This document shows, piece by piece, positions 1 through 56,120 of a stretch of DNA of 56,120 nt. The stretch is taken from positions 1-56,120 of the forward strand of contig NZ_NHOA01000031.1 in NCBI RefSeq assembly GCF_002727125.1, given 5' to 3'. Position numbers and translations under genes: made by a program. Under the pieces are notes generated by a model that was not told the origin of the DNA, ran no database searches, and was given only the letters and a program-made list of their open reading frames with translations. The number at the start of each line of letters is the position of its first letter. Within the stretch, counting starts at the first letter, position 1. Source of the DNA: Halorubrum persicum (GTDB taxonomy: Archaea > Halobacteriota > Halobacteria > Halobacteriales > Haloferacaceae).

Positions 1-287
1 ACCATGTTACACGGGAACAGCGCGCCCATCCGCCCCTCGGTCGCGTCGAGCGCGCGGTCGGCCATCTCGGGGTTGCAGGCGCCGAGGACGTAGTACGGAT
101 CGCGGCCCGCATCGGCCTTCTCGTTGAGCATCTCCGACGGGGAGAACTCGACGGGAATCCCGAACCCCGCGTCGAGACACACCTCGCGGACGCGCTCGAT
201 CGCCGACTCGTGGTCGGTTTCGAGCGTGGTCTGCGTCTCGCCGTACTCCTCGGGATCGAGCTCGTGCGGGTCGAAGGGAATCGCCAT
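1..287 (-). CDS. DUF302 domain protein (3' end outside window)
   Basis: Starts at the ATG whose complement ends at 287 and runs off the left edge, so 95 residues are visible. The fragment begins MAIPFDPHELDPEEYGETQT and contains the DUF302 hallmarks: a Val-Arg helix, a GFGIPVE strand, a YYVLGACNPEMADRAL segment and LFPCNMV at the window edge. DUF302 proteins are small, function-unassigned proteins; the conserved Cys in the GACNP and PCN motifs suggests a ligand or metal site, but that is inference. A T-rich box on the minus strand centred near 314 sits about 27 nt before the ATG, which fits leaderless transcription. No role can be assigned from context. Confidence 0.85.
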   Translation of the reverse strand, partial: MAIPFDPHELDPEEYGETQTTLETDHESAIERVREVCLDAGFGIPVEFSPSEMLNEKADAGRDPYYVLGACNPEMADRALDATEGRMGALFPCNM

Positions 288-363
288 ACGCCGAGTCCGT
301 GTCGCCCGGACAAAAACCTCGCGACGGACGGGAAGGGAGACGGACCGGACGCGGGGAGGAGGG

Positions 364-431
364 CGGAGCAGGGAGAGGGTCGGAGCGGGGAGAGAGACGG
401 AGCAGAGAGACGAACGAAGCAGAGAGAGGCG
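364..431. repeat. Four degenerate 17-bp purine-rich tandem repeats
   Basis: Units at 364-380, 381-397, 398-414 and 415-431 follow the pattern CGRAGCRGRGAGASRVD with a few differences each. They lie in the gap between the start of the DUF302 gene and the 3' end of the DUF5789 gene. Similar repeats occur at 37299-37354 and 46758-46805. Confidence 0.7.
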
Positions 432-446
432 AGAAACGGCGGACGG

Positions 447-734
447 CTACTCGGTCGCGACTGGACCGGAACCGATTATCTCCTCGACCTCGGTCACGAA
501 CTCGCCTCGGCCCTCGAACAGCGGGACCTCCGACGCCGCGAGCACGTCGTCGAGGTCGCGGGCGCCCTCCGGCGTCCGGATCGTCGCGTCGCCCTCCTGG
601 GCGCGCAGGTCGCTGCGCTTCGCGGGCCACGTGAGACGGGACGCGACGCGGGCGATCGGCTCGCCCGCCACGTCCGGCCCCTCGCCAAGCTCGACGGCCG
701 GCTCCTCCGCTTCGGCCTCGTCGTTGTCGCTCAT
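447..734 (-). CDS. DUF5789 family haloarchaeal protein
   Basis: 95 residues from the ATG at 734 (MSDNDEAEAEEPAVELGEG). The frame is open further upstream, but the upstream part is Arg/Pro-rich and not haloarchaeal-like, while a box reading CATTAGTG on the minus strand near 764 sits 30 nt before this ATG. After an acidic N-terminus the protein has an LTWPAKRSDL segment, a short basic then acidic stretch, TIRTPEGARDLDDVL, and a C-terminus ending near IIGSGP. This order matches the small haloarchaea-restricted family I know as DUF5789. Function is unknown. It is transcribed in the same direction as the DUF302 gene but separated from it by the tandem repeats. Confidence 0.75.
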   Translation of the reverse strand: MSDNDEAEAEEPAVELGEGPDVAGEPIARVASRLTWPAKRSDLRAQEGDATIRTPEGARDLDDVLAASEVPLFEGRGEFVTEVEEIIGSGPVATE

Positions 735-973
735 ACCCCGCGCTTTCGCTCCGGCGACACTAATGGTTTCGATGCGAGCCAAGGTGCGGGGCGATTCGGC
801 GCCGCACCGGGAGGGGCCGGCCCGCGGTCGAGGCGGTGCACCCAAAACAATTCGGTGGTGTGGTTATACGATCCGGCGACAACTGTCAGGCGGGATCGCG
901 CACACGACTCCCGCGATGTCGTGCCGCGACGGCACGCACTGATTCCCCCGACCCCCGTCCGTTTTGACGCGTC

Positions 974-2083
974 TCACCGCCAGCCGCGGTCGGTGCCGTT
1001 CAGCCGCTCGCACCCGTCCTCGGTGACGACGACGAGGTCCTCGATCCGGCAGCCGAACCGCCCGTCGAGGTAGACCCCCGGCTCCACAGAGAAGACCATC
1101 CTCGGCTGTAGCTCCCGGTCGTTGCCGGCCACGACGTACGGCTCCTCGTGGACGTCGAGCCCGACCCCGTGGCCGGTGCGGTGGACGAACGCGTCCCCGT
1201 AGCCGGCGTCCTCGATGACCTCGCGTGCGGCCCGGTCGACCGCCTCGGCGGCGACGCCCGGTTCGACCGCCGCGACCGCCGCGGCCTGCGCCTCGCGGAC
1301 GGTCTCGTGGACGCGCCGGTACTCGGCCGGCGGCTCGCCGTCGAAGACGAGGGTCCGGGTCTGGTCCGAGGGGTAGCCGTCGACTCGAGTGCCGAAGTCG
1401 AGCACGACGGGCTCTCCCGCCCGGATCTCTCGGTCGCCGTGCCCGTGGTGGGGCTTCGCCCCGTTCGGCCCCGCGCCGACGATCGTCTCGAAGGAGACCC
1501 CCTCGCCGCCGTGCGCGGCCAGCCGGTCGGCGATCTGGTCGGCGAGGGCGCATTCGGTCATCCCGACCGCGTCGGCGCCGAGGTTGCGGAGGTCCCGGAC
1601 GGCCTCGTCGGCGGCGACCGCGGCCGCGCGCAGCGCGTCGACCTCGGCCGCGTCCTTCCGGACGCGGAGGGCGGCGAGCGCCTCGCTCGCGAGCCCCCAC
1701 TCAGCGTCGGGCGCGGCGTCCCGGAGGTCCTGCGCGAACGTCGCCCACATCGTGTCGTCGACGAGCAGGCGTCCCTCGCGGAGCCCGAGGTCGCCGAGCA
1801 GCTCCCGGACCGCGGCGGCCGGGTCGTCGCCGTCGGCCCACGTCCGCACCGCGTCGACGGTGGTCGCCTCCCGGACTTGCGTCTCGTAGAGAGCGGGGAC
1901 GAACAGGGTCGGCTCGCCGGCGGCGGGCACGACGAGGAAGAGGTGTCGCTCGCCCGGCTCCTCGACGAATCCGGTGAGATACTGGAGGTTCCGGCTGGGG
2001 AAACAGACGAGTCCGTCGGCGCCGACGCCCCGGAGTCGTGCCGCCGCGCGCTCGCGCCGTTCCGCGTGGACGTCTTCGGTCAC
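974..2083 (-). CDS. pepQ: M24B family Xaa-Pro dipeptidase/aminopeptidase
   Basis: 369 residues, the usual length for the family. An N-terminal creatinase-like domain (about 1-140) precedes the pita-bread metallopeptidase domain. All five metal ligands can be placed: Asp229 in VVLDFGT, Asp240 in GYPSDQTRT, His305 in HRTGHGVGL, Glu334 in FSVEPG and Glu348 in RIED; the catalytic His212 lies in KPHHGHG. It should cleave X-Pro peptides in the cytoplasm using two divalent metals. The start is a GTG (complement of 2081-2083), supported by a TTATAAG box centred 28 nt upstream, so translation is probably leaderless from GTG. Dipeptidase versus aminopeptidase P activity cannot be told from sequence. 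The gene symbol is the usual annotation rather than a demonstrated activity. Confidence 0.9.
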   Translation of the reverse strand: MTEDVHAERRERAAARLRGVGADGLVCFPSRNLQYLTGFVEEPGERHLFLVVPAAGEPTLFVPALYETQVREATTVDAVRTWADGDDPAAAVRELLGDLGLREGRLLVDDTMWATFAQDLRDAAPDAEWGLASEALAALRVRKDAAEVDALRAAAVAADEAVRDLRNLGADAVGMTECALADQIADRLAAHGGEGVSFETIVGAGPNGAKPHHGHGDREIRAGEPVVLDFGTRVDGYPSDQTRTLVFDGEPPAEYRRVHETVREAQAAAVAAVEPGVAAEAVDRAAREVIEDAGYGDAFVHRTGHGVGLDVHEEPYVVAGNDRELQPRMVFSVEPGVYLDGRFGCRIEDLVVVTEDGCERLNGTDRGWR

Positions 2084-2106
2084 GGTCGCCTTCGTCCCGC
2101 CGACCG

Positions 2107-2114
2107 CTTATAAG
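2107..2114 (-). promoter_or_regulatory. TATA box of the M24B peptidase gene
   Basis: The palindromic octamer CTTATAAG is centred about 28 nt upstream of the GTG at 2083, the distance expected when transcription begins at the start codon. It supports the GTG start. Confidence 0.6.
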
Positions 2115-2179
2115 TAGGCACTCGTTGAGCGGGCGGCAAGCGCCTCATAACGATATGCGAAGCACCCGCACGATGATGT

Positions 2180-2323
2180 ATGAGCAGTCAGACCGAGTCG
2201 ACGTTCGACTGTCCCGAGTGCGACGTGACCGCTCCGTCGGCGTCGGTGCCGTACGACGCCCTCGGCTACGCCGTCTGTCCGGTCTGTTCGCACGCGACGG
2301 CGCCGACGGACGACGGGAACTGA
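2180..2323 (+). CDS. 47-residue zinc-ribbon microprotein
   Basis: Short reading frame beginning MSSQTESTFDCPECDVTA and ending with TGA at 2321-2323. It holds two CxxC knuckles, CPEC at 11-14 and CPVC at 33-36, spaced as in a single zinc ribbon, and the tail is acidic. An AT-rich patch ATAACGATAT at 2147-2156 is centred about 28 nt before the ATG, which fits a leaderless transcript diverging from the M24B peptidase gene. Haloarchaea encode many one-domain zinc-finger proteins under 70 residues, several linked to stress or biofilm phenotypes; the role of this one is not known. The cysteine spacing and promoter position make it a likely real gene. Confidence 0.65.
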   Translation: MSSQTESTFDCPECDVTAPSASVPYDALGYAVCPVCSHATAPTDDGN

Positions 2324-2412
2324 TCACGCCGCCGTCGAGACGCCGCTCCCGAGGCCGCACACCCCCGACGCCGAACCGCGTCGCTTTAGCCGCGCCGCGC
2401 GCGCTCTCCGGT

Positions 2413-2640
2413 ATGCCCTGGTCAGTGGGACGCGAGGACGACGTGATCACCGAGTGGGAGCGCTCCGACGACTACGCGACGGTCCGGATCCGCGAGCGCG
2501 GCGACGGCGGGTTCGTCGCCCGCCTCGACGTGATGGAGCAGGCCGCCGACGAGTCGGCCTACGAGCGCGAGCGGTTCGACGACCGCGAGGCCGCACTCGA
2601 GCGCGCGGCGACGTGGCGCAAGGAGCGCGACGTCGAGTAA
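2413..2640 (+). CDS. Small acidic haloarchaeal protein, function unknown
   Basis: 75 residues from ATG 2413 (MPWSVGREDDVITEWERSDD). The frame is open further upstream but there encodes an Arg-rich shadow. A GCTTTAG box near 2387 lies about 26 nt before the ATG. The sequence is a compact single domain: two short strands (YATVRIRERG, GFVARLDVM) followed by a charged helix (ALERAATWRKERDVE). I recognise it as the type of short protein conserved among haloarchaea but cannot name a characterised family. It is not obviously in an operon with the zinc-ribbon gene 90 nt upstream. Confidence 0.7.
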   Translation: MPWSVGREDDVITEWERSDDYATVRIRERGDGGFVARLDVMEQAADESAYERERFDDREAALERAATWRKERDVE

Positions 2641-2708
2641 CCAGAGGCGTCGACAGGGAGCGTCGACCCCACCACACCGCGACTCCGGCGAGGCGATCGA
2701 GCCGACGG

Positions 2709-3074
2709 TCAGGGGAGTGACACCGCGTCGTCGAGGAACGCCTGGCACTCGACGGTCCGGCCGTCCGGATCCTCCGCGAAGAACTGGTAGATGTCGTAGC
2801 GGTCGTTCCGGTGTGGCGACCCGACGGCGTCGGCTCCCGGCGCCGCATCGAGTCGCTCGTGGACCTCGTCGACGGCGTCAGGGTCCGAGTACACGAACGT
2901 GATCGTCCCGCAGTCGTCGGTGTGGTCGCGCTCGCAGAACCCGAACAGCATGTTGTCGTAACCCAATATGGCGCAGTCGGGCTGTTCGAGCCGCACCGTG
3001 GCGCCCATCGTCTCGCGATAGAAGTCGACGACTGCGTCGTGCTGCTCCGTCGCGTTGAACACGATTCCGGACAT
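2709..3074 (-). CDS. VOC (glyoxalase/bleomycin-resistance) superfamily protein
   Basis: 121 residues from ATG 3074 (MSGIVFNATEQHDAVVDFYR). The beta-alpha-beta-beta-beta fold is readable: VDFYRETMGA near the start of the first module, then CAILGYDNMLFGF, and in the second module ITFVYSDPDAVDEVHERL, DIYQFFAEDPDGRTVECQAFL. The DPDG turn and final E are typical of VOC proteins, where E and H residues hold a divalent metal. The substrate cannot be inferred. The track frame begins earlier with a basic, non-halophilic stretch, so the internal ATG is preferred. It converges on the 75-aa gene. Confidence 0.8.
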   Translation of the reverse strand: MSGIVFNATEQHDAVVDFYRETMGATVRLEQPDCAILGYDNMLFGFCERDHTDDCGTITFVYSDPDAVDEVHERLDAAPGADAVGSPHRNDRYDIYQFFAEDPDGRTVECQAFLDDAVSLP

Positions 3075-3199
3075 GGCTCGGAGATCGGACACGGGACACT
3101 TCACGGCACCGGGCGGCTTCGGTCGTCCCGGTCCGGAGTCCCGCGAACGCGGCGCCGAGGAGCGTGGCTTTTTATTATCGCTGGGGGTAGGAACCCAGC

Positions 3200-4525
3200 A
3201 TGACCGAACCAACGCGTCGTGACTGGCTGCGGGCCCTCGGTGGCGCGACCACCGCGGGGGTCGCGGGACTGGCCGGCTGTTCCGGCCTCGACACCGACGG
3301 ATCCGGCGAGGGCGATACGGCCGGGAGCGGGGGGTCCGGAGACGGGAGCGACGGCGAGGACGACCGACCGACCGAGGGGCCCGACGACGGGCTGTCGACG
3401 CAGTTCCGGCGAGGCCTCCGGAACACCGGGTACGTCGACGCGACGATCCCGGAAAGCGTCGAGACCGCGTGGGAGGTGCCGGCCAACCGCGGCGACCACT
3501 CGGCCTCGAAGGGGAGTCCGGTAAAGGCGCCGAACGGGGCGATCGTGCTCGCGGACGACACCGGGCGGGTGCAGTCGATCGCGCCGGACGGCTCGGTGAA
3601 CTGGGCGACCTCGATCAGCGACGACGACCGCGGCAGCCACGGGACCCCGGCGATCGCGGACGGGAGCCTGTACGTCGGCACCTACGACGGCGTGGTCTCG
3701 TCGGTGGCGCTCGACGACGGCGAGATCCTGTGGCAGACCGACGCCGGCGACGCCGCCGCCGCCAGCCCGACGTACCACGACGGGAAGCTCTACGTCGCCA
3801 TCGAGCACGCGACCCCGAGCGGGAGCGTCGTCAAGATGGACGCGGAGAGCGGCGAGATCGAGTGGCGCGACGAGCGCCCCACGAACCACCCGCACTCGAC
3901 GGTCGCGATCGACCGCGAACGCGGTCGTCTCATCTTCGGCTCCAACGACGGCCACTGCTACGCGTGGTCGTTCCCCGACCTGGAGCGCGAGTGGGCCTAC
4001 GACACCGGCGGCGACGTGAAGCTCCCCCTGGCGATCAGCGAGGGGATCGCGGTCGTCCCCTCGTGGGCCGGGACCGTCACGGGGCTCGACGTCGAGGACG
4101 GCTCCGTGTTGTGGGAGTTCGAGACCGACGGCGGCGAGACGGCGAGGGGGAGCCCCGATCCGGGAGACACGGGCGGCGTCATGTGCGCGCCGGCGGTCCA
4201 CGACGGCGAGGTGTACGTCGGGAGCCACGACAGCAACGCGTACGCGATCGACCTCCAAACCGGCGAGAAGCTGTGGGCGACGCCGACTGGCGGCTGGATC
4301 ACCGGGAGCGCCGTCGCCACGAACGACCACGTGCTCGTCGGCTCGTACGACGCGAAGCTGTACGCGCTCGACCGCGACGACGGGTCCGTCACCTGGACCG
4401 CCGAGGGCCGGGGCGACGTGACCAGCGCGCCCGCCGTGACCGACGACGGGATCTACTACGCGGAGCGCGCCCCCGAGGACTCCGACGAGGCCGGCATGTG
4501 CTACAAGCTGGTCGCGAGCGACTGA
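3200..4525 (+). CDS. Secreted lipoprotein with PQQ-like beta-propeller repeats
   Basis: 441 residues. The N-terminus TRRDWLRALGG is a twin-arginine signal and LAGC at 24-27 is a lipobox, so the protein should be Tat-exported folded and anchored by lipid at Cys27. A Ser/Gly/Asp linker (about 28-65) leads to repeated blades: YVGTYDGVVSSVALDDGEIL, LIFGSNDGHCYAWSF, VYVGSHDSNAYAIDLQTGE and VLVGSYDAKLYALDRDDG all share the YVGS.DG.vyAlD..tG pattern of PQQ/BamB-type propellers. Such proteins are extracellular scaffolds or, when PQQ is bound, dehydrogenases; no catalytic site is evident here. A TTTTTATTAT box near 3174 sits about 26 nt before the ATG. Confidence 0.88.
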   Translation: MTEPTRRDWLRALGGATTAGVAGLAGCSGLDTDGSGEGDTAGSGGSGDGSDGEDDRPTEGPDDGLSTQFRRGLRNTGYVDATIPESVETAWEVPANRGDHSASKGSPVKAPNGAIVLADDTGRVQSIAPDGSVNWATSISDDDRGSHGTPAIADGSLYVGTYDGVVSSVALDDGEILWQTDAGDAAAASPTYHDGKLYVAIEHATPSGSVVKMDAESGEIEWRDERPTNHPHSTVAIDRERGRLIFGSNDGHCYAWSFPDLEREWAYDTGGDVKLPLAISEGIAVVPSWAGTVTGLDVEDGSVLWEFETDGGETARGSPDPGDTGGVMCAPAVHDGEVYVGSHDSNAYAIDLQTGEKLWATPTGGWITGSAVATNDHVLVGSYDAKLYALDRDDGSVTWTAEGRGDVTSAPAVTDDGIYYAERAPEDSDEAGMCYKLVASD

Positions 4526-4561
4526 GGACCGCCCGCGCCGGCTTCCCTCGCCTCCCGCCGA

Positions 4562-6010
4562 CTACCGCTCCGGGTGGACCGGTCCGTCGAAGCCGCCGCG
4601 GACGAGCGGCTTCGCGACGTGTCGCCGGGCGCTCGGCGGGACCTCGTACCAGCCGTGCTCCAGCTCCCGCTCGATCGGTTCCTCGACTTTTCCGGGCGCG
4701 TCGGTGCCGCAGTCGCGGCAGCGGTACCCCTGTCCCCGGCCCGCCGACGACATCGACCGCCCGCAGTCGGGACAGGTGGGGACGGCGGGCTCCGTCGCGA
4801 CGAGGTCGCGCACGGCGAGCTTCTCCAGTTTCAGCGTCGCCGTCGGCCGGTCGCTCTCCGAGCCGTCGCCTCCGGCGGTGTCCCCGGCCGGCCGGACCTC
4901 GTGCTCGCCGCACACCGTCACCCGGTCGCCGGGACGGAGGGCGCGCACGCGGTCGCGGAACCGACCCGTCGGTTTGAACGCGACGCACCGGAGGCGTGGG
5001 CGGCCGTCGTCGCCGGGGAGCACCACGCGATCGCCGTCGGGGGCCGCCACGTCGACGTGGACGTGACCCCCCCGTTTCGTCTCCGGCTCGCTCGCAACGG
5101 TCCCGGCGACGCGGTAGCCCGCGCCGTCGCGCAGGTCGCCGATCGCACCCGGCGCGAGATGTGCGTCTGTGCCCTGATTCGTCAGGAACGTCGCGGCGCG
5201 CTCGACCGGCTCGGCGGCGATCGACTCGGCGACCTCGCGGCACGCGTCGGCGTCGTCGCCGCGGATTCCGTGGAGGATGGGGCCGGGCGCGTTCGGGACG
5301 CAGACCGCCTCGCCCGTCCCGCGGTCGACGGTGTCCCACACGGTCGGGTACCCCCGGCCCGCGGCCGCGAAGAGGCTCTCGACGTCGACGTCGCGGGGCG
5401 TGCCACAGCGGTCCAGCTCGCGGTAGGAGATGCGCTCGACGGTCCAGTCGTCGAACGCCGCCGGGGCGCCGACGGCCGCGAGCGCGCCGATCCGCCCGCG
5501 TCCCGCGACCGCCTCCGCGTCGGTCTCGCCGCCGGAGCCGAACGCCGCGTGCCGGAAGCCGTGCGCGTCGGCGAGGGCGAGGGCCTCGTCGAGCGGGAGG
5601 CGTCGCCGGAGCGCGCGGCGGGCGAACTCGGCCACGTCGGCCGGGATCGGCGGGGTGATCGACCCGAAACGGTCCCCCGCGGCGTCGCGGTCGGTCGGGT
5701 CGGCGTCGACAAAGTCGAGATCGGCGACGACGACACCGGGGGAGGTCCGAGGGTCGTCGGCCGCCGCGAACTCCCGGACGGCCTCCGCGGCGATGTCGAA
5801 GGCCGCGTCGGCGTCGAACCCGGCGACGTGGAGCGCGACAGCGGCGTTGCCCCGCGTCTTGTGCTTCACGGCGGGGTTGAGTCGGACGAGGAGGCGGCGG
5901 CGGACGCGACCGCCGGCCGCGTCGAGCCGCTCGGCCAGCCGCGCGCCGACGTACGTCGTGCACATCCCGCGCTCGCGGGAGTCGGTGTCGTCGACGGCGA
6001 CGATGGGCAT
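4562..6010 (-). CDS. tiaS: tRNA(Ile2) 2-agmatinylcytidine synthetase TiaS
   Basis: 482 residues from ATG 6010 ([20 protein letters not shown]). TiaS uses ATP and agmatine to convert C34 of the tRNA-Ile2 anticodon to agmatidine, so that it reads AUA rather than AUG. The N-terminal [14 protein letters not shown] motif, the [13 protein letters not shown] segment and the ATP-dependent C34 kinase-type domain match the family. The middle has the [16 protein letters not shown] region and an OB-fold ([17 protein letters not shown] onwards), and the C-terminus has a CPDCG...CRDCG zinc ribbon. An internal Gly/Ser/Asp insertion ([11 protein letters not shown]) is a halophilic linker. The longer open frame upstream of 6010 is not family-like. 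It converges on the PQQ gene with a 36-nt spacer. Confidence 0.93.
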
Positions 6011-6155
6011 ACGCGTCCTTTTGGGCTCCCGGACAAACCGGTTTCGGGCGTGGACGAGCGGGAGCGCCGGCGAACGGGTATATAACTGCATCGCCACCCC
6101 GATCGGGAAAAACGCAGGGTGGCAGGGGTTTCGAGTGGCTACAACTGACACAACG

Positions 6156-6163
6156 CATATATA
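6156..6163 (+). promoter_or_regulatory. TATA box of the HTH regulator
   Basis: CATATATA is centred about 26 nt before the ATG at 6186, so the transcript is predicted leaderless. A second TATATAA near 6080 in the same gap could serve tiaS on the other strand, but its spacing (about 70 nt) is less typical. Confidence 0.6.
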
Positions 6164-6185
6164 CGGCGAGCCGCTTGTTTCGACT

Positions 6186-7157
6186 ATGTCCCGGACTGCG
6201 CTGATCGAGAACGTCACCGCGATGCTGGAGGACGCGGGCTTCCTCGTCAGCGACCGGTGTGCGGTCCGGCCCAAGAGCTTCGACGTGGCGGCACGCCGCG
6301 GCGAGGACCTCGTGCTGTTGAAGATCCTCGGCAACGTCGACGCGCTCGACGCGGAGACCGGCGCCGAGATGCGGCGGCTCGGCGAGTACCTGCAGGCGAC
6401 GCCGATGGTGATCGGGGTCCGGACCCGCAACGAGGATCTGAAGCCGGGCGTCGTCTACTTCCGGCACGGCGTTCCGGTGATCAACCCCGACACGGGGTAC
6501 GACCTGTTCGTCGAGGGGATGCCCCCGCTCATCTACGCGGCGCCCGGCGGCCTGTACGTCAGCCTCGACGGCGACCTGCTGGCCGACGAGCGCGAGGAGC
6601 GCGGCTGGTCGCTCGGCCGCCTCGCGACCGAACTCGGCGTCTCGCGCCGAACGGTCTCGAAGTACGAGGACGGGATGAACGCCTCCATCGAGGTGGCGAT
6701 CCAACTGGAAGAGCTGTTCAACGAGCCGTTTTCCAGCCCGGTCGACGTGCTCGACGGGGCCGACGAGGTCCGCGACGCCGACCCCACCCCCTCTGCGCCC
6801 GAGACCGACCCGGACGACGAGCACGTCCTCCACGTCCTCACGAACGCGGGGTTCACCGTCCACCCGACCGCCCGCGCGCCGTTCAAGGCCGTCTCCGAGG
6901 ACGAGGGGAGCGCCGTGACGCGGGTGCTCACCGGTCACTCGGCGTTCACGCCGGCCGCAGAGAAGCGCGCGCGGATCATGTCCTCGATCGGCGAGGTGGC
7001 CCAGACCCGCTCCGTCTACTTCACCGAGGAGGACGAGAAGCGCGAGTCGGTCGACGGCACCGCGCTCGTCTCCTGTGAGGAGCTCGCCGGCATCACCGAC
7101 CCCGAGGAGATCCGCGAACTCATCCGCGACCGAGCGGAAGCCCCCTCCGAAGCCTGA
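6186..7157 (+). CDS. Putative HTH-type transcriptional regulator (archaeal family)
   Basis: 323 residues from ATG 6186 ([20 protein letters not shown]). The N-terminal half resembles a nuclease-like or ligand fold ([20 protein letters not shown]). A classic Cro/C1 HTH follows at about 133-180 ([20 protein letters not shown] then TVSKYEDGM). The C-terminal half is a second alpha/beta domain ([20 protein letters not shown]). This order matches the archaeal putative HTH-type regulator family known from methanogens and halophiles. Its targets are unknown. It converges on the MinD gene, and a perfect hairpin lies between them. Confidence 0.85.
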
Positions 7158-7162
7158 TCGCG

Positions 7163-7181
7163 GGCGGGAGACGCTCCCGCC
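7163..7181. terminator. Perfect 8-bp GC hairpin between convergent genes
   Basis: GGCGGGAG at 7163-7170 pairs perfectly with CTCCCGCC at 7174-7181 around a 3-nt loop. It lies in the 49-nt spacer between the convergent HTH regulator and MinD genes, so it may end transcripts from either side. There is no strong T run, which weakens a terminator call. Confidence 0.45.
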
Positions 7182-7206
7182 GCTCTGACTGTTGAAACGC
7201 CGTCCG

Positions 7207-8703
7207 CTATCGGCCGAGCAGCCGGCTAAAGAAACCGCCGTCTCCCTCGTCGTCGTCCTCGTCGTCGTCCTCCTCGGAGAGGACGGTGTTCATCGTCCCC
7301 GTGTCGTCGTCGCGGAAGGGGACGCTGCCGGCGAGTTCGTCGTCGGGATCGGAGTCGGTCCCGTCGTTCGGTTCCGACCCCGGCCCGGATTCCGACTCCC
7401 CGTCCGCGTCGCGGGCCTCGCTCGGCGAGGGCTCCGCCGGCGTGTCGGACGCGGGCGGCTCGACCGACTCGGCGGCCTCGTCCGTATCGGCGCTGTCGTC
7501 GAGCTCGTCGTCCCCTTCGTCGAACTGGTCCGCGTCGAGGTCCGATTCGATCATCGCTTCGAGGTCGTCGCCGTCGACGTGGTCTTCGCCGACCGTCTCC
7601 GTCTCGCCGTCGACGGCGTCGTGCTGGTCCGCGGCCGGCGCGCCCGCGACATCGGACGACTCATCACCGGCGCGCTCGGCGGGTTCGTCGGTCGTATCCT
7701 CGGCGTCGGAGGCGGCCCCCTCGGCCTCCTCGATATCTTCGACGGGCGACTCCGCGGCGACGATGATGTCCTCCTCGTCGCTCGGGTCGCCGAGCCCGCC
7801 CCGATCGGCGTCGGCGACGATGATGTCTTCCTCACCCAGCGCAACGTCGTCGGGCTCGGTATCGTCGGCCTCGGCCGTCTCGGCAGGTCCGGCGTCGCCG
7901 TCCGCCGCATCGTCCGCTTCCGCGTCGCCCGCTTCCGCATCGTCGGCGTCCTCGTCGTCCGGCGCCACGGCGGCGAGCCCGGGACCGTCGATCGACGCGC
8001 CGGTCAGCGCCCGTGTCAGGTCGCGGTACGCGCGGGTCGCCGGGGCGTCCGGAGCGAAGACGGGGAGCGGCTCGCCCGACTCCACCGCGCGCAGCACCGC
8101 GTCGTCATCGGGGATGCGCCCGATCACGGGTGCGTCGAGGGTCCGGTCGACCGCCTCGATCGGAGCGTCGTCCGCGGCGGTCGCGGGGTCGAGACGGGTG
8201 ATCGCGGCGCCCGCGACGGAGCCGCCGAGCCGCTCGGTCAGCTGGCGCGTTTTCTCGGTGTCTCCGAGGGCGCTCTGTTCGGCGGTGGAGACGAGCAGGG
8301 TCTCGTCCGCGAGCCCGAGCGGGAGCGTGGAGTCGTGCGAGAGCCCCGCGCCGGCGTCGACGAGCACGTAGTCCGCGTCGTCGAAGGCCTCGACGACGTC
8401 GCGGAGCCCGGAGGGGTCGGCCGCCGCGTACGCGTCGAGGTCCGCGGCCCCCGGGACGACACGGAGCCCGGACGGTCCCTCGTGGACCGCGTCGGCGGGC
8501 TCGGCCGCTCCCGCCAACACGTCGTGGAGGGTGATCCCGCCGGAGGGGACTCCCACGGCCGCCGCGAGGTTCGCCATGCCGAGATCGGCGTCGATCGCGA
8601 CGACATCGGCACCCGAGTCGGCCAGGAGCGTCGCAACCGCGGCGGTCGTGGTGGTCTTCCCGACCCCACCTTTCGCCGACGCGACCGCATACACCGTTGC
8701 CAT
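7207..8703 (-). CDS. minD4: MinD-like ATPase with long acidic C-terminal extension (MinD4 type)
   Basis: 498 residues from ATG 8703. Residues 1-240 are a ParA/MinD domain: deviant Walker A KGGVGKTT at 11-18, switch I IDADLGMANL at 37-46, and Walker B DYVLVDAGAG at 111-120. Residues 245-490 are an Asp/Glu/Ala-rich, probably disordered tail holding two copies of EEDIIVA (291-297, 310-316). The last ten residues, GGFFSRLLGR, resemble the amphipathic membrane-targeting helix that ends bacterial MinD. In Haloferax a MinD4 with a long C-terminal extension oscillates and positions archaella and chemotaxis arrays, and as I recall it is encoded near the ATP synthase genes, as here. The paralogue assignment is inferred from architecture and neighbourhood. 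Confidence 0.8.
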   Translation of the reverse strand: MATVYAVASAKGGVGKTTTTAAVATLLADSGADVVAIDADLGMANLAAAVGVPSGGITLHDVLAGAAEPADAVHEGPSGLRVVPGAADLDAYAAADPSGLRDVVEAFDDADYVLVDAGAGLSHDSTLPLGLADETLLVSTAEQSALGDTEKTRQLTERLGGSVAGAAITRLDPATAADDAPIEAVDRTLDAPVIGRIPDDDAVLRAVESGEPLPVFAPDAPATRAYRDLTRALTGASIDGPGLAAVAPDDEDADDAEAGDAEADDAADGDAGPAETAEADDTEPDDVALGEEDIIVADADRGGLGDPSDEEDIIVAAESPVEDIEEAEGAASDAEDTTDEPAERAGDESSDVAGAPAADQHDAVDGETETVGEDHVDGDDLEAMIESDLDADQFDEGDDELDDSADTDEAAESVEPPASDTPAEPSPSEARDADGESESGPGSEPNDGTDSDPDDELAGSVPFRDDDTGTMNTVLSEEDDDEDDDEGDGGFFSRLLGR

Positions 8704-8725
8704 ACGGTGAGGGTCCGGCGACTGG

Positions 8726-8733
8726 TACTTAAA
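8726..8733 (-). promoter_or_regulatory. TATA box of the MinD4-like gene
   Basis: TTTAAGTA on the minus strand is centred about 27 nt upstream of the ATG at 8703, indicating a leaderless transcript divergent from the ATP synthase operon. Confidence 0.55.
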
Positions 8734-8822
8734 TGTAGGCGGCGACAGCGCGATCGGAGCCGCGTTCCGGCGCGATCGACCGTCTGCGTCGCCGGAAGCG
8801 CGAGCACACTTTCGCAAACACC

Positions 8823-8829
8823 TTATACG
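8823..8829 (+). promoter_or_regulatory. Promoter of the ATP synthase operon
   Basis: The TTATACG box lies 31-37 nt upstream of the atpH ATG at 8860. Transcription would start about 8-12 nt before the ATG. It is the first evident promoter for atpH-atpB. Confidence 0.5.
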
Positions 8830-8859
8830 TCGCTTGTAGAGTTTCAGGCGATTAGTAGC

Positions 8860-9216
8860 ATGGCGAGACCAGAGGTGCTCAACTCGATCAAGCAGGCCGA
8901 ACGGGACGCGGATGAGATTATCGCGGAGGCTGAGTCGGACGCCGACGAGCGCCTCGCTGAGGCTCGAGAGCGCGCGGACGAGATCCGCGCCGAGGCCGAG
9001 GAAGCGGCGGAATCCGAGGCCCAAGAGCGGCTCGAATCGGCCCGCGAGGAGATCGAGGAACGCCGCGAGGAGATCCTCGAATCGGGTCGTGCCGACCGCG
9101 ACGAGCTCGAACGCGAGGCCCGCGACCGCGTGGACTCGGCCGTCGACTACGCCGTCGAACGGTTCGAAGAAGCGGTGAACCAACAGGCCGAGGAGGCGGT
9201 GGATGCTCAGGCCTGA
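8860..9216 (+). CDS. atpH: A-type ATP synthase subunit H
   Basis: 118 residues from ATG 8860. Apart from the first ten residues the protein is one long Glu/Arg/Ala heptad helix (IAEAESDADERLAEARERAD and similar), as expected for AhaH, which pairs with subunit E to form the peripheral stator stalk between the A1 head and subunit I. It is the first gene of the ATP synthase operon and its end overlaps the start of atpI by 14 nt. The track frame extends much further upstream as a shadow of minD4; the promoter at 8823 and the family N-terminus support 8860. Confidence 0.92.
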   Translation: MARPEVLNSIKQAERDADEIIAEAESDADERLAEARERADEIRAEAEEAAESEAQERLESAREEIEERREEILESGRADRDELEREARDRVDSAVDYAVERFEEAVNQQAEEAVDAQA

Positions 9217-11401
9217 GCGGATGAGCAAGGTGTCGGTGACGGGCTCGAAGCGCGTCATCGACGACGTGATCGAGGCGACGTACGAACACCACTCCCTGCA
9301 CGTCACCGACTACGACGAGCGCTACGAGGGCTTCTCGCCCGGCGAGTCGCTCGACGGCGCGGAGACCGTCAACGAGAAGCTCGTCACTGTGCGCTCGCTA
9401 GAGAGCATCCTCGGCGTCGAGGGGGACGAAGTCGACGGGGCCCGCCCGCTCGACGACGAGGCGCTCGAGTCGGAGCTCGCCGACGTGCGCGAGCGCGTCA
9501 ACGATCTCAACGACCGCCGCGACGACCTCCAAGCCGAGATCCGCGACCGCGAGGAAGAGATCGAGCGGATGGAGCCGTTCGCGGACCTGGGCATCGAACT
9601 CGACCTGCTCGGCGGGTACGACTCGCTCGAAGTGATCGTCGGCGAGGCGAAGCCGGACGCGGTCGAGGCGACGCTCGCCGACGCGGACGGGATCGACGCC
9701 TTCGACGTGTTCGCCGGGAGCGACGTCGTCGCGATCTTCGCGCGCCCCGCCGACGGGGCCGACGAGGGCGTCCTGCAGGACTCGCTCGTCGGCGTCGACA
9801 TCGCCCTGCTGGAGGTTCCGGAGGCGGACACCAGCCCGGGCGAGTACGTCGCGGAGCTGGAGCGCGAACGCGAGGCGCTCCGGAGCGACCTCGAGGAGGT
9901 CGAAGCGGAGCTCGACGCGGTGCGAGAGGAGGCCGCCGGCTTCCTGCTGCGCGCCGAGGAGCAGCTCACCATCGAAGCGGAGAAGAAGCAGGCGCCGCTC
10001 TCCTTCGCGACCACCGAGAACGCCTTCATCGCGGAGGGGTGGGTTCCGACCGAGACGTTCTCCGACCTGAAGGCGGCCGTCACCGACGCGGTCGGTGACC
10101 ACGCCGAGGTCGAGGAGCTGGAACGCGCCTCCTTCACCCCCGACGGCGACCACCACACCGAGGCTGTCGCGGACGGCGGCGCGGAACCCGCGGCGGCCAC
10201 GGACGGCGGCCACGCGGCTCACGGCGACGACGACCCGCCGGTCGTTCAGGACAACGGGAGCGCGGCCGGCCCCTTCGAACTGCTCGTGCAGGGGTTCGGG
10301 CGGCCGAAGTACTCTGAGTTCGACCCGACGCTGCTAGTGTTCCTCACGTTCCCGCTCATGTTCGGCTTCATGATCGGCGACGTGGGGTACGGCGTGCTGT
10401 ACGCCGCGATCGGCGCCTTCCTGTACAGCAGGTACGACGGGACCTTCCGCGAACTCGGCGCCGTCGCGCTGTGGGCCGGCGGCTTCACGATCCTGTTCGG
10501 GATCTACTTCGGGATCGACGTGTTCGGCTACCACGCCTACCAGCTGCTGCCGGGCGACGTCCACTGGCCCGTCGACGGGAAGGGGCTCTCGCCCGCCGAC
10601 ATCGACTGGGCGCTGTCGTTCCTGGTCGCCAGCGTGCTGTTCGGGCTCGTCCACCTGAACGCGGGGCACGTCCTCTCGTTCGTGAGCAACTACCAGCAGC
10701 ACGACCTGAAGCACGCCCTCTACGAGGGCGGCTCGTGGCTGCTGATCCTCAACGGCGCGTGGATCTGGGTCTTCAGCCAACAGCTCCCCGGTCCGAAGCC
10801 GGACTTCCTCTACGAGTCGTTCTCGCTGCTCACGTTCGGGATGGTGTCGTTCGACACCTTCCCGGTCCCGGTCGAGGTCGGCTACGTCGCCATCGCGGCC
10901 ATCCTGCTCGGCATCGGCCTGCTCGCGGTCGGTGAGCCGCCGGAGCTCGCGGAAGTGCTCTCGCCGATCGTGAACGTCATCTCGTACGCGCGGATCATGG
11001 CCGTCCTGCTCGCGAAGGGCGGGATGGCGCTCGCCGTGAACCTGCTCGCGTTCGGGGCGTATATCGGCGAGGGTGGAGAGGGGAGCTTCCACTTCATCTT
11101 CAGCGCCGACTACCTCGAGTACATCCAGAGCCACCCCGAAGAGTACGAGCTCGTCTTCGCCGGGATCACGACCGCGTTCGATCCGGCATCGATCGGCGCG
11201 GTCGGGATCGTCGCGCTCGTCGGTGGGATCCTGGTCGCGGTCGTCGGTCACATCGTGGTCCTGGCGCTCGGGGTCACCTCCGCCGGCATTCAGGCGGTGC
11301 GTCTCGAGTACGTGGAGTTCTTCGGGAACTTCTACCAGGGCGGCGGCGACTCGTACCTGCCGTTCGGGTACGACCGGCAGTACACCGCCGACGAGGAGTG
11401 A
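9203..11401 (+). CDS. atpI: A-type ATP synthase subunit I (a-subunit)
   Basis: 732 residues. The N-terminal half is cytoplasmic with coiled coil (about 85-130 and 215-255). It is joined by a His/Gly/Asp-rich linker (about 310-350) to a membrane half with seven or eight hydrophobic segments beginning LLVFLTFPLMFGFMIGDVGY. This is the static stator subunit that forms the proton half-channels against the c ring; the family's essential Arg lies in the ISYARIMAVLLAKGG segment. The start MLRPERMSKV overlaps atpH, so the two are translationally coupled. A methionine six residues later is an alternative start. The flexible 40-residue linker is longer than in many homologues and looks like halophilic padding. 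Confidence 0.93.
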   Translation: MLRPERMSKVSVTGSKRVIDDVIEATYEHHSLHVTDYDERYEGFSPGESLDGAETVNEKLVTVRSLESILGVEGDEVDGARPLDDEALESELADVRERVNDLNDRRDDLQAEIRDREEEIERMEPFADLGIELDLLGGYDSLEVIVGEAKPDAVEATLADADGIDAFDVFAGSDVVAIFARPADGADEGVLQDSLVGVDIALLEVPEADTSPGEYVAELEREREALRSDLEEVEAELDAVREEAAGFLLRAEEQLTIEAEKKQAPLSFATTENAFIAEGWVPTETFSDLKAAVTDAVGDHAEVEELERASFTPDGDHHTEAVADGGAEPAAATDGGHAAHGDDDPPVVQDNGSAAGPFELLVQGFGRPKYSEFDPTLLVFLTFPLMFGFMIGDVGYGVLYAAIGAFLYSRYDGTFRELGAVALWAGGFTILFGIYFGIDVFGYHAYQLLPGDVHWPVDGKGLSPADIDWALSFLVASVLFGLVHLNAGHVLSFVSNYQQHDLKHALYEGGSWLLILNGAWIWVFSQQLPGPKPDFLYESFSLLTFGMVSFDTFPVPVEVGYVAIAAILLGIGLLAVGEPPELAEVLSPIVNVISYARIMAVLLAKGGMALAVNLLAFGAYIGEGGEGSFHFIFSADYLEYIQSHPEEYELVFAGITTAFDPASIGAVGIVALVGGILVAVVGHIVVLALGVTSAGIQAVRLEYVEFFGNFYQGGGDSYLPFGYDRQYTADEE

Positions 11402-11402
11402 C

Positions 11403-11424
11403 GGTCGCGGGCCGCTCCGCGACC
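11403..11424 (+). other. 8-bp hairpin between atpI and atpK
   Basis: GGTCGCGG at 11403-11410 and CCGCGACC at 11417-11424 form a perfect stem with a 6-nt loop immediately after the atpI stop. It lies in the only long gap (180 nt) within atpH-atpB and could attenuate or process the mRNA ahead of the c-subunit gene. Confidence 0.4.
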
Positions 11425-11581
11425 CGCCTCGCGGACACCGCATGAGGTTCGGAGTTCGCCGTCGTTAGTCGCATTTCTCTTCCGCGTTAGGGGCGCTCTA
11501 TTCGGTCGTTTTGGGAAGCTTTATGACCACTGTGGCGGCAACTAGCAACTGTTCGGAGACGAGCAACCGCAACTACTACCA

Positions 11582-11833
11582 ATGCTTGAAGCTACCAACG
11601 AACTCGGGAACGTCGCACTGCAGGCCGGTGGAACGCTGACTGACGCCAACGCCGCGGCAGCTCTCGCTGTCGGGCTGGCGGCGCTCGGCGCGGGCTACGC
11701 CGAGCGGGGAATCGGTTCCGCGGCCGTCGGCGCGATGGCCGAAGACGACGATCTGTTCGTCAACGGGCTCATTCTGACGGTCCTCCCCGAGACGATTGTC
11801 ATTCTTGCACTCGTCGTCGTCTTCATCGTCTAA
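11582..11833 (+). CDS. atpK: A-type ATP synthase proteolipid subunit K (c-subunit)
   Basis: 83 residues with two transmembrane helices: a Gly/Ala-rich first helix (AAAALAVGLAALGAGYAERG) and a second containing the ion-carrying carboxylate, Glu70 in LPETIVILAL. The two-helix, one-carboxylate design is the simple c-type, unlike the duplicated forms of some methanogens. Multiple copies make the rotor ring. A CTTTATG patch near 11520 about 60 nt upstream could provide an extra promoter, which would raise expression of a subunit needed in about ten copies; this is inference. Confidence 0.93.
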   Translation: MLEATNELGNVALQAGGTLTDANAAAALAVGLAALGAGYAERGIGSAAVGAMAEDDDLFVNGLILTVLPETIVILALVVVFIV

Positions 11834-11855
11834 GCGGCACCCCCTTTCCACACCA

Positions 11856-12434
11856 ATGAGTTTGGACACTGTCGTTGAGGACGTTCGAGACGAAGCCCGC
11901 GCGCGTGCAGAGGAAATCCGTGAGGCGGCGGAGTCCGAGGCGGACGAGATCGTCGCCGAGGCGGAGGCCGATGCCGAGCGCATCCGCGAAGAGCGGCTCG
12001 CCGAGGTCGATCGACAGATCGATCAGGAGCGTGAGCAGACGCTCTCCTCGGCCAAACTCGAGGCCAAACAGGAGCGGCTCGGGGCCCGTCGTGACGTCTT
12101 GGAGGACGTCTACGACGACGTCGAGGCCGCCATCGAGGAGCTCGACGGCGACCGCCGCCGCGAGCTGACCGAGACGCTGCTCGACGCGACCCTCGCGGAG
12201 TTCGACGACGACGAGAGCGTCGCCGTCTACACTCGCGCCGAGGACGTCGAGCTCGTCGAGGAGCTCGTCGAAGACCGCAACGCCGCGGTTGACGGCGAAA
12301 TCGACTGCCTCGGCGGTATCGTCGCGGAGAGCGACACCTCTCGCGTTCGCGTGAACAACACGTTCGACTCGATCCTGGAGTCCGTCTGGGACGACGAGTT
12401 GAAGAACATCTCGGAGCGACTGTTCGACCAATGA
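11856..12434 (+). CDS. atpE: A-type ATP synthase subunit E
   Basis: 192 residues from ATG 11856 (MSLDTVVEDVRDEARARAEE). A long charged helix occupies residues 1-85, followed by a small globular C-terminal domain with the family pattern DCLGGIVAESDTSRVRVNNT and ending ISERLFDQ. Subunit E pairs with H in the peripheral stalk and binds the A/B head. The stop overlaps the atpC start by 4 nt (ATGA), so translation is coupled. The length is normal for the archaeal family. Confidence 0.93.
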   Translation: MSLDTVVEDVRDEARARAEEIREAAESEADEIVAEAEADAERIREERLAEVDRQIDQEREQTLSSAKLEAKQERLGARRDVLEDVYDDVEAAIEELDGDRRRELTETLLDATLAEFDDDESVAVYTRAEDVELVEELVEDRNAAVDGEIDCLGGIVAESDTSRVRVNNTFDSILESVWDDELKNISERLFDQ

Positions 12435-13477
12435 GCGCCGTCGGGAGCTCGAACCCAGAGTACGTCGTCGCGCGGGTTCGTGCCCGCCGCGGCAGCCTCT
12501 ACGGTGACGAGGAGTACCGGAAGCTGACCCGGATGGGCCCGGCGGAGATCGCCCGGTTCATGGAGGAGTCGAGCTACGGCGCGGACATCAACGCCCTCGG
12601 CAGTCGCCACGGCGGCGTGGACCTGATCGAGTACGCGTTGAACCGGAACCTCGCCGGGCAGTTCGACGACATCCTCGACTGGAGCGAGGGGTCGCTGTAC
12701 GACCTGATCGCCCGGTACCTCCGCAAGTTCGACGCCTGGAACGTGAAGACGGTCATCCGCGGCGTCTACACGGACGCGGACCAGTCGGCGATCGAAGTCG
12801 ACCTGATCCGCGCCGGCGAGTTCGACGACCGACGGATCCGGCGGCTGCTCGAGGCCGACTCGATCGACGCGGTCGTCGAGGTGCTCGAAGACACCATCTA
12901 CGGGGACCCGCTTCGAGAGGCGCACGCCGAGTACGAGGAGACGGGCGTGCTGGTGCCGCTGGAGAACGCCGTCGACCGCGCGTTCTACGAGCGGCTCCTG
13001 TCGGGGCTGGGCAACGACGAGCCCACCCGCCAGTACGAGGCGTTCCTCAAGGCGGAGGTCGACTTCCGGAACGCGGCGAACGCCCTCCGGCTCGCCCGGT
13101 CGGGCGCGGATATCGACCCCGCGGCGTACTTCATCGAGGGCGGCGAGCTGTTCACCCGGGGGTCGCTCGCGCGACTCGCGCGGAACCTCGACGACCTCGT
13201 CGAGTACATCGCTGACAGCCAGTACGGCGACGAGCTCGGGCCCGCGCTGCGCGAGCTCGAGGAGGCGGGCAGCCTCATCGCGTTCGAGCACGCGATCGAC
13301 GCCGCCCTGTTGGCTTACAGCGACCGGCTCGGCACGATTCACCCGGTGTCGGTCACGCCGGTGATCTCGTACATCCTCGCGAAGGAGCGCGAGGTCGAGA
13401 ACATCCGGGCGATCGCCCGCGGGAAGGAGGCCGGTCTGTCGGCCGACCAGATCGAATCGGAGCTGGTGATAACATGA
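12431..13477 (+). CDS. atpC: A-type ATP synthase subunit C
   Basis: 348 residues, all alpha-helical in appearance. Three V-ATPase C/AC39-like repeats can be followed: RARRGSLYGDEEYRKLTRMG, VLEDTIYGDPLREAHAEYEE and YIADSQYGDELGPALRELEE. It ends with the family segment ISYILAKEREVENIRAIARG. The subunit forms the socket that links the central stalk (D/F) to the c ring. Both ends overlap neighbours by 4 nt. Confidence 0.93.
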   Translation: MSAVGSSNPEYVVARVRARRGSLYGDEEYRKLTRMGPAEIARFMEESSYGADINALGSRHGGVDLIEYALNRNLAGQFDDILDWSEGSLYDLIARYLRKFDAWNVKTVIRGVYTDADQSAIEVDLIRAGEFDDRRIRRLLEADSIDAVVEVLEDTIYGDPLREAHAEYEETGVLVPLENAVDRAFYERLLSGLGNDEPTRQYEAFLKAEVDFRNAANALRLARSGADIDPAAYFIEGGELFTRGSLARLARNLDDLVEYIADSQYGDELGPALRELEEAGSLIAFEHAIDAALLAYSDRLGTIHPVSVTPVISYILAKEREVENIRAIARGKEAGLSADQIESELVIT

Positions 13478-13803
13478 GCCAGGAGATCGCCGTCGTCGGG
13501 AGCCCCGAGTTCACCACCGGATTCAGGCTCGCCGGCGTGCGGAAGTTCGAGAACGTACCGGACGACGAGAAGGACGAGCGGCTCGACGACGCCGTCGAAC
13601 GGACCCTCGAAGACGAGGGGACCGGCATCATCGTGATGCACGACGACGACCTCGACCACCTCTCGCGGGGGACCCGCGAGACGGTGGAGGGGAGCATCGA
13701 GCCCGTGCTCGTGACTCTCGGCGGGTCCGGCGCCGGCAGCGGCGGGCTGCGCGACCAGATCAAACGAGCCATCGGGATCGACTTGATGGAGGAGGACGAC
13801 TAA
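13474..13803 (+). CDS. atpF: A-type ATP synthase subunit F
   Basis: 109 residues with a Rossmann-like N-terminus ([20 protein letters not shown]) and the family's [11 protein letters not shown] and [11 protein letters not shown] stretches. It is a central-stalk subunit that binds D and regulates hydrolysis in archaeal and vacuolar enzymes. The start overlaps atpC by 4 nt, and atpA follows 1 nt after the stop. Confidence 0.93.
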
Positions 13804-13804
13804 T

Positions 13805-15583
13805 ATGAGTAAAGCAGAATCCACGGAGACCACCCCAAGCGAAGACGGTGTTATCCAAAGCGTGAGCGGTCCGGTCGTGAGCGCCCGCGACCTCGACGCC
13901 CGCATGAACGACGTCGTCTACGTCGGCGACGAAGGCCTCATGGGGGAAGTGATCGAGATCGAAGGCGACATCACGACCATTCAGGTGTACGAGGAGACCT
14001 CCGGGGTCGCCCCCGGTGAGCCCGTCGAGAACACGGGCGAGCCGCTGTCGGTCGACCTTGGTCCGGGTATGCTGGACGCCATCTACGACGGCGTTCAGCG
14101 TCCCCTGGACGTGCTGGAGGGCAAGATGGGCAGTCCGTACCTCGACCGCGGGGTCGACGCGCCCGGCATCGACCTCGAGAAGGAGTGGGAGTTCGAGCCC
14201 ACCGTCGAGGTCGGCGACGAAGTCGGCCGCGGCGACGTGGTCGGCGTCGTCGAGGAGACGGTCACCATCGACCACAAGGTGATGGTGCCGCCGGACGCCC
14301 TCGACGAGGGCGAGACCACCGAGGTCACCGCCGTCGAGTCGGGCTCGTTCGACGTCACCGAGACGGTGGCCGAGCTCGCCAACGGGACGACCGTCTCGAT
14401 GCACCAGGAGTGGCCCGTCCGCGAGGCGCGCCCCTCCGCGAACAAGAAGACGCCCCGGACGCCGCTGGTGTCCGGTCAGCGCATCCTCGATGGCCTGTTC
14501 CCCATCGCGAAGGGCGGGACGGCCGCGATTCCGGGGCCGTTCGGCTCCGGGAAGACGGTCACGCAGCACCAGCTCGCGAAGTACGCTGACGCCGACATCA
14601 TCGTCTACGTCGGCTGCGGCGAGCGCGGCAACGAGATGACCGAGGTCATCGAGGACTTCCCGGAACTCGAGGACCCGGCCAACGGCAACCCGCTGATGGC
14701 CCGGACCTCGCTCATCGCGAACACCTCGAACATGCCCGTCGCGGCGCGTGAGTCCTGTATTTACACGGGGATCACGATCGCCGAGTACTACCGCGACATG
14801 GGGTACGACGTGGCGCTGATGGCCGACTCCACCTCGCGGTGGGCGGAGGCCATGCGCGAGATCTCCTCCCGGCTGGAGGAGATGCCCGGCGAGGAGGGGT
14901 ACCCCGCGTACCTCGCCGCCCGGCTCGCGCAGTTCTACGAGCGCGCCGGCTACTTCGAGAACGTCAACGGGACGGAGGGCTCCGTCTCGGCGATCGGCGC
15001 GGTGTCGCCGCCTGGCGGCGACTTCTCGGAGCCGGTCACGCAGAACACGCTGCGCATCGTGAAGACGTTCTGGGCGCTCGACGCGGACCTGGCGGAGCGC
15101 CGCCACTTCCCGTCGATCAACTGGAACGAGTCGTACTCGCTGTACAAGGACCAGCTCGACCCGTGGTTCGAAGACGAGGTCGCCGACGACTGGGCCGAGA
15201 AGCGCCAGTGGGCGGTCGACGTGCTCGACGAGGAGACCGAGCTGCAGGAGATCGTCCAGCTCGTCGGGAAGGACGCCCTCCCCGACGACCAGCAGCTCAC
15301 CCTCGAGGTCGCGCGGTACCTGCGCGAGGCGTACCTCCAGCAGAACGCGTTCCACCCGGTGGACACCTACTGCCCGCCGGAGAAGACGTACCTCATGCTG
15401 ACGACGATCGAGACGTTCAACGACGAGGCGTTCAGGGCGCTCGAAGCGGGCGTCCCCGTCGAGGAGATCGTCGACACCGATTCCGCACCCCGGATCAACC
15501 GGATCGGCGTCCAGGAGGACTACGAGGAGTACGTCGAGGAGCTCAAAGCGGAGATCACCGAGGAACTCCGGAGCCTCTACTAA
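13805..15583 (+). CDS. atpA: A-type ATP synthase catalytic subunit A
   Basis: 592 residues. Order: N-terminal beta-barrel (12-80), the non-homologous region (about 115-200) typical of A/V-type catalytic subunits, then the nucleotide domain with Walker A GPFGSGKT at 244-251 and the catalytic Glu in GCGERGNEM. The adenine region [11 protein letters not shown] and a helical C-terminal domain follow. Three copies alternate with subunit B in the head and make ATP. No intein is present. atpB begins 1 nt after the stop codon. Confidence 0.97.
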
Positions 15584-15584
15584 C

Positions 15585-17006
15585 ATGAAAGAGTATCAAA
15601 CCATCACCGAGATCAGCGGTCCCCTCGTGTACGCCGAGGTCGACGAGGCCATCGGCTACGACGAGATCGTCGAGATCGAGACGGCACAGGGGGAGACGCT
15701 GCGCGGACAGGTGCTCGAATCCTCGGAAGGCGTCGTCGCCATCCAGGTGTTCGAGGGCACCTCCGGTATCGACCAGAACGCGTCCGTCCGCTTCCTGGGC
15801 GAGACGATGAAGATGCCCGTCACCGAGGACCTGCTCGGACGGGTCCTCGACGGCTCCGGTCGCCCGATCGACGACGGTCCGGAGATCGTTCCCGAGGAGC
15901 GACAGGACATCGTCGGCGCGGCGATCAACCCGTACTCGCGGGAGTACCCCGAGGAGTTCATCGAGACGGGCGTCTCCGCGATCGACGGGATGAACACCCT
16001 CGTTCGCGGCCAGAAGCTCCCGATCTTCTCGAGCTCCGGTCAGCCGCACAGCGAGCTGGCGATGCAGATCGCCCGGCAGGCCAGCGTGCCCGAAGAGGAG
16101 GAGGGCGACGACGAGGAGAGCTCCGAGTTCGCCGTCATCTTCGGCGCGATGGGGATCACGCAGGAGGAGGCGAACGAGTTCATGCAGGACTTCGAGCGCA
16201 CCGGCGCGCTGGAGCGCTCCGTGGTCTTCATGAACCTCGCGGACGACCCCGCCGTCGAGCGGACGGTCACCCCGCGGATGGTGCTCACCACGGCCGAGTA
16301 CCTCGCCTTCGAGAAGGACTACCACGTCCTCGTCATCCTGACGGACATGACCAACTACTGCGAGGCGCTCCGCGAGATCGGGGCGGCTCGCGAGGAGGTC
16401 CCGGGCCGACGCGGCTACCCCGGGTACATGTACACCGACCTGGCGCAGCTGTACGAGCGCGCCGGCCGGATTCAGGGTCGTGAGGGCTCGGTCACCCAGA
16501 TCCCGATACTCACGATGCCGGGCGACGACGACACCCACCCGATCCCGGACCTGACCGGGTACATCACGGAGGGGCAGATCTACGTGGACCCCGACCTCAA
16601 CAGTCAGGGCCTGCAGCCCCCGATCAACGTCCTCCCCAGCCTGTCGCGGCTGATGGACGACGGGATCGGCGAGGGGCTCACCCGCGAGGACCACGCCGAC
16701 GTGAAAGACCAGATGTTCGCGGCGTACGCGGAGGGCGAGGACCTGCGCGACCTCGTGAACATCGTCGGGCGCGAGGCGCTCTCGGAGCTCGACAACAAGT
16801 ACCTCGACTTCGCGGACGCGTTCGAGTCGGAGTTCGTCGACCAGGGCTTCGACCAGAACCGCGACATCGAGGAGACGCTGGAGATCGGCTGGGACCTGCT
16901 CTCGATGCTCCCGAAGGACGCCCTCAACCGGATCGACGAGGAGTTCATCGAGGAGTACTACCGCGAAGACGACTCCGAGCGCGAAGTCGTCGAAGCGGCC
17001 GACTGA
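15585..17006 (+). CDS. atpB: A-type ATP synthase regulatory subunit B
   Basis: 473 residues. It has the same three-domain layout as subunit A but without the non-homologous region. The P-loop is replaced by SSSGQPHS at 149-156, the mark of the non-catalytic B subunit. The FEGTSGID and [20 protein letters not shown] segments are typical. It is the last gene of the tightly spaced run; a pyrimidine-rich stretch follows within 30 nt of the stop, and the next gene on this strand is the Bat-type regulator, not atpD. Confidence 0.97.
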
Positions 17007-17153
17007 TCGCGGCTGCTCTCTTTCCGCTCTTTCGCACGCCGTCCCGACCAGCGGCGGCAGCGCGCGACTCGCCGGGAACGTGAGTCGATCGGCCTCCGAC
17101 CGGACACCCCCGGTTACCCCACACGTTTTGGTTGTCCGACACATTGAGAGTGT

Positions 17154-18818
17154 ATGACACGCCCGGGGCTCCAGACCGACGCGGGGACCGAACGACCGGC
17201 GCGTGCGTCTGGAACGGTGACATCGGCGAGTACCGAGACCGTCGATGAGGCGCTCAAGACCCGTGCGATGGACGAGGCGCCGGTCGGGATCACGGTTGCG
17301 GACGCGACGCAGCCGGATATGCCGTTGATCTACGTGAACGCCGCGTTCGAGCGGATGACGGGGTACTCGCCGTCGTACGCGGTCGGACGCAACTGCCGGT
17401 TCCTGCAGGGGGAGGCGACGCGGGAGAAGCCGGTCGGGCAGATGCGTGCCGCCATCGAGGACGACGAGGCGACGACGGTCGAACTCCGCAACTACCGACG
17501 GAGCGGCGAGCTGTTCTGGAACGAGGTGACGATCGCACCACTGCGGGACGACGCCGGTGAGGTCGCGTACTACGTCGGCTTTCAACAGGACGTCACGCGT
17601 CGCAAGCGCGCCGAGCAGGCGGCCGCGAACCGGGCGGCGCGGATCGAACACGAGCGGGTCGCGCAGGCGCGCCTCTTGGAGCGGTTGGACGGCGTCGTCG
17701 CCGACGTCACCGAGGCGGTAACGCGGGCGTCGTCCCGCGAGGACCTCCGGCAGGAGGTGGTTCGGAGCATCGCGGACACGTACACCGGGGCGTGGATCGG
17801 AACGTACGACCCGGCGACCGAGGCGATCGAACCGCGAGCGGCGGCCGGCGAGGTCGGTCCGGAGACCGGACGGATCAGTATCGCGACCGCCGACTCCGAC
17901 GGGCAATCGGTCAAGCGGGCCGTCGCGGCGGCGATCGACAGTCGGCGCGTACAGCTCGAACCGATCGGCCCGGACGAGGAGGGCGAGGCGTCCGCGGTCG
18001 CCGGGGTGCCGCTCTACTTCGGCGGAGCGGTTTACGGCGTCATCGCCGTCTACGCACAGACCGAAGCGTTCCGGCGGCACGAGCGCGACGTACTGACTGC
18101 GCTCGGGCGGACCGTCGCGCTCGGGATCAACGCGCTCGAGAGCCAGCGGACCCTCCGGGGCGAGGGCGTCGTCGAGTTCGAACTGGCGTTCCGCGGGCAC
18201 CCGCTGGGCTCGTTCGCCGAGGCGCTGTCCTGCTCGCTCCGCCACGCGGGGACCGTCGGCGACCGCGACGAGCGGTCGCTGCTGTTCGAGACCGACGGAG
18301 CGGCGGGCGTCGACGCCGAACGCATCCGCGCGGCCGGCGAGGCGGCGGGCGTCACGGTCCACGCGGTTCTCGCCGCGGAGACCGACGTTCCCGTGATCGA
18401 GGTGTCCGTGGAGGAGACGGAGCTGGAGGAGTTGCTCAGGGAGTACAGCGGCGAGGTGTGCGGCTGGGCGGTCGAGGAGAACGTCGCGGTCGTAACGATC
18501 GAGGTCGGTCGAGAGGCGTTGGCGCGGTCGCTCGCGACCGATGCGATGGAGCAACTGCCGGACGCAGACCTCCGCAGCTACTGCCGGCGTGAACAGACGC
18601 GCCAGACGCCCCGCGGGTTCGCCGCGGAGATCGAGTCGCAACTGACGGAGCGACAGCGGGCCGCGCTGATCCGCGCGTACACGAGCGGGTACCTCGAGTG
18701 GCCACACGAGACGAACGGAGAGGAAATCGCCGACTCCATGGGCGTGACCCGGTCGACGTTTCACCAGCACCTGCGAGCGGCACAGCGCAAGATCGCGACG
18801 GCGATCTTCGAACGCTGA
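17154..18818 (+). CDS. bat: Bat-type bacterio-opsin activator with LOV-type PAS, GAF and HTH
   Basis: 554 residues. A PAS domain (about 35-150) carries the full LOV signature GRNCRFLQG at 78-86, with Cys81 where blue light forms the flavin adduct. The flavin-contact residues are in place (Asn113 in RNYRRSG, Asn123 in FWNEVTIAP, Gln145 in GFQQDVT). A short coiled coil leads to a GAF-like domain (about 195-330), a bacterio-opsin-activator middle domain, and a C-terminal HTH_10 at about 498-550 (LTERQRAALIRAYTSGYLEW, then EIADSMGVTRSTFHQHL). In Halobacterium, Bat activates bop and carotenoid genes under low oxygen and light. The bop gene directly downstream strongly supports that role here. Light sensing through LOV is inferred from residues only. 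Confidence 0.87.
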   Translation: MTRPGLQTDAGTERPARASGTVTSASTETVDEALKTRAMDEAPVGITVADATQPDMPLIYVNAAFERMTGYSPSYAVGRNCRFLQGEATREKPVGQMRAAIEDDEATTVELRNYRRSGELFWNEVTIAPLRDDAGEVAYYVGFQQDVTRRKRAEQAAANRAARIEHERVAQARLLERLDGVVADVTEAVTRASSREDLRQEVVRSIADTYTGAWIGTYDPATEAIEPRAAAGEVGPETGRISIATADSDGQSVKRAVAAAIDSRRVQLEPIGPDEEGEASAVAGVPLYFGGAVYGVIAVYAQTEAFRRHERDVLTALGRTVALGINALESQRTLRGEGVVEFELAFRGHPLGSFAEALSCSLRHAGTVGDRDERSLLFETDGAAGVDAERIRAAGEAAGVTVHAVLAAETDVPVIEVSVEETELEELLREYSGEVCGWAVEENVAVVTIEVGREALARSLATDAMEQLPDADLRSYCRREQTRQTPRGFAAEIESQLTERQRAALIRAYTSGYLEWPHETNGEEIADSMGVTRSTFHQHLRAAQRKIATAIFER

Positions 18819-18879
18819 ACGGGCTCGATCGACGGCGAACGCCTGCCGTTAGGGAAGTTTCGTCCGGGTCACTCGGACG

Positions 18880-18908
18880 GCCACACTAGTTGTGTACGCC
18901 GCTTACAT
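18880..18908 (+). promoter_or_regulatory. bop promoter: Bat-type upstream activating sequence and TATA-like box
   Basis: GCCACACTAGTTGTG at 18880-18894 matches most positions of the Halobacterium bop activating sequence as I remember it (ACCcnACTAGTTnGG), including an intact ACTAGTT core. A TTACAT box at 18903-18908 follows. A start site about 27 nt further on would be near 18932, just before the ATG at 18937. The match to the consensus is from memory and binding is inferred. Confidence 0.6.
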
Positions 18909-18936
18909 CTGATCTTTCCATATGTTTACGTGCGCC

Positions 18937-19686
18937 ATGATGGCACAACCCGGTAGCGAAGGGATCTGGCTCTGGATAGGGACGCTAGGTATGCTCCTGG
19001 GGATGGTGTACTTCATCGCCAGGGGGTGGGGGGAGACCGACAGGCGGCGGCAGGAGTTCTACATCGTGACGATATTCATCACCGCCATCGCGTTCGTCAA
19101 CTATCTCGCGATGGCGCTCGGATTCGGGCTGACGACGGTGACGCTCGGCGGCGAGGAGCTGCCGATATACTGGGCCCGGTACACCGATTGGCTGTTCACG
19201 ACGCCGCTCCTGCTCATCGACCTCGGCCTGCTCGCCGGAGCGACCCGTAACCAGCTCGCGTCGCTGGTCGGCCTCGACGTGCTGATGATCGCCACCGGGG
19301 CGATCGCGACGCTGTCGACGAGCGCGGCCGTGCTCTCCGCGGGCGGGACGCGGCTCGTCTGGTGGGGCGTCTCCACCGGGTTCCTGCTCGTGCTCCTGTA
19401 CATGCTGTACGGGTCGCTCGACGAGAAGGCGTCCGAGCTGTCGGGGTCGGCCGCGTCGACGTTCAGCACCCTCCGGACGCTGATCGTCGTCGTCTGGCTG
19501 GTGTATCCGGTCTGGTGGATCCTCGGCACCGAAGGGTTGCAGATCATCTCGCTCAACGTCGAGACGGCGGGATTCATGGTGCTCGATCTGGTCGCGAAGG
19601 TCGGATTCGGGTTCATCCTGCTGTCGAGCCGCGAGGTCCTCGACGCCGCCGGCTCGGCGACCGCGGAGCCCGGAGCGGCGGACTAA
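18937..19686 (+). CDS. bop: Bacteriorhodopsin (cruxrhodopsin-like proton pump)
   Basis: 249 residues with seven transmembrane helices and a retinal Schiff base. Numbered from this start, the proton-pump residues are all present: Arg81, Asp84 (acceptor, bacteriorhodopsin D85) in [10 protein letters not shown], Asp95 (donor, D96) in LLLIDLGLL, Asp114 (D115), release-group Glu199 and Glu209, Asp217 and Lys221 in [11 protein letters not shown]. It is therefore a light-driven outward proton pump, not a chloride pump or sensor. Sequence style ([22 protein letters not shown]) is closest to cruxrhodopsins. An ATG at 18922 in frame would add MFTCA; 18937 is preferred from promoter spacing and because cruxrhodopsins start just before this point. 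18940 is also possible. Confidence 0.95.
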
Positions 19687-19854
19687 CGGGGGCCGACGCG
19701 CGACCGACATTCCGGACGGGATCGGCGCGCCACACCCGGCTCGGGACGCCGGTCGGTGTCGACCGGCGGAGCGGCGAGGTGCTCGATCGATGATGCGTCG
19801 GTCCGTCCGACGCGTCGTGTGAACCGATCCGTGCGGTCACCGCGGTTACCACCA

Positions 19855-20718
19855 ATGAACGTTCCGTTCACCTACGTCCAGTTTCACCTCGCGTTCCTCG
19901 TCCCGGCCGTGCTGTTCCTCGTCGCGACCGGCTTCGTGAGCCGGTCGTCGAGCGACGGAAGCGAGACCGGCCAGTCGCACGGCTGGCGACACTACTGGGC
20001 CGGCGTGGTCATCATCACGGCCGTCGCGCTGGCGTACACGACCCCGTGGGACAACTACCTCATCGCCAGAGGAGTGTGGTGGTACGGTGACGGGCGAACA
20101 GCGCTGCGGATCTGGAACGCCCCGATCGAAGAGTACCTGTTCATCGTCGTCCAGCCGTGGCTGACCGCGTTGTGGCTCTCGCACTTCGATGCCGACAACT
20201 CGTGGGAACTATCGGCACGCCCCGTGGCGGGGCGGGTCGTCGGAGTCGGGGCGGCGCTCGCGGTCGGCCTCGCCGGATGGCGACTGCTCGGCACCGACGG
20301 GGGGTTCTACCTCGGTGCGGTCCTCGCGTGGTCGGCGCCGGTGGTGGCGCTGCAGTGGGCGGTCGGGGGGCCGCAGCTCTGGGCCCGTCGGCGGGTCGTC
20401 GCGCTCGGAACGCTGCTCCCGGCGCTGTACCTCTGTCTCGCCGACCGGATCGCCATCGAGTTCGGCGTCTGGGTCCTCTCCGCCCGGTACACCACGGGAG
20501 TCGCGATCGGAGGACTTCCGATCGAGGAGGCGACGTTCTTCCTCGTGACGAACCTGTTCGTCGTACAGGGAGTGATCCTCTACCGGCTGGTGACGATCCG
20601 GTGGGCGACGGGGACGGCGGGCGACGAGCAGTCGGCCGCCGGGCGGGCTTCCGGCGATGGGGAGCGGGGACGCGTCGGTCCCGGCGTCGACGGCGAGTTC
20701 GAGGACGCCGGCGGCTGA
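19855..20718 (+). CDS. crtY: Lycopene beta-cyclase (fused CrtYc-CrtYd type)
   Basis: 287 residues with about seven membrane helices in two homologous halves. Each half has the cyclase core motif: NAPIEEYLFIVVQ in the first and GLPIEEATFFLVTN in the second, with TPWDNYLI near residue 63. This integral-membrane type (fused version of the bacterial CrtYc/CrtYd pair) converts lycopene to beta-carotene, the precursor that a Brp/Blh dioxygenase cleaves to retinal. Its place after bop fits supply of chromophore; no brp/blh gene is in the window. The C-terminal 40 residues are polar and not part of the enzyme core. The ATG at 19855 gives the standard N-terminus facing the membrane. Confidence 0.9.
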   Translation: MNVPFTYVQFHLAFLVPAVLFLVATGFVSRSSSDGSETGQSHGWRHYWAGVVIITAVALAYTTPWDNYLIARGVWWYGDGRTALRIWNAPIEEYLFIVVQPWLTALWLSHFDADNSWELSARPVAGRVVGVGAALAVGLAGWRLLGTDGGFYLGAVLAWSAPVVALQWAVGGPQLWARRRVVALGTLLPALYLCLADRIAIEFGVWVLSARYTTGVAIGGLPIEEATFFLVTNLFVVQGVILYRLVTIRWATGTAGDEQSAAGRASGDGERGRVGPGVDGEFEDAGG

Positions 20719-20757
20719 CAGACGAGAGAGCGACGAACGCTGGAGTCCGTCGACGAA

Positions 20758-20767
20758 CAATAAAAGG
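20758..20767 (+). promoter_or_regulatory. Separate promoter for atpD
   Basis: The AT-rich box CAATAAAAGG is centred about 39 nt before the atpD ATG, giving a short leader. It indicates atpD can be transcribed independently of the phototrophy genes upstream. Confidence 0.5.
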
Positions 20768-20801
20768 TTAACAGGCTCGGTTCGTTATCTCCCTCCAATA
20801 G

Positions 20802-21503
20802 ATGGCCAAGGACGTCAAACCGACACGCAAGAACCTGATGGCGATCGAGGACCGCATCGAGCTCTCCGAGCGCGGTCACGACACGCTCGAGCAGAAGCGT
20901 GACGGCCTCATCATGGAGTTCATGGACATCCTCGATCAGGCGCAGGACGTCCGGTCGGACGTGTCCGAGAACTACGAGACGGCCCAGCGCAAGATCGACA
21001 TGGCCCGGGCGATGGAGGGCGACGTCGCCGTCCGCGGCGCGGCCGCGGCGCTGAAGGAACACCCCGAGATCACGACCCAGTCGAAGAACATCATGGGCGT
21101 CGTGGTCCCGCAGATCGAGTCCTCGAAGGTGCGGAAGAGCCTCGACGAACGCGGCTACGGGCTGCTCGGCTCCTCCGCGCGGATCGACGAGGCCGCGGAC
21201 GCCTACGAGGAGCTGTTAGAGAAGATCATTCTCGCCGCCGAGGTCGAGACGGCGATGAAGAAGATGCTCACGGAGATCGAGACCACCAAGCGCCGCGTGA
21301 ACGCGCTGGAGTTCACGCTCCTCCCGACCCTGTACGAGAACCAGGAGTACATCGAGCAGAAGCTCGAAGAGCAGGAGCGCGAGGAGATCTTCCGCATGAA
21401 GAAGATCAAGGCCAAAAAGGAGGAAGAGGAGGCGGAAGCGGAAGCCGAGGCCGCCGCCGAGGCCGCAGCGGCCGAAACCGGAGACCCGGAGCCCGCGGAC
21501 TGA
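20802..21503 (+). CDS. atpD: A-type ATP synthase subunit D (central stalk)
   Basis: 233 residues. N-terminal and C-terminal coiled-coil arms (about 8-75 and 125-205) wind into the rotor axle that turns inside the A3B3 head. The family signature [20 protein letters not shown] is at the start, and [20 protein letters not shown] lies in the second arm. The last 30 residues are an Ala/Glu tail typical of halophiles. It completes the enzyme but lies 3.8 kb from atpB, with bat, bop and crtY in between, and has its own likely promoter. Confidence 0.95.
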
Positions 21504-21550
21504 CCCCGGCCGCCCGCTCGCGCGTCTAGCAGTCAAATCGATTCGTCTCT

Positions 21551-21946
21551 ATGTCTTGTCCCCACTGCGACGCCGCCGTCGTCGCGTTCGCCGTCCCGCC
21601 CGCGCTCCGCGAGCACGCGCCGGCTCCGACGACGGCGATCTGCACGCGGTGTCTCCGGACGTACCCGGCCAGCGACGCCCCGACCGACGAGCGCGCCACC
21701 GACGGGTCCGGTCCGGACTTCTCGGCGGTCGACCCCGCGTTCCCCGCCGGCGAGGCGGGTATCGCCCTCGCGCTCGCCTGCGGGCAGCTGGAGTCGCTGG
21801 CGCTCAACCGGGCGTCGATCGAGGCGCTCGTCGCGCACGCGGAGCGGTCGGGGGCGGACGCCTTCGCCTTCTTCGAGCGACTCGACGCCGCCGACGCCGC
21901 GTTCGACCTCGAACGGCGGCGGTCGGCGTTACTCGATCTGCTGTAG
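21551..21946 (+). CDS. Zinc-ribbon protein, DUF6276-like
   Basis: 131 residues starting MSCPHCDAAVVAFAVPPALR. A CPHC knuckle at 3-6 and CTRC at 31-34 make a zinc ribbon. The rest is a helical acidic domain with a conserved-looking GEAGIALALACGQLESLALN segment. The arrangement fits the haloarchaeal family I know as DUF6276; function is unknown. It follows atpD by 47 nt on the same strand and may be co-transcribed with it. Confidence 0.72.
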   Translation: MSCPHCDAAVVAFAVPPALREHAPAPTTAICTRCLRTYPASDAPTDERATDGSGPDFSAVDPAFPAGEAGIALALACGQLESLALNRASIEALVAHAERSGADAFAFFERLDAADAAFDLERRRSALLDLL

Positions 21947-21983
21947 CCGAGCTCCCACGGTCGCCGTCGAAGGCGCCGCCCGC

Positions 21984-22358
21984 TCACCGATCGTCGTCGA
22001 TGTCGATCCCGTCCGGATCGTTCCACTCGTTCTCTCCGTCCGCCCCGTCGCTGCCGTCGTCCGCCTCGGTCCCGGCCGGGCCGAGCCCCTTCTCCCCTCG
22101 CCGCCGCTCGTGGACGGCGAGACCGGCCGTGCGCGAGTCGCTCCCCGGCGCGTAGGGGTCCTCCGACGGGTCGTAGTCGCGCTCGCCGCGCTCGAAAACG
22201 TACGCGAAGAAGCCGAAGAGCGGGACGAAAAAGCAGATGAGCGCCCACTTATTCCGATTCATCCCGTGGTTCGGCGCGTCGAGGTAGGCGTAGGCGGCGA
22301 ACGCGACGAGCCAGCCGAGCGGGACGCCGACGAGGATGACAGCGACGAACGGCTCCAT
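21984..22358 (-). CDS. Small membrane protein with two helices, unknown function
   Basis: 124 residues. Two transmembrane segments (residues 4-26 and about 38-58, KWALICFFVPLFGFFAYVFE) are separated by a short Asn-rich loop; the shape resembles phospholipase-D-nuclease N-terminal-type two-helix proteins. The C-terminal 65 residues are polar and very acidic (ENEWNDPDGIDIDDDR). I cannot assign a role. It converges on the zinc-ribbon gene with a 37-nt spacer. Confidence 0.65.
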   Translation of the reverse strand: MEPFVAVILVGVPLGWLVAFAAYAYLDAPNHGMNRNKWALICFFVPLFGFFAYVFERGERDYDPSEDPYAPGSDSRTAGLAVHERRRGEKGLGPAGTEADDGSDGADGENEWNDPDGIDIDDDR

Positions 22359-22485
22359 ACTTCCGCTTCGGGCTCATCGGCTTAAACACACGGGTGGTGA
22401 CGGGGAACGAGTCGACGGGGCCGAGCGGACACCCGTCGGCCGACCCGATGGCTCGCCCCGCAAGCGGTGGCGCCGGTGGCTCCGA

Positions 22486-23907
22486 TCAGTGACGCTCGCC
22501 GCGGCCGGGCCCGCCGCGTGTCGACCGAGTGACTGCGATCCGGAACGCGAGAGTCGTGAGTACGGCGATCGCGACGCGCGAGACGGACCCCAGCGGGAGT
22601 TGGACGATCGACACGAGTGTGGTCGTCAGCGAGAACATGACGACGACGGGGAGTACCCAGCTGACCGCCAGTATCCACGGCGTGGCCAAGCCGCCGAGGC
22701 GGCCGGCGCCAAGCCGGAACTCCGCGACCGCTTCGTCCCGGAGCACCCAACCGCCGATCGCGAGGAAGGCGAACAGGCCGACCGTCAGCATGACGTCGAC
22801 GACCTGCCCGGAGACGAACCGGAACGCCGGCCCGACGAGGGCGAGCGCGCTTCCGGTCGCGGCGATCAGCGCCGTCACGAGCAGCGTCGCCGACCGGCGC
22901 GACGCGTCGTAGTTGTCGACGAGCGTTGCGACGGGGGTTTCGAGCAGATTGATGCCGCTCGTCACCGCCGCCAAGAGGACGGTCGTGAAGAAGACCGTCG
23001 CGACGAGGGGGCCGCCGGGGAGCGAGGCGAAGGCGGTCGCGAGCGCGACGAACAGCGCGCCGGGGCCGCCCTCACCGGGAGGGGTCCCCTGTGAGATCAG
23101 CAGCGGGAGGACGACCAGCCCGGCGAGCACGCCGATGGCCGTGTTCGAGACGGCGATCACGAGCGTGTCGCGCGGGAGCGACGCGTCCTCGTCGAGGTAC
23201 GAGGCGTAGGTGAGCATCGAACCGGCACCCAGCGAGAGCGTGAACAACGCCTGTCCGGCCGCTGGCCCGAGTACGTCGAAGAAGTGCGCCGTGAGGTACT
23301 CCGCGTCGAAGTCGAGGTAGAATGCGTACCCCGCGGCCGTGTTGGGCTGGGTGGCCGTCCACACGGCGAGACCGGCCAGCAACACGACGACCGCGGGAAG
23401 CATGACCTTCGAGACGCGTTCGATCCCCCGACTCACGCCGAAGAAGACGATCGTGGCGATGATCGCGAGGAAAACCAGGTGGAAGGCGACCGCCGGGAGC
23501 CCGTGGCTCGCCTGGCCGAAGTACTGCTGTGGCCGGGCGAAGTACGCCCCGGTCGGCGACGACATCGCATACCTGAGGATCCAGCCGCCGACGACCGAGT
23601 AAAATGACAGCATGACGACGGTCGTGACGACGTTGAACGCGCCCACCGGCGTGCCCCATCGAGAGCCGATGAGCGCGCGGAGTGCGCCGATCGGCGTCTG
23701 GCGGCCGCGCCGCCCGAGGACGAACTCGGTGAGCAGTCCCGGAACGCCGACGCCGACGACGAGGAACAGGTACAGCACGAGGAAGGCGCTCCCGCCGTTG
23801 TCAGCGGTCAGCCACGGGAACCGCCAGATGTTCCCGAGGCCGGCCGCGCTGCCGACAGCCGCGAGGACGAACCCCACATTCGAGACCCACGAGTCACGAT
23901 CGACCAT
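22486..23907 (-). CDS. Sodium:neurotransmitter symporter (SNF/NSS) family transporter
   Basis: 473 residues from ATG 23907 (MVDRDSWVSNVGFVLAAVGS). The first helix contains the family signature GSAAGLGNIWRFPWLT that binds sodium and substrate in LeuT-like proteins. About eleven or twelve helices follow, with the unwound helix 6 region LFTLSLGAGSMLTYASYLDE. It probably imports an amino acid with Na+, the favourable ion in this habitat; the exact substrate is not readable. The internal ATG is chosen over the longer open frame because the family begins a few residues before the signature. A GGTATACG box lies about 23 nt upstream on the coding strand. Confidence 0.9.
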   Translation of the reverse strand: MVDRDSWVSNVGFVLAAVGSAAGLGNIWRFPWLTADNGGSAFLVLYLFLVVGVGVPGLLTEFVLGRRGRQTPIGALRALIGSRWGTPVGAFNVVTTVVMLSFYSVVGGWILRYAMSSPTGAYFARPQQYFGQASHGLPAVAFHLVFLAIIATIVFFGVSRGIERVSKVMLPAVVVLLAGLAVWTATQPNTAAGYAFYLDFDAEYLTAHFFDVLGPAAGQALFTLSLGAGSMLTYASYLDEDASLPRDTLVIAVSNTAIGVLAGLVVLPLLISQGTPPGEGGPGALFVALATAFASLPGGPLVATVFFTTVLLAAVTSGINLLETPVATLVDNYDASRRSATLLVTALIAATGSALALVGPAFRFVSGQVVDVMLTVGLFAFLAIGGWVLRDEAVAEFRLGAGRLGGLATPWILAVSWVLPVVVMFSLTTTLVSIVQLPLGSVSRVAIAVLTTLAFRIAVTRSTRGGPGRGERH

Positions 23908-24161
23908 CAGTGTACGATGGTGGCCGGTATACGCGCAAATTTGTGTTGGTTCGGCTGCTCGTCGAACGGGAGGCCGGACCGCGGGACCGAGTTCGGGCTC
24001 TCGATGGTGGCCGACATCGCGAAGGCGCACGGATGAGGCGTTAGCGCGGCCGAGGAAGACGATCACGCGGAGGGGGTTCGATCCGCCGGTGTTCAGGCCC
24101 AGTACGTCTCCGTCGGCGTTCCGGCCGAAGGACACTATCCGGTCGAGCCCGTATCGGCTTC

Positions 24162-25547
24162 ATGCAGCTGTTCTGGCACCGACGGGATCCGCGGACGCGC
24201 GACAACGCCGGGCTCGCGGCGGCGGCGGAGGCGGGGACCGTCCTCCCCGTCTTCGTCCACGACACCGACCCGTTCGAGGCCGTGAGCGCACGCCAGCGGG
24301 CGTTCGCTCTCCGCCACGTGAAACGGCTGAAGGCGCGCTATCGGGAACTCGGGAGCGACCTGATCGTTCGGGCGGGCGATCCAGACGAGGTGCTCCCCGC
24401 CCTCGCGGGCGAGTACGGTGCCGAGACCGTCTTCTACAACGAGTACTACCGCCCGGTTCGGCAGAGCCGCCGGCGGGCCGTCGACGCCGCCCTCGCCGAC
24501 GCGGGCGTCGAGAGCGAGGCGCGGACCGACGCCGTGCTGGTGGATCCCGGGCGGCTGGCGGAGCGCTACGCGAATCACGGGCGGTTTCACGACGACTGGG
24601 CGGGGGTTCCGAAGGCCGACCCGTACCCCGAGCCCGAGCCGGACGCGCTGGCCGACGTGCGGGACGAGACGGGCGTCCCCGAGGCCGACACCGACGTCGA
24701 CCTCCCCGGCGCTGGGTACGAGGCCGCTCGCGAGCGGTTCGACGAGTTCCTCGACTACGGGATCCGGTCGTACGCCGACACCCGCGACGACCTCGCGCGG
24801 GCCGTCGAGGCCCCGACGCACGCGGTCTCCCGGATGTCGCCGTATCTCGCGACCGGGGCGATCGGGATCCGGGAGACGTGGGCGGACGCGACCGACGCGT
24901 TCGAGGCGGCGACGGGCGACGCGCGCCGCAACGTCGACAAATACCGCGACGAGCTGTCGTGGCGCGAGCAGATGTACCACCTGCTGTACTACAACCCCGA
25001 TCTGGCCGTGGCGAACTACAAGTCCTTCCCGAACCCGATCGCGTGGCGCGAGGCCGACGGGGAGTTCGAGGCGTGGAGGCGCGGGGAGACCGGCTACCCG
25101 CTCGTCGACGCCGGGATGCGTCAGCTGAACGCGGAGGGGTACGTCCACAACCGCCCGCGACAGGTGGTCGCGAGCTTCCTCGCGAAACACCTCCTGATCG
25201 ACTGGCGGCGCGGGGCGCGCTACTTCACCGAACAGCTGATCGACCACGACTACGCCTCGAACCACGGCGCGTGGCAGTGGACCGCCTCCACCGGCACCGA
25301 CTCGGTCGACGTACGCATCTTCGATCCGGTGGCGCAGATGGCGAAATACGACGCCGACGCGACGTTCGTGAAGGCGTACGTCCCCGAGCTCCGCGACGTA
25401 CCGGCCGAGAAGGTCGTCGACTGGCCGACCCTCTCGCGGGACGAGCGTGAGGGGCTCGCGCCCGACTACCCGCACCCGATCGTCGATCGAGACGACGGGT
25501 ACGAGCGCGCCCAGCGGGTGTTCGAGGAGGCGCTCGGGAAGCGGTGA
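24162..25547 (+). CDS. phr: Deoxyribodipyrimidine (CPD) photolyase, class I
   Basis: 461 residues. The N-terminal alpha/beta antenna domain (MQLFWHRRDPRTRDNAGLAA) is followed by the helical FAD domain. The FAD and lesion-binding motifs are clear: SRMSPYLATGAIGIRE, ELSWREQMYHLLYYNPD, VDAGMRQLNAEGYVHNRPRQ and WRRGARYFTEQLIDHDYASN. The enzyme repairs UV pyrimidine dimers with blue light and FADH-; haloarchaeal members use an 8-HDF (F420-type) antenna, which fits an F420 enzyme at 47755-48423, though the antenna is inferred. A weak ACTATCC box lies 25 nt before the ATG. Helpful for a sunlit, phototrophic cell. Confidence 0.94.
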   Translation: MQLFWHRRDPRTRDNAGLAAAAEAGTVLPVFVHDTDPFEAVSARQRAFALRHVKRLKARYRELGSDLIVRAGDPDEVLPALAGEYGAETVFYNEYYRPVRQSRRRAVDAALADAGVESEARTDAVLVDPGRLAERYANHGRFHDDWAGVPKADPYPEPEPDALADVRDETGVPEADTDVDLPGAGYEAARERFDEFLDYGIRSYADTRDDLARAVEAPTHAVSRMSPYLATGAIGIRETWADATDAFEAATGDARRNVDKYRDELSWREQMYHLLYYNPDLAVANYKSFPNPIAWREADGEFEAWRRGETGYPLVDAGMRQLNAEGYVHNRPRQVVASFLAKHLLIDWRRGARYFTEQLIDHDYASNHGAWQWTASTGTDSVDVRIFDPVAQMAKYDADATFVKAYVPELRDVPAEKVVDWPTLSRDEREGLAPDYPHPIVDRDDGYERAQRVFEEALGKR

Positions 25548-25639
25548 GACGGTCGCCGACCCGGTCGGAAGCCGCGACGGGGTTCCGGCCGTCCAGAGCG
25601 GTGGCACTTCGCATGCGGTGGGCTCGGTCCAGATCCGCT

Positions 25640-26001
25640 TCCGTTCGCGGCCCCGCGTCCGTCGACCCCGGACTGACTCCCGTGCTGTCGACGCCGCCCC
25701 GTTCGGGGACTCTCACCGACGCATCGTCAGGCGTGTCGGCGTCGGGAACCGCCTCGTCGCCGTCGACTGAGCCGACATCCGTTTCGAACTGATCGAGTGT
25801 GTCCGAGAGCCGGGCGGCGCGCTCGGAGAGCGACGAGAAGGATGGAGATGACGAGCTTCGCTCGGTAGTTCCGGCGGATCACCCCGGAGTGAGTCGCAGT
25901 GCGACCCGGCCAATCACCGATTCGCCGGCCTCGTCGCCCGCAGAGCCGTCGGAGTGGTCTTGGGGCGCTCCGCTGGTTCGTCGTCCCGTATCGTCACTCA
26001 T
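25640..26001 (-). pseudogene. Possible decayed minus-strand gene, interrupted by one stop
   Basis: The gap 25548-26141 is the longest stretch without a clear gene. On the minus strand one frame starts MSDDTGRRTSGAPQDHS at 26001, stops at TGA 25881-25879 after 40 residues, then continues in the same frame with an acidic, haloarchaeal-looking stretch that includes SERAARLSDTLDQFETDVGS and DGDEAVPDADTPDD before fading near 25640. Codon third positions remain GC-rich. This could be a disrupted gene or chance in GC-rich DNA. I recognise no family, and the remainder of the gap shows nothing else. Confidence 0.25.
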
Positions 26002-26141
26002 GCGGCTCCCCCGTCTGCGGAGTCGACTTCGGGCCCGAGAATGCGCCGTCCGTTGCTCGCGGCGACCGGAAGCAAGCGTCACGTCGACGGGATCGAGCGG
26101 TCGGCGATACGGGTTTACCGTCGGGGAGTGTAGCGGGACCG

Positions 26142-26519
26142 ATGGCACAACGGTCTCTCCCCGTTCGCGCGCTCTGGTTCGTCTTCGTCGGGTGGTGGGC
26201 GACGCCGGTCGTCGTCAACACCGCGTGGCTGCTCAACGTCACGGTCGTCCTCCTCCCGATCGGCATCAAACTGATCAACCTCGTACCCACGGTGCTCACT
26301 CTCGCGGAGCCGCGGTCGCTTTCGGATCCCGACGCGGAGCGGGGGCAGCGCTCGCTCGCCGTCCGAGCCGTCTACTTCGTCTTCGTCGGCTGGTGGCTGA
26401 GTCTGCTGTGGGCGAACGTGGCGTCGGTCCTCGCAATCACGGTCGTCGGACTGCCGGTCGCCGTCTGGATGCTCAATCGGTTGCCGTACGTCACGTCGCT
26501 GTACCGGTTTCACGGGTGA
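26142..26519 (+). CDS. YccF-type (DUF307) membrane protein
   Basis: 125 residues built from two copies of the YccF motif: LPVRALWFVFVGWWATPVVV at 6-25 and LAVRAVYFVFVGWWLSLLWA at 73-92, each followed by a hydrophobic segment ending in GIKLINLVPTVLTL or AVWMLNRLPYVTSL. Four membrane helices are likely. YccF proteins are conserved but uncharacterised; this one is a compact tandem version. A GGTTTACC box at about 26112-26118 is centred 27 nt before the ATG, supporting this start and a leaderless transcript. Confidence 0.82.
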   Translation: MAQRSLPVRALWFVFVGWWATPVVVNTAWLLNVTVVLLPIGIKLINLVPTVLTLAEPRSLSDPDAERGQRSLAVRAVYFVFVGWWLSLLWANVASVLAITVVGLPVAVWMLNRLPYVTSLYRFHG

Positions 26520-26585
26520 GCACGGGGACGGTCGTCGAGGTCGGGCGACCGGTCGGCGGTCCGTATCCTCGCCCGATCCGACGGG

Positions 26586-26592
26586 TTAAAAC
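26586..26592 (+). promoter_or_regulatory. TATA box of cysS
   Basis: TTAAAAC is centred about 28 nt before the ATG at 26617, so cysS is predicted leaderless. Confidence 0.55.
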
Positions 26593-26616
26593 TCTCACCT
26601 CAGCAATCACCCGGTA

Positions 26617-28116
26617 ATGAGTCTCGTCGTTACCGACACTCTGGCAGACGAGCGCGTCGAGTTCACGGCCGACGGCGACGTCACGCTGTACGTCTGCGGT
26701 CTGACGGTGTCGGACGACCCCCACCTCGGACACGCCCGGCTGTGGTTCCACGCCGACGTGCTCCACCGGTGGCTCGAACACGTCGGCTACGACGTGCGCC
26801 ACGTCGAGAACGTCACCGACGTGAACGAGAAGATCACGGCCCGCGTCGGCGAGCGCGACGCGTGGCGCGACGAGCGCGACGTGGCCGAGACGTTCACCGC
26901 GACGACCTTCGACGCGATGCGCGGCCTCAACCTCAAGCGAGCCGAGGTGTACCCCCGCGTCACCGAACACGTCCCCGAGATCGTCGACCTCGTCGAGACC
27001 CTCATCGAGAAGGGGTACGCCTACGAGTCGAACGGCTCCGTCTACTTCGACGTGACGCGCTTCGACGACTACGGGGCGCTCTCGAACCAGGAGATCGACG
27101 CGCTCGAAGCGCAGGGCGAACCGGACGAGCGGTCGGAGAAGCGGAACCCCGCCGACTTCGCGCTGTGGAAGGCCGACGGCGTGAGCGAGACCGCGGCGCG
27201 AGAGCACGCGAAACACGACCACGGCGAGACGACGCCGACCGGTGAGACGTGGGACTCCCCGTGGAGCGAGGGGCGCCCCGGGTGGCACGTCGAGTGCTCG
27301 GCGATGTCGACGACGCACCTCGGCGACACCCTCGACATCCACATGGGCGGGCGCGACCTGGTGTTCCCGCACCACGAAAACGAGATCGCGCAGTCGGAGG
27401 CCGCCACCGGCGAGACGTTCGCGCGCCACTGGCTCCACGTCGGCCTGCTGGCGATGGACGGCGAGAAGATGTCCTCCTCGATCGGCAACTTCTGGACCGT
27501 GCCGGACGCGTTGGAGGAGCTCGGCGTCAACGTCGTCCGAACCTTCTACGCCGGCGCCGCCTACCGCTCCGAGCAGGCGCTCACCGAGGAGACGATCGCC
27601 GAGGCCGAGGAGCGCTGGGAGCGCCTCTCGCGCACCTACGACCGCGCCGTCGACGCGCTCGACTCCGTGGACGCCCGCGCGAAGGCCGAAGACGACGACC
27701 TGCGCGAGGCGGTCGAAACCGCCCGCGACGACTTCGCGGCCGCGATGAACGACGACCTGAACCTCCGGGAGGCGACCGCGGCGCTCCTGGACCTCACCGA
27801 CGCGGTGAACCGCCACGTTGACGCGGTCGAGGACGCGGGAGACGACGCCGGGTCCGCCTACGACTACCGCGCCCTCCGCGAGGCCGTCGACGCGTTCGAG
27901 GCGCTCGGCGGCGACGTGCTCGGGCTCCAGTTCGAGTCGCCGACCGACGGCGACGTGGACCTCGCCGGCGAGCTTGTCGAGCTCGTGTTGGACGTGCGCG
28001 AGGCCGAACGCGAGGCCGGGAACTACGAGCGCGCCGACGACCTGCGTGACGCGCTCCACGAGGTCGGCGTCGAGATCGAGGACGGCCCGGACGGCGCGAC
28101 GTACCGGTTCGAGTAG
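26617..28116 (+). CDS. cysS: Cysteinyl-tRNA synthetase
   Basis: 499 residues, class I synthetase. HIGH-type motif HLGH at 36-39 and KMSSS at 284-288 in place of the usual KMSKS. The zinc ligands that read cysteine are all present: Cys27 in YVCGLTV, Cys227 in VECSAM, His252 and Glu256 in FPHHENE. A helical anticodon-binding domain fills the C-terminus. The enzyme charges tRNA-Cys in the cytoplasm. The track frame and promoter agree on the start. It converges on a small membrane-protein gene with only 6 nt between stops. Confidence 0.96.
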   Translation: MSLVVTDTLADERVEFTADGDVTLYVCGLTVSDDPHLGHARLWFHADVLHRWLEHVGYDVRHVENVTDVNEKITARVGERDAWRDERDVAETFTATTFDAMRGLNLKRAEVYPRVTEHVPEIVDLVETLIEKGYAYESNGSVYFDVTRFDDYGALSNQEIDALEAQGEPDERSEKRNPADFALWKADGVSETAAREHAKHDHGETTPTGETWDSPWSEGRPGWHVECSAMSTTHLGDTLDIHMGGRDLVFPHHENEIAQSEAATGETFARHWLHVGLLAMDGEKMSSSIGNFWTVPDALEELGVNVVRTFYAGAAYRSEQALTEETIAEAEERWERLSRTYDRAVDALDSVDARAKAEDDDLREAVETARDDFAAAMNDDLNLREATAALLDLTDAVNRHVDAVEDAGDDAGSAYDYRALREAVDAFEALGGDVLGLQFESPTDGDVDLAGELVELVLDVREAEREAGNYERADDLRDALHEVGVEIEDGPDGATYRFE

Positions 28117-28122
28117 CGGTCG

Positions 28123-28422
28123 CTACTCGGCCGAAGAGGGACGGCGCCTCGTGAACAGAACCAACCCGCCGCCGACAGCGATGAGTCCGATCGGGAGGAG
28201 AGCCGCCGGAATCGGGAGCCGGCACTCGTTCGTTCCGTCGGGCGTGTACAGCAGGTCCGACCCCGCAAGACCGACGAGGCCGACTCCCTGCCGCTGTGCC
28301 TCCGGGACGCCGACGTCGGTGCAGCCGCCGACCAACAGGCCGGGGAAGTTGGCCAGCTGCGCGAGGACGACGGCGGATCCGACCGCGAGAAACGCGACGC
28401 CGAGGAAGGCGAGCCGCCTCAT
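28123..28422 (-). CDS. Small two-helix membrane protein with a cysteine pair
   Basis: 99 residues: a first transmembrane segment at about 4-24, an extracytoplasmic loop of about 45 residues holding two Cys (GGCTDVG and NECRLP) that could form a disulfide, and a second segment at 70-90 ending in RRRP on the cytoplasmic side. A CATAACA patch (plus strand, near 28452) gives a TGTTATG box about 30 nt before the ATG. No family recognised; the topology and charge pattern support a real gene. Confidence 0.55.
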   Translation of the reverse strand: MRRLAFLGVAFLAVGSAVVLAQLANFPGLLVGGCTDVGVPEAQRQGVGLVGLAGSDLLYTPDGTNECRLPIPAALLPIGLIAVGGGLVLFTRRRPSSAE

Positions 28423-28521
28423 AGCCGACAGCTAACGGCGGGGACACGCATAACATGTGTGCCGACCGCGTCCCGTCAGAGGTGTGGAGGTGTCCGTGAT
28501 CGCACCCTCGCGAGCGGGCTG

Positions 28522-29328
28522 TTACTCCAACACGTGTTCGGTGTCGTACGACCCGAGCACCTTGACCCAGCCGTTGTCGGCGATGGCCTCGATGTCCTCG
28601 ACCGCCTTCGCCATGTGCTTCTCGTAGAGCCCGGCGTCGACGTCGAAGTGGAACAGGTAGTCGCCGAGGCGCTCGCCGCTCGGACGCGACTCGATCCGCG
28701 AGAGGTTGAGGTTGCGGTCGGCGAACGCCTCCAGCAGTTCGAGCAGGAGACCGGGGTAGTTCGCGTTCGGGTAGACGATGAGGGTCGTCTTCCCGCCGGC
28801 GTCGGAGCGCGCGGACTCGGGCGCGACGACGAGGAAGCGGGTCGCGTTGGACGTGCGGTCCTGGATGTCCTCGGCGAGGATGGTGAGGTCGTCGCCGGCG
28901 TTGTCCGGGTGGCCGATCCCGGCGATGCGGGCGTCCTCGCGGGCGCGTTCGACGCCGCGCGCGGTCGAGGCGACCGCTTCGAGGCCCGCGTTCGGATAGT
29001 TCGCCTCCAGCCAGTTGCGACACTGCGCGAGCGCCTGCGAGTGGCTGGCGACGACCTCGAACTCCGACCCCTGCGCGAGGAGGGCGTGGCGGATGGGGGT
29101 GACGACCTCGCGGGTGACCGACACGTCGTGATTCGCTAACGCGTCGAGACTCTCCGTGACGGAGCCCTCGATGCTGTTCTCGATGGGGACGACCCCCCGC
29201 TCGAACTCGCCGGTCGCGACGGCGTCGACGATGGCGGTGACCGACTCGCGGAACGACACCTCGGCGGCGACGGCCCGCGCCGCACGGTGCGAGTACGTGC
29301 CGGCGGGACCGAGCGTGACGGCGTTCAT
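28522..29328 (-). CDS. pheA: Prephenate dehydratase
   Basis: 268 residues from ATG 29328 (MNAVTLGPAGTYSHRAARAV). Prephenate dehydratase turns prephenate into phenylpyruvate for phenylalanine. The PBP-like catalytic domain has VPIENSIEGSV and the essential TRF in SNATRFLVVA. The C-terminal ACT domain (about 180-265) has ESRPSGERLGDYLFHFDVDA, the Phe-feedback site. There is no fused chorismate mutase. A GTG two codons earlier is possible, but a CTTTTCTA box about 27 nt from the ATG favours 29328. Confidence 0.95.
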   Translation of the reverse strand: MNAVTLGPAGTYSHRAARAVAAEVSFRESVTAIVDAVATGEFERGVVPIENSIEGSVTESLDALANHDVSVTREVVTPIRHALLAQGSEFEVVASHSQALAQCRNWLEANYPNAGLEAVASTARGVERAREDARIAGIGHPDNAGDDLTILAEDIQDRTSNATRFLVVAPESARSDAGGKTTLIVYPNANYPGLLLELLEAFADRNLNLSRIESRPSGERLGDYLFHFDVDAGLYEKHMAKAVEDIEAIADNGWVKVLGSYDTEHVLE

Positions 29329-29460
29329 CGACACTACATATCAGACCGCGTTAGAAAAGCGTGCGGGTCGGACGGATATTGGCTGGACGGGTGAGGCGAT
29401 CGCGATTGGCCGGATGGAGGGCGGCGGTCGATTCGCCGGTAGGGGCGACGGATCGCCGCC

Positions 29461-30012
29461 TCACTCCCCCTCGGTCGGCACCGCCGCCAGCGCCGCCTCC
29501 GCCGCCCGGACCGCGGTCGCACCGTCGCGCCGCCCCACCACGACGACGAGCGTCCCACCGGCGACGCCGGCGGCCTCGACCGCGACGCCGGCGGCCGCGA
29601 GCCGGCGGAGGACCGCCGCGAGCGCCGCGGCGTCGACCGCGCCGGTGGCGAGGAGCGCCGTGTCGCGTCCCTCCGGCACGACCGCCGCGCCGCCGACGCG
29701 GAGGAGGGGGTCGCCCTCGGTGACGGCGGCGTCTTCGGCCTCGGCCTCGACCTCGGCGATCCCCACCCCGCTCTGCATCGACACGCTGGCCGCGCGGTCG
29801 GCGGTCGCGTAGTCGGGGAGCTCCTCGCGGAACCGGCGGAGCGCGGTCGCGATCGCGTCGGTGTCGGCGTCGCCGTCGCCGTCGCCACCGAGACCGGCCT
29901 CGTCGACCAGCCACGCGGCGGCGGCGCTGTGGTTGAGGACGCCGGCGCGGAGCGCGTCGAGGACGAAGGGACGGGCCCGGGCGGCCTCGCGGGTCTCGGC
30001 TGCGAGCGACAT
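29461..30012 (-). CDS. Haloarchaeal conserved protein (DUF7523-like), unknown function
   Basis: 183 residues from ATG 30012 (MSLAAETREAARARPFVLDA). The N-terminus is a helical, possibly winged-helix-like segment (VLDALRAGVLNHSAAAAWLV). After an Asp/Gly linker the C-terminal half looks like a small alpha/beta domain with repeated hydrophobic strands (GIAEVEAEAEDAA, GTLVVVVGRRDG). I recall this as a haloarchaea-only family without known role; the family number is uncertain. It lies upstream of pheA on the same strand with about 130 nt between. It is very Ala-rich, even for this genome. Confidence 0.65.
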   Translation of the reverse strand: MSLAAETREAARARPFVLDALRAGVLNHSAAAAWLVDEAGLGGDGDGDADTDAIATALRRFREELPDYATADRAASVSMQSGVGIAEVEAEAEDAAVTEGDPLLRVGGAAVVPEGRDTALLATGAVDAAALAAVLRRLAAAGVAVEAAGVAGGTLVVVVGRRDGATAVRAAEAALAAVPTEGE

Positions 30013-30146
30013 GGCCGGACCTGCGGCGCGGGGCGCCATGGCGGTTTCGGTCGGGATCGAGACTCGCTGGGTCGGCGAGACATCGCAGCGCCGTATTCCC
30101 GCGACCTCACACGCTCCGAAGTCCCTAAGAGCGGCGCGCCCCCAGC

Positions 30147-31022
30147 ATGTGTATGCAGTCGCTCGTCATCGTCGCACACGGCTCACACCTCAATCCGGAG
30201 TCGAGCGCGCCGACGTACGACCACGCGGACACCATCCGCGCGACCGGCGCGTTCGACGAGGTAACGACCGGCTTCTGGAAGGAGGAGCCGCACTTCCGGG
30301 AGGTGCTCCGCACCGTCGAGGGCGACGAGATCTACGTCGTCCCGCTGTTCGTCTCCGAGGGGTACTTCACCGAACAGGTGATCCCCCGCGAGCTCCGGCT
30401 CGACGGCTGGGACGTCTCCGAGTGGGACTCCGACGGGCTCTCGGCCGACCAGGCCACCCTCGTCGCCGAGGACATCGGTCGCGAGGTCCACTACTGCGGT
30501 CCCGTGGGGACCCACCGCGCGATGACCGACGTGATCGTCCGGCGCGCGGAGTCGGTCACCGGCGACCCCGACGTGGGCGACGACTTCGGCCTCGCCGTCG
30601 TCGGTCACGGCACCGAGCGCAACGAGAACAGCGCGAAGGCGATCGAGTACCACGCCGACCGGATCGCCGAACGCGACCGCTTCGACGAGGTGCGCGCGCT
30701 CTACATGGACGAGGACCCCGAGGTCGACGACCTCCCCGAGTTCTTCGAGAGCGACGACGTGGTCCTCGTCCCGCTGTTCATCGCCGACGGCTACCACACC
30801 CAAGAGGACATCCCGGAAGACGTGGGGCTCTGTGAGGACCACACCGAGGGATACGACGTGCCCGAGACGGTCGACGGCACCCGGATCTGGTACGCGGGCG
30901 CGGTCGGCACCGAACCGCTGATGGCCGACGTGATCCTGGAGCGCGCGGCCGACGCCGGCGCCGACCTCGGGACCGCGCTCGACGACGTGCGCGAGACGAC
31001 CCGCGTCGCCACGGGGGACTGA
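30147..31022 (+). CDS. cbiX: Sirohydrochlorin cobaltochelatase
   Basis: 291 residues, the two-domain (duplicated) CbiX. The N-half has the metal-binding His in IVAHGSHL and the C-half in VVGHGTERN; paired VPLFVSEGYFTEQ and VPLFIADGYHTQE segments mark the repeated fold. It inserts Co2+ into sirohydrochlorin at the branch to cobamides. The start at 30147 has a second in-frame ATG at 30153 (MQSLVIVAHG), which sits better with a CCCTAAG box near 30126; either is possible. The next gene begins 2 nt after the stop and is a DR2241-type partner, far from the main cobamide operon at 51-56 kb. Confidence 0.93.
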   Translation: MCMQSLVIVAHGSHLNPESSAPTYDHADTIRATGAFDEVTTGFWKEEPHFREVLRTVEGDEIYVVPLFVSEGYFTEQVIPRELRLDGWDVSEWDSDGLSADQATLVAEDIGREVHYCGPVGTHRAMTDVIVRRAESVTGDPDVGDDFGLAVVGHGTERNENSAKAIEYHADRIAERDRFDEVRALYMDEDPEVDDLPEFFESDDVVLVPLFIADGYHTQEDIPEDVGLCEDHTEGYDVPETVDGTRIWYAGAVGTEPLMADVILERAADAGADLGTALDDVRETTRVATGD

Positions 31023-31024
31023 CC

Positions 31025-32233
31025 GTGAGCGACGTTACTCCCGCGGCGACCGACGAGCCCGCAGTGCCTGACATCGACCTCCCGAGCGACGCCTTCGACG
31101 CGGTCCTCGACGCGCTCGCCGACCGCGAGGCCGGCGACCCCCTCCGGTTCGAAGGGTTCAGCGTGGTGCGGAGCGGCGAGGACGACGAGAAGGACAGCGC
31201 ATCCGCCGAGGACACCGCCGGCGGGTACGTCCTCGTCGACGGCGACCGCCGGACCGGGCTGAGCGAGCGAGAGCTCCACGAGGCGCTGGCCGAGCACGCG
31301 CCCGCCGTCACCGACTGGTACGTCTTCGAGCGCGTGGTCGGCGAGTTCGGCCCGCGGCGCGCCTTCCTGCGCTGGCTGGAAGACGCCGACGGCGCGACGG
31401 TGGCGGCCCGATACGCCGCGCTCGCGGAGGGGATCGAGCGCGCGTGGGGCGAACTGACGATCACGGCCACCGTCACCGACCGCGGCGAGCGGCGGTACGA
31501 CGTGCGCCACGCCGACGACGACGGCGTCCCGATCGACGAGCTCGACGCGTACGACGACCCCCTCGACGCCCGCGATCTCGTGACGCTCGACGAGAAGGGG
31601 CGCTACCGCCCCCTCAAGACCGCGCCGTCGCTCGCCGGCGGCTGGGCCTTCCCCGACCTCGGCCCGCGGGACGCGTACGAGGCGGTCGAGACGATCTACC
31701 CCGCGACCGTTGCGAACTGGCACCGGGAGCGCGAGGGCGAGCTCGACGTGAACCACTGGCGCGAGACGATGGCGCGCCAGTCCGGCATCTACGGCGTGGT
31801 GAAGACGTGGGACCGCGGCGAGGGGCACGAACACGTCGACTGGGTGGCGGAGGCGTGCTGTGACGACTCGCAGTGTCTGAAGCGACGCGAGTGGCAGTAC
31901 GACGACGAGACCGATCTCGACGTCGACGGCGGGGACGGCGTCTTCCCCTGCCGGGAGCCCTGCTCGGTCGTCGTCTCGGCCGCGCGCAAGTGGACGCGGC
32001 TCGAAAGCGAGCAGCCCCGGACCTACGAGTTCGAACTGACGCCGAGCGAGAAGGAGCAGGTGGAGGACATCATCGACGCGGTCGCGGACGGTCGGATCGA
32101 CGAGATCCGCGAGGCCGACACGAAGGAAGGCGCGAACCGCTACCGAACCCGGTTTTTGCGCGCCAAGCTGTTCGACGACGAGGGGAACCTCGGCGGCGTG
32201 CCGGCCGAGCCCGAAGGGGACGGCGAGGAGTAA
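31025..32233 (+). CDS. DR2241-family protein, cobaltochelatase-associated
   Basis: 402 residues from a GTG start 2 nt after cbiX. In Deinococcus, DR2241 is fused to a CbiX-like domain; here it is a separate gene in the same operon. The N-half is an acidic domain with no recognised catalytic motif. The C-half contains four or five cysteines arranged ACCDDSQC ... FPCREPC, suitable for an iron-sulfur cluster, followed by a charged helix and VADGRIDEIREADTKEG. A role with CbiX in cobalt chelation or its redox handling is inferred from the fusion and operon. Whether the cluster is real is not known from sequence. Confidence 0.8.
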   Translation: MSDVTPAATDEPAVPDIDLPSDAFDAVLDALADREAGDPLRFEGFSVVRSGEDDEKDSASAEDTAGGYVLVDGDRRTGLSERELHEALAEHAPAVTDWYVFERVVGEFGPRRAFLRWLEDADGATVAARYAALAEGIERAWGELTITATVTDRGERRYDVRHADDDGVPIDELDAYDDPLDARDLVTLDEKGRYRPLKTAPSLAGGWAFPDLGPRDAYEAVETIYPATVANWHREREGELDVNHWRETMARQSGIYGVVKTWDRGEGHEHVDWVAEACCDDSQCLKRREWQYDDETDLDVDGGDGVFPCREPCSVVVSAARKWTRLESEQPRTYEFELTPSEKEQVEDIIDAVADGRIDEIREADTKEGANRYRTRFLRAKLFDDEGNLGGVPAEPEGDGEE

Positions 32234-32339
32234 CACCCCCGGCATCGGGGAGGAATAGGGCCCCGACGTTCACCGCGTTGACTTCGGGTAGTCACGCGTA
32301 CAGCCGCGCATGCGGGCGATCATAAACCCTGTCGCGAAA

Positions 32340-32346
32340 GCTTTAG
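32340..32346 (+). promoter_or_regulatory. TATA-like box of topA
   Basis: GCTTTAG is centred about 29 nt before the ATG at 32373 and supports that start over an earlier in-frame ATG at 32310. Confidence 0.5.
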
Positions 32347-32372
32347 ACGGGGGAGCGGCCTACTCCGGGGCA

Positions 32373-34970
32373 ATGAGTCGCGGCCCCGAACTGATCATCA
32401 CGGAGAAGGACAACGCGGCGCGTCGCATCGCCGACATCCTGAGCGGCGAGTCCGCGACGGCGGAGCGGGAGAACGACGTGAACGTGTACAAGTGGGGCGG
32501 CAAGCGGTGTATCGGCCTCTCGGGCCACGTCGTCGGCGTCGACTTCCCCGCGGAGTACAACGACTGGCGCGACGTGGAGCCGGTCGAGCTGATCGACGCG
32601 CCGGTCACCAAGGAGCCGACCCAGGAGGGGATCGTCGCCGCGCTCCGGAAGCTCGCGCGCAACGCCTCCCGAGTCGTCATCGCGACCGACTACGACCGCG
32701 AGGGCGAGCTGATCGGCAAGGAGGCGTACGAGCTGGTGCGCGAGGTGAACGAGGACGCCCCGATCGACCGAGTCCGGTTCTCCTCGATCACCGAAAACGA
32801 GGTGCGGGAGGCGTTCGCAAACCCCGACGAGCTCGACTTCGATCTGGCCGCCGCCGGCGAGGCCCGACAGGTGATCGATCTGACGTGGGGGGCGGCGCTG
32901 ACCCGCTTCCTCTCGCTGTCGGCCCGGCAGCTCGGCGACGACTTCATCTCGGTGGGCCGGGTCCAGGGACCGACGCTCAAGCTGATCGTCGACCGCGAGC
33001 GCGAGATCCAGGCGTTCGACCCCGAGTCCTACTGGGAGCTGTACGGGAACCTGACCAAGTCCGGCGGCGACCCCTTCGAGGCGCGCTACTTCTACTTAAA
33101 CGACGAGGGCAACGAGGCCGAGCGCGTCTGGGACGGCGACGTCGCCGAGGTGCTCACCGAGGCGCTCGACGCGGCCGGCGAGGCGGTCGTCGACGACGTG
33201 CGCCGCCGCACCCGCACCGACGACCCGCCGACCCCCTTCAACACCACGGCGTTCATCCGCGCCGCGGGGTCGCTCGGCTACTCCGCACAGCGCGCGATGT
33301 CGCTCGCTGAGGATCTGTACACCGCCGGCTACGTCACCTACCCGCGGACGGACAACACGGTGTACCCCGACGATCTGGACCCGCGCGAACTGATCGAGGA
33401 GCTGTCGGCGGCCTCGACGTTCGGGGCGGACGCGAAGAGCCTGCTGGACGCCGACCGCGAGATCGAACCCACCGAGGGCGACGAGGAGACGACCGACCAC
33501 CCGCCGATCCACCCCACCGGGGAGCTACCCTCGGCGTCGGACCTCTCGGAGGACGAGTGGGAGGTGTACGAGCTGATCGTCCGCCGCTTCTTGGCGACCT
33601 GCGCCGAGCCCGCGACGTGGGAGCGGCTCCGGGTCGTGGCGCTCGCGAACGGCGAGGCGACCGCGATCGCGGAGGGCGCGGACGGTCTCGCCGCCCTCCG
33701 CGACCCGGACGAGGCGTCCGGTCCCGGCGACCTCGCCGCCGACGGCGGGCTCCGACTGAAGGCGAACGGGAAGCGCCTCTTGCAGGCCGGCTACCACGAC
33801 GTGTACCCGTACCGCTCCAGCGACGAGCGCATCGTCCCCGACGTCGAGGTCGGCGAGACGCTCGCGCTCACCGACCGGCGGACGGACGCGAAGGAGACCC
33901 AGCCGCCCCGTCGGTACGGGCAGTCCCGGCTGATCGAGGAGATGGAGAAGCGCGGCGTCGGCACGAAGGCGACCCGCCACCGCACGCTCGAAAAGCTGTA
34001 CGACCGCAACTACATCGAGAGCGACCCGCCGCGGCCCACCCGACTCGCCGAGGCGGTCGTCGAGGCGGCCGAGGAGTTCGCCGAGCACATCGTGAGCGAG
34101 GAGATGACGGCGCAGCTCGAACGCGACATGCAGGCGATCGCCGCGGGGGAGAAGGAGTACGACGAGGTGACCGAGGAGTCGCGGGCCCTCCTCGAGCGCG
34201 TGTTCGATGACCTCACCGAGTCGCGCGAGGCGGTCGGCGACCACCTCCAGAAGTCGCTGAAGGCGGACAAGACGCTCGGTCCCTGTCCCGAGTGCGGCGC
34301 CGACCTCCTCGTCCGGAAGTCCCGGCAGGGGTCGTACTTCGTCGGCTGCGACGGCTACCCGGACTGCGAGTACACCCTGCCGCTCCCGTCCACGGGGAAG
34401 CCCCTCATCCTCGACGAGACCTGCGAGGAGCACGACCTCCGCCACGTGAAGATGCTCGCGGGCCGGAAGACGTTCGTCCACGGCTGCCCACAGTGCAAGG
34501 CCGACGAGGCCGACGAGCAGGAGGACGAGGTGATCGGGACGTGCCCCGACTGCGGCGAGGAACACGGGGGCCAACTGGCGATCAAACGGCTTCGCTCCGG
34601 CTCCCGGCTCGTCGGCTGCACGCGCTACCCCGACTGCGACTACTCGCTCCCGCTTCCCCGGCGCGGCGAGATCGAGGTCACCGACGAGACCTGCGAGGAG
34701 CACGACCTCCCGCACCTCCGCGTCCACTCCGGCGACGAGCCGTGGGAACTCGGCTGCCCCATCTGCAACTACCGGGAGTTCACCGCCCGGCAGGAGGGGA
34801 CGGAGCTGCAGACCGTCGAGGGGATCGGCGAGAAGACCGCCGAGAAGCTGAAAGACGCCGGCGTCGACGGCGTCGACGATCTCAAGTCGATCGATCCGGA
34901 CGATCTGGCCGCCGACGTCGACGGAGTCGGCGCGGACACGGTCCGCGACTGGCAGGCGAAGGCGGACTGA
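32373..34970 (+). CDS. topA: DNA topoisomerase I (type IA)
   Basis: 865 residues from ATG 32373. Toprim domain with Glu11 in IITEKDNAARRIA and Asp106/Asp108 in ATDYDREGELIG; the DNA-cleaving Tyr323 is in VTYPRTDNTVYP. The C-terminus has two four-cysteine zinc ribbons (CPECGADLLV ... YPDC near residue 635-665, and CPDCGEEHGG ... YPDC near 730-760), further CxxC pairs, and a terminal helix-hairpin-helix (VEGIGEKTAEKLKDAGV). It relaxes negative supercoils; no helicase domain is present, so this is not reverse gyrase. The HhH tail is a usual haloarchaeal addition. The start is set by the promoter, because the earlier ATG would add a non-family segment. Confidence 0.95.
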   Translation: MSRGPELIITEKDNAARRIADILSGESATAERENDVNVYKWGGKRCIGLSGHVVGVDFPAEYNDWRDVEPVELIDAPVTKEPTQEGIVAALRKLARNASRVVIATDYDREGELIGKEAYELVREVNEDAPIDRVRFSSITENEVREAFANPDELDFDLAAAGEARQVIDLTWGAALTRFLSLSARQLGDDFISVGRVQGPTLKLIVDREREIQAFDPESYWELYGNLTKSGGDPFEARYFYLNDEGNEAERVWDGDVAEVLTEALDAAGEAVVDDVRRRTRTDDPPTPFNTTAFIRAAGSLGYSAQRAMSLAEDLYTAGYVTYPRTDNTVYPDDLDPRELIEELSAASTFGADAKSLLDADREIEPTEGDEETTDHPPIHPTGELPSASDLSEDEWEVYELIVRRFLATCAEPATWERLRVVALANGEATAIAEGADGLAALRDPDEASGPGDLAADGGLRLKANGKRLLQAGYHDVYPYRSSDERIVPDVEVGETLALTDRRTDAKETQPPRRYGQSRLIEEMEKRGVGTKATRHRTLEKLYDRNYIESDPPRPTRLAEAVVEAAEEFAEHIVSEEMTAQLERDMQAIAAGEKEYDEVTEESRALLERVFDDLTESREAVGDHLQKSLKADKTLGPCPECGADLLVRKSRQGSYFVGCDGYPDCEYTLPLPSTGKPLILDETCEEHDLRHVKMLAGRKTFVHGCPQCKADEADEQEDEVIGTCPDCGEEHGGQLAIKRLRSGSRLVGCTRYPDCDYSLPLPRRGEIEVTDETCEEHDLPHLRVHSGDEPWELGCPICNYREFTARQEGTELQTVEGIGEKTAEKLKDAGVDGVDDLKSIDPDDLAADVDGVGADTVRDWQAKAD

Positions 34971-35001
34971 TCGGTGGCCGGCGGCGGCGGCATCCCTCAC
35001 A

Positions 35002-35009
35002 GTTTATAC
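35002..35009 (+). promoter_or_regulatory. TATA box of the PAS histidine kinase
   Basis: GTTTATAC is centred about 31 nt before the ATG at 35037, compatible with a leader of only a few nt. Confidence 0.5.
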
Positions 35010-35036
35010 GCTCAGGGCCCGTCAGACGTGTCATGA

Positions 35037-36455
35037 ATGGGTCGTGACGGCGAGTCGACACCCCGTGTCGTGCGGTCGTTCGTCGAGGCAGTTCCGACCC
35101 CGACCGTAGCCTGCGATCCCGAAACGCACGCCATCAGGGCGACGAACACGCCGGCGACCGCGCTGCTCGGACAGGACCGCGGGACCCTGACGCTGATGGG
35201 GCTCTCGGACCTGGGCGAAGCAGACGAAACGACCGACGGCGAGCCGGTGTCCGCGGCGGTCGCCGACGCGGTCGACCGGGAGGGCGTCACCGAGTTCGAG
35301 TGGGAAATCGGCGGAGAGCGGGGACGCCGACGGCTCTCGCTGTCGCTTCACACGACGACGATCGCCGACGAGCGGTGGCTGATCGTCGGGCTGACCGACG
35401 TGACCGACCGCGTGGTCGCAGAGGCCGATCTCCGGTCGCAGCTGCGGATCGTCGACGCCATCGCCTCGACCGTGCCGACCGCGCTGTTCCAGTGTTCCGC
35501 GGACGGAACGCTCTCGCGATGGAACGCCCGGCTCGCCGACGACGCCGACCGCGGCGGCGAGGAGCTGTCGGGGACCGACCTGACGGCGCTGTTCGACGAC
35601 GAGACCCGCGGTGCCGTCGCCGAGGCGCTCCGGCGCGTGTACCGCGAGAACGAGCCGGCCGACTGCGAGGCGACGCTGCTGACGCGGGCCGGAGAGCGCG
35701 TTCCCTACCGGCTCGCGCTGGGGCCGATCGTCGACGGCGGCGAGGTCGTCGGCGCGGTCGGCGTCGGCGAGGACCGCACGGAGGCGTCGATCCGCGAGGA
35801 GCGGCTCGCCGCCCTGACGCGGGTGCTCCGACACAACTTCCGGAACGATCTCAACGTGGTGATCGGGTTCACCGAGCGGGCCCTCGAGAGCACCGACGAC
35901 CCGACGCGAGCGACGGAGCTCCAACGCGTCGTCGACACGGCCGAGCGCCTCCTCCGCGTCGGCGAGACCTCTCGGAGCGTCGAGCGGCTCCTCGCCGACC
36001 GCCCCGCGCCCGGTCCGATCGACCTCGCCGACGCGGTCGACGAGGCGCTGCTCTCGCTCTCGCCCGACCTCCGCAGGAGCGCGGACATCGAGGTCGACGT
36101 GCCGGATGGGATCACGGTGTCGGCGATCGGCTACCTCGCCGAGGCGATCGAAGAGCTCGTCGACAACGCGATCCGCCACAACGACGCCGAGCGCCCGCAG
36201 GTGGAGATCACGGCCGCCAAGCTTCCGAGCGAGTCGTGGGCGTCGCTCGTCGTCACCGACGACGGGCCGGGGATGCCGGCCGCCGAGCGCGCGGTGCTCA
36301 CCGGCGAGGAGACGCCGTTGGAGCACGCCAGCGGGCTCGGCCTCTGGTACGTCAACTGGATCGTCGGCACCGGAGGCGGCGGCTTCGACATCAGCGAGAG
36401 CAAGACCGGCGGGACGCGAGTCGAGATGGAGCTACAGACGCCGAACGGCGGGTGA
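35037..36455 (+). CDS. Cytoplasmic PAS-domain histidine kinase
   Basis: 472 residues and no membrane helix. Two PAS-like domains (about 10-120 and 135-260) lead to a HisKA-type dimerisation helix with the phospho-acceptor His in LTRVLRHNFRNDLNVVIGF, typical of haloarchaeal kinases. An HATPase domain follows with N-box EAIEELVDNAIRHN, G1 VVTDDGPGMP, and G2 ASGLGLWYVNWIV. It probably senses a soluble or redox signal and phosphorylates a response regulator located elsewhere; no receiver gene is adjacent. The PAS domains have no heme or LOV residues I can identify. Confidence 0.9.
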   Translation: MGRDGESTPRVVRSFVEAVPTPTVACDPETHAIRATNTPATALLGQDRGTLTLMGLSDLGEADETTDGEPVSAAVADAVDREGVTEFEWEIGGERGRRRLSLSLHTTTIADERWLIVGLTDVTDRVVAEADLRSQLRIVDAIASTVPTALFQCSADGTLSRWNARLADDADRGGEELSGTDLTALFDDETRGAVAEALRRVYRENEPADCEATLLTRAGERVPYRLALGPIVDGGEVVGAVGVGEDRTEASIREERLAALTRVLRHNFRNDLNVVIGFTERALESTDDPTRATELQRVVDTAERLLRVGETSRSVERLLADRPAPGPIDLADAVDEALLSLSPDLRRSADIEVDVPDGITVSAIGYLAEAIEELVDNAIRHNDAERPQVEITAAKLPSESWASLVVTDDGPGMPAAERAVLTGEETPLEHASGLGLWYVNWIVGTGGGGFDISESKTGGTRVEMELQTPNGG

Positions 36456-36485
36456 GGCGGAGAGCGGTCGGTCCGCCGGGCGGCG

Positions 36486-36866
36486 TCACTCGACGAGTCG
36501 GACCTCGTCGCCGACCGCGACCGCGTCGGCCGCGCCGGCCGGAAGCTCGATCACCGTGTCTGCGCGCCCGCGACCCAGCCCGACGAACGGGGCGAGCCGC
36601 TTCGTCGTCTGGACCTCGCCGTCGACGAGCCACAGCGCGTCGATCGCGAAGGGGACGAACAGCATGTGGAGCCACTGCGTGTCCGGAGCGTCGAAGGGGA
36701 ACACGAGCGCGTAGTCGTCCGGGATCGACCGCCGGAACATCAGCCCGCGGCCCTGTTCGAGCGTCGAGCGCGCCACGTCGACGTCGCTCGCGAGGAGCGA
36801 CGACGCGTCGTCGCCGTCCGGCGAATCGCCGTGGTCAGAGGAAGCGCGTCGATGGACGAGTCGCAC
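36486..36866 (-). CDS. DUF192 family protein
   Basis: 126 residues from a GTG at 36866 (MRLVHRRASSDHG). DUF192 motifs: ARSTLEQGRGLMFRRSIPDD, YALVFPF, WLHMLFVPFAIDALWLVDGE and the C-terminal TVIELPAGAADAV. The function of the family is unknown. A longer frame begins at a GTG at 36875, but the minus-strand TATA box at 36890-36897 sits 27-28 nt from 36866, so a leaderless GTG at 36866 is preferred. It converges on the histidine kinase gene. Confidence 0.82.
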   Translation of the reverse strand: MRLVHRRASSDHGDSPDGDDASSLLASDVDVARSTLEQGRGLMFRRSIPDDYALVFPFDAPDTQWLHMLFVPFAIDALWLVDGEVQTTKRLAPFVGLGRGRADTVIELPAGAADAVAVGDEVRLVE

Positions 36867-36889
36867 GCCGGACACGTGGCGGGCGGCGG

Positions 36890-36897
36890 ATAAATAG
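36890..36897 (-). promoter_or_regulatory. TATA box of the DUF192 gene
   Basis: The minus strand reads TATTTAT here, centred 27 nt from the GTG at 36866. It decides between two GTG candidates nine bases apart. Confidence 0.55.
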
Positions 36898-36959
36898 CCT
36901 CGCGATCGGGCGGCGGGACCGACGGTGCGCGGTCGGAATCGGTTCCGGGCGACCCGCGA

Positions 36960-37214
36960 CTAGCTCGCGTCGCCGTACGTCTCGTCGAGGTACTCGACGA
37001 TGTCGTCGCTCTCGGACATCCCCTCGATCCCGTTGGCCTCGTCGACGAGGACGGGAACGCCGGTCTGTCCGCTGATCTCCTCCACCTCGGTGCGCTCGCC
37101 GTGCGAGCGCGGCACCAACACCGACTCGTACTCCAGCCCGAGTTCGGAGAGTTTGGTCTTCACTTTCGTGCAGTACGGGCAGCCTTCCAGTTCGTAGAGC
37201 GTCAGATCCGTCAT
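36960..37214 (-). CDS. Glutaredoxin-like protein with CPYC active site
   Basis: 84 residues from ATG 37214 (MTDLTLYELEGCPYCTKVKT). The thioredoxin fold has CPYC at 12-15, the cis-proline segment TGVPVLVDE and the GMSESDDIVEYLDE helix. It is the length of a single glutaredoxin or the N-terminal domain of glutathione S-transferase. Haloarchaea use gamma-glutamylcysteine rather than glutathione, so the reductant is probably that thiol or a thioredoxin reductase; this is inference. The long open frame upstream is not glutaredoxin sequence. Confidence 0.9.
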   Translation of the reverse strand: MTDLTLYELEGCPYCTKVKTKLSELGLEYESVLVPRSHGERTEVEEISGQTGVPVLVDEANGIEGMSESDDIVEYLDETYGDAS

Positions 37215-37298
37215 CGGTTCCCCATACGGTACAGACCCGTAAAGAAGTACGGTGGGCGGTGCACGCCGCGCGCACGGGCGGTGAGAGAGACGGGAAAG

Positions 37299-37354
37299 CG
37301 GGCGGTTGGAAGCAGACGATTGGAAGCGGGCGATCGGATACGAGTGATTCGGGG
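37299..37354. repeat. Degenerate 14-bp tandem repeats
   Basis: Units CGGGCGGTTGGAAG (37299), CAGACGATTGGAAG (37313), CGGGCGATCGGATA (37327) and CGAGTGATTCGGGG (37341) follow with no gaps. They lie in the gap between the glutaredoxin start and the 3' end of the purine-permease gene. Copies one and two differ at three positions; the later copies are weaker. Confidence 0.55.
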
Positions 37355-37402
37355 CGACCGGACGCAAACGCCGGACCCGGATCGGACGGACGACGCCCGG
37401 TC

Positions 37403-38782
37403 TCAGAGGATGATGCCGCGCGTCTGCAGCACGTAGTAGACCACGAGCAGCGCCGCGATGACGTACTGGCCGAGCGCGACCTCGTCGTACTCGCCGACCG
37501 CGACCTTGATCAGCGGGTAGGCGACGATGCCGGCAGCGAGTCCGTCGGCGATCGAGTAGGCGAACGGCATCACGGTGACCGTGAGACCCGCGGAGACCGC
37601 CCACGCGGGGTCGTCCCAGTCGACCTCGACGAGCCCCCGAAGCATCATGATCCCGACGACGATCAGCGCGATGAAGGAGGCGTACTCGGGGATCGCGGCG
37701 ACGACGGGGATCACGGCGAGCGACGCGAGGAAGAGCGCGGCGACGACCAGCGCGGTGAGCCCGGTGCGACCGCCCTCCTCGACGCCCGCGGACGACTCGA
37801 TGAACGTCGTCACCGTCGAGGTGCCGACCATCGCGCCGAAGGTGGTCCCGACCGCGTCGGCCATCAGCGGCCTGTCCATGTCGGGCAGGTCGCCGTCCTC
37901 ATCGAGGAAGTCGCCGAACTGTGAGATGCCGATGAGCGTCCCCGCGGTATCGAAGAAGTCGACGAAGAAGAACGTGAACACGACCAGCACGAACGTGAGC
38001 GGGTCGATGTCGGCCAGCCCGTCGACGAACGCGCCCGCGAGCGGCGTGATGTCGTACTGCGCCGACGGCAGCGTCTCCGGCGTGACCGTCCCGCGGGCGA
38101 AGACGCCGCCGAGGGTGAGCGCCCAGCCGGCGATCGCGGTCGTCGCGATGCCGATGACGATGGCGCCCGTGATGTCGCGCGCCCACAGCACGAACGTCAA
38201 CACCAGCCCCATGATCCCGAGGATCGCCCACGGGTTCGCGAAGACGCCGCCGAGCGTGACCAGCGTCGTGTCGTCCGGCACGACGATCTGGAGCTCCTGA
38301 AGCCCGATGAAAAGCAGGAACAGCCCGATGCCCGCGCCGACCGAGCGCTTCACCGGCTCCGGGAACAGCCGGATGACGTACTCGCGCGCGCCAACCAGGG
38401 TCAGGAGTATGAACAGGACTCCCTCGACGAAGACGGCGGCCAGCGCGGTCTGCCACGGGACGCCGAGCCCATCCACAACCGTGTACGCGAAGAAGGCGTT
38501 GAGGCCGAGCCCGGGCGCGAGCCCGAACGGCCGGTTCGCGTACAGTGCCATCACCGCCGTCGCCACCGCCGCCGAGAGGACGGTCGCGATGGCGATCATC
38601 TGGACCACCTCGAAGAAGTCGTACCCGGGTATCTGGATCGCGTCGGCCAAGATGAACGGGTTCACGGCGATGATATACGACATCGCGAGGAACGTCGTGA
38701 GTCCGGCGACCAGTTCGGTGCGGACGTCTGACCCGTGCGCCTCCACGTCGAACCGCGCGGCCAGCGTGTCTGAAAGCCCCAT
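37403..38782 (-). CDS. NCS2-family purine (AzgA-type) permease
   Basis: 459 residues with about 12-14 membrane helices. Family motifs of the AzgA branch of nucleobase permeases are present: TFLAMSYIIAVNPFILADA, LGLNAFFAYTVV, RLFPEPVKRSVGAGIGLFL, FFFVDFFDTAGTLIGI and GTSTVTTFIESSAGVEEGGR. It probably imports adenine, guanine or hypoxanthine with a proton. The neighbouring upstream gene on the same strand is a PRTase-fold regulator, which fits purine salvage control. A CCTTATCAC box on the coding strand is about 33 nt before the ATG. Confidence 0.92.
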   Translation of the reverse strand: MGLSDTLAARFDVEAHGSDVRTELVAGLTTFLAMSYIIAVNPFILADAIQIPGYDFFEVVQMIAIATVLSAAVATAVMALYANRPFGLAPGLGLNAFFAYTVVDGLGVPWQTALAAVFVEGVLFILLTLVGAREYVIRLFPEPVKRSVGAGIGLFLLFIGLQELQIVVPDDTTLVTLGGVFANPWAILGIMGLVLTFVLWARDITGAIVIGIATTAIAGWALTLGGVFARGTVTPETLPSAQYDITPLAGAFVDGLADIDPLTFVLVVFTFFFVDFFDTAGTLIGISQFGDFLDEDGDLPDMDRPLMADAVGTTFGAMVGTSTVTTFIESSAGVEEGGRTGLTALVVAALFLASLAVIPVVAAIPEYASFIALIVVGIMMLRGLVEVDWDDPAWAVSAGLTVTVMPFAYSIADGLAAGIVAYPLIKVAVGEYDEVALGQYVIAALLVVYYVLQTRGIIL

Positions 38783-38908
38783 TGAACGGGTGGAGATTCC
38801 CCCGGATCGGGTGATAAGGCTTGCTGAACGCCGCGCTCAGTAATACATGAATACGGATCGAAATGGGGTGATTTCCTGTCTATCTCCGAATAGTATGCGC
38901 GAACGTGG

Positions 38909-39622
38909 CTACTCGAACGTCGTCAGCGCGCCGACCGGCGCGTCGGTGATCGCTCGCGCGCGGTCCATCCCCTCGTCGCCGACCGCGATGAGCGCGAACA
39001 CGCCGGTGACGTCGGCGTCGCCTTGGAGCGCGATGTCGAGGAGGAGTTCTTGAGTCTCGCCCGAGCGGATCAGGTCGTCGACGACCAGCACCGTGTCGCC
39101 GGCGTCGATCGCGCTCGCGGGGAGGTAGTAGGTGAGTTCGATGCCCGAGGCCAGCCGCTGGCGCGACTCGATGAACTCCTCGACGGCGGTCTCCTTCGAC
39201 TTCTTGGCGTACGCGAGCCGGGCGTCGAAGAAGGAGGCCATCGCCGCCCCGAGCGTGATCCCGTCCGTGGCCGCGGTGAGCACCACGTCCGGCGACTCGA
39301 ACTCGAACGTCTCCGCGGCGACCGGCGCCACCAGGTCGAGGAACGACTGGTCGAAGACGACGCCGGAGTTGTCGACGTACCCCTCGTCGTCGAACTCGAC
39401 GCGGGCGAGGAGCTCGTCGGCGAGCGCCTCGCGGCCGACCGCCTCGACGACCTCGCTCGCGCGGTCCGTGCCGGGGAGGACGTGACCGTTGACGTACCTG
39501 TTCAGGTCGCCCGCGGGCAGCCCGGTGACCTCGGACAGCTCCTCGTAGGTTCGCGTCTCCTTCAGCATCCGCAACACGGCGACCGCCTGCAGCTGGAGGG
39601 CCGCCTTCTCAGCTCGGTTCAT
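38909..39622 (-). CDS. gfcR: HTH plus phosphoribosyltransferase-fold regulator (GfcR/PyrE-like)
   Basis: 237 residues from ATG 39622 (MNRAEKAALQLQAVAVLRML). Residues 15-60 form an HTH (RTYEELSEVTGLPAGDLNRY, then VNGHVLPGTDRA). Residues 75-235 are a type I PRTase fold with the PRPP loop TVLVVDDLIRSGET at 177-190. HTH-PRTase fusions of this kind in haloarchaea are called GfcR for a sugar-catabolism regulator in Haloferax, and others resemble PurR-type purine regulators. The purine permease next to it suggests a purine or PRPP signal here. The symbol is given for the family, not a demonstrated sugar role. Confidence 0.85.
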   Translation of the reverse strand: MNRAEKAALQLQAVAVLRMLKETRTYEELSEVTGLPAGDLNRYVNGHVLPGTDRASEVVEAVGREALADELLARVEFDDEGYVDNSGVVFDQSFLDLVAPVAAETFEFESPDVVLTAATDGITLGAAMASFFDARLAYAKKSKETAVEEFIESRQRLASGIELTYYLPASAIDAGDTVLVVDDLIRSGETQELLLDIALQGDADVTGVFALIAVGDEGMDRARAITDAPVGALTTFE

Positions 39623-39645
39623 GTAGATGATCGTGATCGCACAAG

Positions 39646-39652
39646 TATGAAT
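39646..39652 (-). promoter_or_regulatory. TATA box of the PRTase-fold regulator
   Basis: The minus strand reads ATTCATA, centred about 27 nt before the ATG at 39622. A leaderless transcript is predicted. Confidence 0.5.
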
Positions 39653-39729
39653 ACGTCGAAGTCCACGGACGGAGGGATCGCCACGAACGTGGGTCTCGGT
39701 GCGACCGGCTCGCTCCGCGACGGACGGCG

Positions 39730-40185
39730 CTACTCCGCCGGGTCGCGGAAGAAGAGGGCAGGGTCGTCGACGGCGAACTCGACCCGGTCGCGGTCGTCGA
39801 GCGGGCGGAGTCGGAGCGTCAGCTGCCCCGCGTCGGCCGCGGCCGCTTCGAGCGCGTCCTCGTCCGAGTCGAGGACGTACGTCGGGAGGCAAACGGCGAT
39901 CTCCGCCGTCGCGTCCTCCGCGACAACCAGCCGGTAGCTGACCGTCTCGCCCGCCGCCGCGTACACGCGGACCGATCCGATCGCCGCCTCGGAGAGCAGC
40001 TCGTTGACCTCGTCGAACTCCGATCCCGGCAACAACACGTGGAGCCGCGCCTCGTCGGCGATCGGGTTCACGTCGCCGGGGTGGAGCGCGAGCGCCTCCC
40101 ACCCGCGGTCGCGGTACTCCGCCGCGGTCGCCTCGGTGTCGTCGAACACGCGCTGCCACCGCTCGCCGAGGTCGGCTCTGCTCAT
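39730..40185 (-). CDS. Haloarchaeal conserved protein (DUF7529-like), unknown function
   Basis: 151 residues from ATG 40185 (MSRADLGERWQRVFDDTEAT). A helical N-terminus is followed by beta-rich segments (ADEARLHVLLPGSEF, VRVYAAAGETVSYRLVVAED, EIAVCLPTYVL) and a final strand-loop (LTLRLRPLDDRDRVEFAVDD). I recognise it as a haloarchaea-restricted protein and recall the family number only loosely. The longer upstream frame starts with a basic segment that is not halophile-like. It lies upstream of the PRTase-fold regulator on the same strand, 107 nt away. Confidence 0.7.
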   Translation of the reverse strand: MSRADLGERWQRVFDDTEATAAEYRDRGWEALALHPGDVNPIADEARLHVLLPGSEFDEVNELLSEAAIGSVRVYAAAGETVSYRLVVAEDATAEIAVCLPTYVLDSDEDALEAAAADAGQLTLRLRPLDDRDRVEFAVDDPALFFRDPAE

Positions 40186-40309
40186 AGGGAGGGAGCGACG
40201 CCGCTGGAAATTAAACCTTCCCGCCTCGGCGCGCGGGTCGATCGGCACGCGAATCGACCGAATGCGCGGCGCTGACACCGGCGATAACCGTGCTACGTGA
40301 CCACAGATC

Positions 40310-40316
40310 TTATATC
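40310..40316 (+). promoter_or_regulatory. TATA box of the dipeptide ABC operon
   Basis: TTATATC is centred 26 nt before the ATG at 40339. It is the only evident promoter for the five-gene transporter operon. Confidence 0.6.
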
Positions 40317-40338
40317 CCCCGATAGTATTGAACTGCCT

Positions 40339-41997
40339 ATGTCACGCGACGACTCGGACGTGAACCGTCGGACGTATCTCACGTACGTCGGAGGCACTGC
40401 GGCCGCCGTCGGACTCGCCGGCTGTTCGGGCGACGGCGGCGACGGTTCTGACGGGGGCGACGGGAGCGACGGCGGCGACGGCGGCGACGGTTCTGACGGG
40501 GGCGACGGTTCCGACGGCGAGGACGGGGAACAGCTCCCGGAGCCGGAGACCCGCGAGGAGCACCTCCAGCGCGCGAACCTCCGGCTCAACCAGCGCGCGC
40601 CGTGGGTCTTCCTCAACCGCCAGTACAGCGTGTACGGCATCGCGAGCCGGCTCGACTGGACCGCCCGCCGCGACGAGCGGATCGAGGCGCAGGCCATCTC
40701 GGTGACCGAGGGCGAGCCGTCGGTCACGATCACCCAGTCGTCGATGGACTCGGGGCTCGACCCCCACGACCACCGCGAGACGCCGACCGACAACATCGTC
40801 GTGCAGGCTCACGACGGTGTGCTCGGCCGCAACGCCGACGGCGACATCATCGAGGGGCTCGCGACCGACTACGAGCGGCTCGAAGAGGGCCGGGTCCGGT
40901 TCGAGATCCGCGACGGCGTCACCTTCCACAACGGCGACGAGCTCCAGCCGTCGGACATCGCCTACAGCGTCAACCGGGTCGTCGACTCCGAGGTCGGGAT
41001 CGAGAGCCCGCAGAGCGACCAGCTCGCCGGCGTCACGGGCGCCGAGGTCGTCGACGGCGGCGTCGAGGTGACCTCAGACGGGGTCAACCCGATCGTGTTC
41101 TCGCTGTTCGCCTCGTACTGTAAGGTCGTCCAGCAGGACTGGATCGAGTCGCGCGACTCCTCGGAGATCAACTCCGACATGAACGGGACGGGCCCGTTCC
41201 AGGTCGTCGAGTACGAACAGGACGTGGAGATCGTCTACGAGCCCTACGAGGACTACTGGGGCGACGCGCCGGAGATCGAGGAGCTGACGATCCGCGCGGC
41301 CAGCGAGTCGAGCACGCGCGTCTCGCAGCTGCTCGCCGGCGAGACGGACCTCATCGTCAACGTGCCGCCCCAAGAGGTGAGCCGCGTCCGCGACGAGGAC
41401 ACCACGGAGGTCACGGCGGTGCCGAGCACCCGCGTCATCTTCAACGCGATGCGGTACGACGTGGAGCCCTTCTCCAGCCCGGAGTTCCGGCAGGCGATGA
41501 ACTACGCCATCGATCTCAACAGCATCATCGAGAGCATCCTGCAGGGGTTCGCCGACCCGACCGGCCAACCCACCCTCGAGGGGTTCGTCGGCGACAACCA
41601 AGACGTCGAGCCGTACCCGCAGGACGTCGAGCAGGCCGAACAGCTCGTCGAGGACTCCGGCCACGCCGGCGCCGAGATCACGCTCGAGACGCCCGTGGGC
41701 CGGTACCTCCGCGACGTGGAGATCGCGCAGGCCGTCGCCAGCCAGATCAACGAGCTCTCCAACGTCTCCTGTGAGGTCGAGCAGCGCGACTTCGCCTCGC
41801 TCGCGGGCGAGGTGACGAGCGGTAACATCGAGGATATGCCGCACTTCTACCTCCTCGGCTGGGGGAACACCACCTTCGACGCCAGCCAGACGATCATCCC
41901 GCTGCTCACCTCCGACGGAGCGCTCTCCAGCTACCGGGAAGACGAGGAGGTCGACGAGCTGATGGCCGACTCCCAAAACCTCCCGGGCGGAAACTAA
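40339..41997 (+). CDS. dppA: Dipeptide/oligopeptide-binding lipoprotein with permuted domain order
   Basis: 552 residues, SBP_bac_5 family. NRRTYLTYVGG is a Tat signal and LAGC at 26-29 a lipobox; a Gly/Asp/Ser linker fills 31-63. Residues 69-121 (TREEHLQRANLRLNQRAPWV, then FLNRQYSVYGIASRLDW) look like the C-terminal tail of this family, where other members read R..ly..aq..l...aP.. and end the protein. The normal beginning follows at about 127 (SVTITQSSMDSGLDPHDHRE) and the protein ends at YREDEEVDELMADSQNL, just where that tail should start. The order is thus circularly permuted. It should bind peptides outside the membrane and deliver them to the two permeases encoded next. A TTATATC box precedes the ATG. 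Confidence 0.88.
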   Translation: MSRDDSDVNRRTYLTYVGGTAAAVGLAGCSGDGGDGSDGGDGSDGGDGGDGSDGGDGSDGEDGEQLPEPETREEHLQRANLRLNQRAPWVFLNRQYSVYGIASRLDWTARRDERIEAQAISVTEGEPSVTITQSSMDSGLDPHDHRETPTDNIVVQAHDGVLGRNADGDIIEGLATDYERLEEGRVRFEIRDGVTFHNGDELQPSDIAYSVNRVVDSEVGIESPQSDQLAGVTGAEVVDGGVEVTSDGVNPIVFSLFASYCKVVQQDWIESRDSSEINSDMNGTGPFQVVEYEQDVEIVYEPYEDYWGDAPEIEELTIRAASESSTRVSQLLAGETDLIVNVPPQEVSRVRDEDTTEVTAVPSTRVIFNAMRYDVEPFSSPEFRQAMNYAIDLNSIIESILQGFADPTGQPTLEGFVGDNQDVEPYPQDVEQAEQLVEDSGHAGAEITLETPVGRYLRDVEIAQAVASQINELSNVSCEVEQRDFASLAGEVTSGNIEDMPHFYLLGWGNTTFDASQTIIPLLTSDGALSSYREDEEVDELMADSQNLPGGN

Positions 41998-42003
41998 GGC
42001 CCG

Positions 42004-43023
42004 ATGGCGCTGGGACGGTTCCTCCTGAAACGCGGGATCCAAGGCGTGCTGGTCGTGTGGGGGGTCGTGACCGCGGTGTTCCTGCTGCGGTTCATCACCC
42101 CGGGCAACCCGGTGACGTTCGTCGCGCCGCTGGACGCGGGCCAAGAGCTTCGCGCCCAGATAGCCGCGGAGTTAGGTCTCGATCAGCCGCTGTACGTCCA
42201 GTACGCCGACTACATCGTCGGGCTGCTGCAGGGAGATATGGGCTACTCGTACCTCCGCGGGACGGAGGCGAGCACGATCGTGCTCGCCCGCGTGCCGGCG
42301 ACGGTCGAGCTGGCGGTCGCGGCGACCGTCGTCGCGATCGTGATCGCGATCCCGCTGGGCGTCATCAGCGCGACGCGGCGGCGCGAGCCCGCCGACTACG
42401 GGGCGACCCTGTTCTCGCTGGTCGGGATCTCGACGCCGAACTTCTGGCTCGGGATCATGCTCATCCTGGTGTTGTCGGTGCAGTTCGACCTGTTCCCGAC
42501 GAGCCGGCGGCCGATCGGCCTCTTCGAGACGGTCACGTTCCTCGTCACGGTCGACAACGGGATCGCCGCCCCGATGAACGTCGGCGCGTTCCTCGCCGGG
42601 CTGCGGACGTGGCTGTGGCACATCGCGCTCCCGGCCGTGACGCTCGGGACGTACTTCACCGCGCTCGTCACCCGGCTCACGCGGAGCGGGATGATCGAGG
42701 AGCTCGGACAGCCGTACGTGCGCGCGGCGCGGGCGAAGGGGCTTCCGGAGTCGCTGATCCAGTACAAGCACGCGCTCCAGAACACCCTCATCCCGATCGT
42801 CACCGTGTTGGGACTCCAGTTGGGGACCCTGATCGGCGGCGCCGTGATCACGGAGGCCGTGTTCTCGTGGCCCGGGCTCGGCACGCTCGTCATCGACTCG
42901 ATCAACGTGCGCGACTGGCCGCTGATCCAGGGGTCGCTGATCGTGATCGGGACCGGGTTCGTGCTGATCAACATCTTCGTCGACGCGCTGTACGCGTACC
43001 TCAATCCGCGGGTGGTCCACTGA
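42004..43023 (+). CDS. dppB: Dipeptide/oligopeptide ABC transporter permease (DppB type)
   Basis: 339 residues with six membrane helices. N-terminal signature (LLKRGIQGVLVVWGVVTAVF) and DppB features PVTFVAPLDAG and QYADYIVGLLQGDMGYSY. The EAA motif that contacts the ATPases is YVRAARAKGLPESLIQYKHA. It starts 6 nt after the binding-protein gene and ends at a TGATG junction with a small overlapping frame. It forms the membrane channel with the DppC-type subunit. Confidence 0.94.
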   Translation: MALGRFLLKRGIQGVLVVWGVVTAVFLLRFITPGNPVTFVAPLDAGQELRAQIAAELGLDQPLYVQYADYIVGLLQGDMGYSYLRGTEASTIVLARVPATVELAVAATVVAIVIAIPLGVISATRRREPADYGATLFSLVGISTPNFWLGIMLILVLSVQFDLFPTSRRPIGLFETVTFLVTVDNGIAAPMNVGAFLAGLRTWLWHIALPAVTLGTYFTALVTRLTRSGMIEELGQPYVRAARAKGLPESLIQYKHALQNTLIPIVTVLGLQLGTLIGGAVITEAVFSWPGLGTLVIDSINVRDWPLIQGSLIVIGTGFVLINIFVDALYAYLNPRVVH

Positions 43024-43166
43024 TGATGAACCGAAACTGCTCCGCTCGCTCACGTGGTGTCGAGTGTCGTCCGATCGGCGTCGGGTGCCGGCCGATCGAG
43101 GTCGCACGCGGGGAGTCCCCCCGACGTGAGCCCCCGACGATCGCTCCCGAGGTGAGCGTCCGATGA
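43023..43166 (+). CDS. Possible 47-residue coupled ORF between dppB and dppC
   Basis: The frame opens at an ATG inside the dppB stop (TGATG, 43023) and closes with a TGA overlapping the dppC start (ATGA, 43163-43166), so it exactly spans the 139-nt gap by overlaps at both ends. The peptide begins MMNRNCSARSRGVECRPIGV and has three Cys in a basic context, unlike the acidic proteome. It may be a coupling peptide that carries ribosomes to dppC, or chance in GC-rich DNA. An in-frame second ATG lies at 43026. Confidence 0.3.
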   Translation: MMNRNCSARSRGVECRPIGVGCRPIEVARGESPRREPPTIAPEVSVR

Positions 43167-44182
43167 TCTCGCCCCGGACGCTCCGGAACCTCCGGAGCGA
43201 GCTCTCCCGGAGCCTCCTCGCGAAGCTCGGGATCGCGATCCTCGCGGTCATCCTGTTTATCGCGCTGTTCGCTCCGCTCCTGGCGCCCCACGACCCGACG
43301 GAGCAGGACCTCGACAACACGAACATCCCGCCGCTCGGCTTCACGGCGACGGAGAACCAGACGACCTCGGAGATGGTCGACGGCGAGGTGAAGATCGTCG
43401 AGAAGCAAGTCGTCGTCAACACCACGGCCGAGCACCCGCTCGGGACCGATTCGCTCGGCCGGGACGTGCTCTCGCGGACGATGTTCGGCGCGCGCACGTC
43501 GCTGCTGGTCGGCCTGTTCGGGACCGCGATCGCCGTCGTGCTCGGCGTCACCGTCGGGATCACGGCCGGCTACTACGGCGGCCGGATCGACGACGCGCTG
43601 ATGCGCTTCGCCGACGTGATGTTGGCGTTCCCGTCGCTCGTGTTGGCGATCGCGCTCATCGGGCTGTGGGGACAGGCCTCGCTCCGTCTCCCCGACCCGC
43701 TGGTCGCGTCCGGAATCGCCTCCCAGACGATGCCCGAGAGCATCGTGTTACCGGGGACCGTGATCGCCGTCGTCGCGCTCGTGAACTGGGTGTGGTTCGC
43801 CCGCGTCGCGCGGGGGGAGGCGCTCTCCGTGCGCGACCAGGAGTACGTGAAGGCGGCGCGATCGATGGGCGGAAGCGACCTCCACGTCATACTCAAACAC
43901 GTGCTCCCGAACAGCCTGACGCCGATCCTCGTGCTCGCGACGATCCAGATCGCCGCGATCATCCTGCTCGAGTCCTCGCTGTCGTTCCTCGGCTTCTCCG
44001 GGGCACAGCTCTCGTGGGGCTTCGACATCGCGCAGGGGCGGCAGTACCTCTCGTCGTCGTGGTGGATCGCGACCGTCCCCGGGTTGGCCATCGTCGCCGC
44101 CGTCGTCGGCATCAACCTGATCGGTGACTGGCTGCGCGACGCCCTCGATCCGGGGATCGAGGGACAGGGGGGTGCGTCGTGA
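43163..44182 (+). CDS. dppC: Dipeptide/oligopeptide ABC transporter permease (DppC type)
   Basis: 339 residues. A soluble N-terminal segment precedes the first helix (LLAKLGIAILAVILFIALFA), followed by an external insertion (about 55-90) and the typical HPLGTDSLGRDVLSRTMFGA. The EAA loop reads YVKAARSMGGSDLHVILKHV. It pairs with the DppB-type subunit. The stop overlaps the next start by 4 nt (GTGA). Confidence 0.94.
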   Translation: MISPRTLRNLRSELSRSLLAKLGIAILAVILFIALFAPLLAPHDPTEQDLDNTNIPPLGFTATENQTTSEMVDGEVKIVEKQVVVNTTAEHPLGTDSLGRDVLSRTMFGARTSLLVGLFGTAIAVVLGVTVGITAGYYGGRIDDALMRFADVMLAFPSLVLAIALIGLWGQASLRLPDPLVASGIASQTMPESIVLPGTVIAVVALVNWVWFARVARGEALSVRDQEYVKAARSMGGSDLHVILKHVLPNSLTPILVLATIQIAAIILLESSLSFLGFSGAQLSWGFDIAQGRQYLSSSWWIATVPGLAIVAAVVGINLIGDWLRDALDPGIEGQGGAS

Positions 44183-45408
44183 CCGACCTGCTGCGCGTCC
44201 GCGACCTCTCGACGCGCTTCTTCACCGAGGAGGGACAGATCAACGCGGTCGAGGGCGTCTCCTTTACCGTCGAGGCCGGCTCCGTCCTCGGCGTCGTCGG
44301 CGAGTCCGGCAGCGGGAAGTCCGTCACCGGGCTCTCGCTCATCGATCTGGTCGAGTCGCCGGGAGAGATAACGAGCGGGGAGATCTGGTACAACAACGCC
44401 GACCTCGCGGAGCGGGTCGAGAGCGACCGGCCGGAGGCGGTCGACGGCGACTTCGTCGATCTCCGCCGGCTCTCCGAAGCGGAGCGTCGGTCGCTCCGTG
44501 GCTCCGCGTTCAGCATGATCTTCCAGGACCCGATGAGCAGCTTCAACCCCTCGATCACCGTCGGCGAGCAGATCGCCGAGGCGGCCGAGGTGCAGCGCCG
44601 CGCGAGCGCGAACCCGCGCTCGACCCGGTCGCGGACGCAGGGGTACGGGCTGGGTCGGATGCTCCTCGACGGCGTCCTCCCCGACCGCTCGTACACCTCC
44701 GAGGAGAGCTGGGACCGCGCGGTGGAGCTGCTCGAGCGCGTCGGCATCCCGGACCCGGCCGAGCGCGCCGAGGAGTACCCCCACCAGTTCTCCGGGGGGA
44801 TGTTACAGCGCGCGATGATCGCGCAGGCGCTCGCCGGCGATCCGGATCTGCTCGTGGCCGACGAGCCGACGACCGCGCTGGACGTGACGATCCAGGCGCA
44901 GATCCTGGACCTGCTCGCCGACCTCCAGGAGACTATGGAGATGAGCGTCGTGCTCATCACCCACAACTTGGGCGTCATCGCCCGGGTCGCCGACCGGGTG
45001 AGCGTCATGTACGCCGGCGAGGTGGTCGAGCGCGGCACCCTCGACGACGTGTTCGACGACCCGGTCCACCCGTACACGAAGGGGTTGCTGGGCTCGGTCC
45101 CGGACATCGACCGCCCCGGCGAGCGGCTCGAACCCATCGCCGGCAACGTGCCGGACCTCGTCGACGCGAACATGCCGGACCGCTGCTACTTCGCCGACCG
45201 CTGTCCGAAAGCCATGACCGACTGTCTCACGCGACCGCCGGAGTACGAGGTGAGCGGCAACCACCGCGCCCGCTGCGTGCTCGCCGAGCGCGAGTACAGC
45301 GAGGCCGACGCGGTTTCCGACGCGAGGCTCTCGGGGCCGACCGACGGCGGCGCAGGTGCCGCCTCGGACGGGTCGAGCGCGCCAGACGGGGAGGTGAGCG
45401 ATGACTGA
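44179..45408 (+). CDS. dppD: Peptide ABC transporter ATP-binding protein (DppD type)
   Basis: 409 residues from a GTG that overlaps the dppC stop. Walker A GESGSGKS at 41-48, Q-loop [15 protein letters not shown] signature [14 protein letters not shown], Walker [13 protein letters not shown], and H-loop [12 protein letters not shown]. The C-terminal peptide-transporter region has the complete four-cysteine set CYFADRC-x6-C ... C that can bind [4Fe-4S]. A Gly/Ser/Asp tail follows. It energises transport together with the next gene and overlaps it by 8 nt. Confidence 0.95.
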
Positions 45409-46732
45409 CCCGCTGGTCCGCGTCGACGGCCTCGAGAAGTACTACTACGAGAACGACACGCTGCTGGACCGGCTGACCGGCGCGGAGCCGGAGGCCGTGC
45501 GGGCGGTCGACGGCGTCTCCTTCGAGGTCCGCGAGGGCGAGACGCTCGGCGTCGTCGGCGAGTCCGGCTGCGGGAAGTCGACGCTCGCGGAGACGCTGAT
45601 GCGGCTCCGCGAGCCCACGGGGGGTTCCGTGACGTTCGACGGCGACCCGGTGTACGATCTCTCGGGCGACGACCTCGACGCGTTCAGGCGGCGGGCGCAG
45701 GTGATGTTCCAAGATCCGTTCTCCAGTCTGGACCCCCGGATGACCGCCGGCGAAATCATCACGGAGCCGCTCGCGATTCACGACGTGGGGACGGTCGCCG
45801 AGCGGCGCGAGCGCGCCGAGACCCTCCTGGAGGAGGTCGGCCTCTCCGCCGATCAGATCGATCGGTACCCCCACGAGTTCTCCGGCGGACAGCGCCAGCG
45901 CATCGGGTTCGCCCGCGCGCTCGCCATCGATCCGGAGTTCATCGTCCTCGACGAGCCGGTGTCGGCGCTCGACGTGAGCGTCCAGGCGCAGGTGTTGAAC
46001 CTGCTCGCCGACATGCAGGCGGAGCGCGACCTGACGTACCTGTTCATCGCGCACGACCTGTCGGTGGTGCGGCACATCAGCGACCGCGTCGCCGTGATGT
46101 ACCTCGGCGAGGTCGTCGAGATCGGTCCCACCGAGGAGATCTTCGAGAGCCCGCAACATCCGTACACGAAGGCGCTGTTGGAGTCCGTGCCGCGGGCGGA
46201 CACCGACGAGCGGGACCGCGTCGTCGAGACGATCCGCGGCGACGTACCCTCGCCGCGGAACCCGCCGTCGGGATGTTCGTTCCGAACGCGGTGCCCGGAG
46301 CTGATTCAGCCGCCGGGACTGGACGTGCCGCAGGCGACGTTCCGCGAGATCAGCGACTTCAGGACCCGTATCGAGAACGGCGACATCGACGTGGACCTGC
46401 GGTGGGAGCAGGTCGGCGACGCGAACCGCGAAGACCGGGCGGCGTTCGTCGACTCGCTCCGCGAGGAGGCGTTCGACGAACCGCTGCCCGACGCCGACGA
46501 GGAGACGGTCCGTGAGGCGATCCGCGCGCTCGCCGACGGGGACCGCGAGACCGCCGCCGCGACGCTTCGGGAGCGGTACCGGTCGCCCTGCGAGGCGGTC
46601 GAACCCGCGCTCCCCGCGGGAGACCACCCCGACGCGTGCCTGCTGAACGAACAGCCGGACGACGTGGAAGCGGCCCGCGAGGAGTGGGAAGCGGAGCACG
46701 ACGCGTCGGGAGTCGGGACGCCGTCGCAGTAG
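45401..46732 (+). CDS. dppF: Peptide ABC transporter ATP-binding protein (DppF type) with insertion
   Basis: 443 residues, longer than usual. Walker A GESGCGKS at 53-60, Q-loop [11 protein letters not shown], signature [14 protein letters not shown], Walker [13 protein letters not shown] and H-loop IAHDLS are intact. The C-terminal cysteine region is split: Cys292 and Cys298 (GCSFRTRC) are followed only 98 residues later by Cys397 and Cys413 (SPCEAVEP and DACLLN). The inserted stretch (about 300-395) is acidic and helical ([35 protein letters not shown]). Loop length between the second and third Cys is normally six or seven. The gene ends the operon. Confidence 0.93.
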
Positions 46733-46742
46733 CGTCTCGCGT

Positions 46743-46747
46743 GTTTT
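46743..46747 (+). terminator. T-run terminator after the peptide transporter operon
   Basis: Five consecutive T (GTGTTTTTCGG) lie 10 nt after the dppF stop. T tracts are the usual archaeal transcription stop signal and are rare in this GC-rich region. Confidence 0.45.
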
Positions 46748-46757
46748 TCGGTAGTCG

Positions 46758-46805
46758 AGCGAGAGGAGAGAGTAGCGAAAGGAGAGAGTAGTGAGAGGAG
46801 AGATC
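46758..46805. repeat. Three 16-bp purine-rich tandem repeats
   Basis: AGCGAGAGGAGAGAGT (46758), AGCGAAAGGAGAGAGT (46774) and AGTGAGAGGAGAGATC (46790) follow without gaps; copies one and two differ at one base. They lie between the convergent dppF and prenyltransferase genes. Confidence 0.75.
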
Positions 46806-46853
46806 GGGGAGGAGGGTTGGACGAGGGCGGTGAGAACCCCGGAGCCGCTTCGT

Positions 46854-47696
46854 CTATCGCTCGCGGACGACGACGAACTCCGCGAGGTCCCGGAGGTACT
46901 CGATCGCCTCCGTCTCCGGGGGATCCGCGTCGTCGAGCGCGGCCAGCGCGAGGTCTGACTGCTCGCGGGCGCGCTCGTCGATCTCCTCGGGCGACAGCGA
47001 CGTGACCTGCAGGACCGAGGGGCGGTCCATCTCCGCGTCCTGCCCGGTCGGCTTGCCGAGGTCGTCGGCGTCGGCGGTCGCGTCGAGCACGTCGTCGCGC
47101 ATCTGGAAGGCGACGCCGACGCGCTCCGCGTACTCGCCGAACGAGTCGACCGCGTCGGGGTCGGCGCCGCCGGCGATCGCGCCCAGCTCGGCGGCCGCGC
47201 GGAACAGCGCGCCGGTCTTGCGGCGAGCCAGCTGCATATACTCGGCCTCGGTGGTCGGGCGGTCGGCGAGTTCGGTGGCCTCGCCCTCGCCGAGTTCGAC
47301 GAGCGCCTCGGCGACGGTCCGCATCGCTCGGGGCTCGGCGGAGAAGAGCGCGAACGCCTCCCCGAGGAGCCCGTCGCTGGCGATGATCGCCGGGCCGTAG
47401 CCGTACTCGGCCCACGCCGACGGCGTGCCGCGACGCACCTCGGAGCGGTCGATGATATCGTCGATCACGAGCGACGCGTTGTGAACGAACTCGATCCCGG
47501 CCGCGAAGTCGACGGCCGCGTCGGGGTCGCCGTCGAACGCCTCGCAGGCGAGGATCGTCACTGCGGGGCGGACCCGCTTGCCGCCGGCGAGGACGACGTG
47601 GCCGACCTCAGCGGACAGCTCGTCGGGTTCGACCTCGTCGATGACGGCCTCCAGCCGGTCTTCGACCAGCGCGACCCGGCGCTCCAGGTACTCCAT
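46854..47696 (-). CDS. idsA: Short-chain polyprenyl diphosphate synthase (GGPP synthase type)
   Basis: 280 residues. First Asp-rich motif DDIID at 79-83 and second DDVLD (FQMRDDVLDATAD), with GGKRVRP at 38-44 and the substrate segment GIEFVHNASLV. It condenses IPP with allylic diphosphates to make C15-C20 chains for archaeal lipids and carotenoids, so it may also feed the beta-carotene and retinal branch marked by crtY and bop. It is shorter than the main haloarchaeal GGPP synthase, which has about 350 residues, so chain length is uncertain. Confidence 0.88.
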   Translation of the reverse strand: MEYLERRVALVEDRLEAVIDEVEPDELSAEVGHVVLAGGKRVRPAVTILACEAFDGDPDAAVDFAAGIEFVHNASLVIDDIIDRSEVRRGTPSAWAEYGYGPAIIASDGLLGEAFALFSAEPRAMRTVAEALVELGEGEATELADRPTTEAEYMQLARRKTGALFRAAAELGAIAGGADPDAVDSFGEYAERVGVAFQMRDDVLDATADADDLGKPTGQDAEMDRPSVLQVTSLSPEEIDERAREQSDLALAALDDADPPETEAIEYLRDLAEFVVVRER

Positions 47697-47754
47697 CTAT
47701 TGCACGGTGGGGCCGGTCGCGCAAAGGCCTAACGGAACGGCGCCCGGCCTCCGC

Positions 47755-48423
47755 TTACGTGAACTGGATACCGAGGTCGTGGAGCCCGTCGTTGTGCTGT
47801 GCGACGTTGATGAGAAGCGGCGTGAGCGCCTCGATCTCGGGCGCGTTAGCGATGCCGCCGGCGTCGAGCGCGCGGAGCCCCTCGATCCCCTCCGCGATGT
47901 CCGTGACCGTCCGCTTGGCGTCCTCGTCGTCGCCGATCACGAGCGTGTCGATCCCGAGGTCGGCGTCGAGGTTCGCGAGCCGGTCGGCCGCGAGGTTGTG
48001 GAACGCGCCCACGACGTCGACGCCGTCGGGCGCGGCGTCCGCCGCGATCCGCGTCACCGACCCCGCGCCGGGCTTGTGGTAGTGGAACCCCTCGTCGTCG
48101 CGTTTCATCCCCGTCGCCGGCGAGACGAGGACGTCGCCGTCGTCCAGCTCGTCCGCGATCGCCTCGACCGTGTCGCCCACGTGGTACGGCGGCACGGCGA
48201 GGACCACGACCGTGGCCGCGGCGGCGGCCGTCGCGTTCTCGGCGCCCTCGACCGAGGCGTCGAGACCGCGGCTCTCCAGCTCCGTGGTGTACTCCTCGGC
48301 CTTGTTCTCCGCATTCTCCGCCTCTCGCGAACCGATCGAGACGCGGTGCGGCGTGTCGGCGGCCAGCCGGAGGGCCAACCCCTCGCCGATGTCGCCGGTG
48401 CCGCCGAGTATCGCGATCTTCAT
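47755..48423 (-). CDS. npdG: F420H2:NADP oxidoreductase
   Basis: 222 residues with an N-terminal Rossmann fold LGGTGDIGEGLALRLA and NADP-binding IGSREAENAE. The C-terminal segment (HNLAADRLANL, AGGIANAPEIEALTPLLINV) is the F420-binding part of this family. It transfers hydride between F420 and NADP. Haloarchaea make F420; the photolyase at 24162-25547 probably uses its chromophore precursor. The gene is 59 nt from the prenyltransferase gene downstream on the same strand. Confidence 0.93.
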   Translation of the reverse strand: MKIAILGGTGDIGEGLALRLAADTPHRVSIGSREAENAENKAEEYTTELESRGLDASVEGAENATAAAAATVVVLAVPPYHVGDTVEAIADELDDGDVLVSPATGMKRDDEGFHYHKPGAGSVTRIAADAAPDGVDVVGAFHNLAADRLANLDADLGIDTLVIGDDEDAKRTVTDIAEGIEGLRALDAGGIANAPEIEALTPLLINVAQHNDGLHDLGIQFT

Positions 48424-48524
48424 GGGATCAGTGGGACCGCTCGCGTCTTAGGGGTTGCGCGACCGGCCGTCCTCGCCGCGGTTCGGACCGAGAGACTCAT
48501 TTGGGCTCTCGCAGACGCACCCGT

Positions 48525-48830
48525 ATGGAGGAGCAAGACCGCGTGGCCGCGTTCGTCGCCGAGCACGGGCTGGAGACCGACCTCGCGTACCGGGTCCTCG
48601 ACCTGGAGAGCGAGGTCGGGGAGATCGCGAAGGAGGTGACGACCTCGACCGACTACGGGAGCGACCCCGACGCCGCCGCGGTCGCGCCCGACGAGGTCGG
48701 CGACGCGCTGTTCGCGCTGCTCGCGCTCGCGGAGGCCACAGGGATCGACGCCGACGAGGCGCTCGCGGCGTCGCTGTCGAAGTACGAGGCCCGGATCGAC
48801 GCGTCTGGCGACGCCGGGTCGGGGCGATAG
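48525..48830 (+). CDS. MazG-like nucleotide pyrophosphohydrolase
   Basis: 101 residues from ATG 48525 (MEEQDRVAAFVAEHGLETDL). The all-alpha MazG fold has its metal-binding carboxylates in LDLESEVGEIAKEV and DEVGDALFALLALAEATGID (ExxE and DExxD patterns). Single-domain MazG-like proteins hydrolyse aberrant or excess NTPs. The final residues are Gly/Ser-rich. The earlier in-frame start (48501) gives an Arg-rich lead not seen in the family. Confidence 0.85.
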   Translation: MEEQDRVAAFVAEHGLETDLAYRVLDLESEVGEIAKEVTTSTDYGSDPDAAAVAPDEVGDALFALLALAEATGIDADEALAASLSKYEARIDASGDAGSGR

Positions 48831-48901
48831 CGGCCGCGCGTCCGACCGCCGACCTCCCGAAGTAGGCGTCGGTTCAAGTGGGCCGGCCGCGTACCGGACA
48901 C

Positions 48902-49072
48902 ATGACAGACGCTCCGTCGCTCGCGCTGCGCTACGTCGTCTGCGACGCCTGCGGGACGGTGTTCGCGCTGCCCGACGACCCCGCGGAGCCCGACGCCTGC
49001 GCCCGGTGTGGCGCCCGCCCGCTCCGAGAGCTCCGCGGCGTTCGGGGACCGGACGCCTACTTCGCGCCGTGA
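48902..49072 (+). CDS. 56-residue zinc-ribbon microprotein
   Basis: From ATG 48902 (MTDAPSLALRYVVCDACGTV). Two CxxC knuckles, CDAC and CARC, with the acidic PDDPAEPDA loop between make a small zinc ribbon, followed by RPLRELRGVRGPDAYFAP. Its 3' end overlaps the 3' end of the HemAT gene on the other strand by 16 nt, and the MazG-like gene lies 71 nt upstream. No function assigned. Confidence 0.65.
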   Translation: MTDAPSLALRYVVCDACGTVFALPDDPAEPDACARCGARPLRELRGVRGPDAYFAP

Positions 49073-50802
49073 CCCAGTCCGAGATCCGCGGGGTCCATTT
49101 CCCCGTCGGCGACCGCCCGCAGTTCCTCGTCGGAGAGCCGGTCGATCACGAAGTCGGGTATCCCGTCAGGAAGTCCCGCCGGAACCGATCGGTCGCCGGC
49201 AGACCCCCTCTTGACCGCCCCGCCGTCGGTGCGAGACGCTCGAGCCGACCCGGCGTCGTCTCGGTCGCTCTCGGCCAACCGGCGCACGGTCTGCTCGACC
49301 GTTTCGACCGCCTCGGACTGTCGCTCGCTTTCGGCCGCTAGGTCCTGCATCTCGTCGGAGATCCGGTTCGACTGCCGGACCACCTCGTCGACCGTGGCGG
49401 CGATCTCCTCGGCCGCGGCGGCCTGCTCGTCCGTCACGTCGGAGACCTCGTCGATCCCGCTCGCCGTCTCCGTCACCGCCTCGGCGATCGAGGTGAGGCT
49501 CTCCGTCGCGTCGCCGACGCGCTCGCTCCCTTCCTCCACCCGCTCGGTCGTCTCCGCGAGGCTCTCGGCGGTGTCCTCGGTGTCCGTCCGGATCCCCTCG
49601 ACCATCGATTCGATGTCGCTCGCGTGCTGCTGTGACTCTTCGGCGAGCGATTTGATCTCGTCGGCGACGACGCCGAACCCGGCGCCGGCCTCGCCAGCCC
49701 GCGCCGCCTCGATCGAGGCGTTCAGCGCGAGCAGGTTCGTCTGGTCGGCGATCCCGTTGATCGCGTCGACGAACTCGTCGATCTCCTCGACGCGGCGTTG
49801 AAGCGACGCGACGTCGTCGGCCACCTCCTCGACCGCGGCGCCGATGTCGTCCATGGCCGCCGCGGCGTCGTCGGCCGCCGCGCGCCCGTCGTCGGCCATC
49901 GCCTCCGCCCGGCTGCTCGTGCGCTCGACCTCGTCGGCGGTCGACGCCACCTCCTCGACGGTCGCCGAGAGGTTCGACAGTTCCGAGGAGATCTCGGCGA
50001 CGCGCTGAGACTGGTCCTCGGACGCGTCACCCACTTCGGCGGCGCTGTCGGCCACGTCCGCCGCCGACTCCCGGAGGTCGCTGAGCGGCTCGCTGACCTC
50101 GGCTTCCACCTCGGCCATCAGACGCTCGTTCCGCTCGACCTCGTCGGAGAGCTTCTCGCTGTACGAGTGGATGTACGTGTCCGTGACGACCTGCATGTCG
50201 AGGTTGACGATCCGGAGGACGGAGAGGAGATCTTCGACGGCGTCGTCGACCTCCTCCTCGATGGCCGCCTCGGTCTCGGCGGCGACCGCCTCGCCGGCTC
50301 CGGCGTCGGCCAGCCGGTCTGTGAGCGAGTCGACGAGCCGATCGCCGATGAGCGGGAGGATGAGGTCGTAGTACACGGCGTACTGACCGATGTAGTGTTT
50401 CATCGGCATCTCGAGCAGGTCGTGGATTTTCCCGATCCGCGCCCGGTCAGCGAAGTACTCCGGGCCGTAGTCGCCCTGCGCGAGCGTCACGAGATACGCC
50501 GACTGGGTCCGCTTGAGCTGGTCGATCCCCTTGTCGGACCGACCGATCACGTCGGTGGTCTGTTCGTGGGCGGTGAGGTTCTCGTAGAAGTCCGCCGCGA
50601 TCTGGTCGGCGTTCTCCGCGAACGCGTCCTCGTACTGGCGCAGCCGCCGCTCGTCGGCCTCGTCGAAGCCGACGAACTCCTTTCGCCACGCGATCTCGTC
50701 GGCGTCGAGCCCGATCTCCTCGACGAGCTCGGCAACGTCGAGTCTGTCGTTCAAGCCGCCCTGCCCGAAGTCGTCCCGACCGTACTCTCTCGGGATAGCC
50801 AT
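49057..50802 (-). CDS. hemAT: HemAT globin-coupled oxygen transducer
   Basis: 581 residues, soluble. The N-terminal 1-190 is a sensor globin with the HemAT start motif LNDRLDVAELVEEIGLDADE, Tyr73 in DFYENL and proximal heme His127 in GKIHDLLEMPMKHYIG. Residues about 260-520 are the methyl-accepting signalling coiled coil with the tip ADQTNLLALNASIEAARAGE. A 70-residue tail follows. In Halobacterium, HemAT binds O2 and drives aerophobic motility through CheA, which suits a cell that pumps protons with light under low oxygen. A TTATATA box 27 nt before the ATG predicts a leaderless mRNA. Confidence 0.94.
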   Translation of the reverse strand: MAIPREYGRDDFGQGGLNDRLDVAELVEEIGLDADEIAWRKEFVGFDEADERRLRQYEDAFAENADQIAADFYENLTAHEQTTDVIGRSDKGIDQLKRTQSAYLVTLAQGDYGPEYFADRARIGKIHDLLEMPMKHYIGQYAVYYDLILPLIGDRLVDSLTDRLADAGAGEAVAAETEAAIEEEVDDAVEDLLSVLRIVNLDMQVVTDTYIHSYSEKLSDEVERNERLMAEVEAEVSEPLSDLRESAADVADSAAEVGDASEDQSQRVAEISSELSNLSATVEEVASTADEVERTSSRAEAMADDGRAAADDAAAAMDDIGAAVEEVADDVASLQRRVEEIDEFVDAINGIADQTNLLALNASIEAARAGEAGAGFGVVADEIKSLAEESQQHASDIESMVEGIRTDTEDTAESLAETTERVEEGSERVGDATESLTSIAEAVTETASGIDEVSDVTDEQAAAAEEIAATVDEVVRQSNRISDEMQDLAAESERQSEAVETVEQTVRRLAESDRDDAGSARASRTDGGAVKRGSAGDRSVPAGLPDGIPDFVIDRLSDEELRAVADGEMDPADLGLGHGAK

Positions 50803-50823
50803 GCTGGGCCCTCCCCTGTCCCG

Positions 50824-50830
50824 TTATATA
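50824..50830 (-). promoter_or_regulatory. TATA box of hemAT
   Basis: TATATAA on the coding strand, centred about 25 nt before the ATG at 50802. Confidence 0.6.
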
Positions 50831-50939
50831 AGACATAACATCCGCGTCTCACGGGTGATACTGGTCCGGGCGACGCGGACCCGAAACTGCGCGGCGTCGG
50901 TTCGAGACCTCGTGGAGGGGAATCGCCGTGGAGTCCGCG

Positions 50940-51122
50940 TTACGCCGTTTCTCGGCGGTCCAGCGCCCCGTTGATCGCCAGCGGCACGATGACGCCGCCG
51001 CCGAGGAACAGCGCGATCGGGAGCCACTCCGGGTACGTCGTATCGAGCGATTCGATCGCCAAGGCGAGGGCGACGGTGAGGAGGATGCAGGCACCGATGA
51101 CGGCGTTCTCGCGGGAGACCAT
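50940..51122 (-). CDS. 60-residue membrane protein at the tail of the cobamide operon
   Basis: From ATG 51122 (MVSRENAVIGACILLTVALA). Two transmembrane helices (about 6-25 and 33-53) are joined by a short ESLDTTYPEW loop and end in a charged tail. A longer start at 51188 would overlap the cbiP stop by 11 nt and add a Tat-unlike, polar 22 residues; the shorter form has standard topology. If co-transcribed with the cobamide genes it might act in transport, but nothing in the sequence shows this. Confidence 0.55.
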   Translation of the reverse strand: MVSRENAVIGACILLTVALALAIESLDTTYPEWLPIALFLGGGVIVPLAINGALDRRETA

Positions 51123-51177
51123 GCGCGGCTCGTCGGTCGCCACCGTCAAATCGGTTGCGGCCGCCCGACCGGCGCGC

Positions 51178-52725
51178 TCAGGCGACATCGCCGAGCCCGA
51201 GCGCGCTCAGGTCGACGTTGTCGGCGACGAGGTCCGCGGCGCGGTCGTAGGGGGACCGTCCGCCGTCCGCGCCGCCGGTCGGCTGGGGGCGGTCCGTCGG
51301 CCGCGAAGCGTCGGCCGCCGCGAAGACGGTCGACACGAACGCCTCGCGGACCCCCCCGTTCTCGAAGAGGCCGTGGAGGTAGGTTCCGAGCGCGCGATCG
51401 GTCGCCGCGCTCTCCGGACCGAGCGGCCGCGCGACCGGCTCGGTCGGCGACGACCGACCCATGTGGATCTCGTAGCCGGTCGCGGTCCCCGACGCGCCGG
51501 CGAGGGGACCGACCCCGTCGACGGTTCGGCTCACGCGCTCCACGCGCTTCTCCGGCGAGAAGCGGGTCTCGACGGGGAGCACGCCGACGCCCTCGACGGT
51601 CGACGCCGAGCCGGTGCCCTCGATGTCGGCGCCCGTGATCCGCTCGCCGAGGATCTGGTAGCCGCCGCAGAGGCCGACGATCGGGCCCTCGAACTCGCGG
51701 AGCGCCTCGTCGACTCCCGCGTCGCGGAGCGCGAGGAGGTCGTCGACCGTGTTCTTCGAGCCGGGGAGGACGACCGCGTCCGCGCCGTCGAGCGGAGCGT
51801 CGCCGGAGCCGTCGAGCGGGACGTACGCGACCCGAACGCCGGGCTCGCGAGCGAGCGGTTCCAGGTCGGTGAAGTTCGAGATGCGCGGGAGCCGCGGGAC
51901 CGCGATCCGGACCGCCGCCTCCTCGGGAACCGCGTCGTCCGCGCCGAGAACGCCCCGATCGCCGGCGGCCGTCTCGTCCGGCAGCGAGAGACTGTCCTCC
52001 GCCGGGAGCCCCGGGTCGTCGTGCGGCACGACGCCGAGGATCGGGACGCCCGTCCGCTCCTCGATCTCCGCGATGCCGGGCGCCAAGAGGGACGGGTCGC
52101 CGCGGAACTTGGTGATGACCGCGCCGGCGACGCGCTCGCGCACGTCGTCGGGGAGGAGTTCGAGGGTACCGTAGAGGCTCGCGAAGGCGCCGCCGCGCTC
52201 GATGTCGACCGCGATCAGGACCGCGGCGTCGGCGAAGCGGGCGCACTCGACGTTCGCGAGGTCCCGATCGTGGAGGTTGATCTCGGCGATGCTCCCCGCC
52301 CCCTCGGCGACGATCACGTCGTGGTCGGCCGCGAGGCGGCGGTGCGCCGCGACGGCGGCCTCGCGGGCGCCCTCCCAGTGCGACTCGTAGTACTCGCCGG
52401 CCGCGGCGTCGCCGACCGCCTCGCCGTCGATCACCAGTTGGCTCTCGCCGTCGCCGCGCGGCTTGAGCAGCACGGGGTTCATGTCGGTCGACGGCGGGAC
52501 GCGCGCGGCCCGGGCCTGCACGTACTGAGAGACGCCGATCTCGCCCCACTCGCCCTCGGGCGTGAGCGCGACCCGGGCGTTGTTGCTCATGTTCTGGGCC
52601 TTGAACGGGGCGACGGCGGCCCCGTTCCGAGAGAGGTGGCGGCAGAGCCCGGCCGCAAGCGTGCTCTTGCCGGCGTGGCTCGCCGTGCCGGCGACCAGTA
52701 TCGTGTCGGTGTCGGGGGCGGTCAC
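51178..52725 (-). CDS. cbiP: Cobyric acid synthase
   Basis: 515 residues. The N-terminal dethiobiotin-synthetase-like ATPase has the P-loop [15 protein letters not shown] and the [12 protein letters not shown] motif. The C-terminal class I glutamine amidotransferase domain has the nucleophile Cys in [12 protein letters not shown] and the His in [11 protein letters not shown]. It amidates side chains b, d, e and g of adenosylcobyrinate diamide. It follows cobA by 25 nt and precedes a small membrane-protein gene. The annotation as CobQ or CbiP describes the same enzyme. Confidence 0.95.
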
Positions 52726-52750
52726 GTGCGACTCCGAGGGGTCACGCGAC

Positions 52751-53497
52751 TCAGTACTCCGTTCCCCGCCGGGCGCGGTGGCCCGCGTCGAAGGGGTGGG
52801 CCTCCTTCCGGACGTTGGTGATCAGGTCGGCGACTCCCTCCAGATACGCCGGCTCGGCGTGGCTCCCGGTGAGGACGAGCTCGAGGCCCTCGGGCTTCGA
52901 CGCCGCGAGCGCGACGATCTCCTCGGGGTCGACGAGCCCGCGGTCGGCGGCGTACAACACCTCGTCCAAGATGAGCATGTGGACGCCGTCGTCGGGGTCG
53001 CCGTCGAGCGGGAGCGCGTCGGTCAGGTCCGCGTTGGCGGCGCCCGCGACGAGCGTCTCGGCGCGCTCGAACGCCGCGCTCGCCTTCGCCTCGTGCTCGT
53101 CGTCCGCGGAGCCGTCGAGGAGCCCGTGCCAGCCGTAGTGGCCGGCGTTCTCGTAGGAGAACCCCGGCATCGCGGCGATCGCGTTGTACTCGCCCCTGAC
53201 GCCCTCGACGCTGTCGGCGCCGCCCTTCATGAACTGGAGCATGTGGACGCGGTAGCCGTGGCCCGCGGCCCGGAACCCCATCCCCATCGCCGCCGTCGTC
53301 TTCCCCTTGCCGTCGCCCCACCAGGCCTGCACGAGCCCGAACTCCGCGGGGGCGCTCGGCTCGATCGGCTGCGGTTCGGGGGCCGTACCGCCGCCGGGAG
53401 TCCGCGCGGCGGCGGGATCGTCGCTCTCGGTAGGCGCTCCGTCCGTCGATTCGTCGTCGCTGTCGCCGTCGTCGCGAGTGGTGTCGTCGTGTGTCAT
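52751..53497 (-). CDS. cobA: Corrinoid adenosyltransferase
   Basis: 248 residues. After an acidic, Ser/Thr/Pro-rich 50-residue leader, the P-loop [15 protein letters not shown] and motifs [20 protein letters not shown] and [11 protein letters not shown] match the CobA (BtuR/CobO) family. It transfers adenosyl from ATP to cobalt(I) corrinoids. The leader is longer than in bacterial members and typical of halophiles. The start overlaps the cbiZ stop by 4 nt. Confidence 0.94.
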
Positions 53498-54237
53498 GGT
53501 TCGAAAACCGTCGCCCGGTCGTCGCCGACGACGCCGTGTTCGGCGTCGGCCGGCGGGCCGGGGTAGTCGCCGTCCGGATACCGCGACCGCAGGCTCGCGC
53601 GGACCGCGTCCCGGACGCAGACGCGGGCCGCCGACCCGACCGGAGTGGCACTGCCCGAGAACGCCGCCGGCTCCCCGGTCGGGTCGTCGCCGACGACGAC
53701 GGCGTCGCTCGTCGTCCCCGGCACGCCGGCCGTCGCGAGCAGCGTCGCCGCCTTCGCCTCGGCCGCGACCGCGACGAGGTTCGCCGCCGCGCCGTCCGCG
53801 AGCCGACGGGTCGTCCCGACGATCAGGTTGACCGTGCCGGGGCGCCGCGACGGCTCACCGATCGGCGTCGCGGCGTCGCGCTCGGTGCTCCCAGCGTCGG
53901 CGTCGGCTGCCGCTCGCTCCGGCTCCATCGGCAGCGTCGCGGGGTTCGACAGCCCGGCGGTCGCGTACGCGATCACCGGTCCGAGGCGCGCACCGCGCGC
54001 GTGCGACAGCGAGACGCCGGTGAACAGGGCCGGCGGGACGGTCCCGGTCTCGAACCCCGCCCGCGCCAGTCGCTCGTCGCGGTACGCGCCGAGGTCCGTC
54101 CGGTCGAACCCCTCCGGGACCGAGGCGTTGTAGGCGGCGTCGCCGCGCGATCGTCCCCCGTTCCAGCCGGTCGAGAGCCAGCGCGTCTCGGGCCGGCGAA
54201 CGCGGAGCACGCCCTCGCGCACGGTCGCGTCAAACAT
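53494..54237 (-). CDS. cbiZ: Adenosylcobinamide amidohydrolase
   Basis: 247 residues from ATG 54237 (MFDATVREGVLRVRRPETRW). Family segments RWLSTGWNGG, ALFTGVSLSHA, GTVNLIVGTTRRLADGAA and EAKAATLLATAGVPGT are present. CbiZ cuts the aminopropanol linker of scavenged adenosylcobinamide to give adenosylcobyric acid, so that incoming corrinoids can be rebuilt. Its start overlaps the cobD stop by 8 nt. The protein is rich in Ala and Asp, with an insert (ERAAADADAGSTERDA) that looks like a loop extension. Confidence 0.92.
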   Translation of the reverse strand: MFDATVREGVLRVRRPETRWLSTGWNGGRSRGDAAYNASVPEGFDRTDLGAYRDERLARAGFETGTVPPALFTGVSLSHARGARLGPVIAYATAGLSNPATLPMEPERAAADADAGSTERDAATPIGEPSRRPGTVNLIVGTTRRLADGAAANLVAVAAEAKAATLLATAGVPGTTSDAVVVGDDPTGEPAAFSGSATPVGSAARVCVRDAVRASLRSRYPDGDYPGPPADAEHGVVGDDRATVFEP

Positions 54238-55288
54238 CGTCGCCCCCCGATCCTCCACCGCCGGTCAGGTCGTCGCCCACGCCCAGCGCCGCGAGCAGGC
54301 GGTCGTTCTCGGCGGGCCGGCGCACCGCGACCCGGACGTGCGAGTCGAGTCCGCGGAAGGAGGTCGCGTCGCGGACCGCGACGCCGCGGTCGCGGGCCCC
54401 CTCGACGACCGCCTCGACCGATCGGCCGTCGGCTCCGACGTCGAGCAGCAGGAACGGCGCCTCGGAGGGAGTCACGTCGTACCGCTCCTCGAGCGCCGCC
54501 GCCATCCGCGCCCGCTCCGAGCGGACGCGCTCGCGGGTGGCAGATATGAACGCGTCTCGCCGCATGCAGTGCGTGCCGGTCGCGAGCGCCGGGACGCTCA
54601 CGTTCCACGGGCGGCGGGCGCTCGCGAGCGCCGCGCCGAACTCGCCCGTCGCGACCGCGAACCCCGCCCGGATCCCGGGCAGGCCGAACAGCTTCGTGAG
54701 CGACCGGGCGACGACGACGCCCGCGGTCCCAGCGATCGAGGGGCGGTCGGTGAACCCGCGGAACGCCTCGTCGACGAGCAGGGGCGTGTCGGCCGCGCGG
54801 CACCGCGCGGCGAACCGCTCCAGTTCCGCGCGCTCGTAGTCGGTCCCGGTGGGGTTGTTCGGGGCGCAGACCACCGCGAGCGCGTGATCGGTCGGATCGG
54901 CGTCGAGGACCGCGTCGGCGGCGACGAAGACGGGTTCGCCGCCCTCCAGGCGCACCTCGCGGGCGTACTCGCCGAAGCTCGGCGCCGGGAGCAGGGTGGT
55001 GTCGCCCGCGTCGACCGCGAGCGCGATCGCGGCCCGGATGGCGGCGAGCCCGCCGGGCGTCGGCACGACCGCTTCCGGGTCGCACCCGACGTACTCGGCC
55101 GCGGCCTCGCGGTACGCCGCCGGCGGGTCCGCGGGGTACGACCGCGCGGCCGCGAACGCCTCGCGGTACGCGGTCTCGACGCCCGGCGGGACCTCGGGGT
55201 TGGTGTTCGCGGAGAAGTCCAGCAGGTCGGGGTCGTCGCTGCTGCCGTGCGGTTCGCAGTCGAGTCCGAGCGCGGTGTCGAGGTTCAT
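54230..55288 (-). CDS. cobD: L-threonine-O-3-phosphate decarboxylase
   Basis: 352 residues, PLP fold type I. The active-site Lys is in ARSLTKLFGLPGIRAGF; the substrate and cofactor motifs DFSANTNPEVPPGV, TPGGLAAI and APNNPTGTDY are present. It makes (R)-1-aminopropan-2-ol phosphate, the linker of the cobamide lower ligand. It overlaps cobY by 4 nt and cbiZ by 8 nt. It resembles histidinol-phosphate aminotransferase, but the operon context identifies CobD. Confidence 0.9.
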   Translation of the reverse strand: MNLDTALGLDCEPHGSSDDPDLLDFSANTNPEVPPGVETAYREAFAAARSYPADPPAAYREAAAEYVGCDPEAVVPTPGGLAAIRAAIALAVDAGDTTLLPAPSFGEYAREVRLEGGEPVFVAADAVLDADPTDHALAVVCAPNNPTGTDYERAELERFAARCRAADTPLLVDEAFRGFTDRPSIAGTAGVVVARSLTKLFGLPGIRAGFAVATGEFGAALASARRPWNVSVPALATGTHCMRRDAFISATRERVRSERARMAAALEERYDVTPSEAPFLLLDVGADGRSVEAVVEGARDRGVAVRDATSFRGLDSHVRVAVRRPAENDRLLAALGVGDDLTGGGGSGGDDV

Positions 55289-55983
55289 TGGTCCGTGTGG
55301 TGGTCGACCGAACCGTCGACCGGTGGTTGCGTCACGTCGTGCTTCAGCAGTCGCTCCGCGGTCCGCGCGTCCGACGGGTAGTTGACGTTGACGGCGATCC
55401 GGACGTCGTCGGTGAGGTGGACCGCGCCGCCGTCGCCGTCAGCGTCGTTCGCGTCACCGTCAGCGTCGTTCGCCTCGCGGTCACCCGTCCCGACGACGTT
55501 GATCCCGGCGGGGACGACCTCGCGACCGTCGATCGCCGTCGTCGCGTCCGCGCTGACGCCCAGCTCGCGCTTCCGGGCCGCCGGCACGCAGACGGTGAGC
55601 GAGTCGCCGTCGGCGGCGCGGGCCGCGTCGATGACCGCGTTCACCGCCGCGCCGTCCAACAGCGGAAGGTCGGCGGCGACGGTCAGGAGCGGGTCGCCCC
55701 CCGCGTCGACCGCGTCCATCGCGTACTGCAGATCGGCGACGTAGCCGTTTCCGGGGGCGTCGACGACCGACGGCGACGGGGAGTCGGTCGCCCGCTCGGC
55801 GAGGTGGGCTCGCGTCCGCGTCGCGTGCGGGGAGACGACCGCGTGAGTCGCCGCGATCCGGCTCTCGGCGAGCGCGTCGACCACCCGATCGACCATCGGC
55901 CGCCCCGCGATCGCCCGGAGCGGCTTCTCCGTCTCGTCGCCGAGGCGGCTGCCGCGGCCGCCGCACATCAGAAGCGCGTCCAC
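55285..55983 (-). CDS. cobY: GTP:adenosylcobinamide-phosphate guanylyltransferase (archaeal CobY)
   Basis: 232 residues from a GTG at 55983 (MDALLMCGGRGSRLGDETEK); this start matches the N-terminus of methanogen CobY and overlaps the cobS end by 16 nt. The nucleotidyltransferase signature GGRGSRLG-x5-KP and the ending VPAGINVV are present. CobY replaces bacterial CobU and lacks kinase activity. A 21-bp direct repeat (55436-55473) adds an acidic loop before VHLTDDVRIAVNV. An ATG at 55968 is an alternative start but would remove the first family residues. Confidence 0.92.
   Translation of the reverse strand: MDALLMCGGRGSRLGDETEKPLRAIAGRPMVDRVVDALAESRIAATHAVVSPHATRTRAHLAERATDSPSPSVVDAPGNGYVADLQYAMDAVDAGGDPLLTVAADLPLLDGAAVNAVIDAARAADGDSLTVCVPAARKRELGVSADATTAIDGREVVPAGINVVGTGDREANDADGDANDADGDGGAVHLTDDVRIAVNVNYPSDARTAERLLKHDVTQPPVDGSVDHHTDQ
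55436..55473. repeat. Direct repeat inside cobY
   Basis: CCGTCAGCGTCGTTCGC occurs at 55436-55452 and 55457-55473, a period of 21 bp, encoding repeated NDADGD in an acidic loop of CobY. Confidence 0.75.
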
Positions 55984-56120
55984 GCGATCACCCCCGCGTG
56001 CAGCGCGGCGACCCGCGCGAGTTCGGTGGTGGCGCCGAGCACGTCGCCGGAGACGCCCCCGAGCCGTCGGCGAGCCCACCGCGCGACGAGCGCCGCCGTC
56101 GCCAGCGCGGCGAGGACGGC
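55968..56120 (-). CDS. cobS: Adenosylcobinamide-GDP ribazoletransferase (C-terminal end)
   Basis: Only the last 50 residues are in the window, ending at TGA (complement of 55968-55970). The visible C-terminus contains RRLGGVSGDVLGATTELARV, the hallmark of CobS, in a hydrophobic context. CobS joins alpha-ribazole to adenosylcobinamide-GDP in the membrane. The overlap with cobY shows it heads or precedes the same operon; the 5' part lies outside. Confidence 0.88.
   Translation of the reverse strand, partial: AVLAALATAALVARWARRRLGGVSGDVLGATTELARVAALHAGVIAWTRF

Follow-up and report, generated by a model that had tools for sequence, protein, structure and literature searches.

MinD-type ATPases and haloarchaeal MinD4

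The MinD-like ATPases FlhG and FleN determine where flagella are placed or how many there are. In bacterial MinD of the E. coli and B. subtilis type, a deviant Walker A ATPase is joined to a hydrophobic and basic C-terminal end that targets the membrane. PMC8155659 describes this membrane-targeting sequence (MTS) as an amphipathic helix that is too weak alone and is strengthened by dimerisation. In the archaeon Haloferax volcanii, four MinD-type proteins are reported (PMC11588486). According to PMC11621097, H. volcanii MinD4 (HVO_0322) oscillates from pole to pole and forms polar caps; changes to its Walker motifs leave the oscillation intact but not the caps, and truncation of its extended C-terminal tail impairs motility.

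The minD4 locus of Halorubrum persicum

The window analysed here, 56,120 nucleotides of contig NZ_NHOA01000031.1 from Halorubrum persicum, carries an orthologue of this gene at 7207..8703 on the minus strand. Its product comprises 498 amino acids followed by a stop codon, starting with MATVYAVASAKGGVGKTT and ending with DDEGDGGFFSRLLGR. An earlier note on this DNA gave the same coordinates, which are correct, with no strand, and proposed a MinD-like ATPase whose membrane-targeting end is carried on a long acidic tail. This central idea is right, although the tethered anchor is not new, as protein, tail, and anchor all belong to the known MinD4. We consider it likely that the protein is an ATPase that cycles on and off the membrane by means of a tethered anchor, with candidate docking boxes for a general polarity or cell-organisation partner. 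The sequence itself shows an intact core, an acidic tail predicted to be disordered, a terminal motif, and short boxes, and we infer everything that concerns the partner.

Two open reading frames, at 8860-9216 (+) and 9203-11401 (+), run divergently from minD4, and we take them to be atpH and atpI of the A-type ATPase operon. The same order of minD4 and divergent atpH-atpI is found in genera g1 (Halorubrum), g12, and g14 (genus and family labels are ours), whereas in Haloferax, as in several other genera, genes common to the A-ATPase operon are located on a different side of minD4. A gene at 6186-7157 (+), the product of which is presumably helix-turn-helix regulator-like, converges on minD4 and is adjoined by a minus-strand gene, extending up to 6010, that appears to us to resemble TiaS; both neighbours recur in Halorubrum. 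High GC content is the most likely reason for a 674-aa open frame opposite minD4 (7192-9216, plus strand).

ATPase core and orthology with Haloferax MinD4

The ATPase core (residues 1-235; 7999..8703, minus strand) belongs to a protein matched by the Pfam family CbiA/ParA. Its match to TIGR01969 (NCBIfam minD_arch) covers residues 5-237 and reaches 194.5 bits, 7 bits below the curated cut-off of 201.75; two Haloferax orthologues pass this cut-off (L174, 210.9; L208, 209.3), and a short orthologue, L151, lies below it at 200.0. The protein is thus not filed under TIGR01969, and is instead filed as a MinD4 orthologue on the basis of reciprocal match, tree, and tail. The deviant Walker A motif KGGVGKT occupies residues 11-17, and K11, G12, G13, G15, K16, and T17 are invariant in a 54-row alignment, which includes the signature lysine K11 together with K16. 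Judged by its sequence, the protein is a member of the MinD/ParA deviant Walker ATPases with an intact Walker A in the core. In an AlphaFold2 model built on the 54-row alignment, pLDDT stays at about 90-98 as far as residue 240, bearing out the proposal that the P-loop domain ends near that position. The closest solved structures by sequence are those of archaeal MinD (1hyq, E 9.8e-41); FlhG/FleN are also among the matches to solved structures, but are weaker (E 4.9e-21).

Several observations connect this gene to Haloferax MinD4. The genome of H. persicum (158 contigs) contains six weaker matches, and each of two Haloferax genomes yields exactly four MinD-type matches (E up to 1e-5), as many as reported for H. 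volcanii. Among the Haloferax MinD-type proteins with a readable end, a long tail (368-369 aa) is present on the best match only; in L307 and L308, the core match stops before residue 235. When the tailed Haloferax MinD is used to search back, the present gene is returned first (E 1.1e-55, the next at 9.9e-32), making the two reciprocal best hits. All 21 rows of the same family, both Haloferax rows included, form one clade (96/92) in a 63-row core tree, the rows of which were hand-chosen, with H. persicum L003, L004, and L005 as well as Haloferax L307 and L308 left out. Because of the four-match count, the sole long tail, the reciprocal best hit, and the single clade, sequence comparison through these two other Haloferax genomes identifies the gene as the orthologue of HVO_0322. 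H. volcanii MinD4 likewise has a long acidic tail and a GFFSRFLG-type end. Tails in the genus Haloferax measure 353-504 aa and carry GVYTTSLVEE and DEPLVAEAEP.

The acidic tail and its conserved boxes

From residue 236 onwards the protein consists of a 263-aa tail with a D+E content of 0.38 (0.16 in the core) and a pLDDT mostly below 50, so that the earlier description of 245 acidic, disordered-looking residues was roughly right; the predicted disordered tether itself spans residues 236-488 (7240..7998, minus strand). The high acidity is partly ordinary haloarchaeal salt adaptation. Matches at E up to 1e-40 were obtained in 131 of 148 genomes of the same family (f1), those without MinD4 being partly of low completeness; the protein was extracted at all 131 loci, one of which runs off its contig (L117), leaving 130 orthologues with a complete end. 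Past residue 235, the tails of these same-family orthologues range from 24 to 504 aa (median 258), an about twenty-fold span.

Conservation along the tail is uneven. When 28 Halorubrum rows are compared with this protein, mean identity is highest in the anchor (0.96, residues 489-498), followed by block 455-478 (0.85), the core (0.79), and the EEDIIVA pair (0.56), and falls to 0.26 elsewhere in the tail. A further block, ETETVGEDHVDGDDLEAMIESDL (residues 367-389; 7537-7605, minus strand), has a slightly raised pLDDT, and its LE.MI[ED] pattern is present in nine of the 28 Halorubrum tails.

The two EEDIIVA copies pointed out previously are indeed present, at residues 291-297 (7813..7833) and 310-316 (7756..7776), both on the minus strand. 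Sequences of the form [DE][IVL][IVL][VI]A occur in 38/129 f1 tails (shuffled mean 1.1), 20 of which have two copies, compared with none after shuffling; all 20 doubles belong to Halorubrum and are spaced exactly 19 residues apart. Only five of 26 genera contain the motif: Halorubrum (23/28), g6 (9/12), g25 (3/5), Haloferax (g28; 2/15, one copy each), and g8 (1/2). A role of EEDIIVA as the conserved docking motif is not supported by this distribution, and with 38/129 tails it is rejected as the main family-wide element and retained as a mostly Halorubrum feature.

Better conserved than EEDIIVA, and overlooked in the earlier note, are two candidate boxes beside the anchor, within residues 455-478: a PF box, SVPFRDDD (residues 460-467; 7303..7326, minus strand), which emerged from an unbiased motif search, and GTMNTVLSEE (residues 469-478; 7270..7299, minus strand), which follows the pattern [GSDT]x[YMF]xTxL. 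From its place and pattern, the latter is likely the counterpart of GVYTTSLVEE in other genera. The search covered 56 tails of at least 110 aa, with at most three per genus, and returned AIPFADDD-, GVYTTSLVEE-, and DPLIPDAE-like motifs with scores about three times the best from shuffled tails. Because some of these tails had also served to train the motif matrices, and two matrices share IPF sites, regular-expression counts were relied on instead. By this measure, [VI]PF is found in 77/129 f1 tails (shuffled mean 0.77) and 12/26 genera, [GSDT]x[YMF]xTxL in 69/129 (shuffled mean 0.26) and 9/26 genera, and one or the other in 17/26 genera, the shuffle controls leaving common ancestry uncorrected. 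Exact 5-mers common to at least three genera show a modest excess (72, against a shuffled mean of 44 and maximum of 56). Outside the family, where 62 loci were hand-chosen from 243 genomes, [VI]PF is present in all f6 (8/8) and f17 (11/11) tails and absent from those of f7 (0/16), f4 (0/11), and f12 (0/7).

It may be asked whether the tail is anything more than a salt-adapted entropic spacer, with the anchor alone mattering and the boxes being functionless residue of lineage. The wide range of lengths, from 24 to 504 aa, the low conservation of most of the tail, and the seven of 26 genera without any of the four box types are in keeping with such a spacer. However, within Halorubrum the conservation of block 455-478 equals that of the ATPase core, and three families whose tails otherwise differ all have the PF box; we regard the spacer explanation as unlikely, though the strongest of the alternatives, and favour tail boxes that serve as docking sites.

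Each of the two box patterns was also sought in the DNA of six genomes. GVYTTxL matched in five, four times inside minD4; the fifth match (L331) is close to an ORF resembling that of an elongation factor, in an apparently spurious frame. VPFRD[DE] gave nine matches, including the minD4 tails of four genomes; three (L335, L336, and L341), from three Halorubrum genomes, fall in a protein that looks folded and ordinary, and L334 and L338 look like chance. At the sensitivity of exact patterns, no second tail protein with a box was detected in the genomes searched.

Relationship to archaella and chemoreceptors

The tail repeats had been proposed as docking sites for partners that place archaella and chemoreceptors. 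Within f1, ArlD/E (PF04659) is found in 128/148 genomes and CheW in 113/148. MinD4 and ArlD/E occur together in 122 genomes, MinD4 only in nine, ArlD/E only in six, and neither in 11 (Fisher p 1.1e-7, uncorrected for relatedness), which indicates that MinD4 goes with motility. This co-occurrence, and the impaired motility that PMC11621097 reports upon truncation of the H. volcanii tail, would agree with boxes that dock directly on archaellum or chemosensory proteins. The distribution of the boxes themselves, however, does not follow these systems: five of six f1 genomes with MinD4 and without ArlD/E and CheW matches keep a PF or GVYTTSL-type box, all five f6/g33 genomes, in which ArlD/E is missing and CheW present, retain the PF box, and genus g24, with ArlD/E in 12/12 genomes, has tails of only 24-102 aa and no box at all. 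A correlation between box and archaellum is thus unsupported by the f1, f6/g33, and g24 genomes, and direct docking on these machineries appears improbable.

The putative terminal membrane-targeting motif

The last ten residues, GGFFSRLLGR (489-498; 7210..7239, minus strand), had been likened to the MinD MTS, and this comparison gains weight from orthologues and bacterial relatives alike. The terminal motif is present in all 130 same-family orthologues with a complete end, whatever the length of the spacer (24-504 aa); 128 fit the expression G[FLI][FLI]x[RW][FLI][FL], the other two having one extra residue (L197) or a different frame after a run of N (L164). In bacterial relatives, a comparable hydrophobic end lies 21-42 residues past the core (34/36), whereas in the present protein about 253 aa of spacer separate the two. 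Short archaeal MinD proteins of the Halorutilus/Methanoperedens type (L288, L028) have a related core and a hydrophobic C-terminus, but no spacer; their end follows the core after 26-27 aa, leaving no tail boxes. The f9 and f11 lineage is without a spacer and has GFVNKMAKAIFG-like ends 26-27 aa past the core.

Structural analysis of the last residues had been recommended in the earlier note. AlphaFold2 predicts a short helix at residues 492-495 with low confidence, and in the model of L151 (tail of 24 aa) a helix spans residues 251-256 with a pLDDT of about 65, so that the modelled helices have no more than 4-6 residues. Measured against permutations of the same ten residues, the hydrophobic moment of this end is unexceptional, being higher than in only 79% of them; the median percentile for 129 ends, each compared with its own permutations, is 0.88, and in 19/129 tails another 8-mer equals or exceeds the moment of the end. 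Conservation, retention at every spacer length, and the comparable bacterial ends support the view that the last residues resemble a displaced MinD-type MTS. That the motif is instead a peptide binding another protein or the core itself, as its length of only 8-10 residues, its short low-confidence helix, and its highly specific conservation (R494 is 100% conserved in the 28 Halorubrum rows) might suggest, is the least probable of the alternatives, given that the 40 different endings among the orthologues keep hydrophobicity and a basic residue but not the exact sequence, that bacterial MinD ends are of the same kind and in the same place, and that MTS function is established in bacterial MinD according to PMC8155659.

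A second MinD paralogue in genus g22 (L220, L221, and L222) has its own tail of 170-191 aa with a RGRLGSVVRAVRGPF-like basic-hydrophobic end, perhaps an independent tethered anchor.

Proposed mechanism

In the membrane-cycling scheme with a tethered anchor, and by analogy with bacterial MinD, ATP-bound dimers would attach to the membrane by a pair of weak C-terminal helices, each placed on a long, flexible acidic tether and not directly on the core, which would let the dimer engage from a distance. The PF box, the GVYTTSL/GTMNTVL box, and the Halorubrum EEDIIVA pair would dock at least one partner that drives oscillation or keeps polar patches in place. A general factor in polarity or cell organisation is the probable partner, rather than the archaellum or the chemosensory array itself.

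No recognised MinE accompanies the oscillation of MinD4, which, according to PMC11621097, does not depend on its Walker motifs either. One speculative extension, which we hold to be possible yet doubtful, is that the tail of MinD4 serves as a modular scaffold for polarity whose [VI]PF and GVYTTSL/GTMNTVL boxes, situated between core and anchor, recruit a novel haloarchaeal polarity factor, a functional stand-in for the missing MinE that is older than, and independent of, the archaellum and chemosensory arrays. If true, this would explain the oscillation of H. volcanii MinD4 without its own ATPase motifs. The boxes provide a 24-residue target (455-478; GVYTTSLVEE in Haloferax) for a partner search, and the natural tether series (24 to 504 aa), together with anchor-less versions from Natrialbaceae, makes the role of tether length testable with natural proteins. 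No report of the boxes, the natural tether-length series, or the loss of the anchor in Natrialbaceae was found in the literature searched, which did not include Nussbaum 2020, where the MTS of H. volcanii MinD4 is reportedly required for oscillation.

Distribution and probable loss of the anchor in other families

Among the hand-chosen loci outside the family, all 37 ends from f4, f6, f8, f9, f11, f14, and f17 have at least three bulky hydrophobic residues in the last nine. By the same measure, f12 ends are weaker (1/7), though SLLSRVTGGLLG-like, and no such hydrophobic end is present in f7 (0/16) or f10 (0/2). Both f7, which corresponds to Natrialbaceae, and f10 group in the tree with f6 (98/98); because f6 keeps the anchor, its loss from the MinD4 of f7 and f10 is the simpler reading. 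ArlD/E is nevertheless present in 12/18 of these anchor-less genomes (10/16 in f7 and 2/2 in f10), so that a genome with archaella does not in every case need anchor and tether. By regular expression, 15 of the 16 f7 proteins (L233, L235-L248, and L295) end in DDVSSAITEAESD or similar, an ending common to the named loci L020 and L022, by which f7 is assigned to Natrialbaceae, and this DDVSSAITEAESD-like peptide faintly resembles the GVYTTSLVEEAES box.

Follow-up and report, generated by a model that had tools for sequence, protein, structure and literature searches.

Introduction

Among the binding lipoproteins of ABC importers, MglB-2 of Treponema pallidum (Tp0684; placed in a proposed 'Cluster Bc') is circularly permuted, and its binding and conformational change have been shown experimentally (PMC4990184). 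Tethering has been suggested as a reason for this permutation, with tension on strand 1 disturbing the ligand site (PMC4990184). The protein has the sugar-binding fold of cluster B, its N-lobe strands have moved to the C-terminus, and the permuted part aligns poorly (13% identity) and carries a large insertion (PMC4990184). Saposin/swaposin, DNA methyltransferases, and transhydrogenases are other natural circular permutants, for which an origin by duplication or by fission-fusion has been proposed (PMC3320104). In E. coli, the binding protein DppA (PF00496), of ordinary chain order, belongs to an operon of the order A-B-C-D-F, and a scoop motif in the permease DppB contacts both lobes of DppA (PMC12136057).

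In this study, we analyzed a 56,120-nucleotide stretch of the Halorubrum persicum genome (contig NZ_NHOA01000031.1; hereafter, the window), in which a gene at 40339-41997 (+ strand) encodes a 552-aa Tat lipoprotein of solute-binding protein (SBP) family 5 with a permuted chain order. Like MglB-2, this is a natural circular permutation of a binding lipoprotein that is conserved in relatives and in which the fold is retained, as predicted for the haloarchaeal protein. Unlike MglB-2, it belongs to cluster C/family 5, it is the C-terminal helix and strand that have moved to the N-terminus, the moved tail is still 63% identical to that of ordinary relatives, and one locus holds either the ordinary or the permuted form. 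With E. coli DppA, the receptor shares the (predicted) fold, the operon order, and a core that aligns over DppA 1-453; it differs in chain order, in a tether at the last helix rather than at strand 1, and in sequence (about 19% identity). Saposin/swaposin, the methyltransferases, and the transhydrogenases have other folds, and intermediates are known for the methyltransferases, whereas none was found for the haloarchaeal receptor. The ordinary-order receptors L120, Halorussus L066/L067, and Halorubrum L210-L213 are 58-69% identical in the core and head the same operon with the tail at the C-terminus, and L210-L213 occupy the chromosomal slot of the permuted gene.

No report on permuted family 5 or haloarchaeal SBPs was found among open-licence papers. 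To our knowledge, it is rare for a natural circular permutant to have close relatives of ordinary order, and the two forms are often too diverged for comparison. Here, they are about 65% identical, belong to orthologous operons, and share one slot in one genus, and this closeness makes it possible to test, almost in isolation, how chain order and anchor position affect folding, Tat export, and transport. We read the locus as a fold-preserving circular permutation in the sole receptor of a dppABCDF-type operon, through which the membrane tether would have moved and which would have arisen at least twice at one loop; we give this reading a probability of about 0.93. The receptor would thus present a case in which protein ends were re-wired in nature with the predicted fold and job kept.

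Chain Order of the Receptor

All features with coordinates between 40310 and 46732 lie on the + strand. A TATA-like box (TTATAT, 40310-40315), read from the sequence about 24 bases 5' of the ATG at 40339, would fit a leaderless haloarchaeal transcript beginning at that ATG. The frame opens with a Tat signal peptide (NRRTYL) and a lipobox (LAGC; 40339-40425, read from the sequence), the twin arginine and cysteine being those of haloarchaeal Tat lipoproteins with Cys29 as the predicted lipidated residue. A flexible Asp/Gly/Ser linker with an LPEP lead-in, likewise read from the sequence, follows at aa 30-69 (40426-40545). Next to it stands the C-terminal tail of the SBP fold in its relocated position (aa 70-121, 40546-40701), consisting of a helix, a long strand, and a terminal segment and delimited by the match to L120, a tail HMM, and the secondary structure of the model. 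The old C-end is joined to the old N-end at 40702-40710 (VTE, then GEPSVTITQ), as placed by the sequence, the model, and BLASTP, and neither a second signal peptide nor a long linker is left at this join. The family 5 core then runs in ordinary order over aa 125-549 (40711-41985; L120 match, Pfam PF00496) up to a new C-terminus of GGN and the stop codon (41986-41997), which corresponds to the loop leading into the tail helix in ordinary-order proteins; the sequence terminates in ...DELMADSQNLPGGN.

In BLASTP comparison with the ordinary-order L120, the core (aa 125-549) corresponds to L120 1-425 with 67% identity and the tail (aa 70-121) to L120 428-479 with 63% identity (E 5e-19), with no meaningful match beyond this pair. 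The two parts are therefore homologous to a single ordinary protein, each present once and in swapped order. An HMM built exclusively from the C-terminal tails of ordinary-order proteins matched the N-terminal segment of the permuted receptor (76 bits, E 8e-24 in a small sequence set), and among the collected SBPs it matched once per protein, on the N-terminal side of the core in permuted proteins and on the C-terminal side in ordinary ones, with none carrying a tail at both ends. A profile made only of permuted N-terminal tails (A3), when searched against the PDB, had as its six top matches the C-terminal ends of AccA-type SBPs (residues ∼437-482 of ∼490-499), weakly at 16.8 bits and E 0.04. 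The tail residues R..L...N...APW.FL.RQYSVYG...W..R.DE are conserved alike in both orders. An ordinary family 5 protein ends in a helix and strand after the C-lobe; since this tail lies at aa 70-121 and has no copy at the C-end, the protein is a permuted variant rather than an ordinary member of the family. In sequence terms, the C-terminal ∼52 residues have moved in front of strand 1, behind the lipobox linker, which makes the protein a true natural circular permutant. A tail duplication, the intermediate of permutation by duplication, was considered and rejected, as the collected set held no two-tailed protein.

These results bear out most of the original prediction, which had called the gene circularly permuted with the C-terminal end of ordinary SBPs (given as residues 69-121) right after the lipobox linker: the frame, start codon, Tat motif, Cys29, linker, and protein end were all as described, and the shift of the membrane tether that it had proposed follows directly from the sequence. 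It had placed the normal first strand at about residue 127; the core begins slightly earlier, at about residue 125. Pfam gives no hint of this arrangement. The PF00496 (SBP_bac_5) match covers only aa 170-527 (E 6.6e-64; 216.8 bits against a cut-off of 32.4), which leaves the relocated tail invisible, and annotation by Pfam, detecting the middle domain only, masks the changed chain order.

Predicted Structure

AlphaFold2, run with a permuted alignment, returned a model with a mean pLDDT of 83.8 and a pTM of 0.80, weak at model residues 344-351, while the ordinary control L120 scored higher (pLDDT 93.5, pTM 0.89). In a sequential structure comparison, residues 60-485 of the permuted model were paired with E. 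coli DppA 1-453 (Z 28.5, 418 residues), leaving the first ∼57 residues of the model and the last 54 of DppA unpaired; the control was paired at 3-481 with DppA 1-507 (Z 42.0, 473 residues). Under a sequential aligner, such complementary unmatched ends are, in the predicted structure, the signature of a circular permutation. With this pTM and Z-score, the receptor is predicted to have the bilobed cluster C fold, in agreement with the earlier suggestion that the rearrangement could preserve it. The tail is made up of a helix, a long strand, and a short terminal strand in permuted model (H5-19, E22-35) and control (H427-444, E447-460) alike, and in the former, only a few residues join the terminal segment (residues 54-55) to the next strand (61-66). 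Secondary structure, sequence identity, and the complementary unmatched segments together suggest that the relocated tail sits in the ordinary tail site.

A tail that folds by itself or packs on a neighboring molecule, so that the core lacks its last strand, would be compatible with the lower confidence of the permuted model relative to the control and with a tail position that is deduced from indirect features. Yet the secondary structure and conserved residues are alike in both orders, the join to strand 1 is as short as expected for packing on the protein's own core, and the pTM is 0.80, and we consider domain swapping or separate folding of the tail highly improbable.

For the preferred fold-preserving permutation, the chain would have been opened in the surface loop preceding the last helix, a loop that presumably tolerates new chain ends, and the last ∼52 residues would have been fused to the start of strand 1 without a linker or signal peptide, presumably by gene duplication and trimming, following a model reviewed elsewhere (PMC3320104). 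The Tat/lipobox/linker module would now run into the last helix. The fold and the Venus-flytrap mechanism may have been retained because the old ends are, as predicted, near enough for joining by a few residues. The entry point of the lipid tether would have shifted from strand 1, in the N-lobe, to the final helix, in the C-lobe region, an assignment of helix and strand to lobes that we take from the lobe boundaries of DppA.

Operon and Docking

The permuted gene heads a complete dppABCDF-type operon that extends to 46732, with intact genes for a DppB-type permease (42004-43023; PF00528, PF19300), a DppC-type permease (43163-44182; PF00528, PF12911), a DppD-type ATPase (44179-45408; PF00005, PF08352), and a DppF-type ATPase (45401-46732; PF00005, PF08352). 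With the OppBC/DppBC permeases and two oligo_HPY ATPases directly downstream, the permuted protein is the sole receptor of this peptide-type ABC importer operon. None of the NCBIfam equivalogs reached its cut-off for the permuted receptor (80.1 bits against 1005 for the DppA equivalog NF043070), and the term 'dipeptide-binding' in the original prediction exceeds this evidence and is only a family guess from sequence.

In Halorubrum, one slot beside a phosphoribosyltransferase-like regulator gene is occupied by the permuted gene in 10 genomes and by its ordinary-order counterpart in 25. Comparing four ordinary loci (L210-L213) with the window, the flanking genes (regulator, purine-permease-like, prenyl-synthase-like, and npdG-like) are 86-98% identical, while all five operon genes (40339-46732 in the window) are just 58-73% identical and hyp182, a short gene adjoining dppA, is divergent too (53-60%). 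The whole dppABCDF operon is thus exchanged at one Halorubrum slot. That permuted and ordinary receptors serve interchangeable operons argues that the permuted receptor does the same job, and it is probably functionally equivalent to the ordinary form.

The contact of the DppB scoop with both DppA lobes (PMC12136057) makes an effect of the permutation on docking conceivable, and the original prediction had expected docking on the permeases to be altered. We found no support for this. Linker length is alike in both orders (median 39 in permuted and 37 in ordinary receptors), with no sign of the length compensation that was sought, and no permutation-specific residues were found in DppB, DppC, and DppD (80/20 threshold) or in the SBP core (75/20 threshold). 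Along with the slot shared with ordinary-order operons, these observations suggest that docking is probably unchanged and that ligand delivery to the permeases would most likely be so too.

A selective cause might nevertheless underlie the moved tether, if an anchor on the C-lobe side were favored, e.g., where a strand 1 under tension would perturb the ligand site. The recurrence of the permutation, with at least two events at one haloarchaeal loop and another loop in a different archaeal family, its long retention, and the tethered bacterial precedent of MglB-2 (PMC4990184) would speak for such selection, but the shared Halorubrum slot more often holds an ordinary-order operon (25 genomes against 10) and no linked changes accompany the permutation in linker, permeases, or core. 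We regard adaptive relocation as unlikely, and prefer a permutation that probably left fold and docking as they were. The repeated origin makes the cause testable, be it tolerance or selection for anchor position.

Distribution in Haloarchaea

The permuted order, scored from query alignments that begin at the tail and continue through the core, was found in 46 species-level haloarchaeal genomes from several families, several of them single-contig. Carriers include ten Halorubrum genomes (H. persicum among them), Halolamina, Halobaculum, Halobium, Salinarchaeum, an uncultured Halobacteriales MAG, and further genera and families, and the permuted gene is 89-95% identical in the nine other Halorubrum genomes and 42-73% in other genera. 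Within Halorubrum, the core dN/dS is about 0.14-0.23 (leaving out the ratios of L058, whose codons are put out of register by an insertion/deletion), and the frames are uninterrupted, indicative of purifying selection.

The original prediction had allowed for an assembly join, and the only point in favor of such an artefact, or of a frameshift or misannotation hiding a gene of ordinary order, is that the window comes from a draft-genome contig. An assembly join is ruled out by the same order in independent and single-contig genomes, and the sharing of this order among Halorubrum and other genera in uninterrupted frames under purifying selection leaves the artefact as a whole with practically no probability.

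A few loci depart from the common layout. In L094 (genome G062), permuted dppA and dppB form one 915-codon frame without an intervening stop, which reflects a fusion or else an error in sequencing. The permuted dppA is apparently frameshifted in its 3' part in L065/L111 (Halolamina pelagica CDK2) and L185 (genome G370), with intact genes in related genomes. Three permuted receptors (L099, L100, and L101) have an extra Gly/Ser/Asn-rich extension of ∼20 residues beyond the new C-terminus. Halobium (genome G072) carries the permuted L077 together with an ordinary-order paralogue (L142) that is about 50% identical and has no recognizable permeases adjoining, and L145 (genome G198) has two adjacent dppBCDF-type operons.

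Number of Origins

In the core tree, the permuted genes fall into one main group and, far from it, a set of three (L108-L110), whose clade has a fourth, apparently frameshifted member (L152/L185). AU tests on the core rejected a single clade of all permuted genes (p = 7e-6) and did not reject the main group as one clade (p 0.195). The permease tree scatters the main group, for which a single clade was rejected (p 0.0026) with the frameshifted permuted gene L065 counted as permuted. Taken with the exchange of operons, this scatter suggests recombination or further gains and reversions.

It is conceivable that all permuted haloarchaeal genes descend from one event and that, in the second clade, the core and the greater part of the tail were later replaced by recombination. 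Both clades share the same break loop and a similar PE.PTRE lead-in, whole-operon exchange occurs, and in the AU test on the tails alone one origin was not rejected (p 0.107). Against this stand the rejection by the core and the tails themselves: in the tail-only tree, the main tails form one side of a branch and the second-clade tails group with those of ordinary relatives, with which (e.g., L144, L154, and L156) they share LHQQ[YF]SIYG and DEDI. We consider a single origin distinctly unlikely, and judge that haloarchaea probably acquired the permutation at this loop two or more times independently, a count that is uncertain because whole-operon exchange and recombination blur the trees.

Recurrence in Other Archaea

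A profile search of the phylum retrieved four receptors of another archaeal family (L184 and L191-L193, from genomes G584, G517, G525, and G564) in which the permutation lies at a different loop: the chain opens with the final portion of the C-lobe and the tail (profile positions ∼336-453) and goes on with the N-lobe (3-320). With a second family permuted at another loop, circular permutation is recurrent in archaeal family 5 receptors. Conceivably, though at less than even odds in our judgment, repeated permutation, by setting the membrane anchor at another point of the fold each time, lets anchored archaeal receptors explore anchor position, and the two kinds of operon replace one another as alleles of a single slot. 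An N-terminal lipobox is present in L191-L193; L184 (6733-8472, - strand) has a C-terminal PGF-type transmembrane segment and lies at the end of a dppBCDF operon.
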